A DNA stretch of 44,177 nucleotides from Paracoccaceae bacterium (GTDB lineage Bacteria; Pseudomonadota; Alphaproteobacteria; Rhodobacterales; Rhodobacteraceae): NCBI GenBank assembly GCA_029265455.1, contig JAJUJF010000005.1:1-44177 (forward strand), given 5' to 3'. Under the pieces are notes generated by a model that did not search any database, was not told where the DNA came from, and worked only from the letters and a program-made list of their open reading frames with translations. Each line of letters begins with the position of its first letter. The first letter of the stretch is position 1. The position numbers were made by a program, and so were the translations under genes. Below are positions 1-44,177 of the stretch, piece after piece.

Positions 1-1
1 C

Positions 2-211
2 CATCCGCGCGACCCGGAATTGCGCCGGCGGGGCCTCGAATTCGGGCGGCCGATCCGGGTCGGAAGGAACGTCTGGATCGGAGGCGGTGCCCTGATCATG
101 CCGGGGGTGACGGTCGGCGACGACGCGATCATCGGCGCGGGTGCGGTCGTCACCCGCGATGTCGAGCCCGGGGCGACCGTGGCGGGCAACCCGGCGCGGC
201 GGCTGCGGTGA
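2..211 (+). CDS. Sugar O-acetyltransferase (maltose O-acetyltransferase/NodL-like), left-handed beta-helix C-terminus, 5' truncated by window edge
   Basis: Frame open from base 2; hexapeptide repeat signature '[51 protein letters not shown]'. Confidence 0.85.
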
Positions 212-214
212 AGG

Positions 215-300
215 ACCGTGGGCGAGAGGCGCCCACGCGTGAAAACCCAATCAACCATTTGAGTCTGAAGAGAAATCATATCCTACCCAGGTGTTAACAC
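215..300 (-). repeat. Copy A of an ~86-bp dispersed intergenic element ending in a stem-loop (CGTGGGCG-AGAGG-CGCCCACG at 217-237)
   Basis: Reverse complement aligns without gaps to 30810-30895 (about 66/86 identities by hand); contains palindrome GTGTTAACAC at 291-300. Confidence 0.85.
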
Positions 301-468
301 GCTTCGCCCACGGCGCCTGCCGACGGGCCGGAGATCTGGATCGGGCACATCGCTTGGGACCGGGGGAAGCGGATCGGCGGCTTCTGAACGCTGATGCGCC
401 CCTTTCGGCAACGGCGGTGCGACAGGGGGCATTCTTCCGCGCAGGGGGACAAGCGCGGGAGGGTGACG

Positions 469-1338
469 ATGACGACGGATATTTCTTCCCGGCCGGAGCG
501 GATCGCGCTCGCGGAGATCGACGCGCACGCGCTGATCCGCGACCGGGCGAGCATCAGTCCGGAGGCCCTCGAGGAGCTGGAGGGTTCCGTGCTCCGGCAC
601 GGCCTGCGGATGCCGGTCGAGGTTTATGAAATCGAGGGGCAGGATGAGGGTGTGCGCTATGGCCTCATCTCCGGCTTGCGGCGGCTCACCGTGTTCCGCC
701 GCCTGCACGAGCGGACCGGCCGCCCCGAATTCGCCTCCATCCCCGCCTTCGTCCGCGCCCCCGGGAGCATTGCCGCCGCGATGGCGGCGATGGTCGAGGA
801 AAACGAGATTCGCGCCGAGATCTCCCCCTACGAGCGAGGGCGGATCGCGATGCTCGCACGCGACAACGGCTTCTTCCCGACCATCGAGGAGGCGGTGGAA
901 AAGCTCTATCCGGGGGCGTCGTCGCAGAAACGTTCGCGGCTCCGGGCGCTTGCGCGGCTTGCGGAGGAGGTGGAGGGATATCTGACCGCGCCCGAACTGC
1001 TCAGCCAGGCGCAGGCGCTGCGGCTTGCCCGTGCCTGTCAGGCGGGGTTCGGCGATCTCATCCGGGCGACGCTTGCCGAATCGGACATGACCGAGCCCGC
1101 GGGCCAGTGGCGCAACCTGCAGCCGATCCTCGCGGAAGCGGAGGCGATGGCGCGGGTGGAAGCGGTTCCCTCACGCCCCGGCCGCCCGCGCCGCGTGCTC
1201 CGGCCCCGGCGCGGGATCACCGTCCGGCGGGAGATGACCCGCGACGGCTGGGTGCTGCGCTTCACCGGCCGCGAGGCGACGGGCGAGCTGATCGAACTGG
1301 TCATGGACGAGATCGAGCGGTGGCTGCGGGTGGGATGA
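469..1338 (+). CDS. ParB/RepB-type N-terminal domain protein (orphan partition-like protein)
   Basis: ORF 394..1338 with likely start ATG 469 after GGGAGG; ParB-like 'GLISGLRRLTVFRRL' and 'MVEENEIRAEISPYERGRIA'. Confidence 0.8.
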   Translation: MTTDISSRPERIALAEIDAHALIRDRASISPEALEELEGSVLRHGLRMPVEVYEIEGQDEGVRYGLISGLRRLTVFRRLHERTGRPEFASIPAFVRAPGSIAAAMAAMVEENEIRAEISPYERGRIAMLARDNGFFPTIEEAVEKLYPGASSQKRSRLRALARLAEEVEGYLTAPELLSQAQALRLARACQAGFGDLIRATLAESDMTEPAGQWRNLQPILAEAEAMARVEAVPSRPGRPRRVLRPRRGITVRREMTRDGWVLRFTGREATGELIELVMDEIERWLRVG

Positions 1339-1394
1339 ATCACGCTGATGCGGCTGCCGGCGCCAGGTGAGGGGCGGCCGGCAGCGCGCCCGCG

Positions 1395-1889
1395 TCAGCT
1401 TCGCGGGTCGTCGGCGGGATCGACGTACTCGATGTCCCAGGGCCCGGTGCTGTTCAGCTGGACCACCGTCTCGCCTTCGGTGAAGACGTAATGGACCATG
1501 CCGGGGTCGAAGGCGAAGAAGCTGCCGGTCTCGAGCCTCGTCGCGGCGTCGGGATCGGCGTCCTCGCCCGAGCCGAGGAGCACGGTGCCGGCAATCACCG
1601 TGACGACCTCCGGCCGCGGATGGCTGTGCGGCGGGATGTGGAAGCCGTCGGGGAGCTTCAGCCGCATGGCGAAAAGCTCCTCGCTGCCGGGATTGCCGTA
1701 GAGGACTGCGTATTCCGAGCCCTCCGGGAGCGATCCCGGCCCCGGCTGATAGGCGAATTCGTCAGGCTGGAGGACGACATGCGCTTCCTTGCCCTGGTCA
1801 TCGGCGCCCGCAAGAAGATCCGGGGCGAACGTGGCCAGTGCGCCAAACGCGGCAACAGTGAGGGCTGTCAGGGTGGATCGGGATGCCAT
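1395..1889 (-). CDS. Secreted cupin-domain protein
   Basis: N-terminal signal sequence; cupin motif 'HIPPHSHPRPEVVTVIAGTVLLGSGE'. Confidence 0.8.
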   Translation of the reverse strand: MASRSTLTALTVAAFGALATFAPDLLAGADDQGKEAHVVLQPDEFAYQPGPGSLPEGSEYAVLYGNPGSEELFAMRLKLPDGFHIPPHSHPRPEVVTVIAGTVLLGSGEDADPDAATRLETGSFFAFDPGMVHYVFTEGETVVQLNSTGPWDIEYVDPADDPRS

Positions 1890-2168
1890 CGGGTCCTCCT
1901 CGTCACGAGGGGTGCGAACATGCCGAAGGGCATGTCGACCGGAGGACGCCCGGTTGTGGTCGGGAGTCCCGACCGGCGACGGATTCTAGCAGGAGTGGCC
2001 CGGTCCTCAAAACGAATTGCAGGCCTGCGGACGGTCCGAACCCATGTCCTTCGCGAGGGGAGCCGCCGTCCCGCCTGCTGCCGGCCGGGTGACGATCGGC
2101 GGCGAGGGTGCATCAGCCGCGTTGACAGCATCCCGTCGCGGCTATACATCCGCCCTCCATCGGCACCT

Positions 2169-2255
2169 GCCCAGGTGGCGGAATTGGTAGACGCGCTGGT
2201 TTCAGGTACCAGTTCCCGAGAGGGAGTGGAAGTTCGAGTCTTCTCCTGGGCACCA
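2169..2255 (+). tRNA. tRNA-Leu(CAG), CCA encoded
   Basis: GCCCAGG...CCTGGGC acceptor, CTGGT-TTCAGGT-ACCAG anticodon arm, long variable arm, GTTCGAGTC T-loop, ACCA end. Confidence 0.95.
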
Positions 2256-2440
2256 ACATCCGGTCCGGCATGCCGGGGACGCGGGCGTCCCGGCCTGCGT
2301 CCTCGCGAGTAGTCTCAGGCATTCCCTGCGCCGCCCGGCCGCGAAAGCAGGGCTCTCCGTGCGAAGACCGGCCCTCGACGTCCGGGAGGATCGTTCCTAT
2401 CTCGGGTTCCGGATTTCACGGAAAACAACGAAGAAGGAAA

Positions 2441-3193
2441 ATGGCGAAGCCTGTCGTCGGCATCATCGGCAACGCGCATGTCGTGGAGGATTCCTACCCC
2501 GTCCAGGCGGTGGGCATCTCGAACATCGAGGCAGTGGCGGAACTCACCGGCGCGATCCCGCTCCTCGTGCCGGCGCTGCCGAAGGTGGGCGCGGTTGCGG
2601 AGCTCGTGGAGGCGTGCGACGGTTTCGTGTTCACCGGTGGCCGGCCGAACATCCATCCCAGTCACTACGGGCAGGAGCCGACGGAGAAACACGGCGCCTT
2701 CGACCCCGATCGTGATGCGCTGGCCCTGCCGCTCATCCATGAATGCGTCGCCCGCGGGGTGCCGATCTTCGGCATCTGCCGCGGTTTCCAGGAATTCAAC
2801 GTCGCCTTCGGCGGCACGCTCCACCCCGAGATCCGCGAGATCCCGGGGCGGATGAACCACCGCATGCCCCCTGACGGCACGCTCGAGGAGAAATTCGCGA
2901 TCCGCCATCCTGTGCGTCTGACTCCGGGCGGGCGGTTCCACCGCATCCTCGACGCGACCGAGGTGATGGTGAATTCGCTGCACGGGCAGGGCATCCTCGA
3001 GAAGGCGGAGCGGATCGTGATCGAGGGCTGGGCGCCCGACGACACACCGGAGGCGATCGTCGTCGAGGATGCGCCGGGCTTCGCCCTCGCGGTGCAGTGG
3101 CATCCGGAATGGAATGCCGCGATCGACCCGGTGTCGCGCCCGCTCTTCCAGTCCTTCGGCCGCGCGGTCCTGCAATACGCCCGCGGCCACTGA
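2441..3193 (+). CDS. Class-I glutamine amidotransferase, gamma-glutamyl-gamma-aminobutyrate hydrolase-like (PuuD family)
   Basis: ATG after AGAAGGAAA; 'VFTGGRPNIHPSHYG', 'GVPIFGICRGFQEFNVAFGGTLHPEI', 'AVQWHPEW'. Confidence 0.88.
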   Translation: MAKPVVGIIGNAHVVEDSYPVQAVGISNIEAVAELTGAIPLLVPALPKVGAVAELVEACDGFVFTGGRPNIHPSHYGQEPTEKHGAFDPDRDALALPLIHECVARGVPIFGICRGFQEFNVAFGGTLHPEIREIPGRMNHRMPPDGTLEEKFAIRHPVRLTPGGRFHRILDATEVMVNSLHGQGILEKAERIVIEGWAPDDTPEAIVVEDAPGFALAVQWHPEWNAAIDPVSRPLFQSFGRAVLQYARGH

Positions 3194-3233
3194 ACCCGCC
3201 CGCAGCGGTCTCCGGTCAGGTCCATCTCCCGGA

Positions 3234-3962
3234 TCAGAACTCCCCGGCGAGCCAGGCGGGGAGGGCGCCGATGTCGGGAAGGACGGCATCGGCATGAGCG
3301 GCGAGATCCGCGGCCTCGGCCGGTCCGGTGAGCACGGCGACCGTGCGCATGCCGATCGCCCGCGCCGGACGGAGATCGTGGAGACTGTCACCGATCATCG
3401 CCACCTCCGCCGGTCGCAGCCGCGTGGCGCGGCAGAAGGCATGCATCATGCCCGGCTCCGGCTTGCCGCCGAAGCCGGAATCGTAGCCGGCGATGAAGTC
3501 GAACCGGTCGAGGACGCCGGCGCCGCCGATCTGGATCCGGGCCGCCGCTGCCGAGTCGTTGGTCACGACCCCGAGCGTGTAGCCCTCGCCTTGCAGCCGG
3601 TCGAGCAGGGGGGCGAGCGGCACCGCCTCGACCGGGGTCACCAGGGCCGCCCGCCGGGCCAGATCGGCACGGAGCGCCTCGGGCGATACCTCCGGCAGGG
3701 CCCGGCGGATGGTATCGACGATGTCGTCAAGGGTGCCGGCGATCGCCGGGCTCGACTTGTCGAACCGGCAGGACGCGATATCGAAGCGGAGCACCGCAGC
3801 GAGGCGGCGCGCACGCAGCGCCTCGCCGCGCGACAGATCCGCGATCAGCTCCCGCGTCCAGTTGCCCCAGGTCGCGTAGAAGTCGAAGAGGGTGCCATCC
3901 TTGTCGAAGAGGAGCCCGCGCAGACCTGCCGTCCCGGTCCCGGTTACTGCTGTCGCCCTCAT
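3234..3962 (-). CDS. HAD-family hydrolase (phosphoglycolate phosphatase-like)
   Basis: C-terminal part of ORF 3234..5516; 'LLFDKDGTLFDF', 'VVTNDS', 'GKPEPGMMHAF', 'MIGDSLHDL'. Confidence 0.88.
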   Translation of the reverse strand: MRATAVTGTGTAGLRGLLFDKDGTLFDFYATWGNWTRELIADLSRGEALRARRLAAVLRFDIASCRFDKSSPAIAGTLDDIVDTIRRALPEVSPEALRADLARRAALVTPVEAVPLAPLLDRLQGEGYTLGVVTNDSAAAARIQIGGAGVLDRFDFIAGYDSGFGGKPEPGMMHAFCRATRLRPAEVAMIGDSLHDLRPARAIGMRTVAVLTGPAEAADLAAHADAVLPDIGALPAWLAGEF

Positions 3963-4237
3963 GTCCAGTTCGGCAGCGTCCCGCCCGGCAGTGCCGCCCG
4001 TGCCTGCGCCGGCATCGCCGGATCGATACCGGCCTGCGCCGAGAATTCCCGGACGAGCGCCTCGTCGCCGAGCAGGAAGTCGAGGACGAAGCCGAGCGTT
4101 CCGGGATCCGCCGCCGCCTGCCGCAGTGTCGCCGCATCGGCACCCGTCTCCGCGAGGAAACGGCCAAGCATCTCCGGCCGGTCCGCGAGGAAGATCAGCG
4201 CCTCGCAGGCGAGATCGGCAGCCGCGGAAGGGGTCAT
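3959..4237 (-). CDS. DUF3572-family protein
   Basis: 92 aa; overlaps next gene by ATGA; 'LACEALIFLADRPEMLGRFLAETG...LGFVLDFLLGDEALV'. Confidence 0.8.
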   Translation of the reverse strand: MTPSAAADLACEALIFLADRPEMLGRFLAETGADAATLRQAAADPGTLGFVLDFLLGDEALVREFSAQAGIDPAMPAQARAALPGGTLPNWT

Positions 4238-4355
4238 TGCGGCCTCCCCGAGGCATTGAAACAGGGCAGGCGCAACCCTTCGTTAACATTCTGCCTGCTA
4301 GCATCCAGCCCGGGTCGGGCAGGCGGGGGCAAGGACCCCCTGCGGAGGGTTTCGG

Positions 4356-5744
4356 ATGTCGGGTCGGGTTCTGGTTGTGGATGACGTGGCAACCAACCGC
4401 CTCCTTCTGAGGGCAAAGCTCAGTTCTGCCTACTACGACGTTGTCGTCGCGGAAAGCGGGACGAGCGCGCTCGATATCGCGCGGCGCGAGCAGCCCGACA
4501 TGATCATCCTCGACGTGATGATGCCGGACATGGACGGGTTTGCCGTATGCGCGGCGCTCAAGGAAGACGAGGAGACCGCGCATATCCCGGTGATCATGGT
4601 GACCGCGCTCGACACCCCGGAGGAGCGGGTGCGGGGCCTCGAGGCCGGGGCGGACGACTTCCTCTCCAAACCCTTCGACGACCTCGCGCTGTTTGCCCGC
4701 GTGCGCAACCTCATGCGCATGAAGATGATGTTCGACGAGCTGCGGCTGCGCGACCTCACCTCGCGCGAACTCGGCCTCACGGATTTCGTGACCGAACACG
4801 AGATGGAGGTGGAGACCGGAGGCGCGGTGCTGCTCGCGCCGCCCTCGGACGCGAGCGGCGCAAGCTGGGCGGAGGCGCTGCGCGACCGGCTCGGGCTGTC
4901 GCCGATCCTCACCCATTCCGAACGCGAGGCGCTCAACCTCGCCCGGCTGGAACTTCCCGACCTCTTCGTCGTGCACCGCTCCCTGATCGAGGGCGGCGAC
5001 GGGCTTCGCCTCGTCTCGGCGCTCCGGGCGCGGCCGGAGACCCGGCAGGCGGCGATCCTCCTCGTGGTCGAGCCCGGCGATGTCGAGGCGGCGGCGACGG
5101 GGCTCGACCTCGGCGCCTCGGACTACATCGAGGCGCCCTTCGACGTGAACGAACTCGTCGCCCGCGTCCGCTCGCAGCTCCGGCGCAAGCGCTATTCCGA
5201 CCGGCTGCGCTCGAATGTCCGCAACGGGCTGATGATGGCGGTGATCGATCCGCTGACCGGCATCTACAACCGCCGCTATGCCGAGCAGCACATGAACCGG
5301 GTGATGGAGCGCGCGCGGGAGACCGGGGGCGCCTTCGCGGTGCTGATGATCGATCTCGACAAGTTCAAGGCGATCAACGATCGCTGGGGCCATGACGCCG
5401 GGGACGCAGTGCTGCGGGAATTCTCGCGCCGGTTGCAGGAGAACATCCGCGGCGTCGATCTCGTCGCGCGGTTCGGAGGCGAGGAATTCTTCGTCGCCAT
5501 GCCCGACATCGACCATGAACAGGCCGCCGCCGCCGCCGAGCGCATCCGTGGCGCGGTGGAGGGCCGCCCGTTCGAGGTGACGGGAACGAAGGACGGGCTG
5601 CGGGTGACGGTCTCGATCGGGGTGGCGATCGGCACGGCCGAGGACGGCGACCCGGAAACGATCATTCGCCGCGCCGACCTTGCGCTCTTCCGCTCGAAGA
5701 ACGCCGGTCGCAACCGCGTGAGTTTCTGCGCCGAAGCTGCCTGA
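4356..5744 (+). CDS. pleD: PleD-type response regulator/diguanylate cyclase (REC-REC-GGDEF)
   Basis: 'RVLVVDDVATNRLLLRAKL', 'DMIILDVMMPDMDGF', second REC, 'RFGGEEFFVAMP' GGEEF active site. Confidence 0.93.
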   Translation: MSGRVLVVDDVATNRLLLRAKLSSAYYDVVVAESGTSALDIARREQPDMIILDVMMPDMDGFAVCAALKEDEETAHIPVIMVTALDTPEERVRGLEAGADDFLSKPFDDLALFARVRNLMRMKMMFDELRLRDLTSRELGLTDFVTEHEMEVETGGAVLLAPPSDASGASWAEALRDRLGLSPILTHSEREALNLARLELPDLFVVHRSLIEGGDGLRLVSALRARPETRQAAILLVVEPGDVEAAATGLDLGASDYIEAPFDVNELVARVRSQLRRKRYSDRLRSNVRNGLMMAVIDPLTGIYNRRYAEQHMNRVMERARETGGAFAVLMIDLDKFKAINDRWGHDAGDAVLREFSRRLQENIRGVDLVARFGGEEFFVAMPDIDHEQAAAAAERIRGAVEGRPFEVTGTKDGLRVTVSIGVAIGTAEDGDPETIIRRADLALFRSKNAGRNRVSFCAEAA

Positions 5745-5747
5745 GCC

Positions 5748-6218
5748 TCAGTGCCGGCCGTCTCGCTCGGGCCCGCGGCCGAGACGCTCTGCGAGGGCGG
5801 CCCTTTCCGCCGGTGTCATCTGCCCGATCCGCTCCACGAGGAGATCGGTGGCACGTTCCGCAAGCCGTCCCTGCGCCTCGCGCCGGACGGCAAGGGCACG
5901 ACGCAGGCGCTCGGCGTCGAAGGGCTCGCGGGCGATGGCCGCGCGGATCCCGGCCATCGCGTCCCGCATGGCCTCACGTCCGGCCCGCCACTCGCTCTCG
6001 CTGCCGCGGATCGCCTGTCGCAGGGCGTGGCGATGTTCCTCGGGAAGCGCCCGCGCGAAGCCGATGAGGCCGGTGTCGCTCTCGTGATGGCCGTGACCAT
6101 GTCCACCCCGCAACGCCGTGCCGACGAGAAAGCCGGCGAAGAGCAGGTTGAGGGCGAGCGAGGCGAGTAGCGCCCAGCCGAGCCAGCGCCGGTTGCGAAG
6201 ACGCGGGGCCATTCTCAT
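5748..6218 (-). CDS. Periplasmic heavy-metal-sensor (Spy/CpxP-like) membrane-anchored protein
   Basis: N-terminal TM then 'GGHGHGHHESD' and a charged helical domain. Confidence 0.75.
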   Translation of the reverse strand: MRMAPRLRNRRWLGWALLASLALNLLFAGFLVGTALRGGHGHGHHESDTGLIGFARALPEEHRHALRQAIRGSESEWRAGREAMRDAMAGIRAAIAREPFDAERLRRALAVRREAQGRLAERATDLLVERIGQMTPAERAALAERLGRGPERDGRH

Positions 6219-6562
6219 CCCTCCCAGCCAAGGTCGAAGAAGCCGGCCGCATCGGAGTCGAGGGCGCTCACGATCTCGAACGTGCCATCGGCGGAGAGGG
6301 CGAGGCCGTCGTCGAGCGGCGCGATCCCGGTGATGCCGATGAGAAAGCCCGCCGCCACCGATGCGGCGAGGGCAGCCGCCGCCGGCCAGCGCCAGCGGGG
6401 AGCCGGTTGCGTTTCCGCCGCGGCATCGGCGAGGACCGCTTCGAGCAGCCGCGCATCCGGCTCCGGCCGGGAGGCGCGCGCCGCCGCGAAGAACGGGGCA
6501 AGATCGCCCTCGTCCTCACCGGACACACCCGGGATCGGCCCTCTTCCGTTTCTGTCCGTCAC
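6215..6562 (-). CDS. Single-TM protein, candidate anti-sigma factor partner of the ECF sigma gene
   Basis: Directly downstream of sigma gene; cytosolic N-terminus, one TM 'AAAALAASVAAGFLIGITG', short periplasmic tail. Confidence 0.6.
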   Translation of the reverse strand: MTDRNGRGPIPGVSGEDEGDLAPFFAAARASRPEPDARLLEAVLADAAAETQPAPRWRWPAAAALAASVAAGFLIGITGIAPLDDGLALSADGTFEIVSALDSDAAGFFDLGWEG

Positions 6563-6569
6563 GTCTTCC

Positions 6570-7166
6570 TCACCCGCCTTCGAGGCCGAGCGCCGCGCGT
6601 TGGGGCAGGAGCATCGCCCGCAGGCTGCGCCGCCCGCGCGACAGCAGGCTTTCCACCGCCTCGACCGAGAGTTCCATCACCGACGCGACCTCCTCCTGAG
6701 GGAGTTCCTCGATATGCCGCAGCACGATGGCGAGCCGCTGGCGCTCGGGCAAGGCGAGGAGCGCCGCGTCGAGTGCCGCCGCCCGGTCGCGCCGTGCGAG
6801 TGCCGTCTCCGCCCCCGGTCCCGGGTCGGGCAGGGCTTCGAGAACCGCGAGCGGCGCCCCCGGACGGCGGCGCCGCAGCCGGTCGATGGCCAGGTTTGCC
6901 GCCACACGGTAGAGCCAGGTCGAAAGCCGTGCCCCGTCCGGTTGCCAGTCCTCCGCCCTGCGCCAGAGCCGCAGCATCGCCTCCTGCGCAATGTCCTCGG
7001 CCTCCGCCCGTTCGCCGAGCATCCGCTCGGCCACCGCGAGAACCCGCGGCAGGTGGCGCAGCGCAAGGATCCGGGCGGCGGCGCCATCCCCTGCCGCCGC
7101 CCGCGCAAGCAGCGCGTCGTCCGCCTCTCCTTCCCCGAAAATCTCCGCCCCCCTGCCGCAGGCCAT
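6570..7166 (-). CDS. ECF-type RNA polymerase sigma factor
   Basis: 'AEDIAQEAMLRLWRRAEDWQPDGARLSTWLYRVAANLAIDRLRRRR' and 'LPERQRLAIVLRHIEELPQEEVASVMELSVEAVESLLSRGRRSLR'. Confidence 0.92.
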   Translation of the reverse strand: MACGRGAEIFGEGEADDALLARAAAGDGAAARILALRHLPRVLAVAERMLGERAEAEDIAQEAMLRLWRRAEDWQPDGARLSTWLYRVAANLAIDRLRRRRPGAPLAVLEALPDPGPGAETALARRDRAAALDAALLALPERQRLAIVLRHIEELPQEEVASVMELSVEAVESLLSRGRRSLRAMLLPQRAALGLEGG

Positions 7167-7226
7167 CGTGCGCGGCTCCGCATCCCTCTCGCGGGATCGT
7201 CGGAACGGGCCGCGCGCCGGTCATGA

Positions 7227-7784
7227 TCAGTCGCGGCGACGCTCCCGGCGGTCGCCGCGGTCGCCGTCGCGGTCCCGCCGCTTCCCGCGATCCCAGGCCG
7301 GCCCCGCTTCGGCCTCTTCCCGGGTGATGACGCCATCCTCGTCACGATCGAGAGCACGCATCAGGAAGTCGACCTGCCGCGCGGCCAGGGCTTCGAGGGT
7401 GACCTCGCCCGCCTCCTCGGCCTCCAGCATTGCCAGGATGCGGTCGACTCGCGCCTCGGTCGGATCGCCGGCGAAGACCATCATCGGGCTGCGCGGAATC
7501 TCGGGCAGCGTCGCGGCGATCTCCTCGCGGTCGAGGGCGCCGTTGCCATCGGTGTCGAACTCGCCCAGCCTCTCGACGCCCCAGCTCTCGAGCTGCTCGC
7601 GGTCGACGCTGTCGGCATCGGCGCCGGCCACCGCGTCGAAATCGAGCATCGCGCCGTGGTGCATCCCGTGGTGCATCGGGTGCCCGCCGCGGTCGTGGCG
7701 GTCCCCGCGTTCGCCCGCGGTCAGGGCGCCGGCGCCGAGGACCGAGGCGGCGGCGAGGATGGCGGCGAGATTGCGCATTCTCAT
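7227..7784 (-). CDS. Secreted EF-hand protein with His/Met-rich segment
   Basis: Signal peptide MRMRNLAAILAAASVLGAGAL; EF loops DTDGNGALDREE and DRDEDGVITREE; HDRGGHPMHHGMHHG. Confidence 0.85.
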   Translation of the reverse strand: MRMRNLAAILAAASVLGAGALTAGERGDRHDRGGHPMHHGMHHGAMLDFDAVAGADADSVDREQLESWGVERLGEFDTDGNGALDREEIAATLPEIPRSPMMVFAGDPTEARVDRILAMLEAEEAGEVTLEALAARQVDFLMRALDRDEDGVITREEAEAGPAWDRGKRRDRDGDRGDRRERRRD

Positions 7785-7937
7785 GGAAGGTCTCCCGTCT
7801 GAAGCGAAGGCGGACATTCCCGCCGTTCGTGCCCCCTTTCACGTGGCCGCATCGCCGATCCGTCGGTGCCATGGATCACGCTTTCGCGAGATCTTTGGTA
7901 CTGGGCAAACGGCGCATCCTGGCCTATATCGCGACGC

Positions 7938-8375
7938 ATGAGCGAAACCGTCCACGCCCCGATATCGATCCCGGTTCCGGTCGATCCGAATGCCGATCGT
8001 CCGGTCGGGCCTGCCCTGCTCAAGGGCTGGCGACGCAAATGCCCGGCATGCGGCGAGGCGTCGCTTTTCGACGGCTATCTCGCCGTTCACCACGAGTGCC
8101 CGAACTGCAGCGAGGCGCTCCATCACCAGCGCGCCGATGACGGGCCGGCCTGGGCGACGCTCGTCGTGACCGGCCATCTGCTCGCGCCGCTCATGCTGCT
8201 CATGTGGGACCTGTGGCAGCCGTCGCCGATCGTGATGGCCTCGACGCTCTCGGTCTTCCTCGTGGCGGTCTCGCTCTTCCTGCTGCCGCGGTTCAAGGGC
8301 GCGTTCATCGGGCTGCAGTGGTCACGCCGGATGCATGGATTCGGCGCGGAGGCCGACGCGCCGACGCATCAGTGA
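7938..8375 (+). CDS. DUF983-family membrane protein
   Basis: ATG 7938; 'GWRRKCPACGEASLFDGYLAVHHECPNCSEAL' followed by two TM helices. Confidence 0.85.
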   Translation: MSETVHAPISIPVPVDPNADRPVGPALLKGWRRKCPACGEASLFDGYLAVHHECPNCSEALHHQRADDGPAWATLVVTGHLLAPLMLLMWDLWQPSPIVMASTLSVFLVAVSLFLLPRFKGAFIGLQWSRRMHGFGAEADAPTHQ

Positions 8376-9148
8376 GCGAGGCGGCGCCGCCGCAGCCCCA
8401 GCCTATCCGTGATGCGGCGACCGTCATTCTCGTTCGTGAGGACGGCGGACGGCCACTGGTGCTGATGGGCCAGCGCGGAACCCGCGCGGCCTTCATGCCG
8501 TCGAAATTCGTCTTTCCGGGCGGCGCGGTCGACCCCGAGGACAATGCGCTTGGCGAGGAACTGACGCTCGCGCCGGAGACCGAGCGCCTGCTCGCGGTCG
8601 AGACTCCGTCCGGGCGGCGCCGCGCCCTCGCGCTCGCCGCGATCCGTGAACTCTGGGAGGAATCGGGCCTCGCGCTCGGCCGGCCCGATCCGGGGGCGCC
8701 GGCGCTTGCTCCGCGCGCGCCGGAGACGCTGCGCCCGATGCTGGAGGCGGGGATCAGGCCGGACGGGACGGGTCTGCGTTTCGTCTTCCGGGCGGTAACG
8801 CCGCCGGGGCGCCCGCGCCGCTTCGACGCGCGCTTCTTCCTCGCCCATGCCTCCTCGCTCTGCTGCGATCCGGAGGATTTCTCCCGCGCCTGCGGCGAGC
8901 TCGGCTGCCTGCAATGGGTGGATCTCGCGACGGCCCGATCGCTGCCGCATGCCTATATCACCGGGGTCGTCCTCTCCGAGATCGAGGCGATCCTCGCCGA
9001 TCGGGGGGCTGACCGGAACGCGCCGCGGCCGGTACCCTTCTATCATGACGACCGCTTCGTGTCCTACATCACTCCTGCAGGCGTCACCCCCACTCCGCGA
9101 ACCTGGGGGCCGGGCGCAGGGACGGAGCGGCGGGGGGCCGTATCTTGA
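8372..9148 (+). CDS. NUDIX hydrolase
   Basis: GTG start overlapping previous stop (GTGA); 'AATVILVREDG', 'ALAAIRELWEESGLAL'. Confidence 0.85.
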   Translation: MSEAAPPQPQPIRDAATVILVREDGGRPLVLMGQRGTRAAFMPSKFVFPGGAVDPEDNALGEELTLAPETERLLAVETPSGRRRALALAAIRELWEESGLALGRPDPGAPALAPRAPETLRPMLEAGIRPDGTGLRFVFRAVTPPGRPRRFDARFFLAHASSLCCDPEDFSRACGELGCLQWVDLATARSLPHAYITGVVLSEIEAILADRGADRNAPRPVPFYHDDRFVSYITPAGVTPTPRTWGPGAGTERRGAVS

Positions 9149-9244
9149 CAGGCGGGTGATTCCGCGTAGAAGGGCGGTCTCGGATTTCGGGGTGCGCGGG
9201 GGCGCCCCTCTGCAAGCATTGCGGGCGACCGCGGGAAGGGAATC

Positions 9245-9412
9245 ATGGCCAAGCCGACCACCATCAAGATCCGGCTGAACTCCACCGCCGACACCGGCTA
9301 TTTCTACGTGACCAAGAAGAACTCGCGCACGATGACGGAGAAGATGACCGTCCGCAAATACGATCCCGTCGCGCGCAAGCATGTCGAGTTCAAGGAAGGC
9401 AAGATCAAGTAG
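9245..9412 (+). CDS. rpmG: 50S ribosomal protein L33
   Basis: [55 protein letters not shown], 55 aa; absent from supplied ORF track. Confidence 0.97.
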
Positions 9413-9440
9413 CCGTCCGGCCTGATCGTCCGTGAACATG

Positions 9441-9463
9441 AAGCCCCGCTCCGGCGGGGCTTT
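9441..9463 (+). terminator. Rho-independent terminator after rpmG
   Basis: AAGCCCCGC-TCCG-GCGGGGCTT perfect 9-bp stem, then T. Confidence 0.85.
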
Positions 9464-9473
9464 CCGTTGGTGG

Positions 9474-10376
9474 CTATCGCAGCCCGGACTCGCCGCGGGC
9501 GAACTGGCTTCCCTCGATCACGTACTCGGCGAACATCGTCCGTTGCAGCGGAAAGAAGTTGTCGTCGGAGAGGAGCGTGATCCGCACCTGTCCCGCCTCG
9601 TCCTTCCAGACCGAGATCGACTCCATGTTGTCGAGTTCCCGCCGTGCGGTCTCGATCACGGTCTCGCCGCCGTCGAACCCGTCCTTCCCGAGCACGAAAC
9701 GCCTGACCCTAGTCCGGAAGCCGAGGAGCGAGAAGTCGCGTTCGAGCAGGTAGAGCCGCCCGTCGGGCCCCCAGTCGGCACCGGTGACGAGGAAGGGCGG
9801 CGCACGGTCGAGTGAAAGCTCCGTGTCCCAGATCCCGTCGCGCAGCCGGAAGACCGGGTAGGGCCGGTCGAGCGCGCCCGAACGTTCCGGGATCGCGTAG
9901 AGGACGCCCTGGGCATCGATCGCCAGCGCCTCGAACCCGGAATTCTGCTGCAGGCGGCGGAAGGCGGGATGATCGGGCACGGCGGCCGCCGGCCCGTCGA
10001 TCCGGTCATAGCGCCGGATGCGGTGGAAATGCTCGAACGAGACGTAGATGCGCCCGTCGCTGTCGACGGCGAGACCCTCGGCATCGGCGTCACGGCCGGA
10101 GACCGCCGTCCCGTCGATGGCAAGGAGCGGCCCCGATCGTTCCAGTATCGCCGCGACCAGTCTTCCGTCCCGCCGCTCCATCCGCCCCGTGGCCCAGCGC
10201 CCGGAATCGGAGATGGCAACGAACCGCGTGCCGCCGTCGAGGATCTCGAAACCCGAGAAGCCGCCGAACCCCTCGACATTCTCGTGCCAGGTCACGTCGG
10301 CGTCGAGCCGTGCCACCGGCGCTGCTGCTGCCGGCATGGCGCCGAGCGCGAGGATGGCGAGGACGAGACGGATCAT
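9474..10376 (-). CDS. Secreted esterase-like activity of phytase family protein
   Basis: Signal peptide MIRLVLAILALGAMPAAAA; 'GFGGFSGFEILDGGTRFVAISDSGRW', 'DAEGLAVDSDGRIYVSFE', 'NMESISVW'. Confidence 0.82.
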   Translation of the reverse strand: MIRLVLAILALGAMPAAAAPVARLDADVTWHENVEGFGGFSGFEILDGGTRFVAISDSGRWATGRMERRDGRLVAAILERSGPLLAIDGTAVSGRDADAEGLAVDSDGRIYVSFEHFHRIRRYDRIDGPAAAVPDHPAFRRLQQNSGFEALAIDAQGVLYAIPERSGALDRPYPVFRLRDGIWDTELSLDRAPPFLVTGADWGPDGRLYLLERDFSLLGFRTRVRRFVLGKDGFDGGETVIETARRELDNMESISVWKDEAGQVRITLLSDDNFFPLQRTMFAEYVIEGSQFARGESGLR

Positions 10377-11227
10377 GGAGTTTCGAGCACCGTCCGGCAC
10401 TGCGGCGGCAGGTCGGCGAGCCGGAGCTCGGGCCGCGGCGGCGGTGGTGGCGCATCGGGATCCGGCGGCTCGAGCGCCTCGGTTACCCACCAGACCGCCT
10501 CGGCGCAGCCGTCACCCGGTGGCAGGGGATCGGGGGCGACGCAGCCGGGCTGGCCGGCGGGGCAGGTCATGCGGACATGGAAATGCGTGTCATGTCCCCA
10601 CCACGGCCTGATCTTCGCGAGCCATCCGCGGTCGCGCGGGCCGGCGTCGGCGCACATCCTGAGCTTCACCGGGCCGGTGACGAAGATGCGTTCCACTTCC
10701 GGATCCCGCGCCGCCGCCTCGAGGATGCGGTGGTGGGCGACGGTCCAGTTGCCGTTCACCGACCGGCCATCGGCCGACCGCACCGAGATCGACGACAGCC
10801 GCTCCCGCTCGCCCCGGCTGAGATCGAGGCGGGAGGGCGGCAGCATCCAGATGTCGACGTCGAGACCGGTCTGGTGCGAGGCATGGCCCGGCGCCGGCCC
10901 GCCGCGCGGCTGCGAGATGTCGCCGATATAGAGGCCGCGCCAGCCGGCGGCGATCGCCTGGCGGCTCAGCCGCTCGACGAAGGCAAGCGTCTTCGGATGA
11001 GCCCAGTGTCGGTTGCGCCCGAGCCGCATCGCCTGCCAGCCCGGCCCGCTCTCCGGCAGGCGGATGCCGCCCGCGAGACAGCCGCGGGCATGCCGGCCGA
11101 TCGCGTGCGGCTGGTGGGAACTCGGGCTCGCCTGTGAGGAGAACAGGGCGCGTGCCGACTGTGCCTCGGCGCCCGTGCCCGTGCCCGTCCAGAGGGCGAG
11201 CACGAGCAGGAGGGGGAGAAATCTCAT
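10373..11227 (-). CDS. mepA: Penicillin-insensitive murein endopeptidase
   Basis: 'GLYIGDISQPRGGPAPGHASHQTGLDVDIWM' and 'WWGHDTHFHVRMTCP'; last part of ORF 10373..12424. Confidence 0.92.
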   Translation of the reverse strand: MRFLPLLLVLALWTGTGTGAEAQSARALFSSQASPSSHQPHAIGRHARGCLAGGIRLPESGPGWQAMRLGRNRHWAHPKTLAFVERLSRQAIAAGWRGLYIGDISQPRGGPAPGHASHQTGLDVDIWMLPPSRLDLSRGERERLSSISVRSADGRSVNGNWTVAHHRILEAAARDPEVERIFVTGPVKLRMCADAGPRDRGWLAKIRPWWGHDTHFHVRMTCPAGQPGCVAPDPLPPGDGCAEAVWWVTEALEPPDPDAPPPPPRPELRLADLPPQCRTVLETP

Positions 11228-12597
11228 TCCGGCTCCGTGCCTGTGCGTTTTCCGGCCTTCACCCAGTATAACAGAAGGAGACCGGCGAGGAACTGCGCGA
11301 TCACCGGGCTCACCCCGAGGCGCTGCGAGCCCGTCCATTCGGTCGCGACGGCGATCATGGTCGGGCCGATGAAGGCGGTGGCCTTGCCGGATAGCGCGTA
11401 GAGGCCGAAGGCCTGGGCGGGGGCGACGCGCCCCTCGGCCTGATCGACGAGAAGCGTGCGCGAGGCCGCCTGCACCGCGCCCGCAAACGCGCCGAGCGCC
11501 CCGCCGGCGACGAGGAAGACCGCATCCGGCAGGTACGAGCCTTCCGCCACCGGCAGGAACAGGACCGCCTCCCGATCCGTGAGGAGGACGAGAAGGCAGA
11601 CACCGACCAGGCCGGTGACGCAGGCGGTCACCACCGGTTTCGGCCCGAAACGCGCATCCGCCCGGCCTCCCGCCCAGGCGCCGAGGGCGCCGGTGACCGA
11701 GGCAAGGATGCCGAAGGCGCCGAGCTCGAACATCCCCCAGCCGAGCACTCCCGCCGCGAAGATGCCGCCGAAGACGAAGAGCGCCGCGAGCCCGTCGCGG
11801 TAGAAGAGCGAGGCGAGGAGGAAGACCGGGAACGTCCCCTTGCCGCGGATGCCGCGGATGGTGGCGAGGAGATCCGCGATTCCCGCACCGACCGCCCCGC
11901 GCATCCGCCCGCGCGGGGCATCGGGGGTCCACAGGAAGAGCGGCAGCGCGAAGATCAGGTACCAGATCGCCGCGAAGGGGCCGGTGGCGCGTTCGGGCTC
12001 GCCCTTCGCCGGGTCGAGGCCGAAGACCGGCACGAGCCCCGCCATCGTCCGGTCCGAACCCGGGGCGGGAGCGACGAAGACGAGGATGAGGACGAGCGCG
12101 AGCAGCCCGCCGACATAGCCGATTGCCCATCCCGAACCCGAGATCCGGCCGATCGCCGCCCGCGGACCGAGGCCGGGCAGCATCGCGTTGGTGAAGATGA
12201 GGCAGAATTCCGAGCCGAGATAAGCGAGGCCGAAGGCGAGAAGCACCGGCAGCGGCTCGGCCATGGCGGGTTCGGCCAGCCAGAGCCCGGCGCAGCCGGC
12301 GACGAAGGGAAGCGAGAAGGCGGCCACCCAGGGCTTGCGCGCGCCGGTCCGGTCCGCGATCGCCCCGAGCGGCGCCGCGAGCAGCGCCACCGTCGCGCCG
12401 GCAACCGCTGCCGCTGTCCCCCAAAGTGCCTGGCCGGTGACCGGATCATGCGCCACCTTCGCGGCGAAATAGGGCGCGAAGATGAAGGTGAGGATCAGCG
12501 TGTAGAAGGGCTGGTTCGCCCAGTCATAGAGCATCCAGCCCCGGATGCCGCGCCAGCTGGCCGCCACGGGCGCGTCATTTGCCATTCCCCTGCTCAT
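11224..12597 (-). CDS. MFS transporter, UMF1/Atg22-like permease
   Basis: ~12 TM; 'WMLYDWANQPFYTLILTFIFAPYFA', 'VQAASRTLLVDQ'; start ambiguous (12597 or 12585). Confidence 0.85.
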   Translation of the reverse strand: MSRGMANDAPVAASWRGIRGWMLYDWANQPFYTLILTFIFAPYFAAKVAHDPVTGQALWGTAAAVAGATVALLAAPLGAIADRTGARKPWVAAFSLPFVAGCAGLWLAEPAMAEPLPVLLAFGLAYLGSEFCLIFTNAMLPGLGPRAAIGRISGSGWAIGYVGGLLALVLILVFVAPAPGSDRTMAGLVPVFGLDPAKGEPERATGPFAAIWYLIFALPLFLWTPDAPRGRMRGAVGAGIADLLATIRGIRGKGTFPVFLLASLFYRDGLAALFVFGGIFAAGVLGWGMFELGAFGILASVTGALGAWAGGRADARFGPKPVVTACVTGLVGVCLLVLLTDREAVLFLPVAEGSYLPDAVFLVAGGALGAFAGAVQAASRTLLVDQAEGRVAPAQAFGLYALSGKATAFIGPTMIAVATEWTGSQRLGVSPVIAQFLAGLLLLYWVKAGKRTGTEPE

Positions 12598-12749
12598 GGC
12601 ACCGGCATCATCCGGCGGATGCGCCGCGCTTCGGCGGCAGGAAAGGGGGACGGATGCACCGGGCACTCACGCGGGACCAGATTACCGGAATGTCCCTTTT
12701 TTCCGGTTTCCGCCCGCCTTGGCAACCGCCTGGCCGCCCTCATGCGGGA

Positions 12750-13853
12750 TCAGCCGAAGGCGCCGGAGGCCCGGGCCGAGAGCATGAAGGCCCGCGCCGA
12801 GCGGGTATCGGCCAGACGCGTGAGCGCGACGTCGTCGAGCCGCGTGGCCAGGTCGCGGAGGACCGCGTCGAACCGGCGCTGGAAGAAATGCGCGGTGTCG
12901 CGGAAGATCGAGTTGGATTCCATGAGCTTCCTGACCACGGCGAGCGCGCGCTCGTCGCGGATGCCGCCGAATGTCTCCACCTCGCTCCCCCGTCTGCCTT
13001 CGGCAAAGGCGCGCCATACCGCAGGCGACGGCGGTTCGGGCGCGAGATCATCCATGTAGACACCCTCCTGGGCCAGGAGATTCATCACGTCCTCCGCTGC
13101 CTGCAGCATCTGCGCGAGGTCCTGATGGCGCAGTGCCCGGCCAAGCGCGCGGAAGCCCTCGCGGTCCTCGACATCCTTCGGGAAGTCGAAGGCGCGCAGC
13201 AGATCCTCGAGGCCGAGTTCCTCCTCGGCCTCGGCCGGGATGTCCGGCGGTGCGGGTTGGCGCACCTCCACCTCCGGTGCCTTCGAGGTCACGGGCGCCG
13301 GGGCGGCGGCCGCACCGGCAGATGCAGCGAGCAGCCTCTCGAGCCGCTGCTGTGCCGCGGCAAGCTCGGCGAACCGGTTGCCGACGCTGCCATTGATCGC
13401 GCCCCTGATCACGGAGTCGAGATCGCGCCGCAACTCCGCCTGCGCCTCCGCGACCGCCGTGCGCACGACACGCTCGACCGCGCGCGGGGTGAGCGGCCCG
13501 TCTTCCCGAAGCGACGCCCTGGTCTCCGCGAGCGCCTCCGCAAGCGGCCCCGCCGCCGCCACCAGCTCCGCCACCGCCGCCCGCTGCCGGGCAAGCTCTG
13601 CGGCGAGCCAGGCGGCGAGGGTGATCAGACCGAGGGGAAGCGTGAGGGCGACGAGGAAGAACACCGCGTCGAGGAAAACCGTCCCGCGCGCCTGTCCGCC
13701 ACCCGCGCCGCCGAAATAGCCTCCGCCATAGGAGAGGACCAGCACCGCCCAGAGGATGCCGGCGAGGATCGCCACGCGATTCACGAGGCTCGTCTCCCGG
13801 AACCGGCCGGCGAGCGTCTTCGGGTCGAACTTGTCGAGGTCGAGCCGCGCCAT
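12750..13853 (-). CDS. Conserved hypothetical membrane protein, two TM plus coiled coil
   Basis: Long codon-consistent ORF, two TM near N-terminus, Ala/Glu-rich coiled-coil and helical C-terminal domain; between greA and MFS gene on same strand. Confidence 0.75.
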   Translation of the reverse strand: MARLDLDKFDPKTLAGRFRETSLVNRVAILAGILWAVLVLSYGGGYFGGAGGGQARGTVFLDAVFFLVALTLPLGLITLAAWLAAELARQRAAVAELVAAAGPLAEALAETRASLREDGPLTPRAVERVVRTAVAEAQAELRRDLDSVIRGAINGSVGNRFAELAAAQQRLERLLAASAGAAAAPAPVTSKAPEVEVRQPAPPDIPAEAEEELGLEDLLRAFDFPKDVEDREGFRALGRALRHQDLAQMLQAAEDVMNLLAQEGVYMDDLAPEPPSPAVWRAFAEGRRGSEVETFGGIRDERALAVVRKLMESNSIFRDTAHFFQRRFDAVLRDLATRLDDVALTRLADTRSARAFMLSARASGAFG

Positions 13854-13857
13854 CAGC

Positions 13858-14328
13858 TCAGACGTATTTCACCGCAAGGATCTCGTAGCTCTTCACGCCG
13901 CCGGGGGTCTGGACCTCGACGGAATCACCCTCCTCCTTGCCGATGAGCGCCCGGGCAAGGGGCGATCTCACGTTGAGGCGGCCCGCCTCGATATTCGCCT
14001 CGTGCTCACCGACGATCTGGAAGGTCTTCTCGTCCTCGGTATCCTCGTCGAGCAGCACAACCGTCGCGCCGAACTTGACGGCGCCCGAGAGCCTCGAGAT
14101 GTCGATCACTTCCGAACGCGCGATCACCGCCTCGAGCTCCTTGATCCGGCCCTCGATGAAACTCTGCTTCTCGCGTGCGGCATGATATTCCGCATTCTCC
14201 GACAGGTCGCCATGCTCGCGCGCCTCGGCGATCGCCTGGATCACCGCAGGGCGCTCCACCGATTTCAGCTTCTTCAGTTCGGCGTCAAGCTGGGCGAACC
14301 CATTCGCCGTCAGCGGCACCTTCTCCAT
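13858..14328 (-). CDS. greA: Transcription elongation factor GreA
   Basis: [55 protein letters not shown]... Confidence 0.97.
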
Positions 14329-14423
14329 TGCGGTCTCCTCGCGGCGGCCGCAGGGCGGCCGCCCGCATGTGGCATGCTGAATAACAAAAGGCGGGCCGCA
14401 GCTCTTCGCCCGGCCTCGCCCCC

Positions 14424-14442
14424 GTCCCGGACACTCCGGGAC
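14424..14442. promoter_or_regulatory. Perfect 8-bp inverted repeat GTCCCGGA-CAC-TCCGGGAC
   Basis: Seen directly in the greA/ETF-QO divergent intergenic region; function unknown. Confidence 0.4.
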
Positions 14443-14733
14443 ATCGAAAGCATAGGAAGGCGCTCTGGTCAGTTCAAGCAGAAGCGCCCGGAGCCGCGCA
14501 TCGAAACCGCCGCAACGTGATCGCAGGGCGATCCTCCCGCGCCGGCTGCGCCCCGCCATTGCAGGTATCGGCCTTGCAGGGCTTCGGGACAGCGCGCAGT
14601 TGTCGGACGCCACGATCCGGACGATGAGGGGATGCAGGCCGAAAGACATCCCGGACGCGGGGTTCGCGTTGACCGGCCGTGCCTGCCTGCGCTACGTCAC
14701 GCCCTCAAGCCAACAATGCTCCGGGAGGCTGGC

Positions 14734-16386
14734 ATGGCCGAAATCGAGCGCGAGCGAATGGATTACGACGTGGTCATCGTCGGCGGCGGTCCGGCGGGCC
14801 TCTCCGCCGCGATCCGCCTCAAGCAGCTCGATCCCGACCTGGCGGTTGTCCTGCTCGAGAAGGGCTCGGAGATCGGCGCGCACATCCTGTCGGGCGCGGT
14901 GCTCGACCCCGTGGGCCTAGATCGCCTCCTGCCCGACTGGCGCGAGCGCGGCGCGCCGATCACGACGAAGGTGACCGACGACCGTTTCTATCTCCTCGGC
15001 GAGGGCGGGCAGATCCGCGTCCCGAACTGGACGATGCCGCCGCTGATGAAGAACCACGACAACTATATCGTGTCGATGGGCAATGTCTGCCGCTGGCTCG
15101 CCGGGATCGCCGAGGAACTGGGCGTCGAGATCTTTCCCGGCATGGCCGCCTCCGAGGCCGTCTATGACGGCGAGCGCCTCTCCGGCGTCGTGGTTGGCGA
15201 GTTCGGCCTCAACCCGGACCGCACGCCGGGACCGAACTACGAGCCGGGGATGGAGCTCCACGGGAAATACGTCTTCCTCGCGGAAGGTGCGCGCGGCCAC
15301 CTGACCAAGAGGGCGATCATCCGCCACGGCCTCGCGGAGGGTCGGGAGCCGCAGAAATACGGCATCGGCATGAAGGAGATCTGGGAAATCCGCCCCCAGG
15401 CGCACCGCCCCGGTCAGGTCACCCATACCATGGGCTGGCCGCTCGGCAACAATGCGGGCGGCGGTTCGTTCATGTATCACGCCGAGGACAATCAGGTGTA
15501 TCTCGGCTTCGTGGTGCATCTGAACTACGAAAATCCCTATCTCGACCCGTATCGCGAGTTCCAGCAGTTCAAGCATCATCCGCTGATCGCCGATGTGCTC
15601 CGGGGCGGCAGGCGTGTGGCCTACGGTGCCCGCGCGATCACCGAGGGCGGCTGGCAGTCGCTGCCGAAGCTGGTCTTCCCGGGCGGCGCGCTTCTTGGCT
15701 GCGCCGCCGGCATGGTGAACGTCCCCCGTATCAAGGGCAATCACAACGCGATGCTCTCCGGCATCCACGCCGCCGAGGCCGCTCGCGAGGCGATTGCCGC
15801 CGGCCGGGCGGGGGACGAGCTTTCCGCCTATGCGGAGGCGGTCGAGACCGGGCCGATTGCCGCCGATCTCCGACCCGTGCGCAACGTGAAGCCCCTCTGG
15901 TCGAGCATGGGGGCGACCGCGTCGATGGTTCTTGGCGGGATCGACATGTGGACCTCGCACTGGCTCAAGGGGCGCTCGCTCTTCGGCACCCGCAAACACG
16001 GCAAGACCGATGCCGAGGCCACGCAGCGGGCCGAGCATTTCGAGCCGATCGACTACCCGAAACCCGACGGTGTCCTTTCCTTCGACCGGCTGACGAATGT
16101 CGCCTATTCCTTCACCAACCATGCCGAGGACCAGCCCTGCCACCTGGTGCTGAAGGACCCGCGCATCCCGATCGAGATCAACCTGCCGCGGTTCGACGAG
16201 CCGGCGCAGCGCTACTGCCCGGCCGGCGTCTACGAGGTCGTTCGCGACGAGGCCGGCGCGCCGCGGTTCCAGATCAACTTCCAGAACTGCGTCCACTGCA
16301 AGACCTGCGACATCAAGGACCCATTGCAGAACATCGAATGGACCCCGCCGCAGGGCGGCGACGGACCGAACTATCCGAACATGTGA
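14734..16386 (+). CDS. Electron transfer flavoprotein-ubiquinone oxidoreductase
   Basis: FAD motif 'DVVIVGGGPAGLSAAIRL'; 'GAHILSGAVLDP'; C-terminal 4Fe-4S 'NCVHCKTCDIKDPLQNIEWTPPQGGDGPNYPNM'. Confidence 0.96.
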   Translation: MAEIERERMDYDVVIVGGGPAGLSAAIRLKQLDPDLAVVLLEKGSEIGAHILSGAVLDPVGLDRLLPDWRERGAPITTKVTDDRFYLLGEGGQIRVPNWTMPPLMKNHDNYIVSMGNVCRWLAGIAEELGVEIFPGMAASEAVYDGERLSGVVVGEFGLNPDRTPGPNYEPGMELHGKYVFLAEGARGHLTKRAIIRHGLAEGREPQKYGIGMKEIWEIRPQAHRPGQVTHTMGWPLGNNAGGGSFMYHAEDNQVYLGFVVHLNYENPYLDPYREFQQFKHHPLIADVLRGGRRVAYGARAITEGGWQSLPKLVFPGGALLGCAAGMVNVPRIKGNHNAMLSGIHAAEAAREAIAAGRAGDELSAYAEAVETGPIAADLRPVRNVKPLWSSMGATASMVLGGIDMWTSHWLKGRSLFGTRKHGKTDAEATQRAEHFEPIDYPKPDGVLSFDRLTNVAYSFTNHAEDQPCHLVLKDPRIPIEINLPRFDEPAQRYCPAGVYEVVRDEAGAPRFQINFQNCVHCKTCDIKDPLQNIEWTPPQGGDGPNYPNM

Positions 16387-16467
16387 CGATTTGCGCGCCC
16401 GCGCCGTTGCCAGACCTGGCGCGGACGCCTACCGTCAGGCTTTGAGCCGCCCGAGAGGAGCGCATCC

Positions 16468-18249
16468 TTGGCCAATCGGTTGAAATCGAGCCTCCGTGCC
16501 GCGGCGTTGACGCTGCTGCTTGCCGGATCGGCGGTCCTGCCGGGAGGAGCGGGAGCGCAGGGGCTCGCCGGTCCCTATCTCGCCGCCATCCTTGCCGATT
16601 TCCGCAACGATTACGTCGCGGCTGCCGAGCATTACGCGCGCGCCCTCGCCCGCGATCCCGGGAATGTCGGGCTGATGCAGAACACGCTGGTGTCGCGGAT
16701 CGCCGCCGCCGATTTCGAGGGGGCGCTCGCCCTTGCGGCAGATCTTGCCGCGGCGGCGCCCGACAACGAGATCGCCGGCCTCGTCCTCGGCGCCGATGCG
16801 CTCGGGCGCGGCGACTACGAGGCGGCGGCGGAACTGCTCAGCGCCGAGACGCTGGGGCTCAATCCCCTGCTCGACGGCCTGGTCTCCGGCTGGATCGCGG
16901 TGGGCCGCGAGGATTTCGAGGCGGCGCAGGCACGGTTCGACGCGCTCGACGACAACGAGCTCATCGGCGCCTACGGCCGGTATCACAAGGCGCTCGCCCT
17001 CGCGCTGGCCGGGGATTTCGTCTCGGCGGAGGCGCTGTTCGCCGGGATCGGGGATCCGCTCCCGCTCGAACGCGAGGCGATCATCGCCCATGCCGAGGTG
17101 CTTGCCCAGCTCGGCCGCGAGGAGGAGGCGATCGCGCAGCTCGATGCGATCCTCGACACCGGATTCCCCGATCTCGTGCTGCTCGATCTTCGTCGCCGCC
17201 TCGCTTCCGGCGACGAGGTGCCGTTCTCCGTCATCCGCCGTCCCTCCGATGGCGCGGCCGAGGCCTTCCTCACCTTTGCCACCGCCCTCAATACCGAGGA
17301 ATCCGACCGGTTCTCGCTGATCTACGCGCGGCTCGCCGGGCTGATCCGGCCCGGCCTCAGCCGCGCGAGCCTGCTTGCCGCCGAGATCCTCGAACGCCAC
17401 GGCCAGTACGACCTCGCCATCGAGGCACTCGCGGACGTGCCCGAGGATTCCGTCTGGTTCGTCACCGCCGAGCTTCGCCGCGCCGCCACCCAGCGCGCGG
17501 CCGGGGATCCCGACGCGGGCATCGCCACGCTCCGCGCCCTGGCCGAGCGCCATCCCGGGACGATCGAGGTCCATTCCGCGCTTGGCGATGCGCTGCGGGT
17601 GGCCGAGCATTACGAGGAAGCCGCCGCCGCCTACAGCCGCGCGATCGACCTGATCGGCGAGCCCGCGCCCGCGCACTGGCCGATCTTCTATGCCCGCGCC
17701 ATCGCCTGGGAGCGGGCCGGCATCTGGGACCGCGCGGAAACCGATTTCCGCCGTGCACTCGAACTCGAGCCCGAGCAGCCGCTCGTGCTAAACTATCTCG
17801 GCTATTCCCTCGTCGAGCAGCGCCGCAATCTCGACGAGGCGCTCGACATGATCGAACGCGCCGTCGCGAGCGAGCCCGACGACGGCTACATCATCGACTC
17901 CCTCGGCTGGGTCCTCTATCGCCTCGGCCGCTACGAGGAGGCGCTGCCGCACCTGCTGCGGGCGGTGGAGCTGCTGCCGACCGATGCCGTCCTCAACGAT
18001 CATCTCGGCGACGTGCTCTGGATGGTGGGGCGCGAGCGCGAGGCCCGCTTCCAGTGGAGCCGCGCCCTTTCCTTCGGTCCGGCCGAGGATCTCGACATGG
18101 ACCGGATCCGGCGCAAGCTCGAGGTGGGGCTCGACGCCGTGCTCGCCGAGGAGGAGGACGAGGCTACGGTCGGCACCGCTCCGGCGGAGACCGCCGGCGG
18201 CGACGGCGCGGAGGAGGCCGGAAGCCGCCGCTCCGGACGCGGAGGCTGA
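16468..18249 (+). CDS. Secreted TPR-repeat protein, TTG start
   Basis: Signal peptide; repeated TPRs e.g. 'VLNYLGYSLVEQRRNLDEALDMIERAVASEPDDGYIIDSLGWVLYRLGRYEEALPHLLRAVELLP'; TTG after GAGAGGAG. Confidence 0.88.
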   Translation: MANRLKSSLRAAALTLLLAGSAVLPGGAGAQGLAGPYLAAILADFRNDYVAAAEHYARALARDPGNVGLMQNTLVSRIAAADFEGALALAADLAAAAPDNEIAGLVLGADALGRGDYEAAAELLSAETLGLNPLLDGLVSGWIAVGREDFEAAQARFDALDDNELIGAYGRYHKALALALAGDFVSAEALFAGIGDPLPLEREAIIAHAEVLAQLGREEEAIAQLDAILDTGFPDLVLLDLRRRLASGDEVPFSVIRRPSDGAAEAFLTFATALNTEESDRFSLIYARLAGLIRPGLSRASLLAAEILERHGQYDLAIEALADVPEDSVWFVTAELRRAATQRAAGDPDAGIATLRALAERHPGTIEVHSALGDALRVAEHYEEAAAAYSRAIDLIGEPAPAHWPIFYARAIAWERAGIWDRAETDFRRALELEPEQPLVLNYLGYSLVEQRRNLDEALDMIERAVASEPDDGYIIDSLGWVLYRLGRYEEALPHLLRAVELLPTDAVLNDHLGDVLWMVGREREARFQWSRALSFGPAEDLDMDRIRRKLEVGLDAVLAEEEDEATVGTAPAETAGGDGAEEAGSRRSGRGG

Positions 18250-19148
18250 GCGCGTTCACGGGGGCGGCCGTCGAACGCGCGCCCGCCAAGGTCAACCTCG
18301 CCCTGCATGTCACCGGCCGGAGGTCGGACGGCTACCACCTCCTCGACAGCATCGTCTGTTTCCCTGATTGCGGTGACACGCTCGCCGCCACGCCGGCGCC
18401 CGCGCTTTCCCTCGCCATCGAGGGGCCCTTTGCCGCGGCGATCGATGCCGGGCCTTCCAACCTCGTCCTGCGCGCCGCGGCGCTTCTGGCTGGCGACGAC
18501 GCGGAGAGGGACGGGGATGCGCCATCGCGACACGAGGGCAGGGGGGCGCGGCTCAGGCTGAAGAAGGCGCTGCCGGTCGCTTCCGGAATCGGCGGCGGCT
18601 CGGCCGATGCGGCGGCCACGCTGCGTCTCCTCGCCCGGTTCTGGGACCGGCCGCTGCCTGCGCCCGTGGAGGCGGCGGCTCTCGGCGCCGATGTGCCGGC
18701 CTGTCTCCTCTCGCGCCCGCTGCGGATGCAGGGCATCGGTGAGCGTCTCGCGCCGGTCGATCTCCCCTCCTTCTGGATCGTCCTCGTCAATCCCGGGCGG
18801 CCGGTGGCGACGCCCGCGATCTTCGCGGCACTCGACTGTCGCGACAACCCGCCGCTGCCCGAACTGCCGGATCGCCCTTCCGCCGCCATCTTCCTCGACT
18901 GGCTCGCCCGGGCGACGCGCAACGACCTCGAGGCTGCGGCCCGGAAGGTGGAACCCGCGATCGGCATGGTGATCGCTGCGCTTTCCTCCCTTCCTGGCTG
19001 CCGGGTCGCGCGGATGTCGGGTTCGGGCGCGACCTGTTTCGGTCTGTTTACCTCCCGCCTCGATGCGGAAGCCGCCGCCGTGGCGCTTTCCCTCGCCGAA
19101 CCCTCGTGGTGGGTTGCCGCCGCCCCCGCTCAGGGGCCGGCGCCGTGA
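18246..19148 (+). CDS. ispE: 4-diphosphocytidyl-2-C-methyl-D-erythritol kinase; start probably CTG overlapping preceding TGA
   Basis: 'RAPAKVNLALHVTGRRSDGYHLLDSIV', 'KKALPVASGIGGGSADAAATLRLL', 'RMSGSGATCFGLF'; no in-frame ATG/GTG/TTG near expected N-terminus. Confidence 0.85.
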   Translation: MSAFTGAAVERAPAKVNLALHVTGRRSDGYHLLDSIVCFPDCGDTLAATPAPALSLAIEGPFAAAIDAGPSNLVLRAAALLAGDDAERDGDAPSRHEGRGARLRLKKALPVASGIGGGSADAAATLRLLARFWDRPLPAPVEAAALGADVPACLLSRPLRMQGIGERLAPVDLPSFWIVLVNPGRPVATPAIFAALDCRDNPPLPELPDRPSAAIFLDWLARATRNDLEAAARKVEPAIGMVIAALSSLPGCRVARMSGSGATCFGLFTSRLDAEAAAVALSLAEPSWWVAAAPAQGPAP

Positions 19149-19209
19149 GCCACCGCCCGAGCGCCTTCCGTCCCGGCCAGCAGGCGAGGTCGCCTGCTCC
19201 GAGGTCGCT

Positions 19210-20805
19210 CTAGAACTCGAGGCCGAGCGCGAACCCGCCGAGCAGGTAGCAGACGAGGGTGATCAGGGTGATCCCGACCATGTTCAGCACGACGCCGCCC
19301 CGCGCCATCTGGGCGATCGTGACGTAGCCGGTCCCGAAGACGATCGCGTTCGGCGGCGTGCCGACCGGCAGCATGAAGGCGCAGGTCGCGGCGAGGGTCG
19401 CCGGGATCAGCAGCGTCATCGGATCCGCTCCGATGCCGATCGCGACCCCGCCGAGGACCGGGATGAAGGTTGCCGCGGTCGCCGTGTTGCTGGTGATCTC
19501 GGTCAGGAAGATCACGATCATCACCACCGCAGCGGCGAGGAGCAGGATCGGCAGCGCGCCAAGTCCCTGGACCTGCGCCCCGAGCCAGCCGTCAAGCCCG
19601 GTACCGGCAACGGCGCTCGCGAGGCTCAGCCCGCCGCCGAAGAGGAGGAGCACCCCCCAGGGCAGGCCGTTTTCCGCATCCTTCCACTCCAGCACCATCT
19701 CGCGCCGTCCGCGGGCGGGAATGAGGAACATCGCGATCCCCGCCGCGATCGCGATCGCCGTGTCGTCGAGCTCCCCCAGGGGCCCGATCGAGACGCCGGG
19801 GATGTTCGATACGAGCCCCGGCACCACCCAGAGGAAGGCCGCCGACAGGAACACCGCCAGCACCGCCTTCTCGCCCTGGCTGAGCGGCCCGAGGCCGGCG
19901 ATCTCGTCGTCGATCATCCTCCTGCCGCCCGGGATCTCCTCGAGGTTGAAGCGGTAGAGCAGCCGCGTCATCAGCAGCCAGGTGACGAAGATGAAGACGA
20001 TGGCGAGCGGCGTGCCGATCATCATCCAGCCGAGGAAGCTGATCTCGCGCCCGAGCTCATCCGACGCATAACCGGCGACGATGGCGTTCGGCGGGCTGCC
20101 GAGGAGCGTGCCGAGGCCGCCGATGCTCGCCGACCAGGCGATGGCAAGGACCAGGCAGATGCCGAACCGCCTGACGTTCTCGTCCTCGATCACGTCCTTG
20201 ATCGCCGCCCCGGCCCGGAGCTTGTCGACGACGGAGGCATCCTCCCTGGTGGGGCTGTGCTCGATGACGAGGGTCAGCACCGAGAGGCCGATCGGCAGCA
20301 TCATCAGCGTCGTCGCCGTGTTCGAGACCCACATCGACAGGAAACCGGTCGCCAGCATCATGCCGAGGACGATCCGCCGCGGCGCGACCCCCACCCGCCG
20401 GAGCGTCAGGAGCGCGATCCGGTGATGCAGGTTCCACTTCTCCATCGCGATCGCGATCAGGAAGCCGCCCAGGAACAGGAAGACGACGGAGCTTGCATAG
20501 GGAGATGTCGCCTCGCCCACCGTCCGCTCCGTCAGCATCGGGATCAGCACGATCGGCAGCAGCGACGTCACCGAGAGGGGAATCGCCTCGGTCATCCACC
20601 AGACCGCCATCAGCGTGCCGATGGTCGCCACCCAGCGCGCATCCGGCGTCAGGCCCTCGGAGCCTCCGAGGAGAAGATAGACGAGGGCCGCCATGATCAG
20701 GCCCAGGGCACGCAGGCTCCAGATCAGACGTGCGGAGCGTCCGTTCGCTCCGGCAGTTTCCGAGTATTCCTCGGCCATGTCCTGGTGGTGGGGTGCTTCG
20801 CTCAC
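19210..20805 (-). CDS. SLC13/DASS-family sodium:anion symporter
   Basis: Multi-TM; 'WMTEAIPLSVTSLLPIVLIP', 'SNTATTLMMLPIGLSV', 'LTEITSNTATAATFIPVLGGV', 'ATCAFMLPVGTPPNAIVFGTG'. Confidence 0.93.
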   Translation of the reverse strand: MSEAPHHQDMAEEYSETAGANGRSARLIWSLRALGLIMAALVYLLLGGSEGLTPDARWVATIGTLMAVWWMTEAIPLSVTSLLPIVLIPMLTERTVGEATSPYASSVVFLFLGGFLIAIAMEKWNLHHRIALLTLRRVGVAPRRIVLGMMLATGFLSMWVSNTATTLMMLPIGLSVLTLVIEHSPTREDASVVDKLRAGAAIKDVIEDENVRRFGICLVLAIAWSASIGGLGTLLGSPPNAIVAGYASDELGREISFLGWMMIGTPLAIVFIFVTWLLMTRLLYRFNLEEIPGGRRMIDDEIAGLGPLSQGEKAVLAVFLSAAFLWVVPGLVSNIPGVSIGPLGELDDTAIAIAAGIAMFLIPARGRREMVLEWKDAENGLPWGVLLLFGGGLSLASAVAGTGLDGWLGAQVQGLGALPILLLAAAVVMIVIFLTEITSNTATAATFIPVLGGVAIGIGADPMTLLIPATLAATCAFMLPVGTPPNAIVFGTGYVTIAQMARGGVVLNMVGITLITLVCYLLGGFALGLEF

Positions 20806-20942
20806 GGCCTGTCCCTCCCCCTCCGATCAAGGATCCCGCCCCGTTTCCGGGCGGGAAGGATCAACCACATTCGCGCAACGATGGTTCCCCGCCCGGCCGC
20901 GCGCGTGTCTCCCTTTTCCCTGCACCCGGGGACGGTCGGGCC

Positions 20943-21287
20943 TCAGTGCGAGATCGACCTGGAGAAGACGTTGATGGTGATGACTCCGGCAATGATGAGG
21001 CCGAGTCCGATGATCGCGGGGAGGTCGAGGGACTGCCGGAAGACGAAATATCCCACCGCCGAGATCAGCAGGATCCCGAGGCCGCTCCAGATCGCATAGG
21101 CAAGGCCGACCGGAATGGTCCTGAGGGCAAGCGACAGGAAGTAGAACGAGGCGAAATAGCAGACCCCCATGGCCAGCGTGGGGGCGATGCGGGTGAACTG
21201 CTCCGAGCGTTGCAGGAAGCTCGTCCCGATGACCTCGAGCACGATCGCGGCGGTGAGGGCGGCATAGGTGGCGAGGGGCGGCATCAT
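20943..21287 (-). CDS. SMR-family multidrug efflux transporter
   Basis: ~110 aa, 4 TM, 'VIGTSFLQRSEQFTRIAPTLAMGVCYFASFYFLSLALRTIPVGLAYAIWSGLGILLISAVGYFVF'. Confidence 0.92.
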   Translation of the reverse strand: MMPPLATYAALTAAIVLEVIGTSFLQRSEQFTRIAPTLAMGVCYFASFYFLSLALRTIPVGLAYAIWSGLGILLISAVGYFVFRQSLDLPAIIGLGLIIAGVITINVFSRSISH

Positions 21288-21302
21288 TCCCCTCCGCCGG
21301 GT

Positions 21303-21746
21303 TCAGCCCCGGGCCGCGGCACTGCGCCTCTCCTCCAGCCCGCCCATCCGGCAGATCAGCGCCCATTCCTCGGGCCGCACCGGCTGCACCGAGAGGCGCG
21401 AATTCTTCACGAGCACCATCTCCGCCAGGCGCGGCTCGGCCTTGCACATCTCGAGCGTGACCGGCCGCGGCAGGGGTTCCACCGCACGGATGTCGACGCA
21501 TTCCCAGCGCGGATCGTCGGTGGTGCTGTCGGGATGCGCCTCGGCCGAGACCTCGACGATGCCGACGATCGCCCGCTCCTTGTTGGAATGGTAGAAGAAG
21601 CCGAGGTCACCGACCTTCATCTCGCGCATGAAGTTGCGGGCCTGATAGTTGCGCACGCCGTCCCATTCCTCGCCGGCCGCGCCCTTCGCCACCTGATCGT
21701 CCCAGCTCCAGACGTCAGGCTCCGATTTGAAAAGCCAGTAGTTCAC
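21303..21746 (-). CDS. EVE-domain protein
   Basis: 'NYWLFKSEPDVWSWDDQV', 'WDGVRNYQARNFMREMKVGDLGFFYHSN'; GTG 21746 overlaps preceding stop (GTGA), ATG 21764 also possible. Confidence 0.9.
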   Translation of the reverse strand: MNYWLFKSEPDVWSWDDQVAKGAAGEEWDGVRNYQARNFMREMKVGDLGFFYHSNKERAIVGIVEVSAEAHPDSTTDDPRWECVDIRAVEPLPRPVTLEMCKAEPRLAEMVLVKNSRLSVQPVRPEEWALICRMGGLEERRSAAARG

Positions 21747-22015
21747 CCGATCACCTTCTTCCATGCCCGGATCTCGACGGATTCGAAGAGACCGGCCCTC
21801 GCATAGGGGTCGCCTGCCGCCCATTCCTCCGCCGCCGCCCGCGTGTCGGCCTCGATGACGACGAGCGAGCCGACCATCTCCCCCTCGCTGTCGAGGACGG
21901 GCCCCGCCTCGACCACGACGCCGGTCTCGCGGATATAGGCGAGGTGGTCCTCGCGCACGCGTTTCCGCAACTCCGTCGAACCCGGCCGGTCGTTGCAGAT
22001 CAGGGCGTAGAGCAT
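21743..22015 (-). CDS. YciI-family protein
   Basis: 'MLYALICNDRPGSTELRKRVREDHLAYI...AGDPYARAGLFESVEIRAWKKVIG'. Confidence 0.9.
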   Translation of the reverse strand: MLYALICNDRPGSTELRKRVREDHLAYIRETGVVVEAGPVLDSEGEMVGSLVVIEADTRAAAEEWAAGDPYARAGLFESVEIRAWKKVIG

Positions 22016-22016
22016 C

Positions 22017-22979
22017 TCACTCCTCCTTCAGCGGCCGCCTGAGCAGCCCGTCGATCGCCGCGCCGAGGGTAAGTCCGCCCTCGAGGACCGCCGCGACCGC
22101 CTCGGCGATCGGCATCTCGACCCCGTGGCGGCGGCCAAGCTCGCAGGCGGCCCGCGCGGTGGCAACCCCCTCGACGGTACCGCCCGCAGGGGCCCTGTCC
22201 GCGCCAAGTGCCTCGCCGGTCGCGAAATTCCGCGACTGGGCCGAGTTGCAGGTGAGCGACAGGTCCCCGAGCCCCGAGAGGCCGGTGAGCGTCTCCGCCC
22301 GCGCGCCCATCGCCGCGGCAAGCCGGCTCATCTCGGCAAAGCCCCGCGTCATCAGCGCCGCCCGCGCGCTCTGCCCCAGACCGCGCCCCTCGGCCATGCC
22401 GCAGGCCAGCGCGATGACATTCTTGAGTGCGCCGCCCAGCTCGGCCCCGGTCACGTCGTCGGTGAGGTAGAGCCGCAGGCGCGGCGTCGAGAGCGCCGTC
22501 TGCAGCCATTGCCCGGTTCCGGTATCGGCGCAGGCGATCGTCAGCGCCGTCGGCAGGCCGCGCGCGATCTCGCCCGCGAAACCGGGGCCCGTGAGCACCG
22601 CCACCGGCCGGTCCGGCAGCGCCGCGCTCCCGATCTCCGACTGCCGCCGGAAATCCCCGCGCGCGAGACCCTTGGCGCAGAAGACCGCCGGCACCCCGGG
22701 GAGGAGCCCGCCATGGTCGGCGAGGAACCCCGCCGTCGCCTGTGCCGGCAGCACCATGAGGAGGATCGCGCATTCCGCGAGCGCCGCGATCTCCGCGACC
22801 GGCCGCACCCGTTCCGGCAGCGGCACGCCCGGCAGCCGCGCCCGGTTCTCGCGCGTTTCCGCCATCGCCGCCATTGCCGCCGGGTCGCGGCCCCAGAGCA
22901 CGACTTCGCGGCCCGCTGCCGCCTCGACACAGGCAAGCGCCGTCCCGAACGCCCCGGCGCCGATCACTCCGATGCGCAA
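22017..22979 (-). CDS. gpsA: NAD(P)H-dependent glycerol-3-phosphate dehydrogenase
   Basis: 'IGVIGAGAFGTALA', 'PAVFCAKGLARG', 'ALKNVIALACGMAEG', 'GLSGLGDLSLTCNSAQSRNFATG'. Confidence 0.95.
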   Translation of the reverse strand: MRIGVIGAGAFGTALACVEAAAGREVVLWGRDPAAMAAMAETRENRARLPGVPLPERVRPVAEIAALAECAILLMVLPAQATAGFLADHGGLLPGVPAVFCAKGLARGDFRRQSEIGSAALPDRPVAVLTGPGFAGEIARGLPTALTIACADTGTGQWLQTALSTPRLRLYLTDDVTGAELGGALKNVIALACGMAEGRGLGQSARAALMTRGFAEMSRLAAAMGARAETLTGLSGLGDLSLTCNSAQSRNFATGEALGADRAPAGGTVEGVATARAACELGRRHGVEMPIAEAVAAVLEGGLTLGAAIDGLLRRPLKEE

Positions 22980-23148
22980 TGCCGCTCCTCCCGGTCCGGC
23001 CGCCGATCATCCGCCGCCGCCACGCCCCGCGTGCGACGCGCGCCCACCGCCGTCACCGGCGCTCCCCCGGTGCGGTCACCGCCGCTGCCGTTGACACGGG
23101 GTCGCCTTTCGCCCCATGCGCTCCCGGGAAACGACGAGGGAGATCCCG

Positions 23149-23529
23149 ATGGCCTATACCTACGACGATCAGAACGTCTTCGCGAAGATCCTCCGCGGCG
23201 AGATCCCGAACAAGACCGTGGGCGAGACCGAACACTGCCTCGCCTTCCATGACATCAGTCCGCAGGCGCCGATACATGTCATCGTCATCCCGAAAGGCCC
23301 CTACGTCAACGCCGACCATTTCGGCGCCGAGGCGTCGGACGCCGAGATCGTCGACTTCACCCGCTTCGTCGCCCGGCTCTGTGCCGAACTCGGCGCGGCG
23401 CCCGGGGAGGGCGGCTCGGGCTACCGGCTGATCACCAATTCCGGCAGGGCGGGGCACCAGGAAGTGCCGCATTACCATCTCCACATCCTCGGCGGCCGCC
23501 CCCTCGGCCCGATGCTCGCCTCCCGCTGA
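23149..23529 (+). CDS. HIT-family protein
   Basis: 'VFAKILRGEIPNKTV' and HIT motif 'HQEVPHYHLHILGGRPLGPM'. Confidence 0.93.
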   Translation: MAYTYDDQNVFAKILRGEIPNKTVGETEHCLAFHDISPQAPIHVIVIPKGPYVNADHFGAEASDAEIVDFTRFVARLCAELGAAPGEGGSGYRLITNSGRAGHQEVPHYHLHILGGRPLGPMLASR

Positions 23530-23534
23530 CCGCC

Positions 23535-24683
23535 TCAGGCGAGGCCGCCGGCGGCGAAATAGTCGCGCAGGATCCGGGCGTAGATTGCCTTCAGCGTGTG
23601 GATCTGCGCGACCTCCACCCGCTCGTCGACCTGGTGGATGGTCTTGCCGACCAGCCCGACCTCGACGACCGGGCAATGGTCCTTGATGAAACGCGCATCC
23701 GACGTGCCGCCCGAGGTCGAAAGCTCCGGCCGCCGGCCGGTCTCCGCCTCGACCGCGCCCGCGACGAGATCGACGAACGGTCCCGGCTCGACGAAGAAGG
23801 CGTCGCCCGACTGGTCGAAGGCCGCGGCGATGCCGATGCCGAACTCGGCCGCGACGAGGTCGGCCTCCTCCTCGATCCATTCGGCGAGGCTCTGGCCCGT
23901 GTGGGCATCGTTGTAGCGGATGTTGACCGTCGCCCGTGCCTCGGCCGGGATCACGTTGCTGGCGGAGTTGCCGGTGTCGACCGAGGTGATGGCAAGGCTC
24001 GACGGGTCGAAATGCGCCGTCCCCTCGTCGAGGGGACGGGCCGCGAGCCGGTCGAGGAGCCGAACGAGGCCCGTCAGCGGGTTCCGCGCCCGCTCCGGAT
24101 AGGCCGCATGCCCCTGCACGCCGTAGGCGCGCAGATAGACGGTGACCGAGCCGCGGCGGCCGATCTTCAGCATGTCGCCCATCGTCTCGTTGCAGGTGGG
24201 CTCGCCGACGAGGCAATGGTCCATCCGCTCGCCCTCGGCGTCCATCCAGTCGAGGATCGCCCGCGTCCCGTCGGTGGCGATCCCCTCCTCGTCGCCGGTC
24301 AGCGCGAGGATCACCGAGCCCGCGGGCGGGGTCTCGCGCACGAAATCGATCGCGGCGGCAACGAAGGCCGCGACCGCCGATTTCATGTCGGCCGCGCCCC
24401 GGCCCCATAGCTGGCCGTCCTCGATCACGCCGGCGAAGGGCGGGTGCTTCCACGCCGCCTCGTCGCCCGCCGGCACCACGTCGAGATGGCCGTTGAAGCC
24501 GAGCGCCGGCCCTGCCGTGCCCCAGCGCGCGTAGAGGTTCGGCACGCCGTTCCGGTCGGCGCGCCGCGTCATGAATCCGGCCGCCGCGAGCCGCTCCTCC
24601 AGGAGCGCGAGCGCCGCCTCCGCATCCGGTGTTACCGTGGGGCAGCGGACAAGCTCGACGGCAAGGGCGACGGGATCGGTCAT
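23535..24683 (-). CDS. dapE: Succinyl-diaminopimelate desuccinylase
   Basis: '[23 protein letters not shown]', '[17 protein letters not shown]', '[13 protein letters not shown]', '[13 protein letters not shown]'. Confidence 0.95.
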
Positions 24684-24860
24684 CGGAACCTCCTTCTCCG
24701 TTTTCCGGATTAGCGGCGGCGGGCGCAGCGGGCAACCCGCATGCGCCGCAGCCGGGCACGGGTTCCGGCCAAGTCACTGATCCCTCGTGACAACCCCGGC
24801 GGACGGCCTGCGGCCATGCGGGTGCTTGTCCCGGCCGACGGCTCCGGCTATCGAGCTGCC

Positions 24861-25493
24861 ATGCCGCTCCACCTTCTCCTCGACTTCGCCGGCGTCGCGG
24901 TCTTCGCAGCGACCGGGGCGCTCGCCGCCTCCCGCAAGGAGCTCGACCTCATCGGCTTCCTGTTTCTCGCCACCGCGACCGGGGTGGGCGGCGGCACCGT
25001 GCGCGACCTCATCCTCGGCGTGCCGGTGTTCTGGGTGCTGGAACCCACCTACATCCTCGTCTGCAGCATCGTTGCCGTGTTCGTCTTCTTCGGCGCGCCG
25101 ATGCTCGAATCGCGCTACAAGCTCCTGCTCTGGCTCGATGCCGTCGGCCTCGCAGCCTTCGCCGTCTTCGGCGCCTACAAGGGTCTTTCCGTCACCGGCT
25201 CGCAGGTGGTCGCGGTGGTGATGGGCGCGACGACCGCCACCTTCGGCGGCATCATGCGCGACGTGGTCGCGCGCGAACCTTCGGTCCTGCTGCGCCCGGA
25301 GATCTACGTGACCGCGGCCCTGGCCGGATCGCTTGCCTACATCCTCGCCCATGCCTTCGGCCTGACGGATCCGATCGCGGCGGGGGCGGGCTTCCTCGTG
25401 GCCTTCGGCGTCCGCAGCGGCGCACTCCTCTTCGGCTGGACCTTCCCGCGCTATCGTCCGGCTCCGGGACGGGACCCCAAGGACATTCCCTGA
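24861..25493 (+). CDS. TRIC-type cation channel / UPF0126 membrane protein
   Basis: Duplicated glycine-rich motifs 'ATGVGGGTVRDLILG' and 'ATFGGIMRDVVARE'; 7 TM. Confidence 0.9.
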   Translation: MPLHLLLDFAGVAVFAATGALAASRKELDLIGFLFLATATGVGGGTVRDLILGVPVFWVLEPTYILVCSIVAVFVFFGAPMLESRYKLLLWLDAVGLAAFAVFGAYKGLSVTGSQVVAVVMGATTATFGGIMRDVVAREPSVLLRPEIYVTAALAGSLAYILAHAFGLTDPIAAGAGFLVAFGVRSGALLFGWTFPRYRPAPGRDPKDIP

Positions 25494-25638
25494 GAACCCG
25501 GCCGCTGTCCGGGCCGGCGGATGCCTCCTTCATGCCCGCGTCCGTTGTGACACACCCCGCGATGCGCCTCATGCGAATGTCTCGCAACCCGCTTTACAGG
25601 GTGCGACGGGCTCCTGTAGCGTGGCCGCAGGTGGATGG

Positions 25639-26433
25639 ATGACGGACCGCCGCCCTCGGGCGGCAGGTGGGGAGGTCAGCATCGGTCAGGATGTGCTAGT
25701 TGCACGCGGACTGACGAGGGAGTTCAGCGGTTTCGTCGCGGTCGACGGGGTCGATCTCTCGGTCCGGAAGGAAAGCATCCATGCCCTGATTGGCCCCAAC
25801 GGCGCCGGCAAGACCACCTGTTTCAACCTTCTTACCCGGTTCCTCGAGCCCACGCGCGGCAGCATCGTCTATGACGGCCGTGACATCACGAGGATGGCGG
25901 CGGCCGATGTCGCGCGACTGGGGATGGTGCGCTCCTTCCAGATCTCGGCCGTCTTCCCGAACATGACGGCGTTGGAGAATGTCCGCATCGCCCTTCAGCG
26001 TGGCCGTGGCGACAGTTTCGATTTCTGGCGCTCCGACCGGGTCCTCTCGCGATACAACGACCGCGCGCTCGCGCTTCTCGACGAGGTGGGGCTGGGCGCC
26101 TTCGCCGGCACCGCGGCCTGGGCCCTTCCCTATGGCCGCAAGCGCGCGCTCGAGATCGCGACCACCCTCGCGCTCGAGCCGCAGATGCTGCTGCTCGACG
26201 AGCCGATGGCCGGCATGGCCCAGGAGGACATCGAGCGCATCTCCCAGCTCATCCGCCGCATCGCCAGGGGACGCACCATCCTGATGGTCGAGCACAATCT
26301 CTCCGTGGTCTCCAGTCTCTCCGACACGATCACCGTGCTCGCCCGCGGCAAGGTGCTGGCCGAAGGCGACTACGATGCCATCTCCCGCGACGAGCGGGTG
26401 ATCGAAGCCTATATCGGGGCTGCCCATGCCTGA
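25639..26433 (+). CDS. livG: Branched-chain amino acid ABC transporter ATP-binding protein
   Basis: 'GPNGAGKTTCFNLLTRFLEPTRGSIVYDGRDIT'; signature region atypical ('WALPYGRKRALEIATTLALEP'), 'LLLDEPMAGM'. Confidence 0.93.
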   Translation: MTDRRPRAAGGEVSIGQDVLVARGLTREFSGFVAVDGVDLSVRKESIHALIGPNGAGKTTCFNLLTRFLEPTRGSIVYDGRDITRMAAADVARLGMVRSFQISAVFPNMTALENVRIALQRGRGDSFDFWRSDRVLSRYNDRALALLDEVGLGAFAGTAAWALPYGRKRALEIATTLALEPQMLLLDEPMAGMAQEDIERISQLIRRIARGRTILMVEHNLSVVSSLSDTITVLARGKVLAEGDYDAISRDERVIEAYIGAAHA

Positions 26434-27148
26434 AGCCGCGCGGCCCGGATCGCCGCTTCTCGCCGTCCGCGATCTCAACGGCTGGTACGGCGAAAGTCAT
26501 GTCCTGCACGGCGTCAGCTTCGACGTCGCCGAGGGTGAGGTCGTCACGCTTCTGGGGCGCAACGGCGCCGGCAAGACGACGACGCTGCTCGCGGTCATGG
26601 GCATGCTGGCAAGGCGCACGGGCTCCGTGATCTTCGCGGGGAAGGAGTTGATCGGCCTTCCCGCCCGCGCGATCGCGCGTATGGGCATCGCCATCGTGCC
26701 CGAGGAACGCGGCATCTTCGCGAGTCTCTCGGTCGAGGAGAACCTGATGCTGCCGCCGGTGGTGCGGCCGGGCGGTTTCAGCCGCGAGCAGATCTTCGAA
26801 CTCTTCCCCAACCTGCGCGAGCGGCTGGCAAGCCAGGGGACCAAGCTCTCGGGTGGCGAGCAGCAGATGCTGGCGATCGCCCGCATCCTCAGGACTGGCG
26901 CCCGGCTCCTCCTCCTCGACGAGCCGACCGAGGGGCTTGCGCCGGTGATCGTCCAGCAGATCGGCCGCACCATCGAGCGGCTGAAGGGCGAGGGTTTCAC
27001 CATCGTCCTCGTCGAGCAGAACTTCCGCTTCGCCGCGTCCCTCGCCGACCGCCACTATGTCGTCGACCAGGGCCGTGTCGTCGACACGATCCCGAACGCG
27101 GATCTCGAGCGCAACATGGGGAAACTGCACGCCTATCTCGGAGTTTGA
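26426..27148 (+). CDS. livF: Branched-chain amino acid ABC transporter ATP-binding protein
   Basis: 'GRNGAGKTTTLLAVMG', 'PEERGIFASLSVEENL', 'LSGGEQQMLAIARIL', 'LLLDEPTEGLAPVI'. Confidence 0.95.
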   Translation: MPEAARPGSPLLAVRDLNGWYGESHVLHGVSFDVAEGEVVTLLGRNGAGKTTTLLAVMGMLARRTGSVIFAGKELIGLPARAIARMGIAIVPEERGIFASLSVEENLMLPPVVRPGGFSREQIFELFPNLRERLASQGTKLSGGEQQMLAIARILRTGARLLLLDEPTEGLAPVIVQQIGRTIERLKGEGFTIVLVEQNFRFAASLADRHYVVDQGRVVDTIPNADLERNMGKLHAYLGV

Positions 27149-27194
27149 CCAGTAACGACCCGCCTGAAGGGCCGATCCAGGGAGACCGACCGGA

Positions 27195-28388
27195 ATGACA
27201 TTCTCACGTTTCGCACTACCCCTCGGGGCACTGCTCCTGGCAGGGGCGGCCCATGCCCAGGACATCAGGATCGGCGTGCTGAACGACCGTTCCGGCATCT
27301 ATGCCGACCTCGCGGGCCAGGGATCGGTCGTCGCCGCGCAGATGGCGGTCGAGGATTTCGGCGCCGAGGAGAAGGGGATCAACGTCTCGATCGTCTCCGC
27401 CGACCACCAGAACCGGCCCGACGTCGCCTCGACCATCGCCCGGCAGTGGTATGACGAGCAGGGCGTCGATGTCATCGTCGACGTGCCCACCTCGTCGGCC
27501 GCCCTCGCGGTGAGCGACATCACCCGCGAGAAGAACAGGATCTTCCTCGATTCCGGTGCCGGCACCACCGAGCTCACCGGCGAACAATGCTCGCCCAACA
27601 CCATCCACTGGACCTATGACACCTACGCGCTCGCCAACGGCACGGGCGGCGCCATGGTCGAGCAGGGCGGCACCAGCTGGTTCTTCATCACCGCCGACTA
27701 CGCCTTCGGCCATTCGCTCGAGGAGGAAACCATCGCCGTGGTCGAGGCGGCGGGCGGCGAGGTCCTCGGCACCGTGCGACATCCCTTCCCGGGCACCGAT
27801 TTCTCGTCCTTCCTGCTGCAGGCCCAATCCTCGGGCGCCGACGTCATCGGGCTGGCCAATGCCGGAGGCGACACGATCAACACGGTGAAACAGGCTGCCG
27901 AATTCGGCATCACCCAGGCCGGCCAGGACCTCGCAGGTCTCCTCATCTTCATCACCGACATCCACGCGCTCGGGCTCGAGACGGCGCAGGGGCTCGTGCT
28001 GACCGAGGCCTTCTACTGGGATCTCAACGACGATACCCGCGCCTGGTCGCAGCGGTTCGCCGAACGCCACGGCGGCGCCATGCCGACGATGGTGCATGCG
28101 GGCGTCTATTCCTCGGTCCTCCATTACCTCAAGGCGGTCGAGGCCACCGGTACCAAGGAAGCCGAGGCGGTCATGGCCGAGATGAAGGCGACCCCGACCG
28201 AGGACCCGCTCTTCGGCAAGGGCGAGGTCCGGGCCGACGGGCGCAAGATCCACGACATGTATCTCTTCCGGGTGAAGTCCCCCGACCAGTCCGAGGGGCC
28301 GTGGGACTACTACGAGACCATCGCCACCATCCCGGCGGAGCGCGCCTTCCGGCCGATGGAAGAGGGCGGCTGCCCGCTCGTCGAATAG
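27195..28388 (+). CDS. Branched-chain amino acid-type ABC transporter substrate-binding protein
   Basis: Signal peptide; 'IRIGVLNDRSGIYADLAGQGSVVAAQMAVEDFGA'; in liv operon. Confidence 0.93.
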   Translation: MTFSRFALPLGALLLAGAAHAQDIRIGVLNDRSGIYADLAGQGSVVAAQMAVEDFGAEEKGINVSIVSADHQNRPDVASTIARQWYDEQGVDVIVDVPTSSAALAVSDITREKNRIFLDSGAGTTELTGEQCSPNTIHWTYDTYALANGTGGAMVEQGGTSWFFITADYAFGHSLEEETIAVVEAAGGEVLGTVRHPFPGTDFSSFLLQAQSSGADVIGLANAGGDTINTVKQAAEFGITQAGQDLAGLLIFITDIHALGLETAQGLVLTEAFYWDLNDDTRAWSQRFAERHGGAMPTMVHAGVYSSVLHYLKAVEATGTKEAEAVMAEMKATPTEDPLFGKGEVRADGRKIHDMYLFRVKSPDQSEGPWDYYETIATIPAERAFRPMEEGGCPLVE

Positions 28389-28459
28389 ATTCCTCCCTCC
28401 CGGCGCGTGGCTCTCCCGCCGCGCGCCGCAGTTCCCGGCTTCCCGAAGGTCCCACCCCC

Positions 28460-29347
28460 ATGTTCGAGCTCCTCGGCATTCCCCCGCAGGCCCTCTTCGG
28501 CCAGCTCCTGCTCGGGCTGATCAACGGGTCGTTCTACGCGCTCCTGAGCCTCGGTCTCGCGGTGATCTTCGGCCTGCTCAACATCATCAACTTCGCGCAT
28601 GGCGCCCTCTACATGATGGGCGCCTTCGTCGCCTGGATGCTGCTGAACTACCTCGGGATCGGCTACTGGCCGGCGCTGATCCTCGCGCCGCTCGCCGTCG
28701 GGATCTTCGGCATGGTGATCGAGCGGCTGATGATCGCGCGGCTCTACCATCTCGACCATCTCTACGGCCTCCTGCTGACCTTCGGGCTTGCGCTGATCAT
28801 CCAGGGGCTGTTCCGCAACGAATACGGCATCTCCGGTCTGCCCTACCAGATCCCCACCCAGCTCGCCGGCGGCCAGAATCTCGGCTTCATGTTCCTGCCG
28901 AACTACCGCGCCTGGGTGGTGGTCGCCTCGCTGCTCGTCTGTTTCGGCACCTGGTTCATGATCGAGAAGACCCGGCTCGGCGCCCTTCTTCGCGCCGCGA
29001 CCGAGAACCCCGCCCTTGTCGGCGCCTTCGGCATCAACGTGCCGCGGCTGATCACGCTCACCTACGGATTCGGCGTGGCACTCGCCGCCTTTGCCGGCGT
29101 CCTCGCCGCGCCGATCTACTCGGTGAACCCGAACATGGGCGCCGATCTCATCATCGTCGTCTTCGCCGTCGTCGTCATTGGCGGCATGGGCTCGATCCTC
29201 GGCTCCATCGTCACCGGCTTCGGCCTCGGCCTCGTCGAGGGACTGACCCGCGTCTTCTACCCGGAGGGCTCCGCCGTCGTGATCTTCGTCATCATGGCCA
29301 TCGTGCTGCTGGTGAAACCGGCCGGCCTCTTCGGGAGGGCCGCCTGA
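28460..29347 (+). CDS. livH: Branched-chain amino acid ABC transporter permease
   Basis: 'GLINGSFYALLSLGLAVIFGLLNIINFAHGALYMMGAF', 'VIGGMGSILGSIV'. Confidence 0.94.
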   Translation: MFELLGIPPQALFGQLLLGLINGSFYALLSLGLAVIFGLLNIINFAHGALYMMGAFVAWMLLNYLGIGYWPALILAPLAVGIFGMVIERLMIARLYHLDHLYGLLLTFGLALIIQGLFRNEYGISGLPYQIPTQLAGGQNLGFMFLPNYRAWVVVASLLVCFGTWFMIEKTRLGALLRAATENPALVGAFGINVPRLITLTYGFGVALAAFAGVLAAPIYSVNPNMGADLIIVVFAVVVIGGMGSILGSIVTGFGLGLVEGLTRVFYPEGSAVVIFVIMAIVLLVKPAGLFGRAA

Positions 29348-30330
29348 TGGTCACGGGACCCGAAACCGCCCCCGCCGGCATCAGCGTCCCCGTCACCGCC
29401 ACCGGAGCGGCGCGGCTGCATCTGGCGATCTTCGCCGTGGCGCTCGCGCTTGCGCTGGCCGCGCCGTTCTTCCTCTATCCCGTCTTCCTGATGAAGGTGC
29501 TGTGCTTCGCGCTGTTCGCCTCCGCCTTCAATCTCCTGCTCGGTTACGGCGGGCTGCTCTCCTTCGGCCATGCCGCCTATTTCGGCTCGGCAAGCTATGT
29601 CGCCGCCCATGCCGCCAAGGTCTGGGGCCTGACGCCCGAACTCGCGATCCTGCTCGGCACCGGGGCGGCCGCCGTCCTCGGCGTCGTCTTCGGCGCCCTC
29701 GCCATCCGCCGCCAGGGCATCTATTTCGCGATGGTGACGCTCGCCTTCGCGCAAATGGTCTATTTCTTCTCGCTCCAGGCGCCCTTCACCGGCGGCGAGG
29801 ACGGCATCCAGTCGGTGCCGCGCGGCCGGCTCTTCGGGATGATCAGCCTCGGGCCCGACATCAACCTCTACTTCTTCGTCCTCGCGATCGTCGTCGGCGG
29901 GCTCCTCCTGATCTACCGGATCATCCATTCTCCCTTCGGCCAGGTGCTGAAGGCGATCCGCGACAACGAGCCGCGCGCGGTGTCGCTCGGCTACCGCGCG
30001 AACCGCTACAAGCTCGCGGTGTTCGTGATGTCGGCGACGCTGGCCGGGCTTGCCGGCGCCACGAAGGCGCTGGTCTTCCAGCTCGCATCGCTGACGGATG
30101 TCTACTGGACGATGTCCGGCGAGGTGGTGCTGATCACGCTTCTCGGCGGCATGGGCACCGTCTTCGGCCCGATCGTCGGCGCCGCGATCGTCGTCACCAT
30201 GCAGAACTATTTCGCCGGTTTCGGAGCGTGGGTGACGGTGATCCAGGGCACGATCTTCGTCATCGGCGTGCTGCTCTTCCGCGAAGGCGTCGTCGGCATC
30301 CTCGCGCGCTGGCTGCGCAGGCCGCTATAG
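29347..30330 (+). CDS. livM: Branched-chain amino acid ABC transporter permease
   Basis: 'NLLLGYGGLLSFGHAAYFG', 'VLKAIRDNEPRAVSLGYR', 'LLGGMGTVFGPIVGAAIV'; overlaps livH by 1 nt. Confidence 0.94.
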   Translation: MVTGPETAPAGISVPVTATGAARLHLAIFAVALALALAAPFFLYPVFLMKVLCFALFASAFNLLLGYGGLLSFGHAAYFGSASYVAAHAAKVWGLTPELAILLGTGAAAVLGVVFGALAIRRQGIYFAMVTLAFAQMVYFFSLQAPFTGGEDGIQSVPRGRLFGMISLGPDINLYFFVLAIVVGGLLLIYRIIHSPFGQVLKAIRDNEPRAVSLGYRANRYKLAVFVMSATLAGLAGATKALVFQLASLTDVYWTMSGEVVLITLLGGMGTVFGPIVGAAIVVTMQNYFAGFGAWVTVIQGTIFVIGVLLFREGVVGILARWLRRPL

Positions 30331-30771
<441 letters not shown>

Positions 30772-30809
30772 ACCCGCGCGCAGGCCTTCCCGAGGACCCG
30801 GCCCAAGCC

Positions 30810-30895
30810 GCGTTAACACTCGGGTAGGTTCTGATTACCCAAGATCTTCAATGACTTGATGGGGTTTTCACGCGTGGGCGCCTTCCGCCCACGGT
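30810..30895 (+). repeat. Copy B of the ~86-bp dispersed intergenic element ending in a stem-loop (CGTGGGCG-CCTTC-CGCCCACG at 30873-30893)
   Basis: Gapless match to reverse complement of 215-300. Confidence 0.85.
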
Positions 30896-30897
30896 GC

Positions 30898-32010
30898 TCA
30901 GCCCACGTGGTAGAGCGTGTCGAACAGCCGCGGATCGTAGCTGAGCTGCCGGAAGGTCTCGCCCTTCGTCAGGATCGAGACCGCGTCGTGGGAGTGGAGC
31001 GATTCCTGATGGCTCGCCACCACCCGGAAGTCGCCGACCCTCGGCTCCGCCTCCAGCGCCTTGCACAGGAGCCGCACCGCATCCTCGACGAAGATCGCGT
31101 TCGACGCGTTGAGCTCGCCGAAGGCCTGCTCGTCCTCGCGCTTGACCATGACCTGCGTCTCGGTCGGGATCGCCTGCCGGCATAGTTCGATCAGGTCCTC
31201 GAACCACAGGACCTTGCCGCTCGCGACCTCCACCGAGACCCGCGCCACCGACCGCTGCGAATGCGGTGTCGCGATCTGGCCCCGCACCGTCCGGGCATGT
31301 TCCGCCAGTTCGAGCGAACAGGGGCAGGTCGAGGAATAGACATAGTCGAGATGGATGATCCGCCGGGTCTCCCCCTCGGTCTTCAGCATCTCGAGCGCGA
31401 TGTTGTAATACTGGTAGCCCTCGAGCCCGGAGCGCAGCGAGCGCAGCATCATCGGGTAGCGAAGCCGCATCTGGATGCGGGCGTCGTAGCTCTCGAGATC
31501 GGCGAGATACGAGGTGAGCACCGCGTCGATCACCTCGAAGGAGAACCGTTCCTCGGCATGGCGATAGAAGGACCGCATGATGCGGCTCATGTTGATGCCC
31601 TTCTTGTTCGCCTCGAGCGAGACCGAACCGGTGACCGAGGTCTCGAGCGTAACGTCGTCGCCGTCACGGGTCTGGAAGCGGATCGGCAGCCGGAAGTTCG
31701 AGATGCCGACATGCTGGATCTCGGCCTTGGCTCCCTTGATGAGGCTCTCCGGACCGTTCTGCAGGTCGGGAAGTGACGCGAGATAGCCGGGATCGACCCG
31801 GAAATCATGCGGATATTCGCGCTTGAGCGCCGGTCCGGGCGCAGACCCGCCGATGAGCGTCGAGAGGTTGCGCGCGGCATCGCCGCTCGCCTCGTCTCCC
31901 GCCCAGGCAAGAACCACCCGCATTGCCGCCTCTGCCTCCGCGCGCGTGGGCAGGTCCTGCCGCTCCTCGGCGCAGGCGTCGGGGGCGATGGTGGGGCTGA
32001 CCATGTTCAT
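30898..32010 (-). CDS. folE2: GTP cyclohydrolase FolE2 (type IB)
   Basis: 'VGISNFRLPIRFQTRDGDDVTLETSVTGSVSLEANKKGINMSRIMRSFY', 'YVYSSTCPCSLELAEHAR', 'PHSQRSVARVSVE'. Confidence 0.95.
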   Translation of the reverse strand: MNMVSPTIAPDACAEERQDLPTRAEAEAAMRVVLAWAGDEASGDAARNLSTLIGGSAPGPALKREYPHDFRVDPGYLASLPDLQNGPESLIKGAKAEIQHVGISNFRLPIRFQTRDGDDVTLETSVTGSVSLEANKKGINMSRIMRSFYRHAEERFSFEVIDAVLTSYLADLESYDARIQMRLRYPMMLRSLRSGLEGYQYYNIALEMLKTEGETRRIIHLDYVYSSTCPCSLELAEHARTVRGQIATPHSQRSVARVSVEVASGKVLWFEDLIELCRQAIPTETQVMVKREDEQAFGELNASNAIFVEDAVRLLCKALEAEPRVGDFRVVASHQESLHSHDAVSILTKGETFRQLSYDPRLFDTLYHVG

Positions 32011-32172
32011 CGGGCGCTTCCCTTCGATTCTCACGCGCGCGTCGCTATCTGGTACATCCAGCCGGAAATTGAAGGGTCTAGTGGTTGCAACCTTCCGTCA
32101 ACATCCGACGATAGCATCAATCGGCTCCGTTCCACGTGGGAATTCACGGACGGGCCGCGCGTCCTTTCCTTC

Positions 32173-33354
32173 TCAGATGGCGTCGAGCGCCTGACGGAAA
32201 TCCGCAATCAGGTCGGCGGCATCCTCGAGCCCGACCGAAATCCGTACCATCCCGTCGCCGATGCCGATGGCGGCGCGGCTCTCCGGTGTCAGCCGCTGGT
32301 GGGTGGTGGTCGCGGGATGGGTCACGATCGTGCGAGCATCCCCGAGATTGTTGGAGATGAGCGCGATATCGAGGCCGTCGAGGAAGCGGAACGCGCCCTG
32401 CTTGCCGCCCCTGACGACGATCGTGAGCATCGTGCCCCCGGTCTCCATCTGCCGCGCCGCGAGCTCGCGCTGCGGAAAATCCGGCAGTCCCGGATAGATC
32501 ACCCGCTCCACCGCCGGATGCTCGGCAAGTGCCTCGGCGATCCGTGCCGCCGATTCCGCCTGCGCGCGGCAGCGCAGGTCGAGCGTCTCGAGCCCCTTCA
32601 GCATCACCCAGGCGGTGAACGGGCTCATCGATCCGCCGGTATGCTTGATATAGGGCTCGAACGTGCCCCGGATGAAATCGCGGGTGCCGAGCACGATCCC
32701 GCCCAGCGTGCGGCCCTGGCCGTCGATATGCTTCGTCGCCGAATAGATCACCACGTCGGCGCCGAGGTCGAGGCTGCGCTGGAAGACCGGCGTGGCGAAG
32801 ACATTGTCGACCACCACCTTCGCTCCGACCCGGTGCGCGATCTCGGCAACTCCGGCGATGTCGATGATCTCGAGGGTCGGATTGGCGATCGCCTCGAAGA
32901 AGACGAGCTTCGTGTCCTCGCGCACTGCCGCCCGCCACTGGTCGAGGTCCGTGCCGTCGACGAAGCTCACCTCGACCCCGAAACGCGGCAGCAGCGTCTC
33001 GACGTTGTAGAGGCAACTCCCGAAGAGCGCCTTCGACGAGACGATGTGATCCCCCGCCTTCAGCCCGCTGAACAGCGTGGCGCTGACCGCGGCCATTCCC
33101 GAAGCGGTGGCGAAGGCGTCCTCCGACCCCTCGAGGAGGGCCATCCGTTCCTCGAACATCCGTACCGTCGGGTTGCCGTACCGGGCATAGACGAACTCGT
33201 CGGGGCCGGATTCGATGAACCGCTGCTCCGCGGTCGCGGCATCCGGGTAGACGAAGCTCTGGGTGAGAAAGATCGCTTCGGACATCTCGCCGTAATGGCT
33301 GCGCCGGGTGCCGCCATGCACGAGCAGCGTGCGGGGATGCCGCTTGTCGCTCAT
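32173..33354 (-). CDS. metZ: O-succinylhomoserine sulfhydrylase (PLP-dependent)
   Basis: 'TLLVHGGTRRSHYGEMSEAIFLTQSFVYPDAATAEQRF', 'YSATKHIDGQGRTLGGIVLG'. Confidence 0.92.
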   Translation of the reverse strand: MSDKRHPRTLLVHGGTRRSHYGEMSEAIFLTQSFVYPDAATAEQRFIESGPDEFVYARYGNPTVRMFEERMALLEGSEDAFATASGMAAVSATLFSGLKAGDHIVSSKALFGSCLYNVETLLPRFGVEVSFVDGTDLDQWRAAVREDTKLVFFEAIANPTLEIIDIAGVAEIAHRVGAKVVVDNVFATPVFQRSLDLGADVVIYSATKHIDGQGRTLGGIVLGTRDFIRGTFEPYIKHTGGSMSPFTAWVMLKGLETLDLRCRAQAESAARIAEALAEHPAVERVIYPGLPDFPQRELAARQMETGGTMLTIVVRGGKQGAFRFLDGLDIALISNNLGDARTIVTHPATTTHQRLTPESRAAIGIGDGMVRISVGLEDAADLIADFRQALDAI

Positions 33355-33386
33355 TCCTTTCCCCTCGGATGATCCGCTCACCGCCG

Positions 33387-33414
33387 TCTATACGGCGACT
33401 CCCGGCAGGGTCAA
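33387..33414 (-). promoter_or_regulatory. Candidate sigma-70-type promoter for metZ
   Basis: On minus strand TTGACC - 16 nt - TATAGA, ~33 nt upstream of ATG 33354. Confidence 0.6.
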
Positions 33415-33508
33415 TGCCGCCGCCAGGGGGAGGAGCCGGAGGCGGGGGTTGAACCCGCGCCGGTCAGGGGCAAGTCTCCTCGGGAACGAGCAGAAGCGGA
33501 GGGGACCC

Positions 33509-34219
33509 ATGCCCGCACCGATCGACCTCTATTACTGGCCCACGCCGAACGGCTGGAAGATTTCCATCGCGTTGCACGAGATGGACCTGCCCTACAATCT
33601 CCACCTCGTGAACATCGGCCGGGGCGACCAGTTCGACCCGGAATTCCTGAAGATCGCCCCCAACAACCGGATGCCGGCGATCGTCGATCCGGACGGCCCG
33701 GACGGCAAGCCGATCTCGATCTTCGAATCGGGCGCGATCCTCCTCTATCTCGCCCGCAAGACCGGGCGGTTCGGCGGCGCCACGGAACGCGAGCGCGTCG
33801 AGATCGAGCAGTGGCTGATGTGGCAGATGGGCGGCCTCGGCCCGATGGCGGGGCAGGCGCATCACTTCCTGAGTTACGCGCCGAACATGGATCCGCCCCA
33901 GGATCTCCCCTATGCCAAGGACCGCTACCGGAACGAGGTCGCGCGGCTCTACGGCGTGCTCGATACCCGGCTTGCCGACCGCGAATATGTCGCCGGGGAT
34001 TATTCCATCGCCGACATGGCGATCTGGCCATGGGCGACGCTCTGGGAAAACCAGGAGCAGGACATCACCGAGTTTCCCAACATGAAGGCATGGCTTGATC
34101 GCGTCGGAAGCAGACCCGCGGTCCGCGAGGGACGGGCGCTGGCCGAGGATCAGAAATCCGACGCCGCGACCGACCGCGAGGCGCAGAAGATCCTCTTCGG
34201 GCACCGCCCCCGCCGCTGA
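33509..34219 (+). CDS. Glutathione S-transferase-family (YfcG/Nu-class-like) disulfide reductase
   Basis: 'IDLYYWPTPNGWKISIALHEMDLPYNLHLVNIGRGDQFDPEFLKIAPNNRMPAIVD', 'YSIADMAIWPW'. Confidence 0.92.
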   Translation: MPAPIDLYYWPTPNGWKISIALHEMDLPYNLHLVNIGRGDQFDPEFLKIAPNNRMPAIVDPDGPDGKPISIFESGAILLYLARKTGRFGGATERERVEIEQWLMWQMGGLGPMAGQAHHFLSYAPNMDPPQDLPYAKDRYRNEVARLYGVLDTRLADREYVAGDYSIADMAIWPWATLWENQEQDITEFPNMKAWLDRVGSRPAVREGRALAEDQKSDAATDREAQKILFGHRPRR

Positions 34220-34286
34220 GAAAGCGTGAAGGCGGTGCCTTGCCGCCTTGCCAGCCACGCGGCGGCTTGCTAAGGGCAAGCCGCTT

Positions 34287-34360
34287 GGCGACGTGGCGGA
34301 GTGGTTACGCAGCGGATTGCAAATCCGTGTACGCCGGTTCGATTCCGGCCGTCGCCTCCA
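34287..34360 (+). tRNA. tRNA-Cys(GCA), CCA encoded
   Basis: GGCGACG...CGTCGCC acceptor, anticodon loop ATTGCAAAT, GGTTCGATTCC T-loop, U73 + CCA. Confidence 0.95.
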
Positions 34361-34450
34361 TTCCTGACAGCATCGTGCCGGATGGCCGGACGTTGCTCCG
34401 GGCCCCGGACATCGCCAGCGGCATGACGACCCACCCCCGTACCCGGGCAG

Positions 34451-35134
34451 CTATTCCGCAGCCGTGGTGCCGGAGTTGTAGGCATAGGTCGGCCACGACG
34501 GCCTGTAATCGTCGGATGCCTGGTTTCCCCACACGGTCCATCCCGGCCGGCGTCCGCGTCCGAACAGTTCGAGGAATGGCCCCCAAGAGCAGCGCTCGAT
34601 GATGTCGTACTGCTCGTCGGGCTTCCGGCTATGCTCGCGCTTGCGCGTCTTCAGCAGATCGCCGTCCGGCTCCACCCGGGCCTCCGCCGCCTCGATGAAG
34701 TTGACCTGCGACCGGGCCGGCGGCAGGGTGCGCGCGTTCTTCCCCCGCGTCCCGAAAAGCAGCAGCTCGGTCACGTTCCGGAAATAGAAGCCCACGCCGC
34801 GGCCGTCCGGGCCGCCGTCCTTCCGGATCTTCTGCCAGACGATGTGCGACTTGTAGTCGAAACCCCAGGCGTCGAGGACCTGAAGGCCCTCGGGGAGCAG
34901 GGCGTTCGGCACCCACAGGTAGCAGTGGGCCCTGTCCTCGAGGTGGTCCGCGACCGGAAGGCTGCAGATCTCCTCGAGGCTGAGGGTGGCGTAGCGGGCC
35001 AGCCGCCTGTGTTCCGGGGCGACCTTCCCCGTGCGGTTCTGGAACCGCCACGGAGGGTCCGCCATGACGGTGCCGAACTTCGCCCCTTCCAGGAACCTGC
35101 GCAGTTCTTCCGCGGGACCCAGCTTCGCCACCAT
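34451..35134 (-). CDS. MT-A70-family DNA N6-adenine methyltransferase
   Basis: 'FGTVMADPPWRFQNRTG' (DPPW), 'CYLWVPNALLPEGLQVLDAWGFDYKSHIVWQK', 'KPDEQYDIIERCSWGPFLELFGRGRRPGWTVWGNQA'; alternative upstream start 35266. Confidence 0.9.
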   Translation of the reverse strand: MVAKLGPAEELRRFLEGAKFGTVMADPPWRFQNRTGKVAPEHRRLARYATLSLEEICSLPVADHLEDRAHCYLWVPNALLPEGLQVLDAWGFDYKSHIVWQKIRKDGGPDGRGVGFYFRNVTELLLFGTRGKNARTLPPARSQVNFIEAAEARVEPDGDLLKTRKREHSRKPDEQYDIIERCSWGPFLELFGRGRRPGWTVWGNQASDDYRPSWPTYAYNSGTTAAE

Positions 35135-35273
35135 CTGCCCGGCCTCTACCCTTCGTGACCTTGTCGGACACCACCACAACATGGTGAGGAAGTCCAATCC
35201 GGACGGCATCCGCTGCGGCGGGCGTGACGGAGAACCCCCACCAGCCCGCCTGCGGAGCCGTGACAACCCGCCG

Positions 35274-36089
35274 TCAGCGCCGGCGCCGGCCGATCAGTCC
35301 CTTCGACGGATCGTAGGCGTAGATCGCAAGCCCCATGAACACGACGGTGGCGCCGACGACGAAGCCCAGTGCGAAGAGATTCACCTGGCCGTAGAGAGCG
35401 AAGCGGATCAGTTCGGTCGCATGGGTGAAGGGATTGGCGGCGGCGATGTCGTGGAGGAGCGTACTCGACTCGCGCAGGCGCCAGAGCGGGTAGAGCGCGG
35501 TCGAGGCGAAGAACATCGGGAAGATCACGAAGTTCATCACGCCCGCGAAATTCTCGAGCTGGCGGATCGTCGAGGAGAGCAGCAGCCCGATCGCCCCGAG
35601 CATCATCCCGGAAAGCACCAGCGCGGGAAAGACCGTGAAGAAGCCCGACGCCGGCCAGCGGATTCCCCATGCCCAGGCGATCGCGAGGAAGGCATAGACC
35701 TGCAGGATCGACACGGCGACTCCCGCGAGAAGCTTCGACAGCAGCAGGAACCAGCGGGGAAACGGGCTGACGAGGAGCGTCCGCATCGCCCCGGTCTCGC
35801 GGTCATAGACCATCGAGAGGGAGGACTGCATGCCGTTGAAGAGCTGGATCATCGCGACGAGGCCGGGGGTGATGTAGACCTCGTAGAGGACGTAGGTGAC
35901 ATAGGGCGGCGTGATCGAGAGGCCGAGCACCGCCCTGAAACCCGCCGCGAAGATGAAGAGCCAGACGAGCGGACGGACGAGCGCCGCGAAGAACCGCTCG
36001 CGCTGGCGCAGGAACCGCAGCGTCTCGCGCCAGACGATGCCCCGGAAGGCGCGCGCGCGCCCCCGCCAGCCGAGATCGCTGAGGCTCAT
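35274..36089 (-). CDS. ABC-2-type permease, PQQ-dependent-dehydrogenase-associated (PedC/LutF-like)
   Basis: 6 TM; position after ATPase with ATGA overlap; 'YVTYVLYEVYITPGLVAMIQLFNGMQSSLSMVYDRETGAMRTLLVSPFPRW'. Confidence 0.85.
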   Translation of the reverse strand: MSLSDLGWRGRARAFRGIVWRETLRFLRQRERFFAALVRPLVWLFIFAAGFRAVLGLSITPPYVTYVLYEVYITPGLVAMIQLFNGMQSSLSMVYDRETGAMRTLLVSPFPRWFLLLSKLLAGVAVSILQVYAFLAIAWAWGIRWPASGFFTVFPALVLSGMMLGAIGLLLSSTIRQLENFAGVMNFVIFPMFFASTALYPLWRLRESSTLLHDIAAANPFTHATELIRFALYGQVNLFALGFVVGATVVFMGLAIYAYDPSKGLIGRRRR

Positions 36090-36823
36090 GGCGTGAGCAT
36101 CTCCCGTTCGATGCCGGTCATCGCGAGGAAGCTTTCCGCGAGACCGCGCTCGCCGGCAATGGCTCTGGCGCGGCCCGTTTCGAGCACGCGGCCGCGATGG
36201 AGGAGCACGACCTCGTCATCGTCCTCGATCTCGTCGAAGAGATGCGTCGCCCAGAGCACGCCGACGCCGGTGTCGCGGACGAGGGCGCGGACAAGGCGCA
36301 CGACCTCGCGCCGGGACTTCACGTCGAGGCCGACGGTCGGCTCGTCGAGGAGGAGGAGGCGCGGCTGGTGCAGGAGTGCGCGCGCGATCTCGGCCCGGCG
36401 CTGCTGCCCTCCCGAGAGCGCCGCCACGCGCTTGCCCCGCTGCGGCTCGAGACCGACCGCCGCCAGAGCCGCGTCGGAACGTTCGCGCGCCACCCGGCGC
36501 GGCAGGCCGTGGAGCGCCGCGTGATAGGAGAGATTCTGCGCGACCGTCAGATCGCCGTCGAGCGCCCGGCTCTGGAACACGACGCCGAGTTCGGCCAGTG
36601 CCGGGCCGGGATTGCGGCGAAGGTCATGACCGAAGACGCGGATCTCGCCGGTGATGTTGTCGTAAAGCCGGGTGACGAGGGAGAAGAGCGTGGTCTTCCC
36701 GGCCCCGTTCACGCCGAGGAGGGCGACGAACGCGCCCTCCTCCACGGTAAGGCTCACGTCATCGAGCGCGCGGGTCGCGCCAAATGAATGGCTGACGCCG
36801 CGAACGCTCAGGGCCTCGGTCAC
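36086..36823 (-). CDS. ABC transporter ATP-binding protein, PQQ-dependent-dehydrogenase-associated (PedB/LutE-like)
   Basis: 'LLGVNGAGKTTLFSLVTRLYDNITGEIRVFGHDLRR', 'LSGGQQRRAEIARALLHQPRLLLLDEPTVGLD'. Confidence 0.88.
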   Translation of the reverse strand: MTEALSVRGVSHSFGATRALDDVSLTVEEGAFVALLGVNGAGKTTLFSLVTRLYDNITGEIRVFGHDLRRNPGPALAELGVVFQSRALDGDLTVAQNLSYHAALHGLPRRVARERSDAALAAVGLEPQRGKRVAALSGGQQRRAEIARALLHQPRLLLLDEPTVGLDVKSRREVVRLVRALVRDTGVGVLWATHLFDEIEDDDEVVLLHRGRVLETGRARAIAGERGLAESFLAMTGIEREMLTP

Positions 36824-37350
36824 TGGATCACGAACACTGCTCGCTGCGACTCGCCGGTGGTGCCGGGGATGCGGAGTTCATACTGGCCCGGACGGATGGC
36901 GATGAACGAGATGCGGGCGGTGCCGGCGGAGTCGAACTCGATCGAGTCGACGCCGAGCGGCCGGATCTCGATGTCGTCGATGACGATCTCGTTGATCCAG
37001 ATGTTGCGGAAGAAGCCCGGCCCCTCGATGGCGAGTTCCTGCGTGCCGTCGGCGGTGATCTCGATCCGGTAGTAGCCGCCCGACTGGAGCTGGTACTCGC
37101 CCGGGGACTGCATCTGGCCCACCGTGAGGGTGATCGGCTCGAGGTCGGTCCGGTTGCGGTTGTCCATCAGGCCGGCGAAGCCGAGTTCGAGCGTGCGGGT
37201 GCCGGGGATCGCGCCGCCGGCCGGTGCCGCGGCCTCGGCGGCCTCGTCATCGTCGTCATCGTCGTCGGCCATCGCCGGCACCGCGGCCATGGCCGCGGTG
37301 GCGGCGAGGACGAGCGTCGCGAGCGTCATCTTGCGGATCATCGTATTCAT
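36820..37350 (-). CDS. Small secreted protein, Asp7 tract at predicted mature N-terminus, beta-sandwich/cupredoxin-like
   Basis: Signal peptide '...LATLVLAATAAMAAVPAMA' then 'DDDDDDDEAAEAAAP'; ATGA overlap with ATPase gene. Confidence 0.75.
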   Translation of the reverse strand: MNTMIRKMTLATLVLAATAAMAAVPAMADDDDDDDEAAEAAAPAGGAIPGTRTLELGFAGLMDNRNRTDLEPITLTVGQMQSPGEYQLQSGGYYRIEITADGTQELAIEGPGFFRNIWINEIVIDDIEIRPLGVDSIEFDSAGTARISFIAIRPGQYELRIPGTTGESQRAVFVIQ

Positions 37351-37378
37351 CCCTCAGGTTCGTTGCTCAGTCTGGTTT

Positions 37379-38347
37379 TCAGTGGTCGCCGATCTGCACG
37401 CCCCAGGGCTGCTCGCCCACGGGAATGGAACGCACCACCTCGTTGTTCTCGACATCGATGACCGAGACATCGTTCGAGATGCCGTTGGTGGTGTAGAGAA
37501 ACTTCTCGTCCGGCGTGAAGGCGAGCTGCCAGACGCGCTGGCCGACAAGGAAGTACTCCTCGACCTCCCAGGTCTCGCCGTTGACGAGGGCGACGCGGTT
37601 CGACGGCCCGAGCGCGACGTAGACCTTGGAGCCGTCCTCGGTGACGCGCACGCCGACGGGCTGGATCGCCTCCTGCGGAACGCCGGGGATCTCGAAGGTG
37701 ATGGTGTGCAGGACCTCCGGCACCGAGGGGTCGATCACCTTCACCGTGCCGCCGATCTCGGCCGAGACGTAGAGGAGCGAATCGTCGGCAGTGAACTCGG
37801 CGAAACGCGGCCGCTGGTCGACGAGGATGTTGGCGTAGATCTCGTAGGTCTCGGTATCGATGAAATGCGCCATGTTGGTGGTCTCGGAGGTGTTGACCAC
37901 CGTCTTGCCGTCGGAGGTGATGCCCATGCCCTCGGGCTCGATGCCGACGGGGATCTCGGCGATGATCGAGCGGTTCTCGACATCGATCGCGGTGACGAGG
38001 TTGTCGTCCTCGTTCGCGACATAGAGGATCTTGTCGTCGGGGCTGAGAATGCCGAGCTCCGGGTCCGGACCCGACGGCAGGTGATGGGTGACCTGGCGCG
38101 TCTCCGTGTCCATCACCTCGACGCGGTTGTCGTCGGAGGCGAGGATGTAGAGGGTCTTGCCGTCGGAGCTGAGGTTGATGCCGCGCGGACGCTGGCCGAC
38201 CGGTACCTCCTCGACCACCTCGCCGCTCTCGTGGTCGATGATGGTGATCGAGTTGCCGCGCTCGTTCGAGACGTAGACGGTCTGGGCCACCGCCGCCACC
38301 GCCGACGCCGCGAGCGCAGCCGCCGTCGTTGCCAGGAGCCTGTTCAT
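37379..38347 (-). CDS. Periplasmic YVTN-type beta-propeller, PQQ-dependent catabolism-associated
   Basis: Signal peptide; repeats 'VYVSNERGNSITIIDHESGEVVEEVPVGQRPRGINLSSDGKTLYI...'; ATG 38347. Confidence 0.88.
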   Translation of the reverse strand: MNRLLATTAAALAASAVAAVAQTVYVSNERGNSITIIDHESGEVVEEVPVGQRPRGINLSSDGKTLYILASDDNRVEVMDTETRQVTHHLPSGPDPELGILSPDDKILYVANEDDNLVTAIDVENRSIIAEIPVGIEPEGMGITSDGKTVVNTSETTNMAHFIDTETYEIYANILVDQRPRFAEFTADDSLLYVSAEIGGTVKVIDPSVPEVLHTITFEIPGVPQEAIQPVGVRVTEDGSKVYVALGPSNRVALVNGETWEVEEYFLVGQRVWQLAFTPDEKFLYTTNGISNDVSVIDVENNEVVRSIPVGEQPWGVQIGDH

Positions 38348-38373
38348 CACGTTCCTTTCCCTTGGTATGTTCT

Positions 38374-39585
38374 TCAGAAGCTGCATGTCGTCTCGGGCTC
38401 GTCGACGCCGAGCGAGTCGAGCGGCGAGAACTGGTGGACATACTGGTCCTGCGGCGAGACCGAGACGACCATGTTGTCATGGGCAAGCAGGATCGGCTGC
38501 CGGAGCTGGTTGTCCCACTGCCGGTACGAGACCGCCACGCCCTTGAAGGCGCCGAGCTGGAACTCGTCGCCGAGCATGTAGTCGCGCAGGCTGGCGAAAT
38601 CGGTCGAGTTGGTGCGCGTCGCCGCCTCGCCGATCGAGCGCAGCGCCACCCAGACGTTGAAATCCTCCGGCCGCATCGGCCGCTCGGCGAGGCGATCGAA
38701 GCGGCTCTGCATCTGCATTCCGGCCCATGCCTCGTGCGCGGGATGCCAGGTCGTCGGCCTGAGCCCGGCCGAACCCGCCACCGGGCGCGGATCCCAGGTG
38801 TGGTAGGGCAGGTAGGAGCCGAAGACCTCCGATTCATCCGCCGCGACGAGGACGTGGTGCTCGGGCGCGCGCTGGGTGAAGACCGGCATCTGCGCCTGGA
38901 CCTGGACATGGCCGGCATCGGTGCGCCGCGCGCCGCCGGTATCCTCGAAGACGCGCGATTCGACGATGTTCGCGCCGAACTTCTCCGCCGCCCGACGGTA
39001 GGCATCGGCAAGCGCCGTGTCGGCCTCGTGCGATCCCTCGACCAGGAACCAGCGGTCCCAGCGTTTCACCATCAGGAACTGCGCGAGCGCATCGGCGAAC
39101 ATCGCCCGGCTCGGGATGGTGTGGAAGACGTTTGCCCGGCAGTCCTCGCCCCGCAGCCGGTCGTCGGGCGCGGTAGCGTTGAAGAGGATGACGTCCTCGT
39201 CGGCCACGGCATCGGAAAGCTCGAGCAGCGTGTCGGCATCGGCCATGGTGACGACGAACTGGATACCCGATGCCGTCAGTTCCTCTAGCGTGGCCACCGC
39301 CTCGTCAGGCGAGGTGGACACTTCCTCCAGCGTGAAGTCCTGGCCGAGGAAGGTGCCGGTCGTGCGGTTGTCCTCCGTCGCCAGCCTCGCCCCCGCGAAG
39401 CCGAGATCCTCGGGCGGCAGGTCGAGCCGCGAGAGCGGCAGCCGGGGCCGCTCCGGCTCGACGCGGAGGACCGCAGCCGGCACCGGGGTCGCCTCGCCAT
39501 TGCCCGGAGCCTGCGCCCCGGCCGGCATTGCCGCGATGAGTGCCACGGCCCCTGCCGCGAGCGCGCGTCGTGTCGGTATGTGCAT
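38374..39585 (-). CDS. ABC substrate-binding protein, PQQ-dependent-dehydrogenase-associated (PedA1/LutA-like)
   Basis: Signal peptide; 'PDEAVATLEELTASGIQFVVTMADADTLLELSDAVADEDVILFNATAPDDRLRGEDCRANVFHTIPSRAMFADALAQFL'. Confidence 0.85.
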   Translation of the reverse strand: MHIPTRRALAAGAVALIAAMPAGAQAPGNGEATPVPAAVLRVEPERPRLPLSRLDLPPEDLGFAGARLATEDNRTTGTFLGQDFTLEEVSTSPDEAVATLEELTASGIQFVVTMADADTLLELSDAVADEDVILFNATAPDDRLRGEDCRANVFHTIPSRAMFADALAQFLMVKRWDRWFLVEGSHEADTALADAYRRAAEKFGANIVESRVFEDTGGARRTDAGHVQVQAQMPVFTQRAPEHHVLVAADESEVFGSYLPYHTWDPRPVAGSAGLRPTTWHPAHEAWAGMQMQSRFDRLAERPMRPEDFNVWVALRSIGEAATRTNSTDFASLRDYMLGDEFQLGAFKGVAVSYRQWDNQLRQPILLAHDNMVVSVSPQDQYVHQFSPLDSLGVDEPETTCSF

Positions 39586-39817
39586 GGTTTTTCTCCCCCA
39601 GGCATTCTTCGGCGGCAGGTTTGGCCGCGTCAATGCCGGAAGTCAAAAATCTTCTGGTAAGATATTAATAAGTATGGGGAATCACGGCCGGCTCCGACCA
39701 TGGTCGTATTGGTGCGGCCGCTGATGGCACGCCATTCTCGAGGGGAATGCCCTGCTTCCTGCCACTCCTGCATGTCCCTGTGCCTGCCGGTATGGGGCCC
39801 GGATCCGGGAGAGCCCC

Positions 39818-40330
39818 ATGCTGACCGGTCTTCGTGTCCTGCTCGTCCTCGCGCTGGTGTCCGTTTCCGCCGCCGCGCGGGCCGAGAACCTGTGGGAGGG
39901 ACGGAGCGTCGCCTTCTTCGGCGTCACCCTTCTCGATACCTCGATCGAGGGCGAGATCCACGGCACCCGTCCGGACGAGATCGCGCGGGTGGAGATCGTC
40001 AACGACTACATCCGCGAGCGGCTCGAGGAGGAGGGGCTGGTCCTCGTCGATCTCGCGCCGGTGGCGGAGGAACTCGCCCGCGTGCGCAACCCCGCCGACT
40101 GCAACAACTGCGACATCCGCATGGCGCGGGAACTGGGCGCCGACTATTCGGTGGTGGGCGAGGTCCAGAAGGTCTCGAACCTGATCCTGTCGATGAATCT
40201 CTACATCCGCGACGTCGAGTCCGGGCATCACCTGCGCGGACAGGCGGTCGATATCCGCAGCAACACCGACGAGACCTGGATCCGCGGCATGCGCTACATC
40301 CTCAACCGGTCGATCTTCACCGGGGAATGA
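39818..40330 (+). CDS. Secreted DUF3280-family protein, divergent from the ABC cluster
   Basis: Signal peptide; 'VAFFGVTLLDTSIEGEIHGTRPDEIARVEIVNDYIRERLEEEGLVLVDL...CNNCDIRMARELGADYSVVGEVQKVSNLILSMNLYIRD'. Confidence 0.8.
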   Translation: MLTGLRVLLVLALVSVSAAARAENLWEGRSVAFFGVTLLDTSIEGEIHGTRPDEIARVEIVNDYIRERLEEEGLVLVDLAPVAEELARVRNPADCNNCDIRMARELGADYSVVGEVQKVSNLILSMNLYIRDVESGHHLRGQAVDIRSNTDETWIRGMRYILNRSIFTGE

Positions 40331-40883
40331 CCGGGGGCGCCGCTCCGGTGTCGGCAAGCGCCTTGCCGAGCCGCGGTAGCCCGGCACGTTTCAGCATCGC
40401 TCGCATCGCCTGCGGCCGGCCGCTTGCCGTCTCGGCTCGACGACGCACCGCCGTGGCGACGGGGCCGAGCCCGCGTTCCTCATGAAACTCCAGCAGCAGC
40501 CCGTCAGGCTCGCGCAGGAGAACCCCGTGCCGGGCGAGCGTCCGCGTCGGGAAATCCGCCCGGTTCCGGGTCACGATGATGCCGGCGCCGCCGGCAATGG
40601 CGGTGGCAAGCACATGGCGGTCGTTCGGGTCGGGGAGCGAGAGCGTGGATTCGAGATCCGGGTCGGCGGCGATCTCCGCCTCCGGCCAGCCGGCGCGCAG
40701 CGCGGCGATCCCGGCGCGCGCGAAGGCTTCCGCCCCGGGCGGCAGCTTCCGGGAGGCGCGGGCCCATTCCTCGAGGATGCGCGCCGACCAGAGCGGCGTG
40801 AACGCCCCTTCCGCCGCCGCGCCGAGCAGCATCTCGCGCAGCACGCTCGGCATCAGGACATTGGCGTCGAGGACCGCCTTCAT
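40317..40883 (-). CDS. PIN-domain protein (putative ribonuclease)
   Basis: 'MKAVLDANVLMPSVLREMLL', 'LPDPNDRHVLATAIAGGAGIIVTRNRADFP'; 3' end overlaps the DUF3280 gene. Confidence 0.85.
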   Translation of the reverse strand: MKAVLDANVLMPSVLREMLLGAAAEGAFTPLWSARILEEWARASRKLPPGAEAFARAGIAALRAGWPEAEIAADPDLESTLSLPDPNDRHVLATAIAGGAGIIVTRNRADFPTRTLARHGVLLREPDGLLLEFHEERGLGPVATAVRRRAETASGRPQAMRAMLKRAGLPRLGKALADTGAAPPVIPR

Positions 40884-41409
40884 GCGGGGGCGCCGGTCCG
40901 GCCCGCGTTGCCTGCGAAGAAGGGATGGCGGCGCAACCGCGCGGGCATTTGCAGCCGGATGACCGGCCGGGCAGGGGAAGCGTTCATGGTGTTTGACCTA
41001 GTCTATCCGGAGGCCGGGTGAAAGGCGCACATCCGTGCCCGGTGCCGGCGGTCCGGTCACGGAACCTCCGGACGATCATGATCGGCCTCTCCCGCATCAT
41101 GGGGAGGCGGCCCCGCCCGCAACCGCTGCCCTTCTGCCCGTCCGCCCGGGCAACGGCATGCGGGAGCCGCTTCCCGAGGCATGATCCCGTCCTCGCCATC
41201 ACCATGCCGGTCCGCTGTTCACATCTGGTGCATGCAGCCCCGGAATGACGGCGACCTCTCTCACCATACTGCTTGATGTCGCTTGCCCGGAGCCGGGCGG
41301 GGCGCGAGAGTGACTCCGGCGCGCGGCGACCGTGGCGGCCTTGCCCGCCGCAGGCCTCCTTGGCCGCCCGCGCGAACAGACGAAGCCCGTCGGAAACGCG
41401 GGGGAGAGC

Positions 41410-42939
41410 ATGAAGCCCATCCATTTCCTCGTCCTTCTCGGCCTGCTCGTCTTTTCGCCGGCCGGGGCGGAGCAGCCGGTGGATGCCCCGCCCGACGAGG
41501 CAGCCCCCGCCGCGGAAGCGGCGGCCGGGAACAGGAATGCCGGCTTCGCCGCGGCAGACGAGCGCCTGCCGGCGGCGCGAACCACCCGGCATGTCCTCGA
41601 CCTCGGCGGCGATCGCCTCGCCTTCATCGCGACCGCGGGCGCGATCACGCTCGACGCCCGCGACGGCACGCCGGAGGCCGACATTGCCTTCATCGCCTAT
41701 CAGGCCGAAGGCCGGACCGGGCGTCCGGTCACCTTCGTCGTCAACGGCGGCCCCGGCGCGGCCTCTGCCTATCTCCACCTCGGCGCGGTCGGTCCCTGGC
41801 TCCTGCCGATGGAGGGCGACACGATCTCGCCGTCGCAGGACATCGCCCTCGTGCCGAACCGCGAGACCTGGCTCCGCTTCACCGATCTCGTCTTCGTCGA
41901 TCCGCCCGGCACCGGCTTCAGCCGCCTCGTCGACGCGGACAACCGCCGCCGCAGCCGCTACTTCTCGATCGACGGCGACATCGAGGCGCTCGCGCGGTTC
42001 GTCACCCGCTGGCTCACCGAGAACGGCCGCCTCGCCTCGCCGAAATTCTTCCTCGGCGAGAGCTACGGCGGCTTCCGCGGGCCGCTGCTTGCCGAAACGC
42101 TCCAGACCGAGCACGGGATCGGCCTCGACGGCGCGGTGCTGCTCTCGCCCGTGCTCGATTTCGGCTGGTGGCAGCAGCCCGAGCACAACCCGCTGCCGGC
42201 GATGACGCTCCTCCCGTCGCTCGCGGCCGCCGCGATGGAGCGCGAGGGCGCCTATGACCGGGAGGCCCTTGCCGAGGCCGAAACCTACGCCGCCGGCGCC
42301 TTCGTCACCGACTTCCTGCGCGGCCTCGAGGATGCGGAGGCCCGCGACCGGGTCGTGAGCCGGGTGGCCGAGCTTACCGGCCTCCCGCCCGAGCGGGTCG
42401 ATGACCACGCCGGCCGTTTCGACGCGCACGGCTTCGCCCGCGCCCTCCACGAGGCGGAGGGCCGGCTCGCGAGCGTCTACGACGCCGGCATCACCGGCCC
42501 CGATCCCCGGCCCGGACAACGGGACGGACGGACGCCGGACCCGGTGCTCGACGCGATGACGGCGCCGCTCACCTCGGCGATCCTCGCCCTTTACCGCGAC
42601 ACGCTCGACTGGCTGCCGCAGCGGCGCTACAGCCTCCTCGATCGCGGCGTCAACCGCGCCTGGAACTGGGGGGAGGGCCTGACCCAGCCCGAGGCCCTGA
42701 CCGCGCTCGGCCGGGTGCTTGCCCTTGACGAGAGCTTCCGCGTCCTCGTCGTCCACGGCACCTCCGACCTCGTCACCCCCTATTTCGCGAGTGAGCTCCT
42801 CCTGCGGCAGCTCCCGGATTTCGGCGACCGGGTGACGCGTGACACCTTCCGGGGCGGGCACATGTTCTACACCCGCAGCGACTCGCGGCGCGCCTTTGCC
42901 GAGGCCGCGCGCCGGCTGATCGGAGCATCGGCGGAATAG
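41410..42939 (+). CDS. Secreted S10-family serine carboxypeptidase-like protein
   Basis: 'FVVNGGPGAASAYLHLGAVGP', 'FVDPPGTGFSR', nucleophile 'FLGESYGGFRGP', 'VVHGTSDLVTPY', 'FRGGHMFY'. Confidence 0.9.
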   Translation: MKPIHFLVLLGLLVFSPAGAEQPVDAPPDEAAPAAEAAAGNRNAGFAAADERLPAARTTRHVLDLGGDRLAFIATAGAITLDARDGTPEADIAFIAYQAEGRTGRPVTFVVNGGPGAASAYLHLGAVGPWLLPMEGDTISPSQDIALVPNRETWLRFTDLVFVDPPGTGFSRLVDADNRRRSRYFSIDGDIEALARFVTRWLTENGRLASPKFFLGESYGGFRGPLLAETLQTEHGIGLDGAVLLSPVLDFGWWQQPEHNPLPAMTLLPSLAAAAMEREGAYDREALAEAETYAAGAFVTDFLRGLEDAEARDRVVSRVAELTGLPPERVDDHAGRFDAHGFARALHEAEGRLASVYDAGITGPDPRPGQRDGRTPDPVLDAMTAPLTSAILALYRDTLDWLPQRRYSLLDRGVNRAWNWGEGLTQPEALTALGRVLALDESFRVLVVHGTSDLVTPYFASELLLRQLPDFGDRVTRDTFRGGHMFYTRSDSRRAFAEAARRLIGASAE

Positions 42940-42993
42940 CGTCGGCACCGCCTCCGGCCATGGAACGCGATCGCCCCGACGTGGTTGTGGGGC

Positions 42994-43875
42994 ATGCGCG
43001 TGCTTCTTCTCCACAACCCGGAGTCAGGCTCCGGCGATCATTCGGCCGGGAACCTCGCCGGGATTTTCGAATCCGCCGGCCATGACGTCGTCTACCGGCA
43101 TACCAAGAAGGACGAGATCAGGCGCGAGGACGCCGAGGAGGCCGAGATTGTCGTCGTCGCGGGCGGCGACGGCACCATCGGCAAGGTGGTGCGCGCCCTC
43201 GCGCCGATCGACCGGCCCTTCGCCTTCGTGCCCCTCGGCACGGCGAACAACATCACCCGCTGCCTCGGCCTCCTGCATCGGCCGGAGGCCGTCGCGCAGG
43301 CCTGCGGCACGGCCCCGGAACGCGAACTCGACATCGGCATCGCCGAAGGACCGTGGGGCGAGCGCATCTTCATCGAGGGGGTGGGGCTCGGCGCCTTCGC
43401 CTCCCTGGTCGCGGTGGGCGATGCGCTCGACGACGATCGCGAGGGGAAGGAGCAGTTCGGCGAGGTGGCGCCCCAGCGTTTCGTCCGTGTCTCCGAGCAG
43501 GGTACCTGGCGGATCGAGATCGACGGCGAGATCATTCCGGACGATCTCCTTCTCGCGGAATTCCTGAACATGCCGGAGGTCGGGCCGCAACTTCCCCTCG
43601 GCCCCGCCGGCTGGCCCGACGACGGCCTCCTCACCATCGTCCTCCTGCGCAACGAGGGCCGCGACGAATTCGCGCAATGGCTGGACGGCGAGCGGCGCCG
43701 GCCCGCGCCGGGGATCGAGACACGGATGGGGCGGCGGGCCACCTTCGAATGGACGGGCGGCGCGCTCCGCATCGACGACGATTTCCTCGACCCGCCGCAG
43801 GGGCTCGTGCGGGTGAGCCTGCGCATCGCGCCGGAGCCGCTCCGGGTCGTCGTGCCGAAGGAGGAGGATCGATGA
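42994..43875 (+). CDS. Diacylglycerol/lipid kinase catalytic-domain protein
   Basis: 'LLLHNPESGSGDHS', 'VVVAGGDGTIGKVVRAL', 'VPLGTANNITRCLG'. Confidence 0.9.
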   Translation: MRVLLLHNPESGSGDHSAGNLAGIFESAGHDVVYRHTKKDEIRREDAEEAEIVVVAGGDGTIGKVVRALAPIDRPFAFVPLGTANNITRCLGLLHRPEAVAQACGTAPERELDIGIAEGPWGERIFIEGVGLGAFASLVAVGDALDDDREGKEQFGEVAPQRFVRVSEQGTWRIEIDGEIIPDDLLLAEFLNMPEVGPQLPLGPAGWPDDGLLTIVLLRNEGRDEFAQWLDGERRRPAPGIETRMGRRATFEWTGGALRIDDDFLDPPQGLVRVSLRIAPEPLRVVVPKEEDR

Positions 43876-44177
43876 GCGGGCTTTCGGAAGACGAACTCGT
43901 GGCCATCGAGCGCGAGGCCGTGGAACTTGCGAGCCTCGCCGGGGCGCGGATCAGGACCGCCCTCGGCCGCACCCTCGCCGTGCGCTACAAGGAGAATGCC
44001 GAGGGCGACATCAGCCTGCGCGATCCGGTCTCCGAGGTCGATCATGACGTCGAGGGCATGATCCGCGAGAAGGTGGCCGCGCTCTTTCCCGGCCACGACG
44101 TCCTTGGCGAGGAGAGCGAGGAGCGGCCCGCCCGCGACCATGACGTGGTCTGGGCCGTCGATCCGATCGACGGGACG
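43872..44177 (+). CDS. Inositol monophosphatase-family protein, 3' truncated by window edge
   Basis: ATGA overlap with kinase gene; 'DPVSEVDHDVEGMIREKV', 'VLGEESEE', 'VWAVDPIDGT'; not in ORF track because it has no stop in the window. Confidence 0.92.
   Translation, partial: MSGLSEDELVAIEREAVELASLAGARIRTALGRTLAVRYKENAEGDISLRDPVSEVDHDVEGMIREKVAALFPGHDVLGEESEERPARDHDVVWAVDPIDGT

What the first reader, a model, noticed from the sequence alone, without database searches (positions are those of the whole stretch)
215..300. Copy A of an undescribed ~86-bp dispersed element with a conserved stem-loop end
The reverse complement of 215-300 aligns with 30810-30895 without a single gap (84-nt core about 64 identities, ~77% with flanking AC). 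Conservation is uneven. One end is GTTAACAC-NN-GGGTAGG-N-T-N-TGATT. The other is TTGATNGGGTTTTCACGCGTGGGCGCC-loop-CGCCCACG with an almost invariant 8-bp stem. The central ~20 nt are near random and the 5-nt hairpin loop differs (CCTCT vs CCTTC). Equal length with conserved ends suggests a functional, RNA-like or protein-bound element rather than a recent duplication. Candidates are a small-RNA family with its own terminator, a REP/MITE-like repeat, or a multi-protein operator.
Basis: partly seen in the sequence, partly recalled or inferred. Interest (0 to 1): 0.85.

Follow-up and report, generated by a model that had tools for sequence, protein, structure and literature searches.

The report
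Dispersed IHF-type element at gene ends
The two look-alike 87-base stretches belong to a family of about 90 copies scattered between genes of this bacterium, mostly at gene ends; related but species-specific families occur in a few other genera, and the stretches look like docking sites for DNA-bending and DNA-binding proteins rather than small RNAs.

Summary
Copy A (214-300, minus strand) and copy B (30810-30896, plus strand) are two of about 90 diverged copies of an ~87-bp intergenic element in this Amaricoccus-like genome. Each has a TTAAC box, a centre matching the IHF consensus (WATCAANNNNTTR), the block TTTTCACGCGTGGGC, and a hairpin GTGGGC...GCCCAC. Unconstrained positions are near-random between copies while core blocks are almost invariant, and I saw no recent duplicates. 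Copies strongly prefer gene 3' ends and avoid divergent promoters. Two same-genus genomes and four other Rhodobacteraceae genera carry species-specific versions with the same layout (TTAAC, IHF-like site, TTTTCACGCGTGAAAA palindrome). The palindrome is all-or-none: 28-72 strand hits in 5 of 40 genomes, none in the other 35. In one relative a ~325-bp MITE with 9-bp target duplications ends 31-36 bp from the IHF-like site in 37 of 68 copies. No RAYT gene, terminal inverted repeats, target duplications of its own, U-tract or Rfam match were found. Best reading: a REP/RIP-like composite DNA-protein docking element. The palindrome-binding protein, the spreading machinery and the benefit are unknown; binding itself was not tested.

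The parts
214..300 (-). Copy A of the element, full length (model positions 1-87)
293..297 (-). TTAAC box of copy A
   Evidence: sequence; conserved in alignment A1
252..264 (-). IHF-like site of copy A (imperfect: ACTCAAATGGTTG)
   Evidence: sequence; family consensus TCAANNNNTTG
231..245 (-). Invariant block TTTTCACGCGTGGGC of copy A
   Evidence: exact in 81 of 91 copies
217..237 (-). Hairpin CGTGGGCG-CCTCT-CGCCCACG of copy A
30810..30896 (+). Copy B of the element, full length; between a 2Fe-2S ferredoxin gene and the 3' end of the convergent folE2-like gene
30813..30817 (+). TTAAC box of copy B
   Evidence: sequence
30846..30858 (+). IHF-like site of copy B (CTTCAATGACTTG)
   Evidence: sequence
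30865..30879 (+). Invariant block TTTTCACGCGTGGGC of copy B
30873..30893 (+). Hairpin CGTGGGCG-CCTTC-CGCCCACG of copy B; ends about 5 nt from the folE2-like gene's stop codon

Best explanation
The element is a repeated, DNA-level protein-docking site of the REP/RIP kind placed at gene 3' ends. IHF (inferred from its consensus) bends the DNA in the middle and brings together a TTAAC box on one side and a palindrome (TTTTCACGCGTGAAAA in most carrier genomes, TTTTCACGCGTGGGC plus a third half-site GCCCAC in this one) bound by a still unknown dimeric protein. The folded complex would act as an insulator, roadblock or nucleoid-organising point, most often between converging genes; in G010 a transposon-like element (a MITE) uses it as a fixed-distance landing site. 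Shown: copy number, anatomy, position bias, uneven constraint, species-specific versions, patchy distribution, fixed-distance MITE insertion in G010. Inferred: IHF binding, the second protein, the role.
For: About 90 copies, nearly all full length. Core block exact in 81/91, [AT]TCAANNNNTTR in 73/91, while unconstrained columns are near-random; no recent copies. 3'-end bias: convergent gaps 30 vs 8.2 expected by length (p 1e-10), divergent 9 vs 33 (p 9e-9); hairpin end a median 11 nt from the opposing gene's stop. Same TTAAC / ATCAANNNNTTR / palindrome layout with the same core spacing in G127, G319, G374, G422, and variants in G008 and G010. Palindrome 28-72 strand hits in 5 of 40 genomes, 0 in 35. 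Four of nine G374 elements lie at the same gene ends, in the same orientation, as in G000 (tgt, serA, pgm, DUF188). MITE right end at -31 to -36 from ATCAA in 37 of 68 G010 copies, mostly with 8-10 bp matching target repeats: the insertion position is tied to the element.
Against: No binding data exist; the IHF call rests on a consensus recalled from the literature. No cognate palindrome-binding protein was found; the obvious candidate, the ParB-like gene next to copy A, failed the co-occurrence test. Positions are mostly not shared between G000 and G010 of the same genus, and G010's nearest tested relative G003 has no palindrome hits, so gain and loss are fast, which also fits a selfish element.
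Confidence: 0.5

Rival explanations
1. A selfish, non-autonomous mobile element (REP- or MITE-like) spread by an unidentified recombinase; the conserved blocks are what the recombinase needs and the 3'-end bias is only where insertions are tolerated.
For: Patchy, all-or-none distribution and a copy-free close relative; mostly non-shared positions in the same genus; 3'-end bias is typical of tolerated repeats.
Against: No terminal inverted repeats or target duplications in G000; no Y1 transposase (RAYT) in G000, G008, G010; no recent copies, and old, saturated copies still keep the core, which neutral decay of dead insertions would not give; shared gene ends with another genus.
Confidence: 0.3
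2. An RNA element: a 3'-UTR hairpin that ends or protects transcripts on either strand.
For: Hairpin ends a median 11 nt from the opposing stop codon; arms differ in a compensatory way between G000 (GTGGGC:GCCCAC) and G008 (GTGAAAA:TTTTCAC).
Against: No U-tract or terminator-like site at either copy; no Rfam family; hairpin absent in G127, G319, G422; the TTAAC box and the GGTTTTCA block are unpaired in the consensus structure.
Confidence: 0.13
3. Dispersed binding sites of the ParB-like protein encoded beside copy A (window 469-1338), in the manner of Noc.
For: Half-sites TTTCAC/GTGAAA equal those of parS (from memory); homologues lie near element copies in G010 and G127; weak ParB_N match.
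Against: No homologue at E<=0.001 in element-positive G374, while element-negative G003, G004, G007 and G014 have homologues at 49-59% identity.
Confidence: 0.03

Closest known systems
RIP/RIB (BIME-1) elements of Escherichia coli: IHF-binding repetitive extragenic palindromes (recalled)
   Same: About 100-bp intergenic repeats, tens of copies, IHF-consensus site beside palindromes, found at gene 3' ends
   Different: No sequence relation is evident (not formally compared); no RAYT gene in G000, G008 or G010; a single IHF-like site followed by one palindrome
REP elements as insertion-sequence targets (PMC1525189)
   Same: Intergenic palindromic repeats serve as landing sites for insertion sequences; G010 elements carry a MITE at a fixed distance
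   Different: Here the target is an IHF-like composite site and insertion is 31-36 bp 5' of ATCAA, outside the core
Correia/NEMIS elements of Neisseria (PMC2229807)
   Same: Small intergenic repeat with an IHF site
   Different: Correia elements have terminal inverted repeats and target duplications; none here
CIR intergenic repeats of Caulobacter and Brucella (PMC2229807)
   Same: Alphaproteobacterial intergenic repeats of about 110 bp
   Different: CIRs carry a conserved GANTC; only 22 of 91 copies have one. The CIR sequences themselves were not compared (paper not held)

Membership tests
REP/RAYT | Y1 tyrosine transposase (PF01797) in the genome | tested here: not met
   No match in G000, G008 or G010
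RIP/RIB (IHF-binding BIME) | IHF consensus site at a fixed place in the repeat | tested here: met
   [AT]TCAANNNNTTR in 73 of 91 copies, stricter WATCAANNNNTTR in 52; binding itself not tested
RIP/RIB (IHF-binding BIME) | REP palindromes of the enterobacterial type | not tested
   No comparison with REP sequences was run; the core is TTTTCACGCGTGGGC
IHF-bound site | Binding of IHF | not testable with these tools
   Needs gel shift or ChIP
MITE / Correia | Terminal inverted repeats | tested here: not met
   4 of 16 terminal bases match
MITE / Correia | Target-site duplications | tested here: not met
   Perfect 8- or 9-bp repeats not clearly more frequent than in re-paired flanks (0.023 vs 0.020; 0.011 vs 0.005)
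CIR | Conserved GANTC methylation site | tested here: not met
   22 of 91 copies
Intrinsic terminator / small RNA with terminator | GC hairpin followed by a U-run | tested here: not met
   No terminator-like site at either window copy
Known structured RNA | Match to an Rfam family | tested here: not met
   Window: only two tRNAs at gathering score; 16 element loci: nothing above any gathering score

The most novel reading that the evidence does not exclude
A chromosome-wide site system in some Rhodobacteraceae: an undescribed dimeric DNA-binding protein plus IHF occupies some 10-90 sites at gene ends, and the protein and its sites change together from species to species, so each genome has its own version or none at all.
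Probability: 0.3. Interest if true: 0.8.

Novelty: new variant of a known kind. Interest (0 to 1): 0.55.

Why it matters
It adds an alphaproteobacterial counterpart to the IHF-bearing intergenic repeats of enterobacteria, with a layout shared across genera and species-specific sequences, so the bound protein and its co-evolution with its sites become testable. The G010 case shows such a repeat fixing the place of a transposon-like insertion, a natural targeted-insertion system.

Tried and rejected
ParB-like gene beside copy A as the cognate protein: rejected by co-occurrence. RAYT/REP: no Y1_Tnp. Intrinsic terminator: none. Known RNA: none. MITE by its own ends: no TIR or TSD. CIR/GANTC: not conserved. 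Plasmid-borne copies: none with the G000 sequence; the short relatives' motif gave only partial hits in unrelated genera; the G010 MITE has no plasmid match. Empty site in G003 opposite G010's L238: flanks align but the intergenic region does not, so no boundaries could be read. Scans of viral contigs gave no answer. Literature: the core words occur only in six papers that look unrelated by title and abstract. A folE2-locus comparison in Amaricoccus shows no element there. A look for a further variant in parts of G004 and G006 found no second copy. A pattern scan of the window with a mis-set spacer found nothing and means nothing.

Full report
Check. The two stretches are real and where described. 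A blastn of each against the host genome (G000, 2.83 Mb in 209 contigs; the window is its whole contig C140) found 14 and 40 matches, and a covariance model built from 34 of them finds 91, most of them 86-88 nt long. Two of these, L122 and L123, are 90/91 identical and lie near contig ends, so about 90 are distinct. Copy B stands out in a search with copy A at E 7.6e-14.

Anatomy. Consensus: C-R-TTAAC-ac-TyGGGTAR, a variable T-rich stretch, WTCAA-tgrc-TTGAT, GGGTTTTCACGCGTGGGC, a 7-9 nt loop, GCCCACG. TCAANNNNTTG fits the IHF consensus WATCAANNNNTTR (recalled), with AT-rich DNA on its 5' side. Across 91 copies the block TTTTCACGCGTGGGC is exact in 81 and [AT]TCAANNNNTTR is present in 73, while many unconstrained columns have pairwise identity of only 0.30-0.45. 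Copies that have diverged this far elsewhere still keep these blocks, so I infer constraint on each copy. Flanks outside the element are unrelated.

Position. With a home-made gene caller, elements lie in convergent gaps 30 times against 8.2 expected from gap length (p 1e-10) and in divergent gaps 9 times against 33 (p 9e-9); the hairpin end is a median 11 nt from the stop of the opposing gene. In G127 the palindrome abuts the opposing stop codon in 8 of 18 cases; in G010 the 3'-end preference is not seen (22 divergent, 8 convergent), though MITE insertions there confuse gene calls.

Relatives. A FolE2 comparison gives Amaricoccus as closest named genus. Same-genus G010 has at least 54 copies of its own version and G008 a smaller set. 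A census of 397 Rhodobacteraceae genomes, mostly one per genus, found the same core spacing in G127, G319, G374 and G422. The palindrome TTTTCACGCGTGAA has 28-72 strand hits in five of 40 genomes and none in 35; G000 and G008 are among the 35 because their versions differ (a perfect palindrome counts on both strands). In a Tgt tree the carriers are scattered, and G003, without hits, pairs with G010, with 72 (only five of 23 inner branches are well supported).

Shared gene ends. Of nine G374 elements compared, four lie at the same gene end, in the same orientation, as in G000: tgt, serA, pgm, DUF188 (gene names are my reading of the sequences). I estimate about 0.2 expected by chance (my arithmetic from the counts). 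G008 shares two and G010 one; G127, G319 and G422 show none. Synteny on the other side of the element is not kept.

Hairpin. The second half-site pairs with a third in G000 (84% perfect versus 7% in controls) and G008 (all at least 6 of 7), weakly in G010, and not in G127, G319, G422. Between G000 and G008 both arms differ together. So the palindrome is general and the hairpin is a feature of the Amaricoccus group.

Target site. In G010, 37 of 68 elements have a MITE of 311-338 bp (TIR CACACTGCACGACA) ending 31-36 bp 5' of ATCAA; one more ends at -52. Most insertions with both ends found show 8-10 bp matching target repeats, 9 bp in the cleanest cases. Where there are two, the second lies outward of the first. 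The insertion point falls where the TTAAC box of G000 lies. This is best explained by a complex on the element that positions the insertion, but a sequence preference of the transposase would also fit.

Not explained: which protein binds the palindrome, how the element spreads, and why it is all-or-none. The ParB-like neighbour of copy A was tested and fails.

Noticed in passing
window 469-1338 (+): Orphan ParB_N-like gene (289 aa, just under Pfam's cut-off) about 170 bp from copy A; homologues sit near element copies in G010 and G127 but also occur in genomes without the element.
   Followed up: yes
G010 loci, e.g. L218, L233, L236, L244: A MITE family of about 325 bp, TIR CACACTGCACGACA, with 9-bp target duplications, inserted next to the element, sometimes in tandem. 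Its autonomous parent was not found.
   Followed up: partly
L122 and L123 (G000:C87:10327-10417, C16:15369-15459): Two near-identical copies (90/91) near contig ends, probably one locus assembled twice.
   Followed up: partly
L410 / L457 (G004, 3' of tgt): A lone AATCAACTACCTGAT ... GGCACGCGTGCC arrangement that might be a further variant; no second copy seen in 67 kb of G004.
   Followed up: partly
L267 (G127), just after the palindrome: Next to one element a separate GC hairpin (CGGGCCctcaGGCCCG) with a short T-rich tail, an ordinary-looking terminator.
   Followed up: no
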